DNA of 64,000 nt. Origin: Thermomonas sp. XSG (GTDB taxonomy: Bacteria; Pseudomonadota; Gammaproteobacteria; Xanthomonadales; Xanthomonadaceae). Both the position numbers and the translations under genes were made by a program. Of this stretch, positions 1-64,000 are shown piece after piece. Where the stretch lies: contig NZ_CP061497.1 in NCBI RefSeq assembly GCF_014678725.1, positions 2,000,001 to 2,064,000 on the forward strand, given 5' to 3'. Position 1 is the stretch's first letter. Every line of letters starts with the position of its first letter. The notes beneath the pieces are model-generated. The model did not search any database, had not been told where the DNA came from, and saw only the letters and a program-made list of their open reading frames with translations.

Positions 1-435
1 GGCACGGCGGCGCCAGAAGCGGCAGGTACGCGCAGACGCCGCGCCGCGCTGGGGTACGCCATCGCTCACGAGCCATCTAAGCGCTTGATACAGAACGATA
101 AAACAGCGTTTGTGCACTGTTTTTACACGTATCTCGGCTGACCCCCGGCCGTAGGACTTGTCCTATTGACGCTCCCGTCCAGAGACCACGCTGCTCGTTC
201 AAAAAAATCGGGTATCCGGATTTTAGTGTGGGAAGACCGCACTAGCCCTTCTTGTCTGACAGCTCTCGTTCGGTAGGTTTCTGGTATCGCAAGGCTTACG
301 CGCTTTTAGCCTTCAGTGTGGGCTTTGTCTGGCGCATGTCGGTGCAAGGAAACAATCAGTGGCAGGTCACCTTGCCCCCGGCTCGAACTGGGGTTTGAGG
401 CGCAGTGGAACGGAAAACCGGGTTAAGCCACGCGC
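1..435. other. Left edge of acquired island, no recognisable gene
   Basis: This stretch lies downstream of merR and holds no gene I can name. An open frame runs in from the left edge to a TGA near 141 (about 46 codons, many Arg and Ala). It could be the tail of a gene outside the window or chance. From about 100 on, the DNA is visibly less GC-rich than the chromosomal part of the window, as expected for mobile DNA. Two short near-repeats containing AGTGTGGG occur (about 225 and 317). I found no terminal inverted repeat. Confidence 0.4.
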
Positions 436-843
436 CTAGCTCCCGTGCAGAGAATCGATCAGCGGGCACGACACAGTGCCTCGCTGCGCATGGCACTCGT
501 TGACCAACCGTGACAGCACCGCTTCGATTCGCGTCAGGTCCGCCATCTTGGTGCGCACGTCGGTGAGCTGGAGCGCAGCCAGCTCGGCGGCTTCGCTGCA
601 GTGAGTGCCGTCCTCAAGCTGTAGGAGTTGGCCGACTTCGTCCAGGTTGAACCCCAGCCGCTGGGCGGATTTCACGAAACGCACCCGCGCCACGTCCGCC
701 GATCCGTAGCGGCGAATACTGCCGACGGGCCGACCTGGTTCTGGCAATAACCCCTTGCGCTGATAGAACCGGATGGTCTCCACGTTGACCCCAGCGGCCT
801 TGGCGAAAGCCCCGATGGTCAGTGTTTGCGGATCGTTCACCAT
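436..843 (-). CDS. merR: Mercuric resistance operon regulator MerR
   Basis: Hg(II)-responsive activator/repressor of the mer operon, 135 aa against 144 in Tn501. It has the N-terminal winged helix of the MerR family (residues 8-48, with FYQRKGLL) and then the dimerisation helix. The three Hg-binding cysteines sit at C82, C117 and C126, the same numbers as in Tn501 MerR. The start is the ATG at 843, directly beside the operator. It is divergent from merTPA, the classic arrangement in which MerR bound between -35 and -10 represses without mercury and untwists the promoter with it. The C-terminus is a few residues shorter than usual but keeps all ligands. Confidence 0.97.
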
Positions 844-848
844 CGCGC

Positions 849-879
849 TTGACTCCGTACTTGACTACGGAAGTAACCT
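849..879 (+). promoter_or_regulatory. mer operator/promoter (PmerT)
   Basis: The -35 TTGACT (849-854) and -10 TAACCT (874-879) are separated by 19 bp, the over-long spacer typical of MerR-controlled promoters. Between them is the dyad TCCGTA (854-859) and TACGGA (866-871). Spacing and dyad match the known Tn501/Tn21 mer operator closely. It drives merTPA rightwards and overlaps the region from which merR is read leftwards. Confidence 0.93.
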
Positions 880-917
880 TAGCGCATCACGCAACGTCTC
901 GGAAGGAGATCCCTCAC

Positions 918-1268
918 ATGGCAGACCCCAGCAACGGCCGCGGTGCACTGGCCGCCGGTGGCCTCGCCGCCATCCTCGCCTCGACCTGCTGCCTCGGTCC
1001 GCTGGTGCTGATCACGCTGGGTTTCTCCGGCGCCTGGATCGGCAACTTGACCGCGCTGGAACCGTACCGGCCGATCTTCATTGGCGTGGCGCTCGTGGCG
1101 CTGTTCTTCGCGTGGCGTCGCATCTTCCGGCCGGCTCGCGCCTGCGCGCCGGACGACGCATGCGCCGTGCCCCAGGTGCGGACGGCCTACAAGGTGATCT
1201 TCTGGATCGTCACCGCCCTGGTGCTGATCGCGCTCGTGTTCCCCTACCTCATGCCCCTGTTCTACTGA
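918..1268 (+). CDS. merT: Mercuric ion transporter MerT
   Basis: Inner-membrane carrier that brings Hg(II) from MerP into the cytoplasm for MerA. The protein is 116 aa with three predicted transmembrane segments (about 11-36, 46-66, 92-113). The Hg-binding pair C24-C25 is in the first helix, and the cytoplasmic-loop pair C76/C82 is present, matching Tn501 MerT. The start is the ATG at 918, preceded by a good AAGGAG ribosome site; longer upstream in-frame starts would run through the operator. It is followed by merP after 12 bp. Confidence 0.96.
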   Translation: MADPSNGRGALAAGGLAAILASTCCLGPLVLITLGFSGAWIGNLTALEPYRPIFIGVALVALFFAWRRIFRPARACAPDDACAVPQVRTAYKVIFWIVTALVLIALVFPYLMPLFY

Positions 1269-1280
1269 AAGGAGATTGCC

Positions 1281-3264
<1,984 letters not shown>

Positions 3265-3346
3265 TGGCTGGGCCTCTTACCTATGCTTCATCGGCTGAAT
3301 CACAAATTCAGGCTGAAGCGCCGCCTCTTGCACAATGGGCTGAGGA
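3265..3346. other. Spacer between merA and ISL3 transposase remnant
   Basis: An 82-bp gap between two convergent genes. It contains a small inverted repeat, CTGAAT and ATTCAG around CACAA (about 3294-3310), and probably the 3' end of the ISL3-family element. Because the other end of that element is missing here, its terminal repeat cannot be defined by comparison. No T-run follows the hairpin, so I do not call it a terminator. Confidence 0.35.
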
Positions 3347-4560
3347 CTATTCGAAATACCCCTCTTCGAGTAGCCGCGCCAGCGTCGGGAGATAGGGGCC
3401 GTACTCGACCACGCGCGTGATCTTCTTCTTGCGCGTTGCCGCCGTGGTCATCCGCTGGAACACGAAGTCCGTGGTCATTGGGTCGTCGTCATCGACCAAC
3501 ACGGTTTCGATAACCGAGCCATCCTTGCGCGCCTTCTTGTCGTAGAGCATGCGCGCCCGAAGCACCTCGAAGCTGTAACCCCTGCCCATGCGGTTCATGT
3601 CTTTGGCCACTCGGTTGACTGATTCAGTATAGGCATTGGTAATCGGCTGCTCGAAGTAGGCGAAGATTTCGTCGTGCCAGTTGTGCACGGCGGTGGTCAG
3701 GTCCTTGAACGTGGCCGCCAATTCGGTCGGAATATTGGCCTGCCACTTCGCGCAGGCGGCTTCTGCTGCTGGGCGGGTCTTCTGATCCCAGATCGACAGA
3801 AATCCTTCCTTGAGCGCGTGGGCTTCGCTTAGGAGCGGGAACTGTTGGAACCATTCCCGCATCCGGTCCATATCTCTCCCTGTCAGGTCGTGCTGCCGCT
3901 TGAGCAGCAGGAACCGCTCGTCCTTGAGTTTGAGGCGCTGCCGGGTGGACAAATCCTTGCGAATGCGCTTGCGCAGCTTCTCCAGCGCGTCGTTCGCCAT
4001 GCGCTGGATATGGAATCGATCGACCACGATCCGGGCCTGTGGCAGCGTGGCGCGCACCACCTGCCGATAAACGTGGTACATGTCCATCGCCACCCACTCG
4101 ACCGAGTCCTTGTCCCGCAGGTCGCGGAAATAGGGCATCAACTCGGCTTTGGCCCGGCTGGGGCGGATATCGAACACGGTCTTGCGCTCGACGTTGGTGA
4201 TCATGGCCCGGTACTGGCCGATGATCTTGAGCTCGTCGATACCCAGCACCCGCGGCGTCCGGAACTGGGTCTTGGCCTCGACCTCCTCGATGAAATCGTC
4301 GAAGACGTGGCGGACCGTCTTTTCGTCCACGGCTACTTCCCGGGCAAGGGCCGCAAAGGTCTTGGAGAAGGACTGGTCGCGGATATAACGCACCAGACGC
4401 GCCGTGGCTTGGCGTTTTCCATCAAGGTCCGCCACAGGCTCAAACAAGGTCTTGGTGCAGCTTGTACAGCGATAGCGACGGCGCTGGATGAAGATCACGA
4501 CGGGTTTGCCGTGCGTCGGTGTGTCCTGAAACGACTGTTCCTGTGAGCCGTGACCGACGT
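3347..4560 (-). pseudogene. ISL3-family transposase, 5' end lost
   Basis: DDE transposase of the ISL3 family. Visible are the zinc-binding RYRCTSC segment, a helix-turn-helix region, and the catalytic residues in GIDELK (first Asp), VVDRFH (second Asp) and NAYTESVNR (Glu). The C-terminus is complete. The reading frame stays open upstream of the GTG at 4498 with family-like sequence (HGSQEQSFQDTPTHGK) until 4560, where the IS3-family element starts. The missing N-terminus should hold the first CxxC pair and about 30 residues. The sequence on the other side of the IS3 element does not restore it, so this copy is broken rather than simply interrupted. Confidence 0.85.
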
Positions 4561-4586
4561 CCCCCCGCCTTCAGTAGCAAGGCGGT

Positions 4587-5436
4587 TTAGAGTCCGGGAT
4601 CAATCGTAGCGGATGCCAGCTGGCTGGCGTAGTCGCTCGGGGTCAGTCCGCCGAGCACCTTCTTGGGTCGCTCCTCGTTGTACTCGCGGCGCCAGGTTTC
4701 GATGACGGTTCGGGCATGCAGCAGGCTGGTGAACCAGTGTTCGTTGAGGCACTCGTCGCGCAGGCGGCCGTTGAGGCTCTCGACATAGGCGTTCTGGTTG
4801 GGCTTGCCCGGCTCGATCAGGCGCATGGCAACACCGCGGGCATGCGCCCATTCGAGCATCGCCTTGCCGCAGAACTCCTTGCCGTTGTCGGTGCGGATGA
4901 CCCGCGGCAGGCCACGTTGCACCGCCAAGCGGTCCAGGATGCGAGCGACGCCATGTCCGGAAATGGCCCGCTCGACCTCGATCGCCACTAGCTCGTGCGT
5001 CGCGTCATCCACGATCACGAGCGCCTTGAGTACCCGGCCATCCGCGGTCCGGTCGAACACGAAGTCCATCGACCAGACCTCGTTGGCACGGCTCGGACGC
5101 AGCAGCGGCTGCCGGTCGGCGACCGGCACCTTCTTCCGCTTCCGGCGCCGCACCTGCAGCTTCGCTTCCTGGTACAGCCGCTCCACGCGCTTGTAGTTCA
5201 CGAGAACTCCCGCCTGCCTGAGCTTGAGGTAGATCATCCCGACGCCGTAGCGCTTGTATCGCTGGGCCAGTGCGAGGATCTGCTCGCGGAGATCGACGTT
5301 GCGATCGGGCGCCGGCTGGTAGCGATACGCGCTGGCACTCATGCGCAGCACCGCCAAGGCTCGCCGCTCGCTCAGCCCCCTGGTCATCATGTAGCGCACC
5401 TGCCCGCGTCGAGCCGGCGCGCTCACCACTTTTTTC
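4587..5436 (-). CDS. IS3-family transposase OrfB (DDE integrase part)
   Basis: Catalytic half of the IS3 transposase, with the retroviral-integrase-type fold. The DDE residues are visible: Asp in SMDFVFD, Asp in IRTDNGKEF, and Glu in [14 protein letters not shown], with the conserved spacing of about 35 residues between the last two. Upstream is the HTH_21 segment ([15 protein letters not shown]). It is read in the -1 frame relative to OrfA and has no obvious start codon of its own near the overlap. It is therefore expected as an OrfAB fusion made by frameshifting; the start given is the slippery site. Confidence 0.93.
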
Positions 5437-5692
5437 GCAGGACGTCCTTGATGACCTCGTTCTCGAGCACCTGCTCTGCCAGGAGCTTCTTCAGCCGCCC
5501 GTTCTCGGTCTCCAGCTCCTTCAAGCGCTTTGCATCGGGCACGCTCATGCCCCCGAACTTGCTCCGCCACAGGTAGTACGACGCCTCGCTGAAGCCGTGC
5601 TTGCGGCACAGCTCCTTGACCGGCAGCCCGGCCTCGGCCTCACGCAGGAAGCCGATGATCTGCTCTTCGGAAAAGCGCTTCTTCACGTCCAA
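5423..5692 (-). CDS. IS3-family transposase OrfA
   Basis: An 89-aa DNA-binding and regulatory subunit. It has an N-terminal helix-turn-helix ([18 protein letters not shown] onward) and a C-terminal leucine-rich coiled coil (about residues 55-80). The gene ends CGA AAA AAG TGG TGA on the minus strand. The A AAA AAG heptamer (minus strand of 5429-5435) is a standard IS3 -1 slippery site that produces the OrfAB transposase. A GGAG ribosome site lies before the ATG at 5692. Confidence 0.92.
5429..5435 (-). promoter_or_regulatory. -1 ribosomal frameshift site of the IS3 element
   Basis: The heptamer A AAA AAG sits in the OrfA frame six bases before its stop codon. The OrfB frame is open across it in -1. 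Position and sequence are those expected for programmed frameshifting in IS3-family elements. Confidence 0.85.
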
Positions 5693-5752
5693 TCTCCTTA
5701 CTCTGGGGAATTGGACTCCAGATCGCCGCGCTACTCAAAACCGGGGGGACGT

Positions 5753-5898
5753 CGCCGGCGGACAATCGAAAGGCGTGCGACGAAATACACACCGAAAGCG
5801 AGCAATCGGGAAACAGCTAGGGAAAAAGAGGGTCTGCACAGGGTTCAGTCTCTCTTCCTCTACCTTAAACAAAAAGGGCGTAGAAGGGCTTGCTAACA
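5753..5898. other. Right junction segment of the island
   Basis: About 146 bp between the IS3 element and the recG remnant, AT-richer than the chromosome. It carries no gene and does not encode the missing ISL3 N-terminus. Its last bases before recG homology are GCTAACA. It therefore holds the right end of whatever larger element brought in the mer island, but the matching left end lies outside the window. Confidence 0.5.
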
Positions 5899-7079
5899 TA
5901 GGCAGCGGCAAGACCGTGGTCGCGGCGATGGCGGCGCTGCTCGCCGTCGCCGACGGGCGGCAGGCAGCACTGATGGCGCCGACCGAACTGCTGGCCGAGC
6001 AGCACCTCAACAACCTGCGCGCCTGGCTGGAGCCGCTGGGCCTGCGCGTGTGCTGGCTGGCCGGCAAGGTCACCGGCAAAGCGCGGACGCAGGCGCTGCA
6101 GGACGTTGCCTCGGGCGCGGCGCAGGTCGTGGTCGGCACCCATGCGCTGATGCAGGAAGGCGTGGACTTCCACGACCTTGCACTGGCCATCGTCGACGAG
6201 CAGCACCGTTTCGGCGTGCACCAGCGGCTGGCCCTGCGCGACAAGGGCAAGGGCAGCGTGCCGCACCAGCTGGTGATGACCGCGACGCCCATCCCGCGCA
6301 CGCTGGCGATGAGCGCCTACGCCGACCTCGATGTGTCGGCCATCGATGAGCTGCCGCCCGGCCGGACCCCGGTGACCACCATCGCGCTGGCCGCGGAACG
6401 TCGCCCGGAACTGGTCGAGCGCATCCGCGTGGCCTGTGCGGAGGGTCGGCAGGCCTATTGGGTGTGCACGATCATCGACGAGTCCGAGGAAGTGGTGGCG
6501 CAGGCCGCGCAATCCACCTTCGAGGCGCTGCAGGCGGCGCTGCCCGGCGTGCGCGTGGCGCTGGTGCACGGGCGCATGAAGGCGGCGGAGAAGCAGGCCA
6601 CCATGCGCGCGTTCAAGCAGGGCGAAGTGGGCCTGCTGGTGGCGACCACCGTGATTGAAGTGGGCGTGGACGTGCCCAACGCCTCGCTGATGGTGATCGA
6701 GAATGCCGAACGGCTGGGCCTGGCCCAGCTGCACCAGCTGCGCGGACGGGTCGGGCGCGGCAGTGCCGCGTCGAGCTGCGTGCTGCTGTACCAGTCGCCG
6801 CTGTCGGCGATGGCGCGCGAGCGGCTGGATACGCTGCGCCAGACCAATGACGGCTTCGCCATCGCAGAGAAGGACCTGCAGCTACGCGGTCCCGGCGAGC
6901 TGCTGGGCACCCGCCAGACCGGGCTCGCCGCGTTCCGCATGGCCGACCTCACGCGCGATGCAGACCTGCTTCCGAAGGTGCATGCACTCGCGGACCGTCT
7001 GCTGGCGGAAGCGCCGCAGCTGGCGGACCGCATCGTCGATCGCTGGATCGGTGGCGCCGCGCGCTTTGCCGCGGCCTAG
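5899..7079 (+). pseudogene. recG: RecG helicase, C-terminal fragment cut at Walker A
   Basis: RecG is a branch-migrating ATP-dependent DNA helicase of about 690-700 aa. Only the last 392 residues remain. Homology starts with GSGKTVVAA; the usual preceding bases for LQGDV and the whole N-terminal wedge and Q-motif regions are absent. Helicase motifs from Ia onward are present: the DEQH box (VDEQHRFG), TATPIPRT (motif III), the second RecA domain with RGRVGRG (motif VI), and the C-terminal TRP/hook region. The frame is open upstream into mobile DNA but has no ribosome site. This piece cannot bind branched DNA or hold a normal P-loop, so it is almost certainly non-functional. Confidence 0.92.
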
Positions 7080-7094
7080 CGGCAGCGGCGGCTG

Positions 7095-7451
7095 TCAGAC
7101 CTCGCAGGCGGGGTCGGCGCCGCAATAGATGCCGTGCAGGGTCTCGATCACGCGCAGTGCCGGGCCATCCGCCAGCGCGTACAGGATCGTCTGCCCTTCA
7201 CGCCGCGTGTTCACCAGCCCGTCGTTGCGCAGTACTGCCAGGTGCTGCGACAGCGCCGACTGGCTGAGGTCCACCTTGGCATTGAGTTCGCCCACCGAGC
7301 GCTCGCCACCAAACAGCAGGCACAGCAGCATCAACCGCTTGTCGTTGGCCAGCGCGCGCAGCAGTCGCGCGGCATCGCCGGCATGGGCGCGCATGGCTTC
7401 CGGGTCCATGCTGGCAGCCGCGGACGGAGGTGTGGGGGGGAGGTTGGACAT
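7095..7451 (-). CDS. ArsR-family repressor, BigR/SqrR type (persulfide sensor)
   Basis: A 118-aa winged-helix repressor. The recognition helix is in LSQSALSQHLAVLRNDGL. The single cysteine pair of the BigR/SqrR subgroup is present at C44 (in MLLCLL) and C110 (in LHGIYC), close to C42/C108 of BigR. In studied members these cysteines form a disulfide or polysulfide bridge with sulfane sulfur, releasing DNA. A further C116 is at the tail. The gene is divergent from the sulfide:quinone reductase operon, with an AT-rich palindrome in between, so it is the likely repressor of that operon and of itself. It is convergent with the recG remnant, 15 bp apart. Sulfur sensing is inferred from the family. 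Confidence 0.87.
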   Translation of the reverse strand: MSNLPPTPPSAAASMDPEAMRAHAGDAARLLRALANDKRLMLLCLLFGGERSVGELNAKVDLSQSALSQHLAVLRNDGLVNTRREGQTILYALADGPALRVIETLHGIYCGADPACEV

Positions 7452-7482
7452 GTAGCGGGGAAATGGGGGCTGTGGCTTGAAT

Positions 7483-7520
7483 TTATATCAGTTGACACTA
7501 ATATAAGCAACAGCTAATTT
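7483..7520 (+). promoter_or_regulatory. Operator and promoter of the sulfide/RND operon
   Basis: An imperfect palindrome has arms TTATATCAG (7483-7491) and CTAATATAA (7498-7506), which pair at 8 of 9 positions. Between the arms lies TTGACA (7492-7497), a perfect -35. A -10-like TAATTT follows at 7515-7520 after 17 bp. A repressor on the palindrome would cover the -35 directly. The AT-rich dyad beside a BigR-type gene is as expected for this family. The site also lies just upstream of the repressor's own start, so autoregulation is likely. Confidence 0.75.
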
Positions 7521-7523
7521 AGC

Positions 7524-7540
7524 TCTGCCGATTCGGCAGA
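7524..7540 (+). promoter_or_regulatory. Perfect 8-bp inverted repeat in the operon leader
   Basis: The arms TCTGCCGA (7524-7531) and TCGGCAGA (7533-7540) are separated by one base. The repeat lies about 13 bp before the ATG of the first operon gene and just after the predicted transcription start. It is GC-rich and unlike the AT-rich operator, so it could bind a second regulator or act in the RNA. No T-run follows, so it is not a terminator. Confidence 0.5.
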
Positions 7541-7553
7541 CCGGGGGTGGAAG

Positions 7554-8843
7554 ATGGCCAGGATTGTGGTGATGGGCGCCGGGCTTGGTGGCATGAGCGC
7601 GGCCTACGAACTTCGCGAAACGCTGGGCAAGGGGCACGAGATCGTGCTGGTGGGCAACGGCGACAGCTTCGGCTTCACGCCGTCCAACCCCTGGCTGGCG
7701 GTGGGCTGGCGCAAGCGCGACGAGATCAGCCTGGACGTGGCCGAACACGTCGGTCGCCACGGCATCCACTTCGACGGCAGTGGCGTGGCGCAGATCGATG
7801 CCGCCGGCGATGCCGTGATCACCGGCAAGGGCGAGCGCATCGGCTACGACTATCTGCTGGTCTGCACCGGCCCGAAGCTGGCCTTCGAGGAAGTGCCCGG
7901 CACCGGCCCGGACGCCGGCTTCACCCAGTCGGTCTGCACCACCCCCCACGCCGCGCATGCGTGGGAGGCTTACCAGGCATTCCTGCAGAACCCCGGCCCG
8001 GTCGTGATCGGCGCGGTGCAGGGCGCCAGCTGCTTCGGCCCGGCCTACGAGTTCGCGATGATCGTCGATGCCGACCTGCGCAAGCGCAAGCTGCGCGACA
8101 AGGTGCCGATGACCTTCGTGAGCAGCGAGCCGTACATCGGCCACATGGGCCTGGGCGGCGTGGGCGATTCCAAGGGCCTGATGGAATCGGAGATGCGCCA
8201 GCGCCACATCAAGTGGGTGGTGAACAGCAAGGTGGCCGAGGTGCGCGACGGCGAGATGACCGTGGTGCCGCATGACGAAAAAGGCCAGCCGCTGGAGCCG
8301 CAGGTGCTGCCGTTCGCGTTCTCCATGCTGCTGCCGGCGTTCAAGGGCGTCGAGGCGGTGGCCGCGGTGGAGGGCCTGTGCAATCCGCGCGGCTTCGTAA
8401 TCGTGGACAAGCACCAGCGCAGCCCGAAGTTCCCGAAAATCTTCTCGGCCGGCGTGTGCGTGGCGATCCCGCCGGTGGAAGCGACCCCGATTCCCACCGG
8501 CGCGCCCAAGACCGGCTTCATGATCGAGTCGATGGTCACCACCATCGTGCGCAACATCCAGGCCGAACTGAAGGGCGAGACGGCGGACTTCGAAGGCACC
8601 TGGAACGCGGTCTGCCTGGCCGACATGGGCGATACCGGCGCGGCCTTCGTGGCGCTGCCGCAGATCCCGCCGCGCAATGTCACCTGGACCAAGATCGGCA
8701 AGTGGGTGCACCTGGCCAAGATCGGCTTCGAGAAGTACTTCCTCTACAAGATGCGCCACGGCACCAGCGAACCGATCTACGAGAAATACATCCTCGGCCT
8801 GCTCGGCATCGAGCGGCTGAAGGACGTCAAGCGTTCCAACTGA
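7554..8843 (+). CDS. sqr: Sulfide:quinone oxidoreductase, type I-like
   Basis: A 429-aa FAD flavoprotein expected to oxidise sulfide to sulfane sulfur and pass electrons to the quinone pool at the inner membrane. The N-terminal dinucleotide fold is VVMGAGLGGMSAA. The three cysteines used by characterised type I SQRs are present at C128 (QSVCTT), C160 (GASCFGPAYEF) and C354 (NAVCLADMG). There is a C-terminal amphipathic stretch (about 380-415) suited to membrane attachment. It is the first gene after the operator, so it is probably the gene most directly induced. Flavocytochrome c subunits are related, but no cytochrome partner is nearby. Confidence 0.88.
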   Translation: MARIVVMGAGLGGMSAAYELRETLGKGHEIVLVGNGDSFGFTPSNPWLAVGWRKRDEISLDVAEHVGRHGIHFDGSGVAQIDAAGDAVITGKGERIGYDYLLVCTGPKLAFEEVPGTGPDAGFTQSVCTTPHAAHAWEAYQAFLQNPGPVVIGAVQGASCFGPAYEFAMIVDADLRKRKLRDKVPMTFVSSEPYIGHMGLGGVGDSKGLMESEMRQRHIKWVVNSKVAEVRDGEMTVVPHDEKGQPLEPQVLPFAFSMLLPAFKGVEAVAAVEGLCNPRGFVIVDKHQRSPKFPKIFSAGVCVAIPPVEATPIPTGAPKTGFMIESMVTTIVRNIQAELKGETADFEGTWNAVCLADMGDTGAAFVALPQIPPRNVTWTKIGKWVHLAKIGFEKYFLYKMRHGTSEPIYEKYILGLLGIERLKDVKRSN

Positions 8844-8868
8844 ATCCAGACCCCCAAGGAGAAATGAC

Positions 8869-9084
8869 ATGACCCTCGATCGAGCCGTACAGGTATTCGC
8901 CGGCGTGATGGTGCTGATCAGCGTGCTGCTGACCCAGTTCGTCCACCCCAACTTCTTCTGGCTGACCGTGTTCATCGGCGCCAACCTGTTCCAGTCCGCG
9001 TTCACCGGCTTCTGTCCCGCCGCGATGGTGATGAAGAAGCTCGGTATCGGCCGCGGCGACGGCGCGTCCTGCAGCCGTTGCTGA
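8869..9084 (+). CDS. Small DUF2892 membrane protein with CxxC tail
   Basis: A 71-aa protein with two hydrophobic segments (about 6-22 and 28-47) and the family motif GFCPAA. The DUF2892 domain is the membrane part of YgaP, where it is joined to a rhodanese that carries persulfide. Here there is no rhodanese, but the C-terminus ends in C68-S-R-C71. An AAGGAG site precedes the ATG. The gap to sqr is 25 bp and to the RND adaptor 22 bp, so it is inside the operon. A role in moving sulfur compounds across or along the membrane is inferred from family context. Confidence 0.8.
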   Translation: MTLDRAVQVFAGVMVLISVLLTQFVHPNFFWLTVFIGANLFQSAFTGFCPAAMVMKKLGIGRGDGASCSRC

Positions 9085-9106
9085 CGCCGTTGCCTCGGAG
9101 GAGAAG

Positions 9107-10201
9107 ATGATGCGCAAGCTGCGGCCCCTGTTGTTGCTCACTCTTCTGGCCCTGGCGGCCTGCGGCGGCAATGCTCCCGTCGCCACGCCGGCCCTGCCCA
9201 AGGACCTGCCCACGTTCACCGTGGCCGAAGGTAGCGCCTTGCCCGGCCAGGGCTGGGATGGCGTGGTCGAGGCGGTGCGCCGCGCCGATCTCGCCGCGCA
9301 GACGACGGGCCGGGTGTCGGCCATTGCGGTGGACGTGAATGATCGCGTCCGTGCCGGCGAGGTGCTGCTGCGCATCACCGCGGTGGAACAGGACGCCGCC
9401 GCCAACGCCGCGCGCGCTCAGCTGCGCGCCGCGGAGGCATCCGCGGCCGAAGCGGAGCAGAACTACCGGCGCTTTGCCGCGTTGGCCGAGGCGCAGTACG
9501 TGTCGAAGGCGCAGATCGACCAGGCGCGGGCGGCGCGCGACTCCGCGGTGGCGGCACGCAACGCCGCCGCGGCGATGCTGGCGCAGGCCGCGCAGCAGTC
9601 GCAGTACACGGTGGTGCGTGCACCGTTCGATGGCGTGGTGGCGAGGCGTGACGTCGAGCCCGGCGAGACCGTCGCCCCCGGCATGCCGCTGCTGGCGGTG
9701 TACGCGCCGGACGTGTTGCGCGTGGAAGTCGCCATCCCCCAGACCCGCGCCGAGGCGATCCGCAGGGATCCGCGCGCGCAGGTGCTGCTGGGCGATGGCC
9801 GCAGGTTCGCGCCTTCGGAGGTGGTCGTGTTCCCGGCGGCCGATCCGGCCAGCCACAGCGTCAACGTGCGCGTTAACCTGCCGGCGCTGGAGCCGCAGCC
9901 GGCACCGGGCACCACCGCCAAGGTGGTGTTCAGCGCCGATGCGCAGGGCAAGGCCGGCACGCCGGCGGCAGGCGTGCGTATTCCCGCCGCCAGCATCGCC
10001 CAGCGCGGCGAACTGGCGGGCGTGTACGTGGTGCAGGACGGCCGCCTGCTGCTGCGCCAGCTGCGGCTGGGCGCGCGCAGCGGCGATACGGTGGAGGTGA
10101 TCGCCGGGTTGAAGGCGGGCGAGGTGGTGGCCAGCGATCCGGTGGCTGCGACCCAAGCGATTGCTGCGCAGCGCAAGGCGGCGGAGGCGAACCGTGACTG
10201 A
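9107..10201 (+). CDS. RND efflux periplasmic adaptor (MFP) lipoprotein
   Basis: A 364-aa membrane fusion protein. It has a lipoprotein signal with lipobox LAAC (C19), an N-terminal biotinyl-lipoyl half, a coiled-coil hairpin (about 85-165, rich in Ala, Glu and Gln), the second lipoyl half (VRAPFDGVVARRDVEPG), and a beta-barrel and membrane-proximal domain. It would link the inner-membrane pump encoded next to an outer-membrane channel. No TolC-type gene is in the operon, so the channel must come from elsewhere. A GGAGGAG site precedes the ATG. It overlaps the pump gene by 8 bp. Confidence 0.93.
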   Translation: MMRKLRPLLLLTLLALAACGGNAPVATPALPKDLPTFTVAEGSALPGQGWDGVVEAVRRADLAAQTTGRVSAIAVDVNDRVRAGEVLLRITAVEQDAAANAARAQLRAAEASAAEAEQNYRRFAALAEAQYVSKAQIDQARAARDSAVAARNAAAAMLAQAAQQSQYTVVRAPFDGVVARRDVEPGETVAPGMPLLAVYAPDVLRVEVAIPQTRAEAIRRDPRAQVLLGDGRRFAPSEVVVFPAADPASHSVNVRVNLPALEPQPAPGTTAKVVFSADAQGKAGTPAAGVRIPAASIAQRGELAGVYVVQDGRLLLRQLRLGARSGDTVEVIAGLKAGEVVASDPVAATQAIAAQRKAAEANRD

Positions 10202-13200
10202 CGGGCAGCGCCTGGGCATTTCCGGTCGGCTGGCAGCGGCGTTCCAACGCAATCCGCTGACCCCCATCCTGGCGATCATGGGCCTGCTGCTGGGCTTGCT
10301 GGCGGTGGCGATCACGCCGCGCGAGGAAGAGCCGCAGATCGACGTGACGATGGCCAACGTCATCGTCCCGTTCGATGGCGCCGGCGCGCGCGACGTCGAG
10401 CAATGGGTGGCCACGCCGCTGGAACAGAAGCTTTCGGAGATCGAGGGCGTCAAGCACGTGTATTCGATCAGCCGTCCCGGCATGGCGGTGCTGACGGTCG
10501 AATTCGAAGTCGGCGTGCAGCGCCAGCCGGCGCTGGTGCGCCTGTACAACCAGGTGTTCTCGAACGCCGATTTCCTGCCGCAGCGCGCCGGCGTCGGCCA
10601 GCCCATCGTCAAGCCCAAGGGCATCGACGACGTGCCGGTTATGGCGCTGACCCTGTGGAGCGATGATCCGCATATGGACGCCACCGCGCTGGGCGAAGTG
10701 GCGCATACGCTGGAAGCCGACCTCAAGCGCATCCCCGGCACCCGTGATGTCTATACGATCGGTGCGCCCGACCGCAGCGTGCTGGTAACGCTGGACGCGG
10801 CCAGGCTGGCCGCCTACGGGATGGGTGCGAACGATCTGGCGCAGGCGCTGCAAGCCGCCAACGTGGTGCACCAGGCTGGCGAGCGCGTGGACGCCGCCCA
10901 AGGCGCGGTGCCGGTGACGGCGGGGAGCTACCTGGCCAGCGCCGAGGACGTGGCCGGGCTGGTGGTCGGCAGCCAAGGCGGCAAGCCGCTGCTGCTGTCC
11001 GACGTTGCCACCATCGAGGCGCGCGGCGATCTCGCTCGCCAATACGTCTGGCACGGCGCACCCGCGGGGCGCGCCGGGCCGAAGGCCGGCAGCGCGCCGG
11101 CGGTCACCATTGCCATCGCCAAGAAGCCGGGCAGCAATGCCAGCGACATCACCACGGCGATTGCCCAGCGCATCGAACAGCTCAAGGGTGAGCTGATCCC
11201 GCAGGGCGTGCAGGCCAGCGTGACCCGCGACTACGGCGCCAGCGCCAGCGACAAGGCGCAGAAGCTGATCCAGAAACTGGTGTTCGCCACCGGCAGCGTG
11301 GTGCTGCTGGTGCTGTTCGCGCTCGGTTGGCGCGAAGCCATCGTGGTCGGCGCGGCGGTGGTGCTGACCCTGGCGGTCACGCTGTTCGCCTCGAAGGTGA
11401 TGGGCTTCACCCTCAACCGTGTTTCGCTGTTCGCGCTGATCTTCTCGATCGGCATCCTGGTCGACGACGCCATCGTGGTGGTGGAGAACATCCACCGGCA
11501 CATGGCGCGCGGCGGCAAGACCCTGTTCGAGGCGATCCCGCCGGCGGTGGACGAAGTGGGCGGGCCGACCATCCTGGCCACCTTCACCGTGATCGCCGCG
11601 CTGATGCCGATGGCGTTCGTGTCCGGGCTGATGGGGCCGTACATGCGGCCGATCCCGATCAACGCCTCGGTGGGCATGCTGCTGTCGCTGGCCATCGCGC
11701 TGGTCGTGACGCCGTGGCTGTCGCTGAAGCTGCTGTCCCGTCACGGGCATGCGGCCGAAGGCGACCGTGCGCACGAGGGTGCTTCCGACAAGAGCGGGCA
11801 GGCCAGCTGGTTGCATCGGCTGTTCGAGCGGGTGATGTCGCCATTCCTGCGCGGCGACGCCGCGGCGCGCAAGCGCGGCCTGCTGTTCGCCGGCATGGTG
11901 GGGCTGGTGCTGCTGTCCGCGTCACTTGCGGTGTTCAAGCTGGTGGTGCTGAAGATGCTGCCGCTGGACAACAAGTCCGAGGTGCAGGTGGTGGTGGACA
12001 TGCCGGAGGGCAGCACGCTGGAGCAGACCAACGCGCTGCTGGCCGAGCTGGCGGCGAAGCTGGACACCGTGCCGGAGGTGCTGGACTACCAGGCCTACGC
12101 CGGCACCGCGGCGCCGATCAATTTCAACGGCTTGGTGCGGCAGTACTTCCTGCGCAGCGGCAGCAATGTCGGCGACCTGCAGGTCAACCTGGTGGACAAG
12201 CACGCACGCGACCGCCAGAGCCACGAGATCGCGCTGACGATGCGGCCGATGCTGGCCAAGGTCGGGGCGAAATACGGCGCCTCGGTGAAGGTGGTGGAAG
12301 TGCCGCCGGGCCCGCCGGTGCTCTCGCCGCTGGTGGCCGAGGTGTACGGGCCGGACTATGCCGGCCAGCGCAAGGTCGCGCTGGCGCTGGCGAAGGAGCG
12401 CTTCGCGGCCACCGACGGCATCGTCGACGTCGACACCAGCGTGGAGGCGGCCTCCCCGCGCGAGCGGATCGTGGTGGACCGCGAGCGCGCTGCGCGCCTC
12501 GGCGTGCCGCAGTCGGCCATCGCCGACGCCATCGCCATGGGCGTGTCCGGGCTGGACGCCACCTATGTGCACGACGGCGCCTCGAAGTATCCGCGCCCGG
12601 TGCGGCTGCGCCTGTCGGCGCAGGACCAGGCGTCGCTGGCCTCGCTGTTGGCGCTGAAGGTGCGCGGCGGCCAAGGCCAGCTGGTGCCGCTGTCCGAGCT
12701 GGTGCGCGTGGAGAAAGCGACGTGGGACGGCGCCATCCACCACAAGGACGGCCTGCCGGTGGTCTACGTGACCGCGGACGAGGCCGGCGAACTGGACAGT
12801 CCGTTGTACGGCATGTTCGGCATCGTCGGTCAGCTGGGCGACCACAAGGTCGCGGGGCAGCAGCTTGCGCAGACCTTCATCACCCAGCCGGCGGACACCA
12901 GCGGCTACGCGGTGAAGTGGGACGGAGAGTGGCAGATCACCTTTGAAACCTTCCGCGACATGGGCATCGCCTACGCCGCCGGCATGGTGCTGATCTACCT
13001 GCTGGTGGTGGCGCAGTTCCGCAGCTACCTGGTGCCGCTGGTGATCATGGCGCCGATCCCGCTGACCGTGATCGGGGTGATGCCCGGCCACGCCCTGCTG
13101 GGCAAGCAGTTCACCGCTACCAGCATGATCGGCATGATCGCGCTGGCTGGCATCATCGTCCGCAATTCCATCCTGCTGGTGGACTTCATCAACCAGGAAA

Positions 13201-13445
13201 CCGAGCGTGGCGTGCCGCTGGTGGACGCGGTGATCGATGCCTGCGCGGTGCGCGCCAAGCCCATCGTGCTGACCGGCGTGGCGGCGATGCTGGGCGCGTT
13301 CTTCATCCTGGACGATCCGATCTTCAACGGCCTGGCGATTTCGCTGATCTTCGGCATCCTGGTCAGCACCGTCCTCACGCTGGTGGTGATCCCGTTGCTG
13401 TACTACGTGCTGAAGCGCAGGACGGCCGACGCCGGCCATGCCTGA
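10194..13445 (+). CDS. RND efflux pump permease (HAE1/AcrB-like)
   Basis: A 1083-aa proton-driven inner-membrane transporter of the RND superfamily. TM1 is near residue 20 (NPLTPILAIMG), followed by the periplasmic porter domain. The TM4 proton-relay pair D424-D425 lies in SIGILVDDAIVVVEN. There is a second porter domain and TM7-12, with the C-terminal half reading AGIIVRNSILLVDF. The start chosen is GTG 10194, six bases after GGAGG inside the adaptor gene; an earlier in-frame ATG lacks such a site. Its substrate is unknown. Placement between SQR, OsmC and thioredoxin genes suggests a sulfur or thiol compound rather than a drug; that is inference only. Confidence 0.93.
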   Translation: MTDGQRLGISGRLAAAFQRNPLTPILAIMGLLLGLLAVAITPREEEPQIDVTMANVIVPFDGAGARDVEQWVATPLEQKLSEIEGVKHVYSISRPGMAVLTVEFEVGVQRQPALVRLYNQVFSNADFLPQRAGVGQPIVKPKGIDDVPVMALTLWSDDPHMDATALGEVAHTLEADLKRIPGTRDVYTIGAPDRSVLVTLDAARLAAYGMGANDLAQALQAANVVHQAGERVDAAQGAVPVTAGSYLASAEDVAGLVVGSQGGKPLLLSDVATIEARGDLARQYVWHGAPAGRAGPKAGSAPAVTIAIAKKPGSNASDITTAIAQRIEQLKGELIPQGVQASVTRDYGASASDKAQKLIQKLVFATGSVVLLVLFALGWREAIVVGAAVVLTLAVTLFASKVMGFTLNRVSLFALIFSIGILVDDAIVVVENIHRHMARGGKTLFEAIPPAVDEVGGPTILATFTVIAALMPMAFVSGLMGPYMRPIPINASVGMLLSLAIALVVTPWLSLKLLSRHGHAAEGDRAHEGASDKSGQASWLHRLFERVMSPFLRGDAAARKRGLLFAGMVGLVLLSASLAVFKLVVLKMLPLDNKSEVQVVVDMPEGSTLEQTNALLAELAAKLDTVPEVLDYQAYAGTAAPINFNGLVRQYFLRSGSNVGDLQVNLVDKHARDRQSHEIALTMRPMLAKVGAKYGASVKVVEVPPGPPVLSPLVAEVYGPDYAGQRKVALALAKERFAATDGIVDVDTSVEAASPRERIVVDRERAARLGVPQSAIADAIAMGVSGLDATYVHDGASKYPRPVRLRLSAQDQASLASLLALKVRGGQGQLVPLSELVRVEKATWDGAIHHKDGLPVVYVTADEAGELDSPLYGMFGIVGQLGDHKVAGQQLAQTFITQPADTSGYAVKWDGEWQITFETFRDMGIAYAAGMVLIYLLVVAQFRSYLVPLVIMAPIPLTVIGVMPGHALLGKQFTATSMIGMIALAGIIVRNSILLVDFINQETERGVPLVDAVIDACAVRAKPIVLTGVAAMLGAFFILDDPIFNGLAISLIFGILVSTVLTLVVIPLLYYVLKRRTADAGHA

Positions 13446-13466
13446 GCAAATGAATGGAGCAACACG

Positions 13467-13943
13467 ATGAGTGAAGACGACGGCATCCGGCTGCTGCTGG
13501 AACAGGAAGGACCCTACGCGTTCCGGATCAGTTTCGAGGGCGCCGGGCTGGACGCACTGCACACCGATGAAAGCGCGCCACTGGGCGCGGGCGCGGGTCC
13601 GAACCCCTCACACCTGCTGCTGGCGGGAGTGGCCAACTGCCTATCGGCCAGCCTGCTGTTCGCGCTGCGCAAGTTCAAGAACACGCCCGGCCCGATCCGC
13701 ACCGAAATCGTGGCGCACAAGGCGCGCAACGAGGCCGGCCGCTGGCGCATCCCGCGCGCCGAGGTGGCAATCCGGCTGTCCGATGCCGCCGCCGGGCTGG
13801 AACGCTTCGACCGCGTGCTGGCGCAGTTCGAGGAGTTCTGCATCGTCACCCAGAGCGTGCGCGAAGGCATGCAGGTGAACGTGCGCATCATCGATGCCGA
13901 TGGCGCCGAGTATGTGCCCGGGGGCGCGGGGGAGGCCGCATGA
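13467..13943 (+). CDS. OsmC/Ohr-family thiol peroxidase-like protein
   Basis: A 158-aa OsmC-fold protein. The two reactive cysteines of the family are present at C58 (GVANCLSASL) and C125 (EEFCIVTQS). Classical members reduce organic hydroperoxides with thiol help; OsmC-type proteins have also been linked to polysulfide removal. It is read 21 bp after the RND pump and overlaps trxC by four bases. It is therefore cotranscribed with a reductant and with sulfide oxidation genes. The protein is closer to the general OsmC group than to Ohr, judging by the VANCLSASLLFAL segment. Confidence 0.85.
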   Translation: MSEDDGIRLLLEQEGPYAFRISFEGAGLDALHTDESAPLGAGAGPNPSHLLLAGVANCLSASLLFALRKFKNTPGPIRTEIVAHKARNEAGRWRIPRAEVAIRLSDAAAGLERFDRVLAQFEEFCIVTQSVREGMQVNVRIIDADGAEYVPGGAGEAA

Positions 13944-14377
13944 GCGCGCCGTCCACCATCGTCGCCTGTCCGTCCTGCAACGGCCTGAACCGCGTGCCCG
14001 ATGCGCGGCTGGCGGAAGCGCCGAAATGCGGGAAGTGCGGCGCGGCGCTGTTCGCGGCGCATCCGCTGGCGCTGGACGTTGCCGGCTTCCATGCCCACGT
14101 CGAGCGCGCCGAGCTGCCGGTACTGGTCGACTTCTGGGCGCCGTGGTGCGGCCCGTGCCGGATGATGGCGCCGCAGTTCGAGGCCGCCGCCATGCAATTG
14201 GAACCGGCGCTGCGGCTGGCCAAGGTGGATACCGAGGCGCAGCCCGCGCTGGGCAGCCGCTTCGGCATCCGCAGCATTCCCACCCTGGTGCTGTTCCGCC
14301 AGGGCCGCGAGCTGGCGCGCCAGGCCGGTGCGATGGGCGCGGCTGATATCGTGCGCTGGACGCGCCAGTACCTTTGA
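13940..14377 (+). CDS. trxC: Thioredoxin TrxC (thioredoxin 2)
   Basis: A 145-aa cytosolic disulfide reductase. It starts with a zinc ribbon (C10-P-S-C13 and C30-G-K-C33) typical of thioredoxin 2, followed by the thioredoxin fold with the active site WCGPC (C70, C73) and the cis-Pro in IRSIPT. Thioredoxins reduce persulfides and release sulfide, which fits this operon. The ATG at 13940 overlaps the end of the OsmC gene (ATGA). TrxC is elsewhere part of OxyR-type oxidative responses; here no OxyR site is evident. Confidence 0.93.
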   Translation: MSAPSTIVACPSCNGLNRVPDARLAEAPKCGKCGAALFAAHPLALDVAGFHAHVERAELPVLVDFWAPWCGPCRMMAPQFEAAAMQLEPALRLAKVDTEAQPALGSRFGIRSIPTLVLFRQGRELARQAGAMGAADIVRWTRQYL

Positions 14378-14393
14378 TTGCAGGAGTGTTTCC

Positions 14394-14753
14394 GTGAGCC
14401 AGTCCTATCCCGAGCTGATCGACGACCTCAATGCCGCCATCGGCAAGCTGCGCGAGGGTGCCCCGGATCCGATGCGGGGCTTCTCCGCATTGGCCCGCGA
14501 AGCGCTCAAGCCCGGCGCGCTGGACGTGAAGACCAAGGAGCTGATCGCGATCGGGATTGCCATCGCCACGCGTTGCGACGGCTGCATCGGCTTCCACGCC
14601 AAGGCCGCGATCAAGGCCGGCGCGACCCGCGAAGAAATCCTCGAAACCCTGTCGATGGCGATCTACATGGGCGCCGGCCCGTCGATGATCTACGCGGCGG
14701 AAGCGCTGCGCGCCTTCGACGAACTTGCCCCTTCGCAGGAGGCGCAGGCATGA
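14394..14753 (+). CDS. AhpD-like carboxymuconolactone decarboxylase-family protein
   Basis: A 119-aa all-helical protein of the CMD/AhpD family. The CxxC motif of the redox-active branch is present as C61-D-G-C64 with a nearby His68 (CDGCIGFHAK), as in AhpD. It is therefore more likely a thiol-disulfide enzyme than a lactone decarboxylase. The start is GTG 14394, 16 bp after trxC, with CAGGAG upstream. The end overlaps the next gene (ATGA), so translation is coupled. A possible partner is the OsmC or TrxC protein of the same operon. Confidence 0.85.
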   Translation: MSQSYPELIDDLNAAIGKLREGAPDPMRGFSALAREALKPGALDVKTKELIAIGIAIATRCDGCIGFHAKAAIKAGATREEILETLSMAIYMGAGPSMIYAAEALRAFDELAPSQEAQA

Positions 14754-15271
14754 GCATGCTGCGGCGAATCGTGTGGCCTGCACTGCTGCTGGCGGTTGCG
14801 CTGGCGACCGGCTGCGCGCATGCGCCGCCAGCGGCGACCTCGGTGGCGCTGCTGCAGCCGCTGCCGGGGCTGTACACCGCGGGCCAGCCGGCAGCCAGCG
14901 ACTGGGCGGCAATCAAGGCGCGCGGCGTGCGTACCGTGGTCAACCTGCGCGCACCGGGCGAGCTCAAGGACCGCGACGAGGCTGCCGAAGTCCGCGCGGC
15001 CGGCCTGCGCTATGTCGAAATCCCGGTCAGCGGCGCCGAAGGCATCAATCCGGCCAATGCGCGCGCCCTGCATGCGGCGCTCGCGCCGGCCCACGGTGGC
15101 GGCGGGGTGCTGGTGCATTGCGCCAGCGGCAACCGCGCCGGTGCGCTGCTGGCGCTGGAACAGCGCGATTTCGACGGTGTAGCTGCGGAACGCGCGCTGG
15201 AGATCGGCAAGTCTGGCGGCGTCACCGGGCTGGAAGGCAAGCTCCGGCAGGCGCTGGGGATCGCGGAGTAA
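14750..15271 (+). CDS. DUF442/TIGR01244 phosphatase-fold lipoprotein, putative sulfurtransferase
   Basis: A 173-aa protein with a lipoprotein signal (lipobox LATG before C22) and a dual-specificity-phosphatase-like domain. The P-loop is HCASGNRAG (C124). The general-acid Asp loop of true phosphatases is not obvious. The DUF442 group occurs fused to ETHE1-type persulfide dioxygenases in the BLH protein of BigR operons and is often annotated as a sulfurtransferase. C124 could therefore carry a persulfide. The lipobox places it outside the cytoplasm, which is unusual for this domain. It overlaps both neighbours in the operon. Confidence 0.78.
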   Translation: MSMLRRIVWPALLLAVALATGCAHAPPAATSVALLQPLPGLYTAGQPAASDWAAIKARGVRTVVNLRAPGELKDRDEAAEVRAAGLRYVEIPVSGAEGINPANARALHAALAPAHGGGGVLVHCASGNRAGALLALEQRDFDGVAAERALEIGKSGGVTGLEGKLRQALGIAE

Positions 15272-16401
15272 TGGGCGCACGCATCACCGTCGTCGGCGCT
15301 GGCTTCGCCGGCCTGACCGCCCTGCGGACGCTGCGCAGGCACGCACCCGATGCTTCGCTGACGCTGGTTGCGCCGCGTGCCGAGCTGCATTACCTGCCGG
15401 GCACGATCTGGATCCCGTCGGGCCTGCGCAGCCGTGCCGACCTGGTGGTTCCACTGGACGACTTCCTGCGCCGTGAACGCATCAGCTTCCATCGTGCGCG
15501 CGCCACCGGGCTGTCGGCGGACGCGCGCGTGCTGCACACCGAAGCCGGCGACGTCGCCAACGACGGCCTCGTCATCGCCAGCGGCGCGCGCTTCCTGCGC
15601 AAGCTGCCCGGCATCGAACACGCCATCATTCCCTGCGAGGGCGTGGACGCAGGCGAGGCGATCCGCGACCGGCTGATCGCCCTCGACGGCGGCACCCTCT
15701 GCTTCGGCTTCGGCAGCAACCCGAACGAACCCGTCGCCATGCGCGGCGGCCCGATGTTCGAGTTCACGTTCGGCATCGAGACCCTGCTGCGCAAGCAGCG
15801 CCGGCGCGACCGTTTCCGGCTGGTGTTCTTCAGCCCGTCGGAAAAGCCGGGCCAGCGGCTGGGCGACAAGGCCGTCGGCTTGATCCTGGGCGAGATGCGC
15901 AAGCGCGGCATCGACACCGTGCTGGGCGAGAAGCCGCAGCGCTTCGAGGTCGACGCGGTGCAGCTGGAGCGCACCCGCATCGACAGCGCCATGACCCTGT
16001 TCATGCCGGGGCTGACCGGGCAGGCGTGGCTGGACGACACCGCCCTGCCACGATCCCCCGGCGGTTTCGTGCAGGGCGACGCGCAGTGCCGCGTACCGGG
16101 TTTCGCCTGCACTTTCGTGGCTGGCGACGGCGGCAGTTTCCCGGGGCCGGACTGGCTGCCCAAGCAGGCGCACCAGGCCGACCTGCAGGCGGAGGTGGCC
16201 GCTCGCAACCTGCTGCGTGCCCTGCGCGGCGAGCCGGCGGAGGAAGCCTTCACCGCCGAACTGGTATGCATCGTCGATACGCTGGATCGCGGTCTGCTGG
16301 TGACCCGCAAGGCCGGCGGCGGCCGCGCGCTGCCGCCGCTGCGCATGATGCACTGGGCCAAGTCCGCGTTCGAGAAGCGCTACCTGCGGCGCTATCGCTG
16401 A
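15271..16401 (+). CDS. Second SQR-like FAD oxidoreductase
   Basis: A 376-aa flavoprotein of the SQR/FCSD family with the N-terminal motif VVGAGFAGLTAL. It is shorter than the first SQR of the operon and only distantly similar. Three cysteines occupy the equivalent positions (C122, C144, C333). The FAD-binding AGDGG segment lies near residue 285. The C-terminus is basic and aromatic (HWAKSAFEKRYLRRYR), suited to membrane contact. It may use another sulfur donor or acceptor. It is coupled to the preceding gene by TAATG. It is the last gene of the operon; the next gene has its own promoter. Confidence 0.83.
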   Translation: MGARITVVGAGFAGLTALRTLRRHAPDASLTLVAPRAELHYLPGTIWIPSGLRSRADLVVPLDDFLRRERISFHRARATGLSADARVLHTEAGDVANDGLVIASGARFLRKLPGIEHAIIPCEGVDAGEAIRDRLIALDGGTLCFGFGSNPNEPVAMRGGPMFEFTFGIETLLRKQRRRDRFRLVFFSPSEKPGQRLGDKAVGLILGEMRKRGIDTVLGEKPQRFEVDAVQLERTRIDSAMTLFMPGLTGQAWLDDTALPRSPGGFVQGDAQCRVPGFACTFVAGDGGSFPGPDWLPKQAHQADLQAEVAARNLLRALRGEPAEEAFTAELVCIVDTLDRGLLVTRKAGGGRALPPLRMMHWAKSAFEKRYLRRYR

Positions 16402-16419
16402 CCGATCGCCGCTTGCGGT

Positions 16420-16425
16420 CATAAT
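16420..16425 (+). promoter_or_regulatory. Probable -10 element of the nucleoside hydrolase gene
   Basis: CATAAT followed by GCGG stands 6 bp before the ATG at 16432, a spacing that would give a leaderless or nearly leaderless mRNA. No convincing -35 is present at 16-18 bp. Confidence 0.45.
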
Positions 16426-16431
16426 GCGGTG

Positions 16432-17385
16432 ATGAGCCATGACCGCATTCCCCTGCTGATTGATACCGACCCCGGCGTGGACGACGCGCTGGCCCTGCTG
16501 ATGGCCTTCGACGACGTGCAGTCCGAAAGCGGGCGCCATCAGGTGGTCGGCCTGACCATCGCCGCCGGCAACGTCGGCCTGGCCCATACCGTCGCCAACG
16601 CGCTGAAGCTGTGCGAGGTCTGCGGCGTGGACGTGCCCGTGTTTGCCGGCACCGATGCGCCGCTGGTGTTCCCGGCCCGCGACGCCGCCTATGTGCATGG
16701 CCGGGACGGCTTCGGTGATACCGGCTACGCGCCGGCCGCCCGTGCTGCCGAAGCCGAGCACGCCGCGCTGGCCATCCTGCGGCTCTCGCATGCACACGCC
16801 GGCAAGCTGCTGCTGGTGGCGCTGGGTCCGCTGACCAACTTGGCGCTGGCGTTGAAGCTGGATCCCAGCCTGCCGTCCCGGGTGGCGCGCTGCGTGGTGA
16901 TGGGCGCCGCGGTGACCGCGCACGGCAACATCACGCCGGCCGCCGAATTCAACATCGCGTTCGATCCGGAAGCGGCGCATATCGTGTTTTCGGCCTTCCC
17001 GAGGGTCGAGCTGGCCGACTGGGAAGCGGTGCTGGCGCACGGCTTCCGCCACGACGACGCCGAGCGCTGGTTGGCGGCGGACTCGCCGCGGGCGCGCTTC
17101 TATGCCGGCATTTCCGCCCACACCCGCGCCTGGGCCAGGGCCGGGCGCGGCGAGCGCTGGCATGCCGCCGATGCGCTGGCGATGGCACTGGCGCTGCAGC
17201 CGGAGGGCGCGCAGGAATTGCTGGAGCGCCCGCTGGCGGTGGAGACCGCCGGCCAGCATGCGCGCGGTGCCACCATCGTGGACTGGAACCGGCAGACCGG
17301 CGCGGCCGACAACGTGGCCATCCTCATGCGCTACGACCAGGGGCGGTTCGAGGCGATGATCGAGCGCGCGCTGGCCGCTTCCTGA
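16432..17385 (+). CDS. Inosine/uridine-preferring nucleoside hydrolase
   Basis: A 317-aa cytosolic enzyme that splits nucleosides into base and ribose for salvage. The N-terminal calcium/ribose-binding motif DTDPGVDD is at residues 11-18, and the family pattern continues in LLVALGPLTNLALAL and AEFNIAFDPEAA. The C-terminal Asp-Asn region is in AADNVAIL. An in-frame GTG at 16429 is possible, but the ATG is preferred by motif spacing. The length is normal for the family, and the gene stands alone. Confidence 0.92.
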   Translation: MSHDRIPLLIDTDPGVDDALALLMAFDDVQSESGRHQVVGLTIAAGNVGLAHTVANALKLCEVCGVDVPVFAGTDAPLVFPARDAAYVHGRDGFGDTGYAPAARAAEAEHAALAILRLSHAHAGKLLLVALGPLTNLALALKLDPSLPSRVARCVVMGAAVTAHGNITPAAEFNIAFDPEAAHIVFSAFPRVELADWEAVLAHGFRHDDAERWLAADSPRARFYAGISAHTRAWARAGRGERWHAADALAMALALQPEGAQELLERPLAVETAGQHARGATIVDWNRQTGAADNVAILMRYDQGRFEAMIERALAAS

Positions 17386-17414
17386 GCCACGCCGGGGTGC
17401 CGGATCCGGGCCGG

Positions 17415-17444
17415 TTGCACGGGGAGGGCGGGCGTCGCTATAAT
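17415..17444 (+). promoter_or_regulatory. rpmE2 promoter
   Basis: -35 TTGCAC (17415-17420), an 18-bp spacer and a consensus -10 TATAAT (17439-17444), about 41 bp upstream of the rpmE2 start. A strong housekeeping promoter, as expected for a ribosomal protein gene. Confidence 0.8.
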
Positions 17445-17485
17445 GCGCGGCTCTTTCTCCCGTTCCACTTCCCAGAGTTTCCATC

Positions 17486-17728
17486 ATGAAAGCCGGCATC
17501 CATCCCGAATACCGCGACGTCGTCTTCCAGGACGTGACCTCGGACTTCAAGATCCTGACCCGCTCGACCCTCTCCAGCAAGGAGACGGTGAAGTGGGAAG
17601 ACGGCAACGAGTATCCGCTGATCAAGGTGGAAGTCTCGTCGTCCTCGCACCCCTTCTACACCGGCCAGAACAAGGTGATCGACACCAGCGGCCGCGTCGA
17701 CCGGTTCCGCAAGCGCTACCAGAAGTAA
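17486..17728 (+). CDS. rpmE2: 50S ribosomal protein L31 type B
   Basis: An 80-aa ribosomal protein of the large subunit, type B. The sequence contains no cysteine, so it is the zinc-independent form that in many bacteria replaces the zinc-binding L31. Typical segments are [21 protein letters not shown] and the basic end [12 protein letters not shown]. It stands alone, with a strong promoter and its own terminator. Whether a zinc-type L31 also exists in the genome cannot be seen here. No Zur-box-like site is obvious upstream. Confidence 0.97.
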
Positions 17729-17753
17729 GCGCCCGCGCGAGTGCGTGCATCAG

Positions 17754-17785
17754 CGGCCGCCCCCAGGGCGGCCGTTTCGTTTTTG
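17754..17785 (+). terminator. Rho-independent terminator after rpmE2
   Basis: A 9-bp GC stem, CGGCCGCCC (17754-17762) and GGGCGGCCG (17766-17774), with a 3-nt loop is followed by a T-rich run (TTTCGTTTTTGTT). Confidence 0.88.
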
Positions 17786-17919
17786 TTGATCCCGGTCAGG
17801 CGGCTGCGACTTTCGTCCGGGGTGCCGGCCTGGCCGCATATGCGATAATTCCGCTTTCCCATGCGCTGGCGCATGGCCCCGAGCGGCCGCGTGCCGGGCA
17901 CCCCCAACGGAGTTGCGTC

Positions 17920-19209
17920 GTGTCCGAACTTGACCAGATCACCCTGACCGCAGGCGACAAATCGGTCGCCATGCCCGTGCTGAAGCCGACCCTGGGCCAG
18001 CCTTGCGTGGACATCGCGAAGCTGCCCAAGGAAACCGGCTGCTTCACATACGATCCGGGCTTCGGCGCCACCGCCAGCTGCAAGTCGGCCATCACCTACA
18101 TCGACGGCGACGCCGGCGTGCTGCTGTACCGCGGCTACCCGATCGAGCAGCTGGCCGAGCACTCCACCTTCACCGAGGTGGCGTACCTGCTGATGCATGG
18201 CGAGCTGCCGAACGCGCAGCAGCTGGATGCCTTCGAGCACGAGGTCACCCACCACACGATGATGCACGAGGCGTTCCGTACGTTCCTGTACGGCTTCCGC
18301 CACGATGCGCATCCGATGGCGATGCTGACCGGCATGCTGGGCTCGCTGGCCAGCTTCTACCACAACGACCTCGACCTCGAGGACCCGGAGCAGCGTCGCC
18401 TGGCCGCGATCCGCCTGATCGCCAAGGTGCCGACCATCGCCGCGGCCTGCTACCGCTATTCGATCGGCTGGCCGATCCGCTACCCGCGCAACAACCTCGA
18501 CTTCACCACCCGCTTCCTGCACATGATGAAGGAAGTGCCGAGCGAGCCGCTGGAGCTGAACCCGGTGGCCGCCAAGGCGATGGACCTGCTGTTCATCCTG
18601 CACGCCGACCACGAGCAGAACGCGTCGACTTCGACCGTCCGCCTGGTGGGTTCCACCGGTGCCAACCCGTACGTCAGCGTCGCCGCCGGCGTGGCCGCGC
18701 TGTGGGGTCCGGCGCACGGCGGCGCCAACGAGGCCGTGCTGAAGATGCTGGCCGAGATCGGCAAGCCGGAGAACGTGAAGTCCGCGGTCGACAAGGCCAA
18801 GGACAAGGAATCCGGCTTCCGCCTGATGGGCTTCGGCCACCGCGTCTACAAGAACTACGACCCGCGCGCGGCGCTGGTGCGCAAGATGACCCACGACGTG
18901 CTGGGTGCGCTCAACGTCAACGACCCGTTGCTGGAAGTGGCGGTGCGGCTGGAAGAGGCGGCGCTGAAGGACGACTACTTCGTGCAGCGCAAGCTCTACC
19001 CGAACGTCGACTTCTACAGCGGCATCATCTACAAGGCGCTGGGCATCCCGGTGGAGATGTTCACGGTGATGTTCGCTATCGCCCGCACCGCCGGCTGGGT
19101 CAGCCACTGGCTGGAGCAGCAGGAGGATCCGGAGAACCGCATCGGCCGTCCGCGCCAGATCTATACCGGTTCGGTCCAGCGCGACTACGTGGACATGGGC
19201 AAGCGCTGA
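17920..19209 (+). CDS. gltA: Citrate synthase, type II
   Basis: A 429-aa TCA-cycle entry enzyme condensing acetyl-CoA and oxaloacetate. The length and N-terminal extension fit the hexameric, NADH-regulated proteobacterial type. The catalytic histidines are in the HADHEQN and GFGHRVY segments, and the catalytic Asp region is in [11 protein letters not shown]. The start is GTG 17920 ([11 protein letters not shown]), chosen because family homology begins there; the open frame continues far upstream without homology. A -10-like GATAAT lies at 17844-17849. The gene ends in a clear terminator. Confidence 0.96.
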
Positions 19210-19235
19210 GCCAGCGCCGCATGTCACGACGGAAG

Positions 19236-19262
19236 ACGCCCCGCGAGGGGCGTTTTCTTTTG
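19236..19262 (+). terminator. Rho-independent terminator after gltA
   Basis: Stem ACGCCCC (19236-19242) and GGGGCGT (19247-19253) around GCGA, followed by TTTCTTTT. It may also serve the convergent gene from the other side. Confidence 0.88.
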
Positions 19263-19299
19263 CACGGGGTTGCCGGGATCGGGCGGGCGGAAGCCGTGG

Positions 19300-19974
19300 T
19301 TACCGACCGGGGGGTCGGCCCTCGTGCCCGCGGATTTCCTCCTCGGCCAGCAGCGTGCGCAGCTGCGCCGCCGAGGCGCGCCGCATCGGCCGCTCGTCGA
19401 CGCCAGACAGCGGCGCCTGCCGCAGGCCGTCCAGTGGCAACACGGTGGCCTCGAACGCCAGCTCCTCCGCGTTGAACAGCCAGCCCGGTGCGTCCAGCTC
19501 GCGTTCCCGGTCGAGCCGCAGGCGCCGGCTGCGCGGCTGCGCGGGGATGCCGTGCTCGACGAGCCAGCGCGGCACCGCGTCGGGGTCGTCGCTGTGCAGG
19601 TGCAGGTCGACCGGGGAACGTGCGTCGGCAGTACCTTCCAGTACCGGCCCGACCAGGCGCGGCTGGAAGCCGGCGAAGAACTCCAGTGCGCGCAGCGCGG
19701 CCTCGCGGCGACGGTGCACTTCCGCCGGCTGCCGGTCGCCCAGAAACAGGCGCTGGTACTGGCGCAGCGCCTCCTCGATCTCGTGGTTGCGCGGCAGCGA
19801 GGCATCGTCAAGGATCCCCAGCCGCTGCGCGGCCTTGCGCTTGGCCATCTGGAAATCGCGGATCCCGCCTTCGGCCATCAACCGGGCTGCTTCATGGGCC
19901 AGGCGCTGGCGGCGCTCGCGGGTGCGGCTCTGCGCGTGCAGGTGCGCATGGACGTGCTGGCGGCTGTCCGGCAT
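19300..19974 (-). CDS. Uncharacterised conserved protein, possibly nucleotidyltransferase-like
   Basis: A 224-aa protein I cannot name with certainty. The N-terminal third is Arg-, Ala- and Gln-rich and helical (residues 1-60, with a RRQRLAHEAARLM helix). The middle part (about 105-150) alternates hydrophobic and acidic residues around VDLHLHSDDPDAV, which has the look of a small alpha/beta nucleotidyltransferase-like core. It has no signal peptide or membrane segment. It is convergent with gltA and reads away from the PBP1A gene, which lies 75 bp upstream on the same strand. Start ATG at 19974. Confidence 0.6.
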   Translation of the reverse strand: MPDSRQHVHAHLHAQSRTRERRQRLAHEAARLMAEGGIRDFQMAKRKAAQRLGILDDASLPRNHEIEEALRQYQRLFLGDRQPAEVHRRREAALRALEFFAGFQPRLVGPVLEGTADARSPVDLHLHSDDPDAVPRWLVEHGIPAQPRSRRLRLDRERELDAPGWLFNAEELAFEATVLPLDGLRQAPLSGVDERPMRRASAAQLRTLLAEEEIRGHEGRPPGR

Positions 19975-20049
19975 CGCGGATCCTCACGGCGACCTGACCC
20001 GACTCTACCGGAGCCGGCGGTGCCCCGCGCGTGACGAAGGTTGGCCGCC

Positions 20050-22551
20050 TCAGAAGATGTCGAAGGACTCTTCGGCGGGCTGCTCCTCGAGCTCCGGCTC
20101 GGCCAGCGATTCCTCTTCCATCCGCTGCAGGTCTTCGGCCTTGACCCATTCCACGATGCCGCCGTCGCCGCCGGGCAGCAGCCGGCCACCGGGGCTGACG
20201 CTGACCTTGACCATGCCGGCGGGCGGATCGGGCAGCCGCTCGGGCTGGTCCTTCAGGGCCGCCTGCATGTAGTTGATCCAGATCGGCAGCGCGGCCTTGC
20301 CACCGTATTCGCGGTAGCCCAGCGAGCGGAAGTCGTCGCGACCCACCCAGACGGTGGTGACGAAGGGGCCGCCGAAGCCGGAGAACCAGGCATCGCGATG
20401 GTCGTTGGTGGACCCGGTCTTGCCGCCCACGTCCTCGCGGTTCAGCACCCGCGCGGCGGTGGCGGTGCCGCGCTTGACCACGTCGCGCATCATCGATTGC
20501 AGCTGCCAGGCCACGCGCGGATCGATCGCGCGCGGGGCAACCAGGATGTCAGGATCGACCGGCTGCGGCGCGGCGGAAGGCTGCGTCGCTGGCTTGCTGG
20601 TGGTTGCCGCAGGAGCGGCGGCGCCGGCCGGGCCCAGGTCGAAGCCGTCCACCCGTGCGCTGGCTGGTGCGGCAACGGCCTGGCCGGGCGCGGTCGCGAC
20701 CGCGCACGACGGGCAGGCGACCGGCGCGGCCTCCTTGAAGATCTCCTTGCCGTCGCGGTCACGCACGCTGTCGATCACCCAGGGAGTGACCAGGAAGCCG
20801 CCGTTGGCGAACGCGCCGTAGCCGCGCGCCACCGACAGTGGCGTCAGCGAGGCGGTGCCCAGCGACATCGACAGGTTGGGCGGCAGGCTGGCTTCATCGA
20901 AGCCGAAGTGGCTGATGTAGCGGCGCGCGTACTCCACGCCGATCGTGTCCAGCAGCCGCACCGACACCAGGTTGCGCGACTGCACCAACGCCTCGCGGAC
21001 CCGCATCGGGCCGGCGAAGTTGCCGCTGTCGTTCTGCGGCCGCCATTCCTTGCCGCGGCGGTCCTTGAACACCACTGGCGCGTCCAGCACGATCGAGGCC
21101 GGGTTGAAACCGCGCTCGAACGCCGCTGCGTAGAGGAACGGCTTGAAGCTGGAGCCGGGCTGGCGGCGTGCCTGGGTGGCGCGGTTGAACTTGTTGCCGG
21201 CGAAGCTGTAACCGCCCACCAAGGCGCGCAGGGCGCCGTTGTCGGCGTCCAGCGACACCAGCGCCACCTGTGCCCGCGGGATCTGGTCGATTTCCCAGCG
21301 CGGCGGCGCCTCGGGCTTGTCGGCGGGGGCGGGCAGCCGGCGCACGCGCACCACGTCGCCGCGCTTGGCCAGCGCCGCGGCCGGCTTGCCGGTCCAGGAG
21401 ATGGCGCTGCCGGCGAGTGTCAGTTCGCTGCCGTCGCGCAGTACCACGGACAGGTGGCCACCGGCGGTGTCGACCACCACCGCGGGCAATAGCTCGTTCT
21501 GGGCCGGGATCGCACGCAGCAGGCGGCCGATTGCGGCCGCGTCCGCGCCGTCCGGGATCTGCACGGTCTGTTCCGGCTTGCGCCAGCCATGGCGATGGTC
21601 GTAAACGCGCAGTCCATCCACCACCGCGCGGTCGGCGGCGGCCTGCAGCACCGGGTCGATGGTGGTGGTGACGTGGTAACCCTTGTTCAGCACGTCGCCG
21701 CCGAAACGCTCCACCATCTGCTGGCGCACCATCTCGGCGACATAGGGCGCGTACACCTCGATCTCGCGCTCATGCGGCTTGGCGTGCATGGGCGCCCGGC
21801 GCGCGGCGTCGGCGTCGGCGCGACTGACGAAGCCCAGCTCGGCCATGCGCGGGAGAATGTAATTGTCGCGGCGGATGCGGGCGCGCTCGGGGTTGCTGAT
21901 CGGGTTGCCGCTGGACGGGAACTTGGGGATGCCGGCCAGGGTGGCGGCCTCGTCCAGGCTGAGCTGGTCCAGGGTCTTGCCGTAGTAGAACTCGGCGGCC
22001 GCCGCCACGCCGTAGGCGCGGTTGCCGAAGAAGCTCTTGTTGAGGTACAGCTCGAAGATCTCGTCCTTGTCCAGCTCCCGCTCCATCTTCATCGCCAGCA
22101 GCATCTCGGCGAACTTGCGGCGGAAGCTGTATTCGGAGCTCAGGAAGAACTGCTTGGCCACCTGCTGGGTGATGGTGGAACCGCCGGCCACCCGCTCCTG
22201 GCCGCCGGTCTTGGCCAGCAGCCAGAGCGCGCGCAGCACGCCCTTCACGTCGATGCCGTGGTGGTCGTAGAAATTGGCGTCCTCGGCGGCCAGGAAGGCC
22301 TGCTTGACCCGCGGCGGGACCTTCCCGATCTCCACCGGGTAGCGCCGCATTTCACCGAACAGCCCGATCAGGCGGCCGTCGCGGGCATAGACGTACATCG
22401 GCTCCTGCAGCTCGATCGAGCGCAGGCTCTGCACGTCCGGCAGCCGTGCGCTGACCGCGTAGACCATGATGCCGAGCGCCACGCCGCCGGCCAGGCAGGC
22501 GGCGGCCGCGCCGAGCAGGATCCAGCGCAACAGGCGGGGGATGCGGGGCAT
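20050..22551 (-). CDS. mrcA: Penicillin-binding protein 1A (class A PBP)
   Basis: An 833-aa bifunctional peptidoglycan synthase. It has an N-terminal membrane anchor (about 10-32). The GT51 glycosyltransferase domain carries [10 protein letters not shown] and [12 protein letters not shown]. An OB-like insert is followed by the transpeptidase domain with SSFK (catalytic Ser), SRN and KTGSTND. An Ala/Pro/Thr-rich stretch (plus-strand 20540-20720) interrupts the transpeptidase domain before the KTG motif; its length looks specific to the group. The start is ATG 22551; a TTG eight codons upstream is less likely. It is divergent from pilM, as in many gammaproteobacteria. Confidence 0.95.
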
Positions 22552-22587
22552 GGGCGCAGATTCCGATTGCAGCAAACGGGGCTGCGG

Positions 22588-22593
22588 AGTATA
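22588..22593 (-). promoter_or_regulatory. Probable -10 element for the PBP1A gene
   Basis: On the minus strand this reads TATACT, about 37 bp before the ATG of the PBP1A gene. No good -35 is seen at 16-18 bp. Confidence 0.45.
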
Positions 22594-22712
22594 GAGTAGG
22601 CGCCGGCAACGACCGGCCCACGGGGGTGGCCGGTTTCCCTTCGCGCATGCGTAAATGGAGACCGGACAGGGCGAAATGGGGCGTGCGCGGCCGGTGCGTC
22701 GGTGGAAACCGG

Positions 22713-22741
22713 TTGCCTTGTCGTGAAAAGTCCGTTATTCA
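22713..22741 (+). promoter_or_regulatory. pilMNOPQ promoter
   Basis: -35 TTGCCT (22713-22718), a 17-bp spacer and -10 TATTCA (22736-22741), some 50 bp upstream of the pilM start. I saw no sigma-54 GG/GC pattern in the gap. Confidence 0.6.
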
Positions 22742-22767
22742 TGTAGCACAGCACCTGTTGCGCGTAA

Positions 22768-23849
<1,082 letters not shown>

Positions 23850-23850
<1 letters not shown>

Positions 23851-24467
23851 TGGCACGGATCAACCTCCTCCCGTGGCGCGAGGAGCGCCGCAAGGCCCGG
23901 CAGAAGGAGTTCGCCGGCATGCTCGGGCTGGCGGTCCTCGCCGGCATCCTGCTGTCGTTCCTGATCGTCAGCTTCTATAGCGGCCGCATCTCCAGCCAGA
24001 CCGCCCGCAACGAATACCTGCGCGGGGAGATCAGCAAGGTCGATGGCCAGATCAAGGAGATCGAGGCGCTCGACAAGAAGCAGGCGAAGCTGCTGGCACG
24101 CAAGGAAGTGATCGAGCAACTGCAGGCCAACCGGGCGCAGATGGTGCACCTGTTCGATTCGCTGGTCCGCACCATCCCCGACGGGGTGGCGCTGACCGCG
24201 ATCAAGCAGGAAGGTGACATCCTCACCCTGAGCGGTCGTTCGCAGTCGAATGCGCGGGTTTCCACGTACATGCGCAACCTCGAGAGCTCGGGCTGGATGA
24301 CCAACCCCGACCTCAACGTGATCGAGGCCAAGGAAGGCAATGCCGGCCTGCCCTACGAGTTCAACCTCAAGGTCAAGCTCGCCAACCCGAACGCGGCCAA
24401 GGACAGCGAGACCGCGCCGGTCGTGCCGGCGGCGTCTGCGCCTGCTGCTGGAGGAGCCGCGTCGTGA
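23850..24467 (+). CDS. pilN: Type IV pilus assembly protein PilN
   Basis: A 205-aa bitopic inner-membrane protein. The conserved cytoplasmic N-terminus ARINLLPWREERR is the PilM-binding motif (INLLP). It is followed by a transmembrane helix (about 24-44), a coiled coil (about 50-95) and a ferredoxin-like periplasmic domain. It forms heterodimers with PilO. The C-terminus ends in an Ala/Pro-rich tail and overlaps pilO by four bases. Confidence 0.95.
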
Positions 24468-25141
24468 ACAACAAGAAGAAGGTCAATCTTCGCGAACTGG
24501 AACTCAACAACATCGGCAACTGGCCGCGCGAAGCGCAGCTCGGTTTCTGCGGCCTGATCGTGCTACTGCTGGTGGTGTTGGCGTGGTTCCTGGTGGTCAG
24601 TGGCAAGCGTGACGAGCTCAAGGGCCTCGAGGCCCAGGAAACCGAGCTGCGTACCGAGTTCGAAACCAAGCAGGGGCGCGCCGCCAACCTGGAGCCGCTC
24701 AAGCAGCAGCTGGCGCAGATGGAGCAGCAGTTGCAGCAGATGCTGCGGCAGCTGCCCAGCAAGACCGAAATGCCCGACCTGATCGTGGACATCTCGCAGA
24801 CCGCACTGGCCACCGGCATCCAGAATGACCTGTTCCAGCCTGGTCCGGAGGCGAAGCAGGAGTTCTACGCCGAGAAGCCGATCATGCTGCGGATGGTGGG
24901 CAGCTACCACCAGTTCGGCGCCTTTGTCAGCGGCGTGGCGTCGCTGCCGCGCGTGGTCATCATGACCATGCACGACATCTCGCTGCAGCCCAAGAAGACC
25001 AAGGACAACCCGAACGCCCGCATCAGTGCCAACAGCGCCCTGGAGCTGGCCGGTACGGTCAAGACCTACCGCTACCTGGACGAGGACGAAGCGGCGCAAT
25101 CCGAGCCGGCCGCTGACGCCGCCAAGAAGGAGGGCAAGTGA
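24464..25141 (+). CDS. pilO: Type IV pilus assembly protein PilO
   Basis: A 225-aa bitopic partner of PilN in the alignment subcomplex. It has a short cytoplasmic N-terminus, a TM helix (about 24-44) and a Gln/Leu-rich coiled coil (about 50-105). The periplasmic ferredoxin-like domain contains SYHQFGAFVSGVASLPRVV. The start GTG 24464 overlaps the pilN stop. The C-terminal tail is acidic and Ala-rich. Confidence 0.94.
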   Translation: MNNKKKVNLRELELNNIGNWPREAQLGFCGLIVLLLVVLAWFLVVSGKRDELKGLEAQETELRTEFETKQGRAANLEPLKQQLAQMEQQLQQMLRQLPSKTEMPDLIVDISQTALATGIQNDLFQPGPEAKQEFYAEKPIMLRMVGSYHQFGAFVSGVASLPRVVIMTMHDISLQPKKTKDNPNARISANSALELAGTVKTYRYLDEDEAAQSEPAADAAKKEGK

Positions 25142-25143
25142 CC

Positions 25144-25668
25144 ATGCGCCTGACATCGCTTCGTCGCGTCTCCCGCCTTGCATTGGTGTTGTTGCTGTGC
25201 GGACTGCTGGCCGCATGTGGCAGTGGCCGCGGCGACCTGGAGAAATGGGTGGCCGAGGTGAAGGCCAAGCCGGCCCCGGCGTTGCCGCCGCTGCCGGTCA
25301 TGCAGCAGTTCGAGACCTTTGAATACACCGCGCAGAACATGCGCGATCCGTTCGACCAGGCCTTCAGCGGAGACGGTGCCGGTAGCGGCCCGCGGCCGGA
25401 TCCGGGCCGGCGCAAGCAGACGCTGGAAATGTTCGCCCTCGACAGCCTGAAGATGGTGGGCTCGCTGGGAGGCGGCAAGAACCTGGTGGCGCTGGTGATG
25501 GCCCCGGACAAGGTGACCTACCGGGTAAGCCCGGGGGCCTACCTGGGGCAAAGCGACGGCCGGGTGACCGGCGTCTACGAAGACCGGATCGAACTGGTCG
25601 AACTGGTTCCGGATGGCGCAGGCGGCTGGCTGGAACGTCCCGCCAAGCTGGCGCTCGAAGACAATTGA
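25144..25668 (+). CDS. pilP: Type IV pilus lipoprotein PilP
   Basis: A 174-aa inner-membrane lipoprotein that joins PilN/PilO to the secretin. It has a lipobox LLAAC near residue 22, an unstructured Pro-rich linker, the YTAQNMRDPF segment and a C-terminal beta-sandwich (SLKMVGSLGGGKNLVALV, YRVSPGAYLGQSDGRV). AAGGAGGG lies 9 bp before ATG 25144. A GTG two codons upstream would leave only 3 bp to this site, so the ATG is preferred. Confidence 0.94.
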   Translation: MRLTSLRRVSRLALVLLLCGLLAACGSGRGDLEKWVAEVKAKPAPALPPLPVMQQFETFEYTAQNMRDPFDQAFSGDGAGSGPRPDPGRRKQTLEMFALDSLKMVGSLGGGKNLVALVMAPDKVTYRVSPGAYLGQSDGRVTGVYEDRIELVELVPDGAGGWLERPAKLALEDN

Positions 25669-25684
25669 TTTGGGGAATAGACCG

Positions 25685-27745
25685 ATGACCGTCACCAACG
25701 CCAAGCAAACGCAGATCGTCCGGCGTCCCTTGCCCCTCCGGGCACTTGCGGCCGGCCTCGCGGCAGGCCTTTACGCAGCCGGCGCGGCCGCTTCGCCCGC
25801 CAGCCCCGTGCTGGTGGGGATGGGCCAGTCCGCGACCGGCGCCATGGCGGATCCCGCCAAGCGCACCGCGGAAGCAGTCACTGTCTCCGCGATCGATTTC
25901 AAGCGCGGCGACGGGGGAGCAGGCAAGCTGATCCTGCGCTTCTCCGGCGACGGCGCTGCGCCCGACCTGCGCAACATGGGCTCCAGCGTGGTCGTCGATA
26001 TCGGCAATGCGCAGCTGCCGGCGGCACTGCAGCGCCCGATCAACGTGACCGATTTCGCCACCCCGGTGCAGCGGATCGATGCGCGTGCGACCAGCAATGG
26101 CGCCCAGCTGGTGCTGGGGACCACGGGCACGTTCGAGTCCATGGCCTACCAGCGCGGAAATGAATACATCGTGGAAATCCTGCCGCGTGCGGCCGCACCT
26201 GCGGTGGCGAAGGCGGAGAGCCGGATGCCCGCCGTCGGAGCCACCGCCAGCGGCGCTGCCGGCAGCGCCAGTGCAGTGCGCTATGGCGGCAAGCCGGTCA
26301 CGTTCAACTTCCAGGACGTGCCGGTGCGCACCGTCCTGCAGTTGATCGCCGACGAGTCCAACCTCAACATCGTCGCCGCAGACACCGTGCAGGGCAACGT
26401 CACCCTGCGCCTGGTCAACGTGCCCTGGGACCAGGCGCTGGACCTGGTGCTGCAGGCCAAGTCGCTGGACAAGCGCCGCAGCGGCAACGTGGTGTGGGTG
26501 GCCCCGCAGAAGGAAATCGCAGATTTCGAGCAGGCCAAGGAAGACGCCCGCATCAACCTGGAGGAACGCGCCGAGAAGGTGACCGAGTACATCCCGGTCA
26601 ACTACGCCAATGCCGAGGACATCGCCCGCCTGCTGACCGAAGAAAGCAAGGGCAACCAGCAGGGTGGTGGTTCGCAGGGTGGCCAAAGCGCCCAGGACCG
26701 TGGCTTCCTGTCCGGCCGTGGCAGCATCAGCTTCGACAAGCGCACCAATACCCTGCTGGTGATCGACATCCCGCAGCGGGTGGCCAACATCAAGGACCTG
26801 GTCCAGCAGCTCGACAAGCCGGTCGACCAGGTGGTGATCGAGGCCCGCATCGTGATCGCCAACGAGAACGTGGCGCGCGAGCTTGGGGCCAAGTTCGGCA
26901 TCAGCGGGAACAAAGACAATGTGTCGTATGGCGGCGATCTGAGCGACACATTGACTAATCGCCAATCCGTGACCAGCACGGACAATGCCAACAACAAGCT
27001 CTACACGGACGCATTGAGGAGCTATCTGACCGGCGGTAGCGGTCGATCGCCCGCCGATCCCGATGCCCCGCAGGCGCCCGGCTCCGGTCGATGGAGTACC
27101 AATACGCCGACTTACGGCGTCAACACCATCACTCGCAGCCTGATGAGCAACCTGCCGGCCGCCATGACCGGGATGAACGCCGGTTCGCTGGCGCTGTCGA
27201 TCCTCAATGCGGGCTATCTGCTCGACATCGAGCTGTCGGCGATCCAGACCCAGGGTCGTGGCGAAGTGATTTCCAACCCGCGCATCGTCACCAGCAACCA
27301 GAAGGAAGCGGTGATCCGGCAGGGCAAGGAGATCGGCTACCTCACCGTGACCGGCGCCGGCGGCCAGCTCACCCCGACCGTCGCGTTCAAGGAAGCGCTT
27401 CTGGAGCTGAAGGTCACGCCGACCATCACCAACGACGGCCGCGTGTTCCTCAACCTGGCGGTGAAGAAGGACGAGCTGGACGGCTTCGTGGACATGGGCA
27501 CCTTCGGCGAGGTGCCGCAGATCGCCAAGCGCGAAGTCAATACCGCGGTGCTGGTCGAGGACGGCCAGACGGTGGTGATCGGCGGCGTCTACGAGTTCAG
27601 CGATACCTCCGAGATTTCAAAGGTGCCGTTCCTGGGTGACATTCCGCTGCTCGGCAACCTGTTCCGCAACAAGAACCGGAGCAAGAGCAAGGCCGAGCTG
27701 CTGGTGTTCGTGACGCCGAAGGTCATGCGCGTCGCCCAGCACTGA
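25685..27745 (+). CDS. pilQ: Type IV pilus secretin PilQ
   Basis: A 686-aa outer-membrane secretin through which the pilus passes. The order is signal peptide (to about 36), AMIN peptidoglycan-binding domain (about 55-160), N0/STN (about 200-265), a secretin N domain with a Gly/Gln/Ser linker near 322-340, and the C-terminal secretin domain with VTPTITNDGRVFLNL and the VPFLGDIPLLGNLF signature. Between about residues 407 and 477 there is an Asn/Thr/Ser-rich insert whose DNA is less GC-rich than the rest. It is the last gene of the operon. Confidence 0.96.
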   Translation: MTVTNAKQTQIVRRPLPLRALAAGLAAGLYAAGAAASPASPVLVGMGQSATGAMADPAKRTAEAVTVSAIDFKRGDGGAGKLILRFSGDGAAPDLRNMGSSVVVDIGNAQLPAALQRPINVTDFATPVQRIDARATSNGAQLVLGTTGTFESMAYQRGNEYIVEILPRAAAPAVAKAESRMPAVGATASGAAGSASAVRYGGKPVTFNFQDVPVRTVLQLIADESNLNIVAADTVQGNVTLRLVNVPWDQALDLVLQAKSLDKRRSGNVVWVAPQKEIADFEQAKEDARINLEERAEKVTEYIPVNYANAEDIARLLTEESKGNQQGGGSQGGQSAQDRGFLSGRGSISFDKRTNTLLVIDIPQRVANIKDLVQQLDKPVDQVVIEARIVIANENVARELGAKFGISGNKDNVSYGGDLSDTLTNRQSVTSTDNANNKLYTDALRSYLTGGSGRSPADPDAPQAPGSGRWSTNTPTYGVNTITRSLMSNLPAAMTGMNAGSLALSILNAGYLLDIELSAIQTQGRGEVISNPRIVTSNQKEAVIRQGKEIGYLTVTGAGGQLTPTVAFKEALLELKVTPTITNDGRVFLNLAVKKDELDGFVDMGTFGEVPQIAKREVNTAVLVEDGQTVVIGGVYEFSDTSEISKVPFLGDIPLLGNLFRNKNRSKSKAELLVFVTPKVMRVAQH

Positions 27746-27766
27746 CGGGCGCCGACGGTAGTCATT

Positions 27767-27800
27767 GGAACGGGAGCCGAAAGGCTCCCGTTCCGTTTCC
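27767..27800 (+). terminator. Rho-independent terminator after pilQ
   Basis: A perfect 12-bp stem, GGAACGGGAGCC (27767-27778) and GGCTCCCGTTCC (27783-27794), with a GAAA tetraloop, then GTTTCC. The tail is weak, but the stem is very stable and the position is right. Confidence 0.8.
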
Positions 27801-27910
27801 GGTGCCGGCAGTTTCGAGTGGCGCCCGTACGCCGGTTCGCCAGCACGCGCCGCGCATGCGAACCTTTGCCGTTGCGACAGGTCGAAGCTGCCTGCGATCG
27901 AGGGAAAGAC

Positions 27911-28903
<993 letters not shown>

Positions 28904-28926
28904 GCGGGCCCGGAATCGGCACCTGC

Positions 28927-29871
28927 ATGGCCCAGACACCGCTATCCGGAGAACAACCGACCATCGGGTCATCGGTGGGCGACGGCGTGGTGCCCAGCCT
29001 CGCCGAGCTGGTGGCGCTGCGCGCGCTGGCGCAGGGCCGGCGGCCTCCCCGGCGCGGCCAGCACGGCATACAGGGGCACGCGCTGTCCAACCTGCGCGGG
29101 CGTGGGATGGAATACGCGGAGTCGCGTGAATACGCGGCCGGCGACGACGCCCGCCACATCGACTGGCGGCTGACCGCGCGCAGCGGCAAGGCCCATACCA
29201 AGCTGTTCCAGGCCGAACGCGAGCGGCTCACGCTGGTGGTGGCGGATACCGCGCCGGCGTTGTACTTCGGCACGCGGGTGCGCTTCAAGTCGGTGCAGGC
29301 GGCACGCGTCGGTGCGCTTGCCGCATGGCTGGCCGCGCGCGATGGCGACCGCATCGCCGCGTTGCGCGGCGCATCGCAGGAAGCGCCGGTGGCGCCGGCT
29401 TCCGGCCAGCGCGGCGCACTGCGCGTGCTGGATGCGCTGGTGCGCTGGTATGCGCGGCCGCCGGAGGACGATGCCGGGCTGGCGAAAGCGCTCGAGCACG
29501 CGCGTCGCCTGCTGCGGCCGGGTTCGCGGGTGATCATGCTGGCCGACCCGGCCAGCGTGCTGGCGGTGCCTACTCCGCTGTGGGCGGGCGTCGGCCAGCA
29601 TCACGACGCCGTGGTGCTGTTGCTCACCGACCCGCTGGAACGGCGTCCGCCGGTGGCGCGCCTGCCGTTTTCGCTGGGCGGCGAACGCCTGGAGCTGGCG
29701 TTGGATGCGGCCGCGGTCCGGCAGCGCTGGCAACAGGCCTTCGACGCGCCGATGCAGGCCGCGCAGGCGCTGCTGCAACGCCAGCGCATCCGCGCCCAGC
29801 CGCTGTCCAGCGATGATCCCGCCGATGCGTGGCTGGCGCTGCTGGATGGCCCGGCGAGGAGGACGGGGTGA
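28927..29871 (+). CDS. DUF58 domain protein
   Basis: A 314-aa protein with the hallmark DUF58 segment around residues 60-80 (SREYAAGDDARHIDWRLTAR). The rest resembles a degenerate VWA-like fold (LVVADTAPALYFGT). It has no membrane segment, so it should be cytosolic and partner the MoxR ATPase encoded next to it. The function of the family is not settled. The stop overlaps the start of the DUF4381 gene. Confidence 0.9.
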   Translation: MAQTPLSGEQPTIGSSVGDGVVPSLAELVALRALAQGRRPPRRGQHGIQGHALSNLRGRGMEYAESREYAAGDDARHIDWRLTARSGKAHTKLFQAERERLTLVVADTAPALYFGTRVRFKSVQAARVGALAAWLAARDGDRIAALRGASQEAPVAPASGQRGALRVLDALVRWYARPPEDDAGLAKALEHARRLLRPGSRVIMLADPASVLAVPTPLWAGVGQHHDAVVLLLTDPLERRPPVARLPFSLGGERLELALDAAAVRQRWQQAFDAPMQAAQALLQRQRIRAQPLSSDDPADAWLALLDGPARRTG

Positions 29872-30332
29872 AGCTGCAATCCGCGCCGACGCTGCAGCTG
29901 AAGGACGTGCATCCGGGCATCGCGCCGGACTGGTGGCCGCCTGCGCCTGGCTGGTGGCTGTTGCTCGGCATCGTGCTGTTGCTCGCGCTCTGGCTGGGGC
30001 GTTGGTGGCTGCGCCGGCAGCGTCATCGCCGTGAACTCGCCCGCTATTTCGATGAGGCGGTGGCGCGGGCGGCATCGCCGCCGGCGCAGGTCGCGGCGAT
30101 GTCCGAGTTGCTGCGACGCGCAGCGAGGCGCATCGATCCACAGGCGGATCGCCTGCAGGGCGATGCGTGGCTGGCCTTTCTCGACGCCGGGCTGAAGCCG
30201 CCTGCATTCCTGCATGGGCCGGGCGCGCTGCTGGTGGATGGCGCGTTCCGGCCCGCCGTCGATCCGGCTGCGGTGGAAGCGCTGCGCGTGGTCGCACGTC
30301 GGCGTTACCTGCGGTGGATGCATCGCGCATGA
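29868..30332 (+). CDS. DUF4381 single-pass membrane protein
   Basis: A 154-aa protein with the pattern of the family: a short Pro/Trp-rich N-terminus (LKDVHPGIAPDWWPPAPGWW), one transmembrane helix (about 27-45), then a basic cytoplasmic helical domain. It starts with GTG 29868 and ends ATGA over the next gene, so the cluster is translationally coupled. Known only as a constant member of MoxR/Bat operons. Confidence 0.88.
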   Translation: MKLQSAPTLQLKDVHPGIAPDWWPPAPGWWLLLGIVLLLALWLGRWWLRRQRHRRELARYFDEAVARAASPPAQVAAMSELLRRAARRIDPQADRLQGDAWLAFLDAGLKPPAFLHGPGALLVDGAFRPAVDPAAVEALRVVARRRYLRWMHRA

Positions 30333-31344
30333 CGGCGCTGCGCGAACTGGTGGGGATCGACGGCTTCGCCTGGCCGTGGCTGCTGCTGGCAGTGGTAGTG
30401 CCGTGGCTGCTGCAGCTGCTGCCGCCATTGCGCACCGGTGACGGCGAGGCCGCGCTGCGGGTGCCGTGGCGGCGCCTGCGTGAAGTGGCCGAAGGCGGCG
30501 ATGGCCGGCCGCAGGCGCGCGGGTTCCCGTGGCTGCGGTGGCTGGCCTGGTGCCTGCTGTGCGTGGCAGCCGCGCGCCCGCAGCAGCTGGGCCCGCCGGT
30601 GGCGCCGCCGCAGGCCGGCCGCGAACTGATGCTGGCGGTGGACCTGTCGGCCAGCATGGGCGAGGAGGACATGGAGCTGGGTGGCCGCATCGTCGATCGC
30701 CTCACCGCCGCGAAGGCGGTACTGGCCGATTTCCTTGATCGCCGCGCCGGCGACCGCGTCGGCCTGATCGTGTTCGGCGACCTAGCCTATGCGCTGACCC
30801 CGCTGACGCCGGACCGCGAGAGCGTGCGCCAGCAGCTCGATGGCACCGTGGTCGGCTTGGCCGGTCGGGCCACCGCATTGGGCGATGCGATCGCACTGGC
30901 CACCAAGCGTTTGCGGCAGCGCGATGCGGACGCGTCGACGCGCGATCGCGTGCTGATCCTGTTGACCGACGGGGTCAATACCGCCGGCTTGCTGGAACCC
31001 GAGCGCGCCGCGCAGATCGCCCGCGACGCCGATGTGCGCATCCATGCCATCGCGTTCGGCGGCGCCGGCGCCGCGGTGTCAGTGTTCGGCTTCCAGCTGC
31101 CGCTGGGCGGTGGCGATGAAGTCGACGAAGCCGGTCTGGCAAAGATCGCCCAACTGACCGGCGGCCGCTTCTTTCGCGCCCGCGCGGTGGACGAGCTGGC
31201 CGGCATCTATGCCGAGATCGACCGGCTGGAGCCGGTACAGCGGGCCGGTCAGGTAGTGCGACCGCGCATCGAACGCTATCCGCTGCCGCTGGGGTTGGCG
31301 TTGGGCCTTGGCGCGCTGGTGCTGCTGGCGCGGAGGCGCGCTGC

Positions 31345-31348
<4 letters not shown>
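30329..31348 (+). CDS. VWA-domain membrane protein, BatA-like
   Basis: A 339-aa protein. It has an N-terminal TM segment (about 14-32) and a second one (about 69-85), then a von Willebrand factor A domain with an intact metal-binding MIDAS motif (D105, S107, S109 in AVDLSASM) and the downstream TDG. A final TM segment lies near residues 315-335. The VWA domain would face the periplasm or cytoplasm depending on topology and is the likely client or adaptor of the MoxR ATPase. It overlaps the next gene by ATGA. Confidence 0.9.
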
Positions 31349-33113
<1,765 letters not shown>

Positions 33114-33117
<4 letters not shown>

Positions 33118-34784
33118 TCCGGCTGATCGCCCGCGCGCTGCCGTTCCTGCTGGCACTGGTTGCGCTGCCGGCGTCCGCGCAGACGCGGGCGTGGCTGGAT
33201 CGCGCTGAAATCACCTATGGCGAAACCGTGGCGCTGAACATCAGCACCGACCAGCCGGTGGCGGAGATCGACTACGCCCCGCTGCGGGCGCAGTTCGACA
33301 TCGGCGGGCAGAGCGTGCGTCGCAGCTATGCGCTGGTGAACGGGCAGGCGCGGCGCACGTCGGTGTTCTCGGTCGGCCTGCGTCCGCGCGCGCCTGGCCT
33401 GGCCAGCGTGCCGGTACTGCGGGTCGGCAACGCCAGCACCGCGCCGTTGCGGCTGGTGGTGCTGGAGCCTGCGGTGCAGCAGGCCAGCGCGGATGCCGAC
33501 GTGTTCGTGGAAACCAGCGTCGATGCGCTGCAGCCCTATGTGCAGCAGGCGGTGGGCGTGACCGTGCGGCTGAACTACGCGGTTCCGCTGCTGTCCGGCC
33601 AGCTGGAGCTGGATCCGCCGGCGCGCGCCAGCCTGCAGCGGGTGGGCGAGGACATCACCTACGAGCGGTTGCTGGGCGGGCGCCGCTACAGCGTGGTGGA
33701 GCGGCGCTTCCTGCTGATTCCCGAACGCAGCGGTCCGCTGTTACTGGCCGGCGCGCGTCTGAACGGCATCACCGGCGGCGGCTTCAGTGGCCCGATGTTC
33801 GATGACGACCGCCGGCCGCTGTCGGCGGCGGCACCGGACACCCGGCTGCAGGTGCGGCCGATCCCCGACAATGCGCCGCAGCCGTGGCTGCCGCTGCGCC
33901 AGCTGGCGCTGCGCTACCTGCAGGCGCCGACGCAGGCGTTCGCCGGGCAGGCGGCAGCGATCGAACTGGAGCTGGTGGCCGATGGCGCCACCGCGGCGCA
34001 GGTGCCGGTGTTGGAGCTTGGTGCCGTAGCGGATGCGCAGGTGTTCGCGGACCCGCCGCGGGTGGAGGAGCAGTTCGTCGACGGCCGTCCGCGCACCACC
34101 GTGCGGCGGCGGTTTTCGCTGGTGCCGTCAAAGCCGGGCCTGTTGCCGCTGCCGGGGCCACGGATCCGCTGGTGGGATGCCGGGAGCGGCAGCGCGCGCA
34201 TCGCCACGCTGCCGCCGCTGCAGCTGCAGGTGGCAGCTGGGGCGCACGCCGCCGGCGCGGAAGCGCCGCCCACGCGTGCCGAGGAGGGGGCGACCGTGGA
34301 GGCGCCGAAGGATGCGACATCGCGTCCGGCAGGCGCGTCGCCACATTCGCTGGATTGGAAGCGGGCTCTGGCCTGGTTGCTGCCGCTGCTGTTGCTGCTG
34401 GGGGCGCTTGCGGCGCTTGCGGTGAATGCCGCCCGGCGTCGGCGTGCGCGCATCCCTGCAGGCACTTCGCCTCCATCCCGTGGCCCAGCCGTCGCGCCGC
34501 CGCCGTCACTCGATGCCGCGCTGCGCTCGGGCGACTTCGGCGACATCCGCCGCGCACTGGCGGCGCAGGCCGGGTTGCAGCGGGACGATTTCGACACGCT
34601 GCTGGCGCGGCTGGACGATGGGACCCAGGTGGAAGCGTTGCGGCGGATGCAGGCAGCGCGCTGGGGCGGCGGCGACCTGCACGCCGCACTGCAGGCTTTG
34701 CGCGCCGCGTTTGCGGGCGGCGCACACTGGCGGCCGACGAAGCAGGGCGCGCAATCCCTGCTCCCGCCGCTGTATCCGGACTGA
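33114..34784 (+). CDS. batD: BatD-family protein (oxygen tolerance)
   Basis: A 556-aa protein with a signal peptide (cleavage after PASAQ, near 23) and several Ig-like periplasmic beta domains (about 25-390). A TM helix (about 423-443) and a cytoplasmic basic tail follow. Family segments include the N-terminal TRAWLDRAEITYGE and the central RRFLLIPERSG. BatD proteins are encoded with MoxR/VWA genes and were first linked to aerotolerance in Bacteroides. It overlaps the previous gene by four bases and ends the operon. Confidence 0.9.
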
Positions 34785-34806
34785 GCCGGCGCGTTTGCTA
34801 AGCTCG

Positions 34807-34822
34807 CCCCCTCGATGGGGGA
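34807..34822 (+). promoter_or_regulatory. Hairpin covering the ribosome site of the symporter gene
   Basis: CCCCC (34807-34811) can pair with GGGGG (34817-34821). The right arm is the likely Shine-Dalgarno GGGGGA for ATG 34830. The stem is short, so an effect on translation is only a possibility. Confidence 0.35.
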
Positions 34823-34829
34823 CCACACG

Positions 34830-36131
34830 ATGGCGAAAGCGGCGACCGGCAAACTGCAGCTGCACTGGAAGATGCTGATCGGCTTCATCGCCGGCCTGTC
34901 GCTGGGGCTGGTGGCGCACTACGCTTCCGGGGCGGATGCGGGCTGGGTGCAGTGGTTGACCGCCAACATCACCCAGCCGGCAGGCACGCTGTTCCTGCGG
35001 CTGATCTTCATGCTGATCATCCCGCTGCTGTTCTCGGCGCTGATCATGGGCGTTGCCGAAATGGGCGACGTGCGCTCACTGGGGCGGGTGGGTTGGAAGA
35101 CGCTGGGCTACACCGTGATCGCGTCCGGCCTGGCGGTGGTGCTGGGGCTGGTGCTGGTCAATTGGCTGCAGCCGGGCGCCGGCATCGACCGCGCGGCGGC
35201 GGACGCGATGCTGGCGCAGGGCGCCGACCGCGCGCAGGCCATCGTCGGCGGCGTGGGCACGCAGGCGAAGGGCGTGGACCTGCTGCTGGGCATCGTCCCG
35301 GACAACGTGGTCAAGGCCGCTGCGGAAAACACGATCCTCGCGGTGATGTTCTTCGCGCTGATGCTGGGCATCGGCCTGGTGCTGACCCGCAGCAAGGCCA
35401 CCGAGGTGCTGCTGCAGGGCATCCAGGGCCTGTTCGAAGTGTCGATGACCCTGATCGGACTGGTCATCCGGCTGGCGCCGTACGCGGTGTTCTGCTTCAT
35501 GTTCAACCTGGCCGCGCTGTTCGGCTGGGACCTGCTGCGCTCGCTCGGCGCCTATGTCGGCGTGGTGGTGCTGGCGCTGGCGCTGCACATGTTGGTGGTG
35601 TATTCGCTGATGCTGAAGTTCCTCGGCGGCTGGTCGCCGTTGAAGTTCTTCCGCGGCTCGCAGGAAGCGATGGTGATGGCGTTCTCCACCGCCTCCAGCA
35701 ATGCCACCCTGCCGGTGGCGCTGCAGGTGGCGGAAGAGAAGCTGCGCCTGCCGCGCAAGGTGTCGCGCTTCGTCCTGACCGTGGGCGCCACCGCCAACCA
35801 GAACGGCACCGCGCTGTTCGAAGGCGTGACGGTGCTGTTCCTGGCGCAGTTCTTCGGCGTCGACCTCAGCCTGCAGCAGCAGGTGACGGTGATGTTCGTC
35901 TGCATCCTCGGCGGTATCGGCACCGCCGGCGTGCCGGCCGGCTCGCTGCCGGTGGTGGCGCTGATCTGCGGGATGGTGGGCGTGCCGCCGGAAGGCATCG
36001 GCCTGATCCTCGGCGTGGATCGCTTCCTCGACATGTGTCGCACCACCCTGAACGTCACCGGCGACCTGATGCTGGCGGCGGTGGTGTCGAAGGGCGAGGC
36101 CGAGGAAATCCCCGCCAATCCGATGGATTGA
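34830..36131 (+). CDS. Dicarboxylate/amino acid:cation symporter (DAACS)
   Basis: A 433-aa inner-membrane symporter for C4-dicarboxylates or acidic amino acids, driven by Na+ or H+. It has eight TM helices and two re-entrant hairpins. The serine-rich hairpin [14 protein letters not shown] and the TM7 motif [10 protein letters not shown] are the family's substrate and cation signatures, followed by the hairpin-2 region and [16 protein letters not shown]. The start is ATG 34830 with GGGGGA 8 bp before; an ATG at 34815 is an alternative five codons earlier. It could be DctA- or GltP-like; substrate is not decidable by reading. Confidence 0.92.
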
Positions 36132-36207
36132 GCCCGGCGCGGGCGCGATTTCCGTTTCCGGGCGGCGGGATGGGACAATAGGCGTTCCCTCCGCTTCGCC
36201 CCACGCC

Positions 36208-38193
36208 ATGACTGCGCCCAGCCGCCGCGACCTCGCCAACGCCATTCGTTTCCTCGCCATCGACGCGGTGCAGGCCGCCAACTCCGGCCACCCGGGCATG
36301 CCGATGGGCATGGCCGACATCGCCGAAGTGGTCTGGAACGACTACCTGAAGTGCAACCCGGCCAACCCGGGCTGGGCCGACCGCGACCGCTTCGTGCTGT
36401 CCAACGGCCACGGTTCGATGCTGCAGTACGCGCTGCTGCACCTGGCTGGCTATGACCTGCCGATCGACGAGCTGAAGCGCTTCCGCCAGCTGGGCAGCCG
36501 CACCCCGGGCCACCCGGAGAACCACGTCACTCCCGGTGTCGAGACCACCACCGGCCCGCTGGGCCAGGGCCTGGCCAACGCGGTCGGCTTCGCGCTGGCG
36601 GAGAAGCTGCTGGCGCAGCGCTTCAACCGCGACGGCCACGCCATCGTCGACCACCGCACCTGGGTGTTCCTGGGCGACGGCTGCCTGATGGAAGGCATCA
36701 GCCACGAGGCCGCCTCGCTGGCCGGCACCTGGGGCCTGGGCAAGCTGGTCGCGTTCTGGGACGACAACCAAATCAGTATCGACGGCAATACCGACGGCTG
36801 GTTCACCGACGACACGCCGAAGCGTTTCGAGGCCTATGGCTGGAACGTGATCCGCGGCGTCGACGGGCATGACGCGGTGGAGATCAAGACCGCGATCGAG
36901 ACCGCGCTGAAGTCGTCGGACAAGCCGACCCTGATCTGCTGCCGCACCACGATTGGTTTTGGCTCGCCCGCGAAGGCAGGCAAGGAATCCAGCCACGGCG
37001 CACCGCTGGGCAAGGACGAAGTGCAGGCCACCCGCGAAGCGCTGGGCTGGCCGCATGCGCCGTTCGAGATTCCGCAGGACATCTACGCCGGCTGGCGCGG
37101 TCGCGACCGCGCCGCCACTGAAGCCGATTGGAACACCCGTTTCGCCGCCTACAAGGCCGCGCATCCGGAAGCCGCCGCCGAGTTCGAGCGCCGCCTGTCC
37201 GGTGCGCTGCCGGCCGGTTTCGAGGCCGCGGCCGATGCCTTCATTGCACGGCTGCAGCAGGACGGCCCGGTGATCGCCAGCCGCAAGGCCTCGCAGAACG
37301 CCATCGAAGCGTTCGCGCCGCTGCTGCCGGAGCTGGTGGGCGGCTCGGCCGACCTCGCCCATTCCAACCTGACCCTGTGGAAGGGCAGCAAGTCGGTGGC
37401 CGGCAACGACCCGGACGCCAACTACGTGTACTACGGCGTGCGCGAGTTCGGCATGACCGCCATCGGCAACGGCCTGGCCCTGCACGGCGGCTTCATTCCC
37501 TACGACGCCACCTTCCTGGTGTTCAGCGACTACGCCCGCAACGCGGTGCGCATGAGTGCGCTGATGGACGTGCGCGCGATCCACGTCTACACCCACGACT
37601 CCATCGGCCTGGGCGAGGACGGCCCCACCCACCAGCCGGTGGAACACATGGCCTCGCTGCGCCAGATCCCCAACAACGACGTCTGGCGTCCCTGCGACGC
37701 GGTGGAATCGGCGGTGGCTTGGAAGGCGGCCATCGCCCGCGCCAATGGGCCGTCCTGCCTGGTGTTCAGCCGCCAGAACCTGCCGCACCAGGCGCGCACT
37801 GACGCGCAGCTGGCCGACATCGCCCGCGGCGGCTACGTGCTGAAGGACAGCGTGGGCGCGCCGGAGCTCATCCTGATCGCCACCGGCAGCGAGGTCGGGC
37901 TGGCCATGCAGGCGGCGGAGAAGCTGGGCGACAAGGTGCGCGTGGTGTCAATGCCGTCCACCGACGTGTTCGAGCGCCAGGATGCGGCCTATCGCGAGGC
38001 GGTGCTGCCGAAGGCCTGTCGCAAGCGGGTGGCGGTGGAGGCCGGCGTGACCGGTTTCTGGCGCCAGTACGTGGGCCTGGACGGCGCGGTGGTGGGCATC
38101 GACAGCTTCGGCGCCAGCGCCCCGGCCGATGCGCTGTTCCCGCACTTCGGGATTACCGTCGAACGTTTGATCGAAGTCAGCAACGCGCTCTGA
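36208..38193 (+). CDS. tkt: Transketolase
   Basis: A 661-aa thiamine-diphosphate enzyme of the pentose phosphate and Calvin-type carbon rearrangements. Present are the N-terminal [12 protein letters not shown], the ThDP motif [32 protein letters not shown] (abridged here to its key GDG...N), the catalytic His/Glu region FSDYAR and [19 protein letters not shown]. The length is normal. A -10-like GACAAT lies at 36174-36179. It lies in the same broad region as gapA, pgk, pyk and fba. Confidence 0.97.
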
Positions 38194-38218
38194 AATCGCG
38201 CGTAGCCTTGCCCTTGCG

Positions 38219-38626
38219 ATGATCCTGCGTTCCCGCCATTTCCGGCACTGGATGGCCCGCCTTGCACTGGCGGCCATCCTGCTGGTGTCGCTGATGCCGA
38301 CCGTCAGCCGTTGGCTGGAAAGCAACGCGCAGCGGCTGCCGGACATGGTGCTGGCGATGTGCACCAGTGACGGCATGGCGTTTACGAAGACGAGCCTGCT
38401 GGCCGACAGCGGCGGCACGCCGGCGCCGATGCCGGCCGGCGGCATGCCCGACGAATACTGCGGTTACTGCCCGCTGCTGTCCGCGCTGGCGCCGGTGTTG
38501 CTGGCGCTGGCGTTGTTCCTGCCGCCGCTGCGCCGTCGCCTGCTGCCGGCGTCGACATTGCCCACCCCGCATGCGCCACCGCTGCTGCGCGGCCTGGGCG
38601 CGCGAGGGCCACCGATCCTGCTCTGA
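38219..38626 (+). CDS. DUF2946 family small membrane protein
   Basis: A 135-aa protein with a hydrophobic N-terminus (about 13-27), a central extracytoplasmic part with the family motif CGYCPLL (cysteines near 81 and 84), and a second hydrophobic segment (about 86-103). DUF2946 genes usually sit beside TonB-dependent copper receptors, as here, and hold Cys, Met and His suited to metal contact (PMPAGGMPD precedes the motif). The start is ATG 38219, 25 bp after tkt. Confidence 0.82.
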   Translation: MILRSRHFRHWMARLALAAILLVSLMPTVSRWLESNAQRLPDMVLAMCTSDGMAFTKTSLLADSGGTPAPMPAGGMPDEYCGYCPLLSALAPVLLALALFLPPLRRRLLPASTLPTPHAPPLLRGLGARGPPILL

Positions 38627-38683
38627 ACCACAAGCGTTCCACCTGGCGGAATCCCGCCTCCCCACTTGTGCTTTGGAGCCAAC

Positions 38684-40750
38684 ATGAATCCCCTTCGTTC
38701 CGCGACGGCCGCGCCGTCGCGCCGCGTGCTTGCCTGCGCGCTTGCCGCCGTGCTGTTCCCCGTCTCCGCCCTCGCCGCCGATGGCGAGGAAGCGGCAAAA
38801 ACCCTCGACCGCGTGGTGGTCATCGGCATGCAGACCCAGCCGCTGACCTTCGAAACCGATCCCAAGCTGCCGCGCCAGCCGGTGCCGGCCAGCGACGGCG
38901 CCGATTACCTCAAGACCATTCCCGGCTTCACCGCGCTGCGCAACGGCGGTACCAACGGCGACCCGGTGCTGCGCGGCATGTTCGGTTCGCGCCTGAACCT
39001 GCTGACCAATGCCGGCAGCATGCATGGCGCCTGTCCTTCGCGGATGGACAATGCGATGTCCTACGTCGCCCCCGAAACCTTCGATTCCCTGGTGGTGGTG
39101 AAAGGCCCGCAGACCGTGCAATGGGGGCCGGTGGGCTCGGCCGGCACGGTCCGCTTCGAGCGCGACACGCCGCGCTTCGAGCAGCGCGAGCTGCGCGCGC
39201 AGGGCAGCCTGCTCGGCGGCAGCTTCGGCCGCAACGACCAGGTGCTGGAGCTGCTGGCCGGCGCCCCGCGCGGCTACGTGCGGCTGGATGCCAACCGTTC
39301 GGAAGCGCGCGACTACGACGACGGCGATGGTGCGCGGGTGCTGTCGGCCTGGCACAAATGGAATGCCGATTTGGCGCTGGGCTGGACGCCCGATGCCGAC
39401 ACCCTGCTGGAGCTCTCCGTCGGCGCCGGTGACGCGTGGGCGCGCTATGCCGGCCGCGGCATGGACGGCTCGCAGTTCCGCCGCGACAGCCTCGGCCTGC
39501 GCTTCGAAAAGGCCTTCGCCGGCACGCTGCGCAAGGTGGAGGCCAATGCCTACCGCAACGCCGCCGATCACGTGATGGACAACTACAGCCTGCGCACGCC
39601 CAACCCGGGGGGAAGCATGCCGATGCCGATGGGTTCCAACGTCGAGCGCACCACCAGCGGTGGGCGGGTCGCGCTGGAATGGGGCTGGCAGGCGTTCTCG
39701 CTGGTCGCCGGCCTTGATGCCCAGCGCAGCGACCACCGCCGCCGCAATGCCATGGGCCGCGATGCCTGGCGCGCGCAGCCGTGGACCAACGATGCCGGCT
39801 TCCGCCAGCAGGGGCTGTTCGCGGAAGGCACATGGGCGCTGGCCGACGCGCGGCGGGTGGTGGCGGGTGCGCGCGTGGATCACGCCGAAGCGACCGACAG
39901 CCGTGCCACCGTCGGCACCCCGGCCATGGCCAATCCCAGCTTCGGCCAGACCCGCAGCGAAACCCTGCCGGCAGGCTTCCTCCGCTTTGAACGCGACATC
40001 GTCGGCAGCGGCTTCGGCTGGTTCGCGGGCGTGGGCCATACCCAGCGCATGCCCGACTACTGGGAGCTGTTCTCGCCCACCCGCGGGCCGATGGGCAGCG
40101 TCAACGCCTTCGTCGGCGTGCAGCCGGAAAAGACCACCCAGCTCGATGCCGGCCTGCAGTGGCGCGGCGCGCGCGGCGGCGCGTGGGTGTCCGGGTACCT
40201 CGGGCGGGTCGATGACTTCATCCTGTTCCGCTACATGAGCGGCGGCATGATGGGCAGCACCTCGATGGCGACCAATGTCGATGCGCGCATTCACGGTGCG
40301 GAAGCCGGCGGCGAGTTCCGCCCCGGCAAGGACTGGACGCTGGGCGGCAGCGTGGCCTGGGCCTGGGGCGAAAACGCCGATGCCCGCACCGCGCTGCCGC
40401 AGATGACGCCGCTGGAGGGCCGCTTCACTGCCGCCTGGGACAACGGCCGCTGGAACGCCGGCGTGCTGCTGCGGGCGGTGGCCGCGCAGACCCGCGTGGC
40501 GGCAAGCCAGGGCAATGTCACCGGCCGCGACCTCGGCTCCAGCAAGGGCTTCGCAACGCTGGCGCTCAATGGTGGCTATCGTGTCAGCGAGCGGGTGCAG
40601 GTGTCCGCGGGCGTCGACAACCTGTTCGATCGCCGCTACAGCGAGCACCTGAACCTGGCCGGCAACGCCGACTTCGGCTACCCGGCGATGCCGGTGCGGA
40701 TCAACGAGCCGGGGCGCAATCTTTGGCTGAAACTCAACTTCTCGCTGTGA
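38684..40750 (+). CDS. TonB-dependent copper receptor (OprC/NosA-like)
   Basis: A 688-aa outer-membrane receptor. It has a signal peptide (to about 32), a plug domain with the copper-receptor signature HGACPSRMDNAMSYVAPE and VVKGPQTVQWGPVGSAGTVRFER (key residues CPSRMD and KGP), and a 22-strand barrel ending in LWLKLNFSL with the terminal aromatic-type pattern. Met-rich loops (GGSMPMPMG and YMSGGMMGSTSM) are candidate copper-contact sites. It is followed 73 bp later by a PCu(A)C chaperone, which supports copper as substrate. Confidence 0.93.
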   Translation: MNPLRSATAAPSRRVLACALAAVLFPVSALAADGEEAAKTLDRVVVIGMQTQPLTFETDPKLPRQPVPASDGADYLKTIPGFTALRNGGTNGDPVLRGMFGSRLNLLTNAGSMHGACPSRMDNAMSYVAPETFDSLVVVKGPQTVQWGPVGSAGTVRFERDTPRFEQRELRAQGSLLGGSFGRNDQVLELLAGAPRGYVRLDANRSEARDYDDGDGARVLSAWHKWNADLALGWTPDADTLLELSVGAGDAWARYAGRGMDGSQFRRDSLGLRFEKAFAGTLRKVEANAYRNAADHVMDNYSLRTPNPGGSMPMPMGSNVERTTSGGRVALEWGWQAFSLVAGLDAQRSDHRRRNAMGRDAWRAQPWTNDAGFRQQGLFAEGTWALADARRVVAGARVDHAEATDSRATVGTPAMANPSFGQTRSETLPAGFLRFERDIVGSGFGWFAGVGHTQRMPDYWELFSPTRGPMGSVNAFVGVQPEKTTQLDAGLQWRGARGGAWVSGYLGRVDDFILFRYMSGGMMGSTSMATNVDARIHGAEAGGEFRPGKDWTLGGSVAWAWGENADARTALPQMTPLEGRFTAAWDNGRWNAGVLLRAVAAQTRVAASQGNVTGRDLGSSKGFATLALNGGYRVSERVQVSAGVDNLFDRRYSEHLNLAGNADFGYPAMPVRINEPGRNLWLKLNFSL

Positions 40751-40823
40751 TCCGTGTGCCGCGCGTGGCCGGTCAATCCCGCTATGCGCGGCATCGGGCG
40801 AAACCGATATCGAGGTGCAAGCA

Positions 40824-41270
40824 ATGAAGCAATGGACGGGTTGGATCGTGGCGCTCTGCCTGCTGGCGAGCGGCGCCGTGGCCGGTAACGGAAAGGTGCG
40901 TGTGCGCGAAGCGTGGACGCGCGCGGTGCCGGCGGTGGCACCGGTGGCGGGCGGATTCCTGACCGTGGTCAACGACGGCGATGTCGATGACCGTCTGCTG
41001 CGGGTGGAAAGCGATATCGCGCAGCGGGTGGAACTCCACCAGATGCGCAACGACGGCGGCGTGATGCGGATGCGGGCGCTGCCCGAGGGCGTGGTCGTGC
41101 CGGCGTACGGCAGGCTAGAGCTCAAGCCCGGTGGCTACCACCTCATGCTCATCAAGCCGCGGCGCGCGCTGGTGGAAGGCGGCCACTTCGACGCCACGCT
41201 GGTGTTCCAGCGGGCCGGGCGGGTGCCGGCCAGGTTCGAGGTGCGCGCGATGGGCGCGGGCGGGAGCTGA
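40824..41270 (+). CDS. PCu(A)C periplasmic copper chaperone
   Basis: A 148-aa protein with a signal peptide (to about residue 20) and a cupredoxin-like fold. The family copper motif is present: H72, ten residues, M83, then H106-L-M108 (GGYHLML). PCu(A)C proteins deliver Cu(I) to cytochrome oxidase or bind excess copper. The start is ATG 40824 with GAGGTG upstream; a GTG three codons earlier is inside that site. Confidence 0.93.
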   Translation: MKQWTGWIVALCLLASGAVAGNGKVRVREAWTRAVPAVAPVAGGFLTVVNDGDVDDRLLRVESDIAQRVELHQMRNDGGVMRMRALPEGVVVPAYGRLELKPGGYHLMLIKPRRALVEGGHFDATLVFQRAGRVPARFEVRAMGAGGS

Positions 41271-41377
41271 CCCGCGGCAGGCGTCCCATTCGGGCGCCTT
41301 TCCGGCCGCAGGCCCTGTCCGCTCGCGGTCACGGGGGCGGTGCCGGCAGACTGGGTGCGCGTGTTTTTCGCACCCGC

Positions 41378-41428
41378 TTGACACGAAAATTTACATCTGT
41401 AATCTGAAATAAAGATTACGGGTGTAAA
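41378..41428 (+). promoter_or_regulatory. BlaI-type operator overlapping a sigma-70 promoter
   Basis: The -35 TTGACA (41378-41383), 16 bp, then -10-like TAATCT (41400-41405). A long dyad covers the -10: arms 41390-41405 (starting TTTACA) and 41413-41428 (ending TGTAAA) pair at 14 of 16 positions around a 7-bp centre. Half-sites containing TTACA and TGTAA match those of BlaI/MecI/CopY-type repressors. It lies only 2 bp before the repressor's own ATG, so autoregulation is expected. Confidence 0.85.
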
Positions 41429-41430
41429 CA

Positions 41431-41802
41431 ATGCAGATCAGCGAAGCCGAGTCGGTGGTGATGGACATCCTGTGGGCACGCAGCCCGCTGGGTGCGGACG
41501 AGGTGGCCGCGGCGCTGGCCGACCGCCGCGACTGGCAGGACGCCACCATCAAGACCCTGCTCAACCGCCTGCTCAACAAGGGCGCGATCCGGGCCGAGAA
41601 AGACGGCCGCCGCTACCTGTACTCGCCGAAGATCCGTCGGGAAGACTGGGTGACGGCGGAAAGCCGCGGCCTGCTGGAGCGGCTGTTCGATGGCCGGGTG
41701 GCGCCGCTGGTCGCGCACTTTTCCGCGCATCGGAAGCTGAGCAAGAAGGACGTGGCCGAGCTGCGCAAGCTGCTGGAGGAGATCGACGATGGCGAGCAAT
41801 GA
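41431..41802 (+). CDS. BlaI/MecI/CopY-family transcriptional repressor
   Basis: A 123-aa winged-helix repressor of the penicillinase-repressor family (ISEAESVVMDILWARSPLGADEV, TIKTLLNRLLNKG). The cleavage-prone region of BlaI after the wing is present in similar form. It lacks the C-terminal CxC pairs of CopY, so it does not sense copper itself. It is coupled with an overlap of 14 bp to the M56 protease gene, as blaI is to blaR1. No beta-lactamase gene is nearby. Confidence 0.92.
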   Translation: MQISEAESVVMDILWARSPLGADEVAAALADRRDWQDATIKTLLNRLLNKGAIRAEKDGRRYLYSPKIRREDWVTAESRGLLERLFDGRVAPLVAHFSAHRKLSKKDVAELRKLLEEIDDGEQ

Positions 41803-43501
41803 ACTGCTGCAGGGTTTGATCGAGGCGACCTTGGCCGGCAGCGCCGCCGCGGTGCTGGTGCTGGCGCTGCGCCGGCCGATGCGTGCCGCGTTCGGGGCAC
41901 AGGTCGCCTACGCACTGTGGCTGCTGCCGGCGCTGGCGATGCTGGCAACGCTGCTGCCCGCCGCAACGGTGGTGGCGGCGCGTCTGCCGGTGGCGCCGGC
42001 ACTGGTGCTCCCGGCAGGCGCCGCAATGGCGGCTGCGCCCGTGCCGCACGACATCGACATCGCAGCGGGGTTGCTGGTGCTGTGGGTGGTCGGTGCGCTG
42101 GTCGGCGCAGGCTGGCTGTGGCGTGCACAGGTGGCCTTCCGCCGCGGGCTCGGCGCGCTGCTGCCGCATGGCGATGCGCTGCGCGCGCAGGCCGCGAGCG
42201 CGGGCCTGCCGGCCACGCTGGGCCTGTGGCGCCCGCGGATCGTGCTGCCGGCCGATTTCGAGGAACGCTTCGATCCGGCACAACGTGCGCTGGTGCTGGC
42301 CCACGAGCGCCGCCACGTCGCCCGCCTTGATCCCTGGGCCAACGCTGCCGCCGCGCTGCTGCGCTGCCTGTTCTGGTTCAACCCGCTGTTCCACCTGGCC
42401 GCCGCGCGCATGCGCCACGACCAGGAACTGGCCTGCGATGCCGACGTGCTCGCGGCCAATCCCCGGCAGCGTCGCCGCTACGGCGACGCCCTGCTCAACG
42501 TCCAGCTCGCGCTGCAGAGCGCCCCACTGGGCTGCCACTTCGGCTTCGGCCACCCGCTCAAGGAGAGGATCATGCTGCTGAATCGAGAACGGCCCACGTC
42601 GCGGATGCGACGTGCAGGGGTGGCGCTGCTGGCATTGGCAGCGGGGGCAACCGCATGGAGCGCATGGGCCACGCAACCGCCGCGGACGCAGGTAGCGGCG
42701 GCAGCCGGAGACTTCACCGTCGAGGTCGAATACAGCCGCGATGCGGGCACGCCTGTCCGGTCGGTGCTGGCCAAGCGGTTCGGTGAATCGTTCGCCCTGC
42801 CGGGCGGCGCGGGTGGCAACGACAAGGCGATCACCGCCCGCGTGCAGCCGGTTCGCCTGCAGGGCGGACTGGGCTACGACATCGCGATGCAGATCGAACA
42901 GGGGGGTAAGCCGGTCGCGGCACCGCGGATGGTGGTGCGCGATGGCCAGCCGGCCAGCATGCGTCAGGGGCAGGAGGTGGGCGGGCGTTTCCGCGGCATG
43001 GACTTGCGCATGCGGGTTGCTGCGCGTGATCCGCAGTCTGCGCTGCAGGGCGCACGGACATTGCCGCCGCCACCGCCGCCCGCCGCGCCGGCCGCGCCGG
43101 CCGCGCCTCCCGCACCTCCGGCCCCGCCGCGGATGGCCGTGCCGCCGCCGCCCGCCGCACCAGCGCCACCCCCGCTGCCTAAGCCGGCGATTGCAGCCCT
43201 GCAATCCGGCAGCGTGGATCAGGCGTCGCGGGCGCTGCATCCGCCGCGCTATCCGGCACAGGCACTGCAGGAGGGCAAGACCGGCGTGACCGTGCTGGTG
43301 GTGGACATCGACGCCCGCGGAGCTGTCACCGCTACGAAGGTCGAACGGTCGTCCGGCGATGCGCGGCTTGATGTTGCCGCGCAGGAGGCTGCGGCGAAGT
43401 GGCGGTTCAATCCGGCCAAGAAGAGGGGCCAGCCGATAGTCAGCAAGGTGCGGGTGCCGGTAGAGTTCGCGCTCGACGCACCGGCGCAGCAGGCGGGTTG
43501 A
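41789..43501 (+). CDS. M56 (BlaR1-type) metallopeptidase with C-terminal TonB domain
   Basis: A 570-aa membrane protein. Hydrophobic segments at about 12-28, 36-60 and 88-108 are followed by a cytoplasmic zinc protease domain with HERRH (172-176) and a downstream Glu in DQELACDADV. After a further TM near 275-292 comes a periplasmic region, a Pro/Ala-rich spacer (about 427-466), and a TonB C-terminal domain (about 475-565, HPPRYPAQALQEGKTG). In BlaR1 the C-terminus is a beta-lactam sensor; here TonB replaces it. It probably cleaves the partner repressor on an envelope signal. Confidence 0.9.
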   Translation: MASNELLQGLIEATLAGSAAAVLVLALRRPMRAAFGAQVAYALWLLPALAMLATLLPAATVVAARLPVAPALVLPAGAAMAAAPVPHDIDIAAGLLVLWVVGALVGAGWLWRAQVAFRRGLGALLPHGDALRAQAASAGLPATLGLWRPRIVLPADFEERFDPAQRALVLAHERRHVARLDPWANAAAALLRCLFWFNPLFHLAAARMRHDQELACDADVLAANPRQRRRYGDALLNVQLALQSAPLGCHFGFGHPLKERIMLLNRERPTSRMRRAGVALLALAAGATAWSAWATQPPRTQVAAAAGDFTVEVEYSRDAGTPVRSVLAKRFGESFALPGGAGGNDKAITARVQPVRLQGGLGYDIAMQIEQGGKPVAAPRMVVRDGQPASMRQGQEVGGRFRGMDLRMRVAARDPQSALQGARTLPPPPPPAAPAAPAAPPAPPAPPRMAVPPPPAAPAPPPLPKPAIAALQSGSVDQASRALHPPRYPAQALQEGKTGVTVLVVDIDARGAVTATKVERSSGDARLDVAAQEAAAKWRFNPAKKRGQPIVSKVRVPVEFALDAPAQQAG

Positions 43502-43502
43502 G

Positions 43503-44012
43503 ATGCCTGCCGGGATCCAGGTGGTGGGACGCGTGGCCGTCGTGGGGTTGCTGAGCACGCTCGCCGGCTGCGCCTCGCAACCACCCGCGCCGCAGCCGCG
43601 CGAAGGCTATGCCGCCGACGGCGCGGTCAGCGCGGAAATCGTGGAGACCGACAACGCGGACGCGCGCTACCAGCCGGTAGCCGGCAGCAACTACCTAGAT
43701 CCGTTGCCGTTGCGCGATAACGCCAAGCCGGAATATCCGCCGGCGTTGCTCGGCCAGCGTCTGCCGCCAGTGACGGTGGTGGTGCGGCTGATCGTGGACG
43801 GCGCCGGCAAGGTGGCCGATGCGCGGGTCATCGAAAACGCCGGCGGTGCGCCGGCGTTCGGGGAGGCTGTGCTGGTGGCGGTGCGCGGCTGGTCGTTCCA
43901 TCCGCTGAAGCGCGTCACCGGCAGGGTAGTGGAACCCCTGCCGTTCACCCAGGATTACCGCTTCGTGTTCCGCCAGATCAACGGTCGTGCGGTGGTCGAA
44001 CTGGGCGGCTGA
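43503..44012 (+). CDS. TonB C-terminal domain lipoprotein
   Basis: A 169-aa protein with a lipobox (LAGC near residue 24) and a TonB-type C-terminal fold (KPEYPPALLGQRLPPVTVVVRL, then ARVIENAGGAPAFGEAV and WSFHP). It has no N-terminal membrane anchor for ExbB/ExbD contact, so it is not a classical energy transducer. It starts one base after the M56 stop and may be part of the same sensing system. Confidence 0.8.
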   Translation: MPAGIQVVGRVAVVGLLSTLAGCASQPPAPQPREGYAADGAVSAEIVETDNADARYQPVAGSNYLDPLPLRDNAKPEYPPALLGQRLPPVTVVVRLIVDGAGKVADARVIENAGGAPAFGEAVLVAVRGWSFHPLKRVTGRVVEPLPFTQDYRFVFRQINGRAVVELGG

Positions 44013-44022
44013 CGCCGTGTGG

Positions 44023-44904
44023 TCAGGGCGAGGGCGCCTGTGCGCCCAGCGCCTGGTTCAGCAGTTGCGCCAGCCGCTTGCCGGCCAGTTGCACCCGCGC
44101 TTCGGCCAGCGGGCGGAACCTGTCCAGGTAGATGTGATCCATCTTGTGCTGGTCCTCGCCAGGATACAGGCCGTGCGCGTCGATCAGCCGGCAGGAAGCG
44201 CCTGCCCACTCCTGCAGCACGCCGGCGCCGGGAAGCGGCGCCGCGGGCGGGTTGGCCTTGCTGTCCAGCGCGTCGGCGTAGTCGCGCAGCGCAAGGCCGC
44301 GGCTGGCCAGGATGTAGTAGTCCCACACCGAGTGCAGATTGGTGCCCATCACGCCGTCGACGTAGCTCTTGCGCGCGTATGCCTCGGGCTCGAGCGGCGT
44401 GCGCAGGCTGACCTGGAAGCGGTTGCCGCCGCTGTCGGGGCGGTTGCCGGCGTGCATCGGCTGGTGTTCGTCGCCGACCAGGTGGACCACGAACTTCAGC
44501 GCATCGCGGCGGGCGTCGAGCGGCTGCTTGCGGTCGGCGAGGATGGCCAGCTGCCGGTCCAGCGCGCCGACGACGCAGTCGCCATCCGGGCAGTCACGGG
44601 TCAGGTCGAAATCGCAGCCCCCGCCCTTGGCGTTGATGTAGTGCCAGCGCGACGTCGCCTTGAAGCGTTCGGGGTCGGTATTGCGCAGCTCGTCGGCCCA
44701 GGAAGCGATGCCGGCGAGGGTGGGCGCCGGCTCACCGGCCAGCAGGCGGGCGACTTCGGCCTGCGCCTTCGGGTCGAGGTGGCGCTGTGCCAGCTCGCCG
44801 ACCAGGGCGTGGCCCAGCGGCGCCCAGGCGAGCGCGGTGGAAGTGGTGCCCAGGCAGAGCAGGGCGGCGGCAAGCAGGGGACGGAAACGGAGTCGAATGG
44901 CCAT
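44023..44904 (-). CDS. S1/P1-type zinc nuclease
   Basis: A 293-aa secreted, trinuclear-zinc single-strand nuclease and 3'-nucleotidase. The signal peptide ends ALA, making W27 the mature N-terminus, which in the family is a zinc ligand. Other ligands sit in LGHALVGELA, SRWHYIN, HLVGDEHQPMHAG and NLHSVWDYYIL. The length is normal. It may supply phosphate or nucleosides; a nucleoside hydrolase is encoded elsewhere in the window. Its start codon lies within a perfect inverted repeat. Confidence 0.94.
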   Translation of the reverse strand: MAIRLRFRPLLAAALLCLGTTSTALAWAPLGHALVGELAQRHLDPKAQAEVARLLAGEPAPTLAGIASWADELRNTDPERFKATSRWHYINAKGGGCDFDLTRDCPDGDCVVGALDRQLAILADRKQPLDARRDALKFVVHLVGDEHQPMHAGNRPDSGGNRFQVSLRTPLEPEAYARKSYVDGVMGTNLHSVWDYYILASRGLALRDYADALDSKANPPAAPLPGAGVLQEWAGASCRLIDAHGLYPGEDQHKMDHIYLDRFRPLAEARVQLAGKRLAQLLNQALGAQAPSP

Positions 44905-44927
44905 GCCGGGGAGGATACCCCGGCATG
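44902..44927 (-). promoter_or_regulatory. Perfect hairpin containing the nuclease start codon
   Basis: CATGCCGGGG (44902-44911) and CCCCGGCATG (44918-44927) form a flawless 10-bp inverted repeat around six bases. On the minus strand the ATG of the S1/P1 nuclease is the right end of the stem, and no unpaired Shine-Dalgarno is seen beside it. No T-run follows in either direction, so a terminator is less likely than a translation-control hairpin. Confidence 0.6.
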
Positions 44928-44947
44928 GTTTCCACCGGATGACCGGA

Positions 44948-45580
44948 TCAGAATGAGAACACGTAGGCGACGCCGTACACCGACGGATCGATGTTGACGG
45001 TATTGCGCGTGCCCAGCTTCGCGCCGTTCAGCTTGACCTTGGTGTCGATGTCGATGGTGCGGTAGTCCACGCGCAGCGCGCCCTTCTCGCTGATCCTGAA
45101 GTCGACGCCGATGTGGCCGGCCAGGCCCCACGAGTCGGACAGGTCCAGGTTGGTGCCAGCGATCGGCCCTTCGGTCTTGGTGCTGAAGAAGGTGGTGTAG
45201 TTCACCCCGATGCCCACGAAGGGACGCACCTTGCCCTGGCCGAAGTGGTACTGCAGCGACACGGTGGGGGGCAGGTGCTTGGTGGAACCGACTTTGCCCA
45301 CGCCCACCACGTCGATGTCGTGCTGGAACGGCAGCGCGGCCAGCACCTCCACGCCCAGGTTGTCCTTCAGGAAATACTCGGCGGTGACGGTCGGGCGGGC
45401 GTTGTTGCCCACGTCCATCTTGAGGTTGCCGAGCGGGGTGGCGGTCAGGGTGCCGTTATTGGATTTGGGGGCGACGTTGTGGGCGCCGATGCCGACCGTC
45501 CAGGTGCCGGCGGACTGTGCGAAAGCGGGGGTGGCGGCCAAGGCCAGGGCGCTGGCAAGGACAAGGCGGGACAGCTGCAT
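44948..45580 (-). CDS. ompW: OmpW-family outer-membrane protein
   Basis: A 210-aa eight-stranded outer-membrane beta-barrel. The signal peptide ends in PAFAQ (near 22). The OmpW pattern is clear: GTWTVGIGAHNVAP at the start, TVTAEYFLKDNLGVEVLAALPF in the middle, YHFGQGKVRPFVGIGVNYTTFF (abridged motif RPFVGIGVNYT) and the terminal VYGVAYVFSF with a C-terminal Phe. OmpW proteins form hydrophobic channels and are often FNR-controlled; a matching box lies upstream. The start is ATG 45580. Confidence 0.93.
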   Translation of the reverse strand: MQLSRLVLASALALAATPAFAQSAGTWTVGIGAHNVAPKSNNGTLTATPLGNLKMDVGNNARPTVTAEYFLKDNLGVEVLAALPFQHDIDVVGVGKVGSTKHLPPTVSLQYHFGQGKVRPFVGIGVNYTTFFSTKTEGPIAGTNLDLSDSWGLAGHIGVDFRISEKGALRVDYRTIDIDTKVKLNGAKLGTRNTVNIDPSVYGVAYVFSF

Positions 45581-45610
45581 GGAGGAATTTCCTGTGTGGG
45601 AGAGGGGGTG

Positions 45611-45622
45611 TTTCAGCTGAAA
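45611..45622. promoter_or_regulatory. 12-bp perfect palindrome in the ompW leader
   Basis: TTTCAGCTGAAA, a perfect palindrome around the predicted ompW transcription start. No regulator can be named for it. Confidence 0.4.
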
Positions 45623-45653
45623 CAGATGATCCGCCCGTGCATCCGCGCCGGTA

Positions 45654-45667
45654 TTGATCGGGATCAA
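45654..45667. promoter_or_regulatory. FNR/CRP-type box between ompW and gapA
   Basis: TTGAT-CGGG-ATCAA, an exact match to the FNR/ANR consensus. Its centre is 80 bp from the ompW ATG; if it acts at -41.5, transcription would start near 45619. For gapA, on the other strand, the centre lies about 43 bp upstream of the -10 TAGAAT (45701-45706), i.e. near -55, which also allows an effect. Confidence 0.8.
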
Positions 45668-45700
45668 ATCGGCCGCGGCGGGTGCGTCGGGGCGATCCGG

Positions 45701-46744
<1,044 letters not shown>

Positions 46745-46770
46745 GCCGCCACCGCCCGCCTACGCCGGAA

Positions 46771-46800
46771 AGCCCCGCCCTGTGCGGGGCTTTTTCTTTC
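46771..46800 (+). terminator. Rho-independent terminator after gapA
   Basis: Stem AGCCCCGC (46771-46778) and GCGGGGCT (46784-46791) with a 5-nt loop, then TTTTCTTTC. It is shared in position with the convergent ferredoxin gene. Confidence 0.9.
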
Positions 46801-47139
46801 TTACTCGCCGGTCGCGGAGCGGATCAGCAGCTTGAGCTTGTCCGGTATGCCGTCCCACTTGTTGGCGTCAGGCAGGGCCGGCTTCTTCACCGCGAGCACC
46901 GGCCACTGCGTGGCCAGTTCGGCGTTGATGGCGAGGAAGGGTTCCTGCCCCGCCGGCACATCGTCCTCCGCATAGATCGCGCCGACCGGGCATTCGTCCA
47001 CGCACAGGGTGCAGTCGATGCAGCTTTCCGGGTCGATGACGAGGAAATTCGGGCCCTCGTGGAAACAGTCGACCGGGCACACCTCGACGCAATCGGTGTG
47101 CTTGCAGTTGATGCAGTTCTCGGTGACGACGTGGGTCAT
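46801..47139 (-). CDS. fdxA: Ferredoxin FdxA (seven-iron type)
   Basis: A 112-aa electron carrier with two clusters. The first cluster region is [19 protein letters not shown], with the Cys spacing that gives a [3Fe-4S]-type site in Azotobacter FdI-like proteins. The second is [14 protein letters not shown] for [4Fe-4S]. A C-terminal extension (about 60-112) fits this subgroup. The start is ATG 47139 (MTHVVTENC). It is convergent with gapA. Confidence 0.93.
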
Positions 47140-47258
47140 GGGCGCGACGCGGGTCTTCCAGTGTGGTGCGCGCATGGCGGAACGGGCCATGACCCAGGTC
47201 AAGACGCGGTGACCAGCCGGCGCGATAATCGAAGGCCCGCCCAGGAGCTCCAACCGCC

Positions 47259-47702
47259 ATGCCGCAACCGGCCGCAGCGCCCGCCCCGGAACAGGCAATC
47301 CCCGGTTTCGAGCAGATCGAGGCGCTGGTGGACCGCTTCTACGATCGCATCCAGATCCATCCGGAACTGGGCCCGGTGTTCAATGCCGCGGTCCAGGACT
47401 GGCCGGAACACAAGCGCCTGCTGACTTCGTTCTGGACCTCGGTGATCCTGCGCGCGGGCACCTATCGCGGCAATCCGATGGCCGCCCACCACGGCCAGCC
47501 CATCACCACCGCCCACTTCGTGCAGTGGCTGGCGCTGTGGCGCGAAACCGCCGACGAGCTGCTAGCGCCTGCGCAGGCCGAGCTGGTGCACGAGTACGCC
47601 AGCCGCATCGGGCGCAGCCTCCGCTATGGTCTGGGATTGCCGGAGCCCGGTGATGCGCGGATTCCGCTGGGGCCGCGCACGCCGTTGCTGCGCGGTGGCT
47701 GA
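47259..47702 (+). CDS. Group III truncated haemoglobin
   Basis: A 147-aa 2-on-2 globin. The B-helix Tyr lies in VDRFYDRIQ, the Trp- and Phe-containing E-helix region in [22 protein letters not shown], and the proximal His in the following [11 protein letters not shown] segment. Trp of the G-helix (LALW) is characteristic. Group III globins bind O2, NO or cyanide; the precise role is unknown. A -10-like GATAAT lies at 47224-47229. Confidence 0.9.
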
Positions 47703-47720
47703 GTGCGGCCGTTCGGAAGG

Positions 47721-48164
47721 TCAGGCGTAGAACATCAGCTTCGCCAGCCCCACGATCCCCACCATCAGGGTCAGCACCACGCGGTGGGTATGCCGGAACC
47801 GGCAGGGGTCCATTCGGCCCGTGAGGCCGGCGCGCACGGCGCCGATGAAGACGGCCAGCACGCCGAAGGCCAGCACCACCTTCAGCAGCAGCAACCAGCC
47901 CCAGCCGAACTGCGGACGGATGCAGGTGAAACCGTTGCAGCGGATGTCGAAGAGGGCAAAGCCGCTGACGAACAGCAGAACGACGAAGATCGGCATGAGG
48001 CGGCGCGCGCGCGCCATCACCGCCTGTTCGATCCGCGCCATCACTGCGTGGTCGAAGTTGCGATGGAGCGACTCCAGCACCAGCACCTCGAAGCATACGG
48101 CGCCCACGAACACGATCGCGCAGGACAGGTGCAGCAGCAGGATCAGCGGATACCACGATGCCAT
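47721..48164 (-). CDS. CopD-like integral membrane protein
   Basis: A 147-aa protein with four predicted TM helices (about 5-24, 55-73, 84-105, 125-145). Histidines in the first (LHLSCAIVFVGAV) and the last part (RHTHR) are arranged as in CopD/YebZ-type proteins, which can bind haem or copper. Two cysteines stand in a loop (CNGFTC). It stands alone, convergent with the globin gene. It fits the copper-handling genes at 38-41 kb but is not linked to them. Confidence 0.75.
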   Translation of the reverse strand: MASWYPLILLLHLSCAIVFVGAVCFEVLVLESLHRNFDHAVMARIEQAVMARARRLMPIFVVLLFVSGFALFDIRCNGFTCIRPQFGWGWLLLLKVVLAFGVLAVFIGAVRAGLTGRMDPCRFRHTHRVVLTLMVGIVGLAKLMFYA

Positions 48165-48256
48165 GGCGCGAACTTACGCCGTGCACGCCGGACAGTCCGT
48201 GATCCGGGTCAAGACGACGACGCGCCGGCTGCGGATGCTGTGGTAGAAACCGGAGG

Positions 48257-49936
48257 ATGAGCGAGACCCCGCCGCCCCCGGCCTGGAGCCTGCGCAAGCG
48301 TCTGGCCAGAGGACTGGTGCTGACCGCGATGCTGCCGATGGTGCTGTTCGCAGCAATCCTGCTGGTGAGCGAGTGGCAGCGCAACCGCGACGAGCTGATG
48401 CGGCGGCTGGATGCGAACGCGACCCTCAATGCCGCGGTGGTCGACGACTTCCTCGACAGTCAGCTGGCCGGCGTGCGCCTGCTGGCCAACCAGATGGGCG
48501 ACGATCCCGGCCTGGGGGGCGAGGCGCTGGAGCGGCTGCTGCACACCTACCCCTCGATGCTGCGCGCCCATCTGGTGGATGCCCGCGGGGACGTTGTGGC
48601 CGTCCGCGATGCGCGCGGCCGCGTATTGCCGCAGCTGGCCGGGTTGGTGGCTGGGGAAGCCTGGTTCCAGTCCATGCGCAACGGATCGGACGCTGCCGTC
48701 TCCGGTGTCTATCGGCGCAGCGCCTACGGCACGGAGGAGGTGGTCGGCGTCGCCGCGCCGCTCCTGCGTGACGGTCGCTTTGCCGGTGCCCTGCAGGCGG
48801 AGATTCCGGTGCAGACCTTCACCCGCCTGACGGCGGAAAGCCTGGGCCGCCGTGGATTGGCGATGCTCCTGCTGGATGCCGACAACCGGGTTGTGCATGC
48901 GGGCCCGGAGCTGCGTTGGATCCCCCTGGCCGAGGCGGGGGCCGATGGCCTGGCGCTGCAACGCAATGCCATCACGCCGGGACGCGGAGCGCGGATCCTG
49001 CGCATGGATGGTTTGCTGCGCGACGGCGGCACCGCTTATGTCGAGGCGGTGGCCATGCGCAATGGCTGGACCCTGGTCCTGGTGGCCTCGCGCAGCCACC
49101 TGCTGGTGCCGCTGCTGCCGCGCCTGCTGTTGCTTGCGGCGCTGCTGGCGGTGAGTGTTGCAGGCGTGGCCTGGGCGCTGTGGTTGCAGCGCCGCCTGCT
49201 GGGCCGGAGCATCGGCTACCTGCTGGGCAGTCTGCGCGGGTATGCGCTGGGCGGCAGGATGGTGTCGGCCCGGAACGACGCCATCCCGGAAGAGCTGCGG
49301 CCGCTGGCCGACGGCATCGGCGAGCTGGGCGCGCGCATGAACGCGGCGTTCGACGATCTGCAGACGGCGTTGGAGGAGCGCGAGCACGAGATCGCCGCGC
49401 GCACCGCTTCGCTGCGCGAAGCGGTCTCCGAGCTCGACCGCCTCAGCCGCACCGACGCGATGACCGGCTGCCTCAACTACCGCGGTTTCACCGAGACCGG
49501 CGAGCTGCTGTTCCGCGAGGCGCGTGCGAGCGGCCGTTCGCTGTCCGTGCTCGCGCTCGATATCGACCATTTCAAGCGCTACAACGACCTCTACGGCCAT
49601 GCCGAGGGAGACGGTGCGTTGCGCCGCTTTGCCGGCGCGGTGCGCAGCGCGCTGCTGCATGCCGATGACGTGCTGGCGCGTCCGGGTGGCGAGGAGTTCA
49701 CCGTGTTCCTGCCGGCCACCGACCACGCGCAGGCGCTGCAGGTGGGCGCGCGCGTCTGCCAGCGGGTGCGTGATGCCGACATCGCGCACCTGGGTTCGCC
49801 CAAGGGGCGGCTGACCGCCAGCGTCGGAGTGGCGACGCTGCAGCCGGGCGATGCCGACCTGGAAGACATGCTGCGTCGCGCCGACGCTGCGCTGTACCGG
49901 GTCAAGGCGGCCGGGCGCGACGGCGTGAGTGCCTGA
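48257..49936 (+). CDS. Membrane diguanylate cyclase (GGDEF) with periplasmic sensor
   Basis: A 559-aa protein. It has a TM helix (about 18-38), a large periplasmic sensor of dCache type (about 45-275, with VVDDFLDSQLAGVRLLANQ and GVYRRSAYGTEEVVGVAAPL), a second TM (about 278-305), a HAMP-like and coiled-coil linker, and a GGDEF domain with an intact active site GGEEF (477-481). It should make c-di-GMP from GTP. The inhibitory site RxxD is replaced by H468-A-D-D471. An AGGAGG-like site (GGAGG) overlaps the ATG closely. Confidence 0.92.
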   Translation: MSETPPPPAWSLRKRLARGLVLTAMLPMVLFAAILLVSEWQRNRDELMRRLDANATLNAAVVDDFLDSQLAGVRLLANQMGDDPGLGGEALERLLHTYPSMLRAHLVDARGDVVAVRDARGRVLPQLAGLVAGEAWFQSMRNGSDAAVSGVYRRSAYGTEEVVGVAAPLLRDGRFAGALQAEIPVQTFTRLTAESLGRRGLAMLLLDADNRVVHAGPELRWIPLAEAGADGLALQRNAITPGRGARILRMDGLLRDGGTAYVEAVAMRNGWTLVLVASRSHLLVPLLPRLLLLAALLAVSVAGVAWALWLQRRLLGRSIGYLLGSLRGYALGGRMVSARNDAIPEELRPLADGIGELGARMNAAFDDLQTALEEREHEIAARTASLREAVSELDRLSRTDAMTGCLNYRGFTETGELLFREARASGRSLSVLALDIDHFKRYNDLYGHAEGDGALRRFAGAVRSALLHADDVLARPGGEEFTVFLPATDHAQALQVGARVCQRVRDADIAHLGSPKGRLTASVGVATLQPGDADLEDMLRRADAALYRVKAAGRDGVSA

Positions 49937-50030
49937 GCGCACGCCCCGCTGACGCGGTGCGTGTGGCGGGCTGCCGTCGCCGGTATCCTGCCGGCGGGGC
50001 CAGCGGCATTGGCAAGGGATGGGGACAGGC

Positions 50031-52757
50031 ATGGAAGGTCTGATCGGGTTGCTCGTGCTCGCGATCCTGGCGGTGCCGGTGTTGTTGGTCGTGGCGCTGG
50101 TCTCGGTGTCCGGGCTCAAGCGCCGCGTCGCCGACCTGGAAGCGGAAGTGGCGCAGCTGCACCGGCGGGCAACGGCACCGCCGGTGCAGGCCGCCGCTGC
50201 AGACCCCACCCTCGGCGACTGGATGCAGTCAACCGCATCGCCGCCGAAGTCGCCCTATGCACGGCAGGCACACCCGACAACGCCTGCCGCGGCCGCGCCT
50301 GCGCCCCCGGTCGCCGATGCGCCGCCGCCGCCGCCGGCTGATGCCGCGGCAACGGCCCGCTCCCCGGAAGCCACTGCGCCATCCGCTCCGGCCTCGCCAA
50401 GCCCTGCGCCGCCTGCGCGCGCTGTCCCGCCGGCTGCGCCGGCGCGACCGGACATCGTCACCGTCGGCCTGCGTGCGGTGAAGCGCTGGTTCAGCGTCGG
50501 CAACGTGCCGGTGAAGATCGGCATGCTGGTGCTGCTGGCCGGCGTGGCGGCATTGCTGAAGTACGCCACCGACCAGGGCTGGATGGTGATGCCGCCGGAA
50601 TTCAAACTCGCCGCCGTCGCGGCGGCGGCGCTGGGGGCGCTGGTGTTCGCCTGGCGCAAGCGAGAGAGCAATCGTGCGTTCGCGCTCAGCCTGCAGGGGG
50701 GCGCCATCGGGGTGTTGCTGCTGGTGGTATTCGCCGCGTTCAAGGGCTTCGGCCTGCTGCCTGCGGGGGCGGCGTTCGCGTTGAGCGTGATCCTGGTGGC
50801 CGGCGCAGGTGCGCTGGCGGTGCTGCAGGATGCCAGGGCGCTGGCGGTGTTCGCGCTGCTGGCCGGATTCCTGGCGCCGATCTGGTTGTCCACCGGCGGC
50901 GGCAACCACGTGGCGTTGTTCTCCTACTACGCGATCGTCAACGCGGCGATCGTCGGGATCGCCTGGTATCGCGCCTGGCGGGTGCTCAACCTGCTCGGCT
51001 TCGCCTTCACCTTCGGCATCGGCACGGTCTGGGGCGTGCTGGACTATGCGCCGCACAAGTACGCCAGCACCCAGCCGTTCCTGCTGCTGTTCTTCCTGTT
51101 CTACCTGGCGATCCCGCTGCTGTTCGCACGGCGCCGTCCGCCCGGCCGCCGCGACCTGATCGATGGCTGCCTGCTGTTCGGCGTGCCGCTGGTGGCGTTC
51201 TCGCTGCAGGCAGGGCTGATGGCGGGCAGGCCGATGGCGCTGGCGTTCTGCGCGCTGGGCCTGGGCGCGCTGTACATAGCACTGGCGTGGGGGCTGCGGC
51301 AGCGCCGCGGCGTCGACCTGCTGCTGCAGGCCTACGCGATGCTGGCGGTCGGTTTCGCCACGCTGGCGGTGCCGCTGGCGCTGTCGGCGCAGGCCACCGC
51401 CAGCGTGTTCGCGCTGGAAGGCGCCGCACTGGCGTGGCTGGGGCTGCGCCAGCAACGTCGGCTGCCGCAGTTCGCCGGTGCCGGGTTGCAGCTGGCGGCT
51501 GCGGCCGCCTTCGCCATCGCCCGCGCCAACGGCGTGGACGCCGGCACGATGGTGTTCAACGGCAACTTCATGAGCGCGTTGCTGATCGCGCTCGCTGGAT
51601 TTGCCAGTGCCCGAGCCTACCGCGATGCGGGCCACGACACCCCGGCGCTGGCGTACTACGGCTGGGGACTGGCTTGGTGGCTGCTCAACGGCATCCATGA
51701 AATCGATGCTTACCTGCTGCCTCGCATCGCGCCCGATGCGCTGCTGGCGTTCGCTGCGCTGACCGGCTGGCTGGCGGCGGAAGTGCATCGCCGCCGCCCG
51801 GCGGGTGCGCTGGCCGTCACCACGCTGGGCGCCCTCGTCGCGGCGGCGCCGCTGGCGCTGTGGCAAAGCGAGGCGCATGCGCAGCCGTTCGCAGGCCACG
51901 GCCTGTGGGCATGGCTGGCGTTCGCGTTGCTGGGCGTGCGCAGCCTGTTGTGCCTGCGCGACAGCGGTCATCGCGCCGCGGCGGCCGCGCAGTTCACCTG
52001 GTGGCTGGTGTGGGCCCTGACAGGCAGCCTGCTGCTGGATTGGCTGGGCGGGCGGATCGCGGGCCTGGCCGATGGTTGGCGGCAGGCGCTGGTGGCCTTG
52101 CCGTGGCTGGCGCTGGCGACACTGGCGCTGTATCGCTGGCGCTGGCTGTCGATGCCGCTGGGCGAGCGCTTCGACGGCTGGCGCGAGCGCCTGCTGGCGG
52201 TGGTCTTCGCGGTGCTGGGCCTGTGGTGGGTCGCCGCCCTGTTCCGGGCCGGTGGCGCCGCGCCGTTGCCGTGGGTGCCGCTGCTCAACCCGCTGGAGCT
52301 GGTGCAGCTGGCCGCGCTGGTGCTGGCGCTGCGCTGGCAGCTGGCGGATGCGCGCCGCCTGCCGCCGCCGTTGGGCATCCTGTTCGCGCTGCTGGGGTTT
52401 GCCTGGCTGACCGCGCTGGTGCTGCGCGCCGTGCATCACTGGGGCGGCGAACCGTGGTCGGACGTGCTGCTCTCCACCAGCCTGGCGCAGACCAGCCTGA
52501 CCGTGGCCTGGAGCGTGCTGGGCATGCTCGGCTGGGTGGCGGGATCGAAGCGCGGCCAGCGCACGCTGTGGCTGGCCGGCGCGGTGCTGATGGGCGTGGT
52601 GCTGCTGAAGCTGGTGCTGGTGGACCGCCAGCATCTGGGCAATCTGCTCGGCATCGGCTCGTTCATCGCCTACGGCCTGCTGTGCACGGTGGTGGGGTAT
52701 TTCGCGCCGGCGCCGCCGAGGCGCGCCGACGATGAGGCGACGGAGGTGTCCGCATGA
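50031..52757 (+). CDS. DUF2339 polytopic membrane protein
   Basis: A 908-aa protein. It has an N-terminal TM (about 3-24), a coiled coil (KRRVADLEAEVAQLHRR), an Ala/Pro-rich linker (about 60-145) and then more than twenty hydrophobic helices. The signature RPDIVTVGLRAVKRWFSVGNVPVKIGMLVLLAGVAALLKYA is summarised by GNVPVKIGMLVLL. Function is unknown. Related proteins may act in envelope or polysaccharide processes. It is coupled to the DUF3999 gene by ATGA. The start is ATG 50031; an ATG four codons earlier is possible. Confidence 0.9.
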   Translation: MEGLIGLLVLAILAVPVLLVVALVSVSGLKRRVADLEAEVAQLHRRATAPPVQAAAADPTLGDWMQSTASPPKSPYARQAHPTTPAAAAPAPPVADAPPPPPADAAATARSPEATAPSAPASPSPAPPARAVPPAAPARPDIVTVGLRAVKRWFSVGNVPVKIGMLVLLAGVAALLKYATDQGWMVMPPEFKLAAVAAAALGALVFAWRKRESNRAFALSLQGGAIGVLLLVVFAAFKGFGLLPAGAAFALSVILVAGAGALAVLQDARALAVFALLAGFLAPIWLSTGGGNHVALFSYYAIVNAAIVGIAWYRAWRVLNLLGFAFTFGIGTVWGVLDYAPHKYASTQPFLLLFFLFYLAIPLLFARRRPPGRRDLIDGCLLFGVPLVAFSLQAGLMAGRPMALAFCALGLGALYIALAWGLRQRRGVDLLLQAYAMLAVGFATLAVPLALSAQATASVFALEGAALAWLGLRQQRRLPQFAGAGLQLAAAAAFAIARANGVDAGTMVFNGNFMSALLIALAGFASARAYRDAGHDTPALAYYGWGLAWWLLNGIHEIDAYLLPRIAPDALLAFAALTGWLAAEVHRRRPAGALAVTTLGALVAAAPLALWQSEAHAQPFAGHGLWAWLAFALLGVRSLLCLRDSGHRAAAAAQFTWWLVWALTGSLLLDWLGGRIAGLADGWRQALVALPWLALATLALYRWRWLSMPLGERFDGWRERLLAVVFAVLGLWWVAALFRAGGAAPLPWVPLLNPLELVQLAALVLALRWQLADARRLPPPLGILFALLGFAWLTALVLRAVHHWGGEPWSDVLLSTSLAQTSLTVAWSVLGMLGWVAGSKRGQRTLWLAGAVLMGVVLLKLVLVDRQHLGNLLGIGSFIAYGLLCTVVGYFAPAPPRRADDEATEVSA

Positions 52758-54121
52758 AGAACATCCGCATGGCGCGCTGGGTGTGGTTGCTGGCCCTGCC
52801 GCTGGCCGCACTCGCGGCGACCGCCGACGACTACGCCGGTCGCTGGCCACTGACGCTGGAGCGCGCCGACGGCGGCGCCTACCGGGTGGTGCTGGACCGC
52901 GATGTGTACCGCCAGCTGCAATCGCCTGCGCTGCGTGACCTGGTGGTAGTCAACGCCGGCGGCGCGCCGGTGGCGACCGCCGTGTTCCCGCCGGACGCGC
53001 CGCTGGCGCAGGCAGGCGGGAACGTCACGCTGCCGTGGTTCCCGCTGCCGGTCGATGCCGGCGCGACCGGGCTCGACATCGCCGCGATCAGCGAGGTCGC
53101 CAGCGACGGCAGCCTGCGCCGGGTCGAGCTGCGTGGCGCGAACGCCGATGCGGTTGGCGACAGCGGCTTCGTCATCGACGCCAGCCGCCTGCGTGAACCG
53201 GTGGTCGCGCTGCGCTTCGCCTGGTCGGATGCGCAGGCGTTCGATCGCGGCTACCGCGTCAGTGCTTCCGACGACCTGCGGCGGTGGCGGGAGATCGAAC
53301 CGGATGGCCGGCTGGTGCAGCTGCGCAACGGAGACCGCCGTGTGGTCGAAGACCGCATCGTCCTGCCGGGTGTGCGCGCGAAGTACCTGCGCCTGTTGCC
53401 GAACACGCGCCAGCAGGGGCCTCTGGTTTTGACCGGCGTGCGCGCGGAACTGCCGGGGCAGGTCGCCGCCCCGGCACTGCAATGGGAAGAGCTGCAGGGA
53501 CGCCGGGTCGAGGGTCGCGACGGCGTGCACTTCGAATATGCGCTGGCGGGGCGTTTCCCGATCGAGGCCGCCGACGTTGTGGCGCCCGGCAACAGCACCC
53601 GCGGCTGGCTGCTGGAAAGCCGCGATGGCGACGATGCCGCGTGGCAGACGGTGGCCCCGCCGTGGGTGGCCTACCGGGTGGACAGCAGCGAGGGTTCCAG
53701 CCGCTCGCCGCCGCAGCCGTTGGATCGGCTGGTGCGCGACCACCAGTGGCGGCTGCAGGCACGCAGCGACGGCGCCCGGGAAGCGCCGGTACTGCGGTTG
53801 GGCTACCGCCCGGAAGTCGTGTTGTTCCTTGCCGAAGGCCAGTCCCCCTTCGCGCTGCTGGCCGGGAGCGCGCGTGCCCAGCGCCCGGCCACGCCGCTGC
53901 CGCAGTTGATCGACACCCTGCGCGCGGCACGCGGCAAGGACTGGCAACCGGCGGCGGCAGCCCTGGGCCAGCGCGAGGAGCTGGCCGGTGCCGCCGCGTT
54001 GCAGCCGGGAACCCCCATCGACTGGCGGCGCTGGTTGTTGTGGGGCCTGCTGCTTGGGGGCGCGCTGCTGGTGGCCGGGTTTGCCGCCAGCCTGCTGCGG
54101 AAGCGGCCTCCTGCCGGGTGA
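52754..54121 (+). CDS. DUF3999 membrane-anchored periplasmic protein
   Basis: A 455-aa protein with a signal peptide (to about 24), a periplasmic beta-rich part with two galactose-binding-like halves (about 30-415), and a C-terminal TM helix (about 427-447) with a basic end (LLRKRPPAG). DUF3999 genes regularly follow DUF2339 genes, so the two products probably form one complex. No enzyme motif is visible. Confidence 0.88.
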
Positions 54122-54150
54122 TGCCACGCGCGCCGGCGCCGGACGCCGGT

Positions 54151-54179
54151 TTGCCGCGCCCGCGCGGGGGTCGGACAAT
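54151..54179 (+). promoter_or_regulatory. pgk promoter
   Basis: -35 TTGCCG (54151-54156), a 17-bp spacer and -10 GACAAT (54174-54179), 30 bp before the pgk ATG. Confidence 0.6.
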
Positions 54180-54209
54180 AGGCGGAACTCTCCACGGGAA
54201 CACCGCACC

Positions 54210-55388
54210 ATGTCCATCGTCCGCATGACCGACCTCGACCTTGCCGGCAAGCGCGTGCTGATCCGGCAGGACCTCAACGTGCCGATCGACGAGGCCGGCC
54301 ACATCACCTCCGAGCAGCGCATCCTGGCCTCCCTGCCGACCCTGAAGCTGGCGCTGGAGAAGGGCGCCGCGGTGATGGTGACCTCGCACCTGGGCCGCCC
54401 GAAGGAAGGCGCATGGAGCGCCGCCGATTCGCTGGCGCCGGTGGCTGCTCGGCTGTCGCAGCTGCTGGGCGTGGACGTGCCGCTGGTCAAGGACTGGGTG
54501 GATGGCGTGGACGTGGCGCCCGGCCGGCTGGTGCTGCTTGAAAACTGCCGCATGAACATCGGCGAGAAGGCCGACGACGAAGCGCTGTCGAAGAAGTACG
54601 CCGCGCTCTGCGACGTGTTCGTGATGGATGCGTTCGGTACCGCGCATCGCGCGCAGGCCTCCACCCACGGCGCGATCCGTTTCGCCCCGGTGGCCTGCGG
54701 CGGCCCGCTGCTGATGGCCGAGCTCGATGCGCTGGACAAGGCGCTGGCCAGCCCCGCGCGGCCGCTGCTGGCCATCGTCGCCGGCAGCAAGGTCAGCACC
54801 AAGCTCGAACTGCTGGGCAGTCTGGTCGGCAAGGTCGACCAGCTGATCGTCGGCGGCGGGATTGCGAATACCTTCATCGCCGCGCTGGGCCACGGCGTCG
54901 GCAAGTCGCTGGTGGAGCCGGACCTGCTGGATACCGCCAAGAAGATCATCGCCGACGCGCATGCACGCGGCGCCGACATCCCGCTGCCGGTGGACGTGGT
55001 GGTGGCGCCGGCCTTCGCCGCCGACGCGCCGGCCACGGTCAAGCCGGTGGACGCGGTGGGTGCGGACGACATGATCCTAGACATCGGCCCGGCCACCGCG
55101 GCCCGCTATGCCGAGGTCATCGGTAACGCCGGCACCGTGGTCTGGAACGGCCCGGTCGGCGTGTTCGAGTTCGACGCGTTCGCGGCCGGCACCGAGGCGG
55201 TGGCGCGCGCGATCGCGGCGTCGCAGGCGTTTTCCATCGCCGGTGGCGGCGACACCCTCGCGGCCGTGGACAAGTTCGGCATCGCCGATCAGGTGTCCTA
55301 TATCTCCACCGGCGGCGGCGCCTTCCTCGAGTTCCTCGAAGGCAAGACCCTGCCGGCGGTGGCGGCGCTGGAGGCGCGCGCCGGCTGA
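54210..55388 (+). CDS. pgk: Phosphoglycerate kinase
   Basis: A 392-aa glycolytic kinase transferring phosphate from 1,3-bisphosphoglycerate to ADP. The N-terminal motif [12 protein letters not shown], the SHLGRPKEG loop, and the C-terminal nucleotide-binding [13 protein letters not shown] and [17 protein letters not shown] are all present. It ends TGATG over the HAD phosphatase gene. Confidence 0.97.
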
Positions 55389-56011
55389 TGCTGTTCTTCG
55401 ACCTCGACGGCACGCTGGTCGACTCCTCCCTTGGCATCACCCGCTGCGTGGCGCATGCGCTGGCCGCGATGGGTCATCCCGGGCTGCCCGATGCGCAGTT
55501 GCGCGGATGGATCGGGCCGGCCCTGCGGACCAGCTTCGGCCAGTTGTTCGACGATCCCGCCGACGTGGAGCGCGCGGTGACGCTGTACCGCGAGCGCTAC
55601 GACGGGCCGGGCATCACCGAGTGCACCGTCTATGCCGGGATCGCCGATGCCGTCGAGGCATTGCACGCCGCCGGTCGCCGGCTGGCCATCGTCACCGCCA
55701 AGAACGAGCCGCATGCGCGGCGCGTGCTGGCGGCGCTGCCGTTCGGCCACTGTTTCGAGGATGTGATCGGCGCGACCGCGGATGGACGCCTGGCCCACAA
55801 GCCGGAACTGATCGGCGAGGCGCTCCGGCGCTTCGGCGTCGCGCCCGCCGTGTGCGCCATGATCGGCGATCGCCACCTGGACATCGAGGGTGCACGCCAC
55901 CATGGCATGCGCGGGATCGGCGTGCTGTGGGGCTTCGGCGACGCGGAGGAGCTGGCACAGGCGGACGCGCTCGCGCGCACGCCGGATGCGCTGCGCGCGC
56001 TGCTGGCCTGA
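55388..56011 (+). CDS. HAD-family phosphatase, phosphoglycolate phosphatase-like
   Basis: A 207-aa HAD hydrolase. Motif I is DLDGTLVDS (nucleophile D5), motif II is the Thr in AIVTAKN, motif III is the Lys in LAHKPELI, and motif IV is IGDRHLDIEGAR. The four-helix cap between motifs I and II places it with Gph/PGP-type enzymes. Translational coupling with pgk suggests removal of a damaging phosphate by-product of glycolysis; that is inference. Confidence 0.88.
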   Translation: MLFFDLDGTLVDSSLGITRCVAHALAAMGHPGLPDAQLRGWIGPALRTSFGQLFDDPADVERAVTLYRERYDGPGITECTVYAGIADAVEALHAAGRRLAIVTAKNEPHARRVLAALPFGHCFEDVIGATADGRLAHKPELIGEALRRFGVAPAVCAMIGDRHLDIEGARHHGMRGIGVLWGFGDAEELAQADALARTPDALRALLA

Positions 56012-56123
56012 CCGGCCGGCGCGCCCGCCGCTGGCATCGTTTGCAGCATCCAGTGGACCATTGCCGGGCGTCGCGCTGTGGTAGCGTTGAAAGTCATCCA
56101 TTGACAGCGATGTCATCGACTTC

Positions 56124-57605
56124 ATGACCGCCGCAGCTACGCAGGAACAACGCCGCCACACCCGCATCGTCGCCACCCTCGGCCCCGCCACCGATCCGCC
56201 CGGCGTGCTGGAAGCGATCCTGCGTGCCGGCGTGGATGTGGTCCGGCTGAACTTCTCGCATGGCGACCCGTCGGCGCAGGTGGAGCGCTGCGAGGCGGTG
56301 CGCGCGATGGCGGCAAGCATCGGCCGCGAGGTCGGCATCCTGGCCGACCTGCCGGGGCCGAAGATCCGCGTGGAGACCTTCGCCGAGGGCAAGGTGGCGC
56401 TGAAGGCGGGGCACCGTTTCGACCTGGTGGCCAGCCTCGATGCGCCGCCCGGCGATGCCAGCCAGGTTGGCGTCAGCTACCTGGAGTTGCCCGGCGACGT
56501 GGCACCCGGCGACGTGCTGTTGCTGGACGACGGCATCGTGCAACTGCAGGTGGCCGCGGTGGAAGGCGAGCGCATCGTCACCACGGTGCTCAATGACTGC
56601 GTGCTGTCCAACCGCAAGGGCCTGAACAAGCAGGGCGGCGGGCTATCGCTGGGCGCCATCACCGAGCGCGACCGCGAGCTGATCGCCATCGCCGCCGGCA
56701 TGCAGGTCGACTTCATCGCGGTCTCGTTCTGCCGCGACGCCGACGACATGCACGAAGCGCGCAGGGTGGCGCGCGCGCATGGCAGCCGGGCCGCGCTGGT
56801 GGCCAAGATCGAGCGCACCGAGGCGATCGAGAACCTGGCCGAGATCGTCGACGCCAGCGACGTGGTGATGGTGGCGCGCGGCGACCTCGGGGTGGAGATC
56901 GGCGACGCCGAACTGCCCGGCCTGCAGAAGAAGATCATCCGCGAGGCGGTGGCGCGCGAGAAAGTGGTGATCACCGCCACGCAGATGCTGCAGTCGATGG
57001 TCGACAGTCCGATGCCCACCCGCGCCGAGGTGCTGGACGTCGCCAACGCGGTCATCGACGGCACCGACGCGGTGATGCTGTCGCAGGAGTCCGCCGCCGG
57101 CAACTGGCCGGTGCGCGCGGTGGAGACGATGGCGCGGATCTGCCTCGGCGCCGAGCGCCAGTTCGCGGTCGATACCGATTTCGAGAAGGCGCGGCGCGGG
57201 CTGGAGCGCGCCGATCAGGCCATCGCCATGGCCACCATGTTCCTGTCCGAGCACATCGGCGTGCGCGCGGTGGTGGCGATGACCGAGTCCGGCGGCACCG
57301 CACGCTACCTGTCGCGGTTCCGCTCCTCGGTGCCGATCTACGCGTTCTCGCACCACGCCAATGCACGCCGGCGGATGGCGCTGATGCGCGACGTGTTCCC
57401 GATGGACTACGACAGCCGCGGCCAGACCCCGCGCGAAGCCGCCCGTGGCAGCATCCGCCTGTTGGTCGAGGCCGGCCTGCTCGGTCCGGGCGACCGGGTG
57501 ATCTTCACCAGCGGCGAGCACATGGAAACCAAGGGCGCCACCAACACCCTGCGCCTGCTGGAAATCGGCACCGACGGGCGCGCCACCGGGCTTGGGGAAT
57601 TGTGA
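56124..57605 (+). CDS. pyk: Pyruvate kinase
   Basis: A 493-aa enzyme of the last glycolytic step. Visible motifs are RIVATLGPATDPP, VVRLNFSHGD, DLPGPKIRVE, the K-containing VAKIERTEAIEN active-site region, MVARGDLGVEIG and ATQMLQSM. The C-terminal allosteric domain is present. It is separated from the HAD gene by 112 bp, so it probably has its own promoter. Confidence 0.97.
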   Translation: MTAAATQEQRRHTRIVATLGPATDPPGVLEAILRAGVDVVRLNFSHGDPSAQVERCEAVRAMAASIGREVGILADLPGPKIRVETFAEGKVALKAGHRFDLVASLDAPPGDASQVGVSYLELPGDVAPGDVLLLDDGIVQLQVAAVEGERIVTTVLNDCVLSNRKGLNKQGGGLSLGAITERDRELIAIAAGMQVDFIAVSFCRDADDMHEARRVARAHGSRAALVAKIERTEAIENLAEIVDASDVVMVARGDLGVEIGDAELPGLQKKIIREAVAREKVVITATQMLQSMVDSPMPTRAEVLDVANAVIDGTDAVMLSQESAAGNWPVRAVETMARICLGAERQFAVDTDFEKARRGLERADQAIAMATMFLSEHIGVRAVVAMTESGGTARYLSRFRSSVPIYAFSHHANARRRMALMRDVFPMDYDSRGQTPREAARGSIRLLVEAGLLGPGDRVIFTSGEHMETKGATNTLRLLEIGTDGRATGLGEL

Positions 57606-57678
57606 ATGCGCGATCCGTTTGCAGGGCATCAATCGCATTGCTATAAGGGGACTTCTTAATCACTTCGCGAGCTGGGAT

Positions 57679-58311
57679 ATGGATTTGGAGCGCACGATTG
57701 TTGGTTCCGTCCTGTTTCTCGCCTGCCTCTCGGCTTCTGCGCAGGCCCCTTCGAAAATTGCAATTGCTAACGAAGGGGGCATCCGCGATCGATGGATGCT
57801 GGCGTCGGACGCCAGCCTGCCAGTTCCGGCCTACCCGAAGGCTTACGAATCAAGTGGCGCGGAGGTCTGCGTTGCAATTGGCTATGTGCTTAACGCCGAC
57901 GGCACTACATCCGATTTTTCCCTCCTGAAATCGTGGAGCGCCCAAGAGCCGAAATTAAACAGGGACGAGTACTGGACGACTTTTGCAGCCGACGCTTCCG
58001 CTGCTTTGGCTCGATGGAAATTTGTGCCGCGCCCGAACGTAGCAGAGCCCAAACCCGTCTATACGGTGGCTACCTTCCTGTTCGGCGCGATCAATTCGCC
58101 AGAATTGCGTCGCAAATGCGCGATTCCCAGTCTCTCGACGCGCTTGGTAGAGCTGCGTTACGACGCCAAAGCTGGGCGGAGAATGGCGTTCGATGGAGTT
58201 TTTGATCGCCTCGACCTTGATCCGGGGATGGTGACGCGGGTGGACCAGCAGCGTCGCAATGACGCGATTGCCGAACGGCAGGCGATCCAGCGCCCGAGGC
58301 CCAAGCGCTGA
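57679..58311 (+). CDS. TonB-like C-terminal domain protein, low GC
   Basis: A 210-aa protein with a signal peptide (cleavage after SASAQA, near 22) and one domain like the TonB C-terminus (VPAYPKAYESSGAEVCVAIGYVLNADGTT, then ALARWKFVPR). It has no N-terminal anchor after cleavage and no ExbD-contact motif. Codon use differs from its neighbours: third positions hold many A and T, and the gene looks markedly less GC-rich than pyk and fba. It is likely a recent arrival or a little-expressed gene. The start is ATG 57679. Confidence 0.7.
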   Translation: MDLERTIVGSVLFLACLSASAQAPSKIAIANEGGIRDRWMLASDASLPVPAYPKAYESSGAEVCVAIGYVLNADGTTSDFSLLKSWSAQEPKLNRDEYWTTFAADASAALARWKFVPRPNVAEPKPVYTVATFLFGAINSPELRRKCAIPSLSTRLVELRYDAKAGRRMAFDGVFDRLDLDPGMVTRVDQQRRNDAIAERQAIQRPRPKR

Positions 58312-58347
58312 GATTGCGCCGACAGCCGGTTGACTCGGGCGGCCGGC

Positions 58348-58353
58348 TATAAT
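58348..58353 (+). promoter_or_regulatory. -10 element of the class I aldolase gene
   Basis: A consensus TATAAT 34 bp before the ATG. The only -35-like hexamer nearby, TTGACT at 58330-58335, is 12 bp away, which is too close for a standard promoter. Confidence 0.6.
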
Positions 58354-58387
58354 GCGCGGATTCCTTCCGCCAGCCGAGCCGCACGCC

Positions 58388-59392
58388 ATGAGCATCGAAC
58401 AACTCGCCGAAACCGCCCGCGCCATGGTGGCCCCGGGCAAGGGCATCATCGCGATCGATGAATCCTCCGCCACCTGCAAGAAGCGCTTCGACGGCGTCGG
58501 CATCGAGTGCACCGAGGAAAACCGCCGCGCCTACCGCGAGCTGCTGCTGACCGCGCCGAACGCCAACCAGTACCTGTCCGGCGCGATCCTGTTCGACGAG
58601 ACCCTTCGCCAGTCCACCAGGGACGGCGTGCCGTTCGCCAAGTACATGATGGACAACGGCATGATCCCGGGCATCAAGGTGGACAAGGGCACCGTGCCGC
58701 TGGCCGGCTTCCCCGGCGAGCTGGTGACCGAGGGCCTGGATGGCCTGCGCGACCGCCTCAAGGAGTACTACAAGCTCGGTGCTCGTTTCGCCAAGTGGCG
58801 CGCGGTGATCACCATCGGCGACGACATTCCGTCCGGCACCTGCATCGAGGCCAACAGCCACGCGCTGGCGCGCTATGCCGCATTGTGCCAGGAGCAGGGG
58901 CTGGTGCCGATGGTCGAGCCGGAAGTGCTGATGGATGGCGACCATGACATCGGCACCTGCTACGAGGTCACCGAAGTGGTGCTGCGTTCGCTGTTCGACG
59001 CGCTGTACAACCAGAGCGTGATGCTGGAAGGCACCATCCTGAAGGCCTCGATGGTCGTGCCGGGCAAGGGCTGCGCCGAGCAGGCCAGCGTCGAGGAAGT
59101 AGCCGAGTCCACCCTGATGTGCCTGAAGTCGGCGGTGCCGGCGATCCTGCCGGGCATCGTGTTCCTGTCCGGCGGCCAAAGCGACGAGGATGCCACCGCG
59201 CACCTCGACGCGATGAACCGGATGGGCCCGAACCCGTGGCCGCTGTCGTTCTCATACGGCCGCGCCATGCAGCAGGCCGCGCTGAAGCTGTGGGCGGCCG
59301 ACATGGCCGGCAACTACGCCAAGGCCCAGCAGACCGTGTTCGAGCGGGCCAAGGCCAATGGCCTGGCTGCACTGGGGCAGTGGGAAGGCTGA
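58388..59392 (+). CDS. fbaB: Fructose-bisphosphate aldolase, class I
   Basis: A 334-aa Schiff-base aldolase of the eukaryote-like class I group. Typical segments are GKGIIAIDESSATCKKRF, the substrate loop KWRAVI, the catalytic Lys in EGTILKASMVVPG and VFLSGGQSDEDAT. No class II zinc motif is present. It closes the glycolytic run pgk-pyk-fba and ends in a strong terminator. Confidence 0.96.
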   Translation: MSIEQLAETARAMVAPGKGIIAIDESSATCKKRFDGVGIECTEENRRAYRELLLTAPNANQYLSGAILFDETLRQSTRDGVPFAKYMMDNGMIPGIKVDKGTVPLAGFPGELVTEGLDGLRDRLKEYYKLGARFAKWRAVITIGDDIPSGTCIEANSHALARYAALCQEQGLVPMVEPEVLMDGDHDIGTCYEVTEVVLRSLFDALYNQSVMLEGTILKASMVVPGKGCAEQASVEEVAESTLMCLKSAVPAILPGIVFLSGGQSDEDATAHLDAMNRMGPNPWPLSFSYGRAMQQAALKLWAADMAGNYAKAQQTVFERAKANGLAALGQWEG

Positions 59393-59440
59393 TCGCGCCC
59401 GGCCGTTGCCCCGGGCAACGGTCGTAGTCCAGCCAAATGG

Positions 59441-59468
59441 AAACGCCGGCCCCGCGCCGGCGTTTTCC
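59441..59468 (+). terminator. Rho-independent terminator after the aldolase gene
   Basis: Stem AAACGCCGGC (59441-59450) and GCCGGCGTTT (59456-59465) with a CCCGC loop, ending in TTTT. Confidence 0.9.
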
Positions 59469-59526
59469 ATTCTGTCTTCCCGCCCGCGTTGCGTCGTATG
59501 CTGCCGGCATCAACGCGGGGGCAACG

Positions 59527-59898
59527 ATGGCGAACGAGGATCTCGCGAAAGAGGTCATGCAGGCACTGGCGCGCGGCGATCGCGCGGGCGCGGCGGGCCT
59601 GCTGCGCGCGGCGGGGATGCCGGCGATGCGGCAGGCGCTGGACCAGTTCAGGGCGCAGGCCGAGAACGAACATCGCGCGCTCAAAGCATTGGGCAGTTCC
59701 ACCCGCGAGACCGCCGCCAAGATCGAAACCCAGGGCGCCCGGGTGCAGGCACAGACCCAGGCTGCGCTGCAGGCGCTGCGAACGCACAAGCGTCCGCCCA
59801 CCGTGGAAATGGGGGAGACGCCCGGCAGCCTGCGCTGGGTGATGATCGTGCTGGGACTGCTGGCGCTGGCCGCGTGGCTCGCCTTCGGCGGCGTCTGA
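59527..59898 (+). CDS. Uncharacterised tail-anchored coiled-coil protein
   Basis: A 123-aa protein with no recognised domain. The first 85 residues are helical, Ala/Gln/Glu/Arg-rich and likely coiled (QALDQFRAQAENEHRALKAL). Then comes a short Pro-containing hinge and one C-terminal TM helix (about 101-120), giving a tail-anchored topology. There is no signal peptide. A good ATG follows, but the ribosome site is weak. It stands between the aldolase terminator and the RND operon. Confidence 0.65.
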   Translation: MANEDLAKEVMQALARGDRAGAAGLLRAAGMPAMRQALDQFRAQAENEHRALKALGSSTRETAAKIETQGARVQAQTQAALQALRTHKRPPTVEMGETPGSLRWVMIVLGLLALAAWLAFGGV

Positions 59899-60015
59899 GC
59901 GCGGTCGGTAACGCACCAGCGCGGGTCCGGTTGACAGCGGCAGGCCAAGCCGATGGCACAGGAGTGTTGTCATCGGCAAAGGCTAGAATCGCGAGCCCCC
60001 CGCCCGAGCCGCGCC

Positions 60016-61101
60016 ATGCCTTTGATCCGCCGCCATTTCCTGCCGTTCGTCGCCGCTGCCGCACTGGTGGTTTCCGCCTGTGGCAAACAGGAAAAGCCCG
60101 GCGCCGGTGGTCCCGGGGGCGGCCGCGGCAACCAGCCGGTGCCGGTGGAAGTGGCGGTTGTACGCGAACAGGACTGGAACGACGCCCTGCGCGCGCTGGG
60201 CACGGTGAAGGCGCACGAGGCCGTCACGGTGACCGCCAAGGTCAGCGAGACCGTCCAGCAGGTGCATTTCGAAAGCGGCCAGGAAGTCGCGCGTGGCGCG
60301 GCGCTGGTCACCCTGAGCGGCCAGCAGCAGCAGGCGCTGCTGGCCTCGGCGGAAGCACATGTGCGCGAGGCCGAGCAGCAGTTCCAGCGCCAGCAGCAAC
60401 TGGTCGGCCAGCAGCTGGTGGCGCGCTCGGCGTTCGACACCGCCCGCACCGCCCGTGATGCCGCCCGCGCGCAGGCCGCGCAGATTCGCGCCAACCTGTC
60501 CGATCGGGTGATCCGCGCGCCGTTCGCCGGCGTGCTGGGCATCCGCCAGGTCAGCCCCGGCGCGCTGGTCACGCCGGGCACGGTGATCGCCACGCTCGAT
60601 GCCATCGACCGGGTGTACGTGGACTTCCCCGTGCCGGAAACGGAGCTGGCCGGGGTTGCGCCCGGGCAGGCGTTGAGCGGTCATGCCGGCGCCTACCCCG
60701 GCCGCAGCTTCGACGGCAGCGTCAGCACCGTCTCCGCGCGGCTGGACGCCGGTACCCGCGCCGCCACCGTGCGCGGCGATTTCCCCAACCCCGAGCGCCT
60801 GCTCAAGCCGGGCATGCTGATCGACGTGGCGCTGGTGCGCGGCACCCGCCCGGCCATCGTGGTGCCGGAGTTGGCGGTGCAGCAGATCGGCAGCGAAACC
60901 TTCGTCTGGCGGGTCAAGGACGACGGCACGGTGGAGAAGGCCGACGTGGTGGTGGGCGGCCGCACTCCCGGCAAGGTGATGCTGAAGGACGGCATCCGTG
61001 CCGGCGAGCGGATCGTGGTCGAGGGCACCGGCAAGCTGCAGCCGGGCGCGAAAGTGGCGCCAGGCGGCGCTGCGCCCGCGGCCGACGGCGCGAAGAAGTA
61101 A
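60016..61101 (+). CDS. RND efflux periplasmic adaptor lipoprotein (second system)
   Basis: A 361-aa membrane fusion protein with a lipobox (VSAC, C22). The lipoyl halves are ALGTVKAHEAVTVTAKVSETV and RAPFAGVLGIRQVSPGALV, separated by a short Gln-rich hairpin (about 100-150). A beta-barrel domain follows, and the tail is Ala/Pro-rich. It starts an operon with the following pump after 3 bp. The two adaptors of this window are only distantly related to each other. Confidence 0.92.
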   Translation: MPLIRRHFLPFVAAAALVVSACGKQEKPGAGGPGGGRGNQPVPVEVAVVREQDWNDALRALGTVKAHEAVTVTAKVSETVQQVHFESGQEVARGAALVTLSGQQQQALLASAEAHVREAEQQFQRQQQLVGQQLVARSAFDTARTARDAARAQAAQIRANLSDRVIRAPFAGVLGIRQVSPGALVTPGTVIATLDAIDRVYVDFPVPETELAGVAPGQALSGHAGAYPGRSFDGSVSTVSARLDAGTRAATVRGDFPNPERLLKPGMLIDVALVRGTRPAIVVPELAVQQIGSETFVWRVKDDGTVEKADVVVGGRTPGKVMLKDGIRAGERIVVEGTGKLQPGAKVAPGGAAPAADGAKK

Positions 61102-61104
61102 GCC

Positions 61105-64000
61105 ATGAAGCTGTCCGATCTTTCGATCAAGCGGCCGGTGCTGGCCGTGGTGATGAGCCTGCTGCTGATCGTGCTGGGCACGATGTCGTTCCTGCGCCTG
61201 ACCCTGCGCGAGCTGCCGGCGATCGACCCGCCCATCGTCTCGGTGCAGGTGAACTATCCCGGGGCCTCGGCGGGCGTGGTCGAGACCCGCATCACCAAGC
61301 CGCTGGAGGACGCGCTGGCCGGCATCGAGGGCATCAACACCATCGATTCCAACAGCCAGAACGGCAGTTCGCGGATCAGCATCGAGTTCTACGCCAGCCG
61401 TGACATCGAGGCCGCCGCCAACGACGTGCGCAACGCGGTCAGCCGCGTCGCCGACCGCATGCCGGAAGAGGCCGATGCGCCGGAGATTAGCAAGGTCGAG
61501 GCCGATTCCGACGCCATCCTGTGGCTCAACCTGCGGTCCACCACGATGGACCAGATGCAGATGTCGGACTACGCCCAGCGCTACCTGGTCGACCGCTTCT
61601 CCAGCCTGCAGGGCGTGGCCCGCGTGTTCCTCGGCGGCAGCCAGCGCTATGCGATGCGGATCTGGCTGGACGGCAATGCGCTGGCCGCGCGCGGTCTGAC
61701 CCCCGCCGACGTGGAAAGCGCGCTGCGGGCCGAGAACGTCGAACTGGGCGCGGGCCGGCTGGAATCCAGCCAGCGCGACTTCATCCTGCGCGTGGCGCGC
61801 GACTACACCACCCCGGAGGCGTTCGCGCAGATGCCGCTGGGCAAGGGCAGCGACGGCTACGTGGTGAAGCTGGGCGACGTGGCACGGGTGGCGCTGGAAT
61901 CCACCGAGCGGCGCGCCTACTACCACAGCAACGGCGAGCCGGCGATGGGCATCGGCATCGTCAAGACCTCCACCGCCAACAGCCTGGAAGTGGCGGAGGC
62001 GGCCAAGGCGCAGGCCGAGCGCATCCGCCCGACCCTCCCCAAGGGCACCGACATCTACGTGGCCTACGACAGCACCACCTTCATCTCCGCGGCGGTGGAG
62101 CGGGTGTACGAGACGCTGGTGGAGGCCGTGGTGCTGGTGCTGATCGTGATCTGGCTGTTCCTCGGCAGCGCACGCGCGGCGCTGATCCCGGCGGTGACGG
62201 TGCCGGTGTGCGTGATCGCCTCGTTCATCGCGCTGTACGCGTTCGGCTTCTCGATCAACCTGCTGACCCTGCTGGCGCTGGTGCTGTGCATCGGCTTGGT
62301 GGTCGACGATGCGATCGTGGTGGTGGAGAACATCCAGCGCCGCGTCGACCTGGGCGAGCCAGCGTTGGTGGCCGCGCGCCGCGGCACCAAACAGGTGGCG
62401 TTCGCGGTGCTGGCCACCACCGCGGTGCTGGTGGCGGTGTTCCTGCCGGTCGGTTTCCTGCAGGGCAATACCGGCCGGTTGTTCCGCGAGCTGTCGGTGG
62501 CGCTGGCGGCGGCGGTCGCCATCTCCGCCTTCGTCGCGCTGACCCTCACCCCGATGATGGCCAGCAAGCTGCTGCGCCCGCACACCGGCGCGCACGCGGT
62601 GCATGGCAACCGCGCCAGTGAATGGCTCAATGCGCGCTTCCAGCGCCTGGCCGGCGGCTACCGGCGGGTGCTGGACCGGCACATCCATCGGGTCTGGCTG
62701 TTCGGCGGGTTGATGGCGGCGGCGGTGGTGGCGCTGGTGCTGCTGTTCAAGCTGCTGCCCAGCGAACTGGCGCCGACCGAGGACCGCGGCTCGTTCCAGC
62801 TGATGATGGAAGGCCCGGAAGGCGCGGGCTTCGACTACACCGTGGCGCAGATGAAGAAGGTCGAGGCGATCCTGGCGAAGGAAACCGGTCCCGACCAGCC
62901 GATCCTGCGCGCCAACCCGCGCGTGCCGGGCAGCTTCGGCGCCAGCGAGGAAATGCACACCGGGCGCGCGATGATCTTCCTGCAGCCCTGGGATGCGCGC
63001 GAGAAGAGCACGGTGGAGCTGGCCGGCGAACTGGAGAAGAAGTTCTCCGGCCTGACCGGGGTGCGCGTGCGCACGATGGCCGGTGGTGGCCTGGTGCGCA
63101 CCCGTGGCCAGCCGTTCCAGCTGGTGCTGGGCGGGCCGGACTACAAGGAACTCGCGCAGTGGCGCGACATCATGCTGGCGAAGATGGCGGACAACCCCGG
63201 CTTTGTCGGCCCGGATTCGGACTACAAGGAAACCCGTCCGCAGATGCGGGTGGTGATCGACCGCGCGCGCGCCGCCGACCTCGGCGTATCTGCCACCGAC
63301 ATCGGCCGCGCGCTGGAGACGATGATGGGAGGCCGCCGCGTCACCACCTTCGTCGACAACGGCGAGGAATACGACGTCAAGCTGCAGGCCAACCGCGACG
63401 GCCGCGATTCGGTGGCGGCGCTGGATGCGCTGCAGGTGCGCGGGCGCGGCGGCATGCTGGTGCCGCTGTCCAACCTGGTCACGCTGCGTGAAGTGGCCGA
63501 GCCGGGCACGCTCAACCGCTTCAACCGCCTGCGTTCGATCACCCTGAGCGCGCGCCTGGCACCCGGCTATCCCCTCGGTGACGCGGTGACCTGGGCGCAG
63601 GACACCGCGCGTGCGTCGCTGCCCGACTACGCGCAGATCAGCTGGAAGGGCGAGTCGCGCGAGCTGCAGCAGTCCGGCGGCGAGGTGCTGGTGACCTTCG
63701 CGCTGGCGCTGCTGATCGTGTACCTGGCGTTGGCCGCGCAGTTCGAGAGCTTCCTGCACCCGCTGGTGATCATGCTCACGGTGCCGCTGGGCGTGCTCGG
63801 CGCGCTGCTGGGCCTGTGGATCACCGGTGGCACGGTCAACCTGTTCTCGCAGATCGGCATCGTGATGCTGGTCGGCCTGGCGGCGAAGAACGGCATCCTG
63901 ATCGTGGAGTTCGCCAACCAGCTGCGCGACGAGGGGCGTGCCATCCATGACGCCATCGTCGAGGCCGCCGCGGTGCGCCTGCGTCCGATCCTGATGACGT
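61105..64000 (+). CDS. RND efflux pump permease (second system), 3' end outside window
   Basis: 965 codons are visible with no stop; a full protein should be near 1030-1050 aa. TM1 is in IKRPVLAVVMSLLLIVLGTM, the proton-relay pair is D401-D402 in IGLVVDDAIVVVENIQ, and the second half is in QFESFLHPLVIMLTVPLGVLG. This places it in the HAE1 multidrug group. The start is ATG 61105, three bases after the adaptor. No outer-membrane channel is seen before the window ends. Confidence 0.93.
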   Translation, partial: MKLSDLSIKRPVLAVVMSLLLIVLGTMSFLRLTLRELPAIDPPIVSVQVNYPGASAGVVETRITKPLEDALAGIEGINTIDSNSQNGSSRISIEFYASRDIEAAANDVRNAVSRVADRMPEEADAPEISKVEADSDAILWLNLRSTTMDQMQMSDYAQRYLVDRFSSLQGVARVFLGGSQRYAMRIWLDGNALAARGLTPADVESALRAENVELGAGRLESSQRDFILRVARDYTTPEAFAQMPLGKGSDGYVVKLGDVARVALESTERRAYYHSNGEPAMGIGIVKTSTANSLEVAEAAKAQAERIRPTLPKGTDIYVAYDSTTFISAAVERVYETLVEAVVLVLIVIWLFLGSARAALIPAVTVPVCVIASFIALYAFGFSINLLTLLALVLCIGLVVDDAIVVVENIQRRVDLGEPALVAARRGTKQVAFAVLATTAVLVAVFLPVGFLQGNTGRLFRELSVALAAAVAISAFVALTLTPMMASKLLRPHTGAHAVHGNRASEWLNARFQRLAGGYRRVLDRHIHRVWLFGGLMAAAVVALVLLFKLLPSELAPTEDRGSFQLMMEGPEGAGFDYTVAQMKKVEAILAKETGPDQPILRANPRVPGSFGASEEMHTGRAMIFLQPWDAREKSTVELAGELEKKFSGLTGVRVRTMAGGGLVRTRGQPFQLVLGGPDYKELAQWRDIMLAKMADNPGFVGPDSDYKETRPQMRVVIDRARAADLGVSATDIGRALETMMGGRRVTTFVDNGEEYDVKLQANRDGRDSVAALDALQVRGRGGMLVPLSNLVTLREVAEPGTLNRFNRLRSITLSARLAPGYPLGDAVTWAQDTARASLPDYAQISWKGESRELQQSGGEVLVTFALALLIVYLALAAQFESFLHPLVIMLTVPLGVLGALLGLWITGGTVNLFSQIGIVMLVGLAAKNGILIVEFANQLRDEGRAIHDAIVEAAAVRLRPILMT

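Follow-up and report, generated by a model that had tools for sequence, protein, structure and literature searches.

A probable type VI sulfide:quinone oxidoreductase encoded with a type I enzyme beside a BigR-like repressor in Thermomonas sp. XSG

Type VI sulfide:quinone oxidoreductases (SQRs) have been studied through TrSqrF of Thiocapsa roseopersicina, and the passages of that work used here describe an enzyme that oxidises sulfide and reduces quinone, with C121 and C332 as its studied cysteines (PMC9666304). The FAD is modelled as attached via C121, C332 is said to share in the transfer of the polysulfur chain, and the quinone site contains V331, I333, F366, and W369, the last of which touches the quinone tail (PMC9666304). 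The same passages ascribe to type VI enzymes an unusual cysteine pattern, a short C-terminal domain that ends in a single helix, as is also the case for SqrE of A. ambivalens, and activity at high sulfide (PMC9666304). Carriers of type F SQRs are reported among green sulfur bacteria, Proteobacteria, Aquificaceae, and Cyanobacteria, and some genomes are already known to encode more than one type of SQR (passages of PMC5776472). The type F enzyme of Chlorobaculum is quoted there as having a role at sulfide concentrations of at least 4 mM, but in a cyanobacterium with a type F enzyme as its sole SQR, the apparent KM was fitted at only 0.05-0.2 mM (PMC5776472). Among regulators, BigR of Xylella is described as responding to sulfide or polysulfide by modification of C108, formation of a disulfide, and release of the DNA (passages of PMC5823870).

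We analysed a window of 64,000 nucleotides from Thermomonas sp. XSG, the genome of which is a single contig of 3.05 Mb. Nine genes on the plus strand, from 7554 to 16401, either overlap or are separated by 16-25 nt. They encode, in this order, a type I SQR of 429 amino acids (SqrA; 7554..8843), a YgaP-like transmembrane-domain protein of 71 amino acids (8869..9084; PF11127), an RND periplasmic adaptor (9107..10201; TIGR01730 over the cut-off), an RND pump (10161..13445 for the longest frame, with an unsure start codon; PF00873, E 1.4e-154), an OsmC-like protein (13467..13943; PF02566), thioredoxin 2 (TrxC, 13940..14377; NF008229 over the cut-off), an AhpD/carboxymuconolactone-decarboxylase-family protein (14394..14753), a stand-alone, sulfurtransferase-like protein of the DUF442/BLH_phosphatase fold (14750..15271; PF04273 over and TIGR01244 under the cut-off), and a second SQR-family protein, here called SQR2, in an open frame of 376 amino acids (15271..16401). 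A first-pass annotation had described two SQR-like enzymes at both ends of one operon. The two genes do lie at the ends of the nine tightly packed genes, which are probably transcribed jointly, but the place of SQR2 as the last gene is unsure, since a nucleoside hydrolase gene that may be co-transcribed with the cluster follows on the same strand, 27 nt 3' of SQR2. A promoter scan reported one promoter-like site between these two genes, at 16398-16425 (0.5 expected). On the other side of the cluster, recG is split by about 35 kb, with profile positions 2-268 at C1:1970226-1971047 and 264-627 at C1:2005895-2006986. Beside this break (window 1570-7079; genome C1:1970226-2006986) are genes for a merA-like reductase and for ISL3-like and IS3 transposases, the names merA and ISL3 being given by eye.

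SqrA is an ordinary SQR of type I. Among solved structures, the A. ferrooxidans SQR is nearest to it (E 1.5e-170), and in the tree it groups with the A. ferrooxidans and A. aeolicus enzymes at a support of 100/98. The three type I cysteines (C128, C160, and C356 in A. ferrooxidans) are present as C128, C160, and C354, and they are kept in seven of seven type I rows. Both the frame and the alignment thus bear out the first-pass description of this enzyme as a 429-residue protein with the cysteines of type I. The same annotation had called the second enzyme very different from the first, and the two are indeed only 26% identical over 415 columns. Typing both by alignment and tree, as it had proposed, gives type I for SqrA; residues, model, and tree together most likely assign the two divergent enzymes of this one cluster to different types, I and VI. 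For SQR2, the tree holds no named type VI sequence, and the assignment as a type VI SQR (SqrF), which we consider the most likely one, comes from published residues and traits.

The residues C122, V332, C333, I334, and F367 of SQR2 correspond to C121, V331, C332, I333, and F366 of TrSqrF, each being numbered one higher in SQR2, so that both cysteines and three of the quinone-site residues have counterparts, while the counterpart of W369 is R370. The C-terminal end of the SQR2 model forms a single helix, 358-373, as described for type VI. To place these residues in the family, we compared 120 members, namely 92 distinct full-length proteins and 28 further proteins sampled across the phylum, with identities as low as 44%. 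Identical proteins were merged first, which reduced 111 loci to 98 distinct proteins. One locus with the gene in pieces (L024) and six type I rows were kept out of the set of 92, and the protein's own copy (L113) and a type I row (L141) out of the set of 28. All six published TrSqrF residues are matched in seven of the 120 relatives, six of these at identical numbering, and five of the seven are from tubeworm endosymbionts and are not independent. The position of V332 is a valine in 36/92 and 5/28 members, the position of F367 is a leucine in 17/28, and the counterpart of W369, an arginine in SQR2, is a tryptophan in 19/92 and 8/28 relatives. This variability of the quinone site inside the family counts against the type VI assignment.

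The first-pass annotation had suggested that the co-occurrence of two SQR-like enzymes reflects separate steps, with SQR2 acting on persulfide or glutathione polysulfide, or in the reverse direction. SQR2 does co-occur with an ordinary SQR and with proteins that handle sulfane sulfur, which speaks for such a role. However, the type VI enzyme that has been studied takes sulfide as its substrate and quinone as its acceptor (passages of PMC9666304), and the valine, cysteine, isoleucine, and phenylalanine around the quinone site of that enzyme are all present in SQR2. We therefore regard this alternative as improbable, and from the sequences compared here, different substrates or forward and reverse chemistry for the pair appear to have no support.

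A second alternative to a type VI SQR is that SQR2 belongs to another branch of the wider flavoprotein superfamily, such as NDH-2 or CoA-disulfide reductase. Pfam assigns only Pyr_redox_2 to SQR2, and enzymes of the NDH-2 type are also listed by Foldseek and VIA, the best being an integrative model of YjlD (Z 39.4). In the VIA list, this NDH-2-like protein is tied with flavocytochrome c (39.9) and the human SQR (39.2). All three stand beneath the type I SQRs, which head the list for the SQR2 model (Z 43.5-44.3), and a type I SQR is thus the closest fold. The predicted model, built from 49 aligned sequences, has a mean pLDDT of 95.8 and superimposes on the A. aeolicus SQR with an rmsd of 1.9 A over 368 residues (Z 44.3). 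Type I SQRs also come first by sequence. SQR2 aligns end to end with the A. ferrooxidans SQR (phmmer, E 3.9e-17), and its family profile matches the SQRs of A. aeolicus (E 1.3e-34) and A. ambivalens (E 5e-32). Since both SQR cysteines are retained as well, membership outside the SQRs is very unlikely. Judged by its sequence and its two cysteines, SQR2 is a member of the SQR/FCSD family, and the first-pass annotation's own ground for giving up its reading, that the second protein would align outside this family, did not materialise in sequence, fold, or cysteines. In the NCBIfam scan of SQR2, no type VI model was found, and the best model was that of a type III selenoprotein, far under its cut-off. 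A phage search with SQR2 gave only N-terminal matches, which come from two records of Staphylococcus and span 30% of the query at 29.7% identity, and the 10 matches of a plasmid search are all distant.

Within the SQRs, the type VI assignment is consistent with the tree, which comprises 49 rows and takes in 34 of the 120 family rows. These 34 rows and 10 type I rows are placed on opposite sides of one branch with a support of 100/99. Proteins from Chlorohelix and Pseudanabaena, which have the same cysteine and arginine pattern as the SQR2 family, are its sisters at 93/84 in this tree, which carries a long-branch warning. The clade is sharply bounded, as matches of at least 494 bits occur in 28 of 398 genomes of the phylum and the score then drops to 88 bits. 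Type I, type II, and type V were each considered for SQR2 and rejected. A protein from Haloarcula, for which the nearest solved chain is the human type II enzyme, and one from Rubrobacter, for which it is the A. ambivalens enzyme, both contain a cysteine just ahead of the conserved P..E stretch but lack one at the position of C128. On a Chlorohelix plasmid (L142:2016-5122), genes for an ArsR regulator, a glutaredoxin-domain protein, a carboxymuconolactone-decarboxylase-family protein, and an SqrF-like protein follow in a row, which is a similar set in another phylum.

The cysteines separate SQR2 from the type I enzymes. C122, which aligns with C128 of the type I SQRs and of the A. ferrooxidans enzyme, and C333, which aligns with C354 of SqrA, are invariant in all members of both sets (92/92 and 28/28). 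Position 144 is a cysteine in 25/92 and an alanine in 67/92 members of the larger set, and a cysteine in 0/28 of the other; across both sets, it is an alanine or a valine in 95. All 25 carriers of C144 are the protein itself or close Xanthomonadaceae-type loci, and this cysteine therefore seems to be lineage-specific. It aligns with V151, a strand valine of SqrA, and falls in the strand 141-147 of the SQR2 model. Between residues 148 and 164, where the redox-active C160 would be expected, none of the 120 members has a cysteine, and the third cysteine that defines type I is thus lacking in SQR2. R158 is present in 120/120 members, inside a strongly conserved segment, NPxEPxAxRGGPxFE. It stands opposite C160 in three alignments, and in larger alignments C160 is opposite a gap; because the placement of the gap differs, a replacement of C160 by an arginine depends on the alignment, while the lack of a cysteine at this site does not. 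C273 is found in 91/92 but only 18/28 members. We take the unusual cysteine pattern of type VI enzymes to be the absence of C160, and SQR2, with counterparts of C121 and C332 and none of C160, conforms to it. Its three cysteines at C122, C144, and C333, which had been read as the three SQR cysteines, all exist, and conservation in orthologues, on which that reading had been made to depend, extends to C122 and C333 but not to C144. That SQR2 is a three-cysteine enzyme like type I, with C144 in the role of C160, is scarcely credible, as C144 does lie 14 residues ahead of the arginine that faces C160 in three alignments but is ruled out as its counterpart by the alignments and by its restriction to 25 closely related proteins.

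Upstream of sqrA and divergent from the cluster is a gene on the minus strand (7095..7451) for an ArsR-family repressor with an HTH_5 domain. Its score against the BigR model NF040642 is 97.3 bits, under the curated cut-off of 155, and we therefore refer to it as BigR-like rather than BigR. C44 and C110 are 66 residues apart, which is the spacing of C42 and C108 in BigR, and the pair is found in 16 of 16 rows (two of them the protein itself; only rows above 55% identity). Between the repressor gene and sqrA, there is an operator-like inverted repeat, TTATATCAG-TTGACA-CTAATATAA (7483..7506), for which 0 occurrences were expected in 100 shuffles. It overlaps the proposed -35 element (TTGACA) of the sqrA promoter, the proposed -10 element (TAATTT) of which is located 17 nt beyond. 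The promoter scan did not report this promoter because its -10 element is too far from the consensus. At least 17 of the 24 bases of the repeat are kept in 14 of 22 loci, the window's own copy included. This level is not reached in L028, L029, and L030, in four loci of the Burkholderiales (L058, L061, L083, and L092), or in L095, the contig of which begins inside sqrA and offers no real test. Read from these features, the cluster looks as if it were controlled by sulfide.

The arrangement was compared in 14 close loci with an SQR2 at least 74% identical and at least 9.7 kb of sequence upstream. Genes for the repressor, the type I SQR, the RND adaptor, and the RND pump are located upstream of SQR2 in 12 of these; one exception (L048) has only the RND genes and the other (L042) neither. 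A more distant set of 61 named loci (L050-L111, L095 excepted) includes four with a type I SQR (63-65%) near SQR2 and six with an RND pump of at least 59% there; several others have weak RND matches only, and many of the contigs are short. By these counts, the grouping of SqrA, RND, and SqrF genes is stable in close relatives and leaves traces in Burkholderiales. In Thermomonas, Luteimonas, and Dokdonella, there are named strains with both SQR genes next to a single repressor gene and operator. Within the genus, SQR2 is present in 17 of 24 genomes, in one of them in pieces, and was not seen in the other seven, some of which are incomplete. In the genome with the fragmented gene (L024, G008), the SqrF gene reads in pieces only, with a stop inside one piece. 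The cluster of Thermomonas haemolytica contains a third SQR-family gene (L037:7607-8911) for a protein of 434 amino acids with the motif AACEGP, as in the A. ambivalens enzyme. Contigs labelled Ottowia and Alicycliphilus encode, directly 3' of SqrF, an SQR-like protein with the motif LKCAGAP (L050:10929-12383 and L051:8070-9485) and, by eye, a Tat-like N-terminus. Cytochrome bd-like genes, named by eye, lie no more than eight genes away from SqrF in 16 of 91 loci for subunit II and 11 of 91 for subunit I; for either subunit, six of these are on the strand of SqrF. A search of the Thermomonas sp. XSG genome gave no subunit I.

Taken as a whole, we have good confidence in the explanation that SQR2 is a two-cysteine type VI SqrF, co-encoded with SqrA next to a BigR-like repressor, and that the two enzymes would divide low and high sulfide between them. 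Two sulfide ranges are the simplest reading of the pair, with SqrA most likely handling low and SqrF high sulfide. The difference between the types that has been published is likewise one of sulfide concentration, although the sub-millimolar apparent KM of the type F cyanobacterium speaks against a high-sulfide role. SqrF would be a membrane-bound FAD enzyme that forms sulfane sulfur by oxidising sulfide and uses its two cysteines to deliver the electrons to quinone. C122, as the counterpart of C121 in TrSqrF, would attach the FAD, and C333, as the counterpart of C332, would carry the polysulfur chain. Rising sulfide would lead to modification of the repressor cysteines, and the repressor would leave the operator over the -35 element. 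SqrA and SqrF would then be made together with TrxC, OsmC, the AhpD-like, DUF442, and YgaP-like transmembrane proteins, which may serve in thiol and persulfide handling, and with the RND pump; such induction by sulfide is probable, and a cargo can be suggested for the pump. It is conceivable, though doubtful, that the cluster is a system for sulfide oxidation and export, in which the SQRs would form sulfane sulfur across a broad span of sulfide concentrations, with the thiol proteins as its carriers and the RND pump as the exporter of a persulfide or polysulfide product. If so, this would be a new class of cargo for an RND pump.

Both enzymes are of known SQR kinds, and the pairing of SqrA with SqrF is useful rather than revolutionary. 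It was less expected that an RND pump and proteins for thiols and persulfides are encoded with them, downstream of a conserved operator-like promoter. A literature search, which tested the point weakly and covered mostly listings and passages of PMC5823870 and PMC9774250, gave no cluster in which two SQRs are combined with an RND pump and a BigR-like repressor. The cluster connects an RND pump with what is probably a response to sulfide, is a small natural system in which to ask why two types of SQR are retained in bacteria, and draws attention to a type VI-like family with an invariant arginine (of alignment-dependent placement) and no cysteine where type I has a redox cysteine.

Compared with the type I SQRs, SQR2 has the full-length fold and the counterparts of C128 and C356, but it differs in the lack of a C160 counterpart, the inserted NPxEPxAxRGGP segment, and the one C-terminal helix. 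The likeness to TrSqrF includes the counterparts of C121 and C332, the V-C-I motif, the phenylalanine of the C-terminal helix, and the single short helix itself. The differences are the arginine in place of W369, an activity that for SQR2 is a prediction from sequence, and the genomic context, as the host of TrSqrF has SqrD and SqrF, whereas SQR2 adjoins SqrA in a Xanthomonadaceae cluster. With the bigR operon of Xylella fastidiosa and Agrobacterium, as described in passages of PMC5823870, the cluster shares a BigR-type repressor with two cysteines 66 residues apart and a DUF442-type protein. It is set apart from that operon by the lack of a fused Blh over the cut-off in its own genome, and by the two SQRs, the RND pump, OsmC, TrxC, and the AhpD-like protein that accompany the repressor here.
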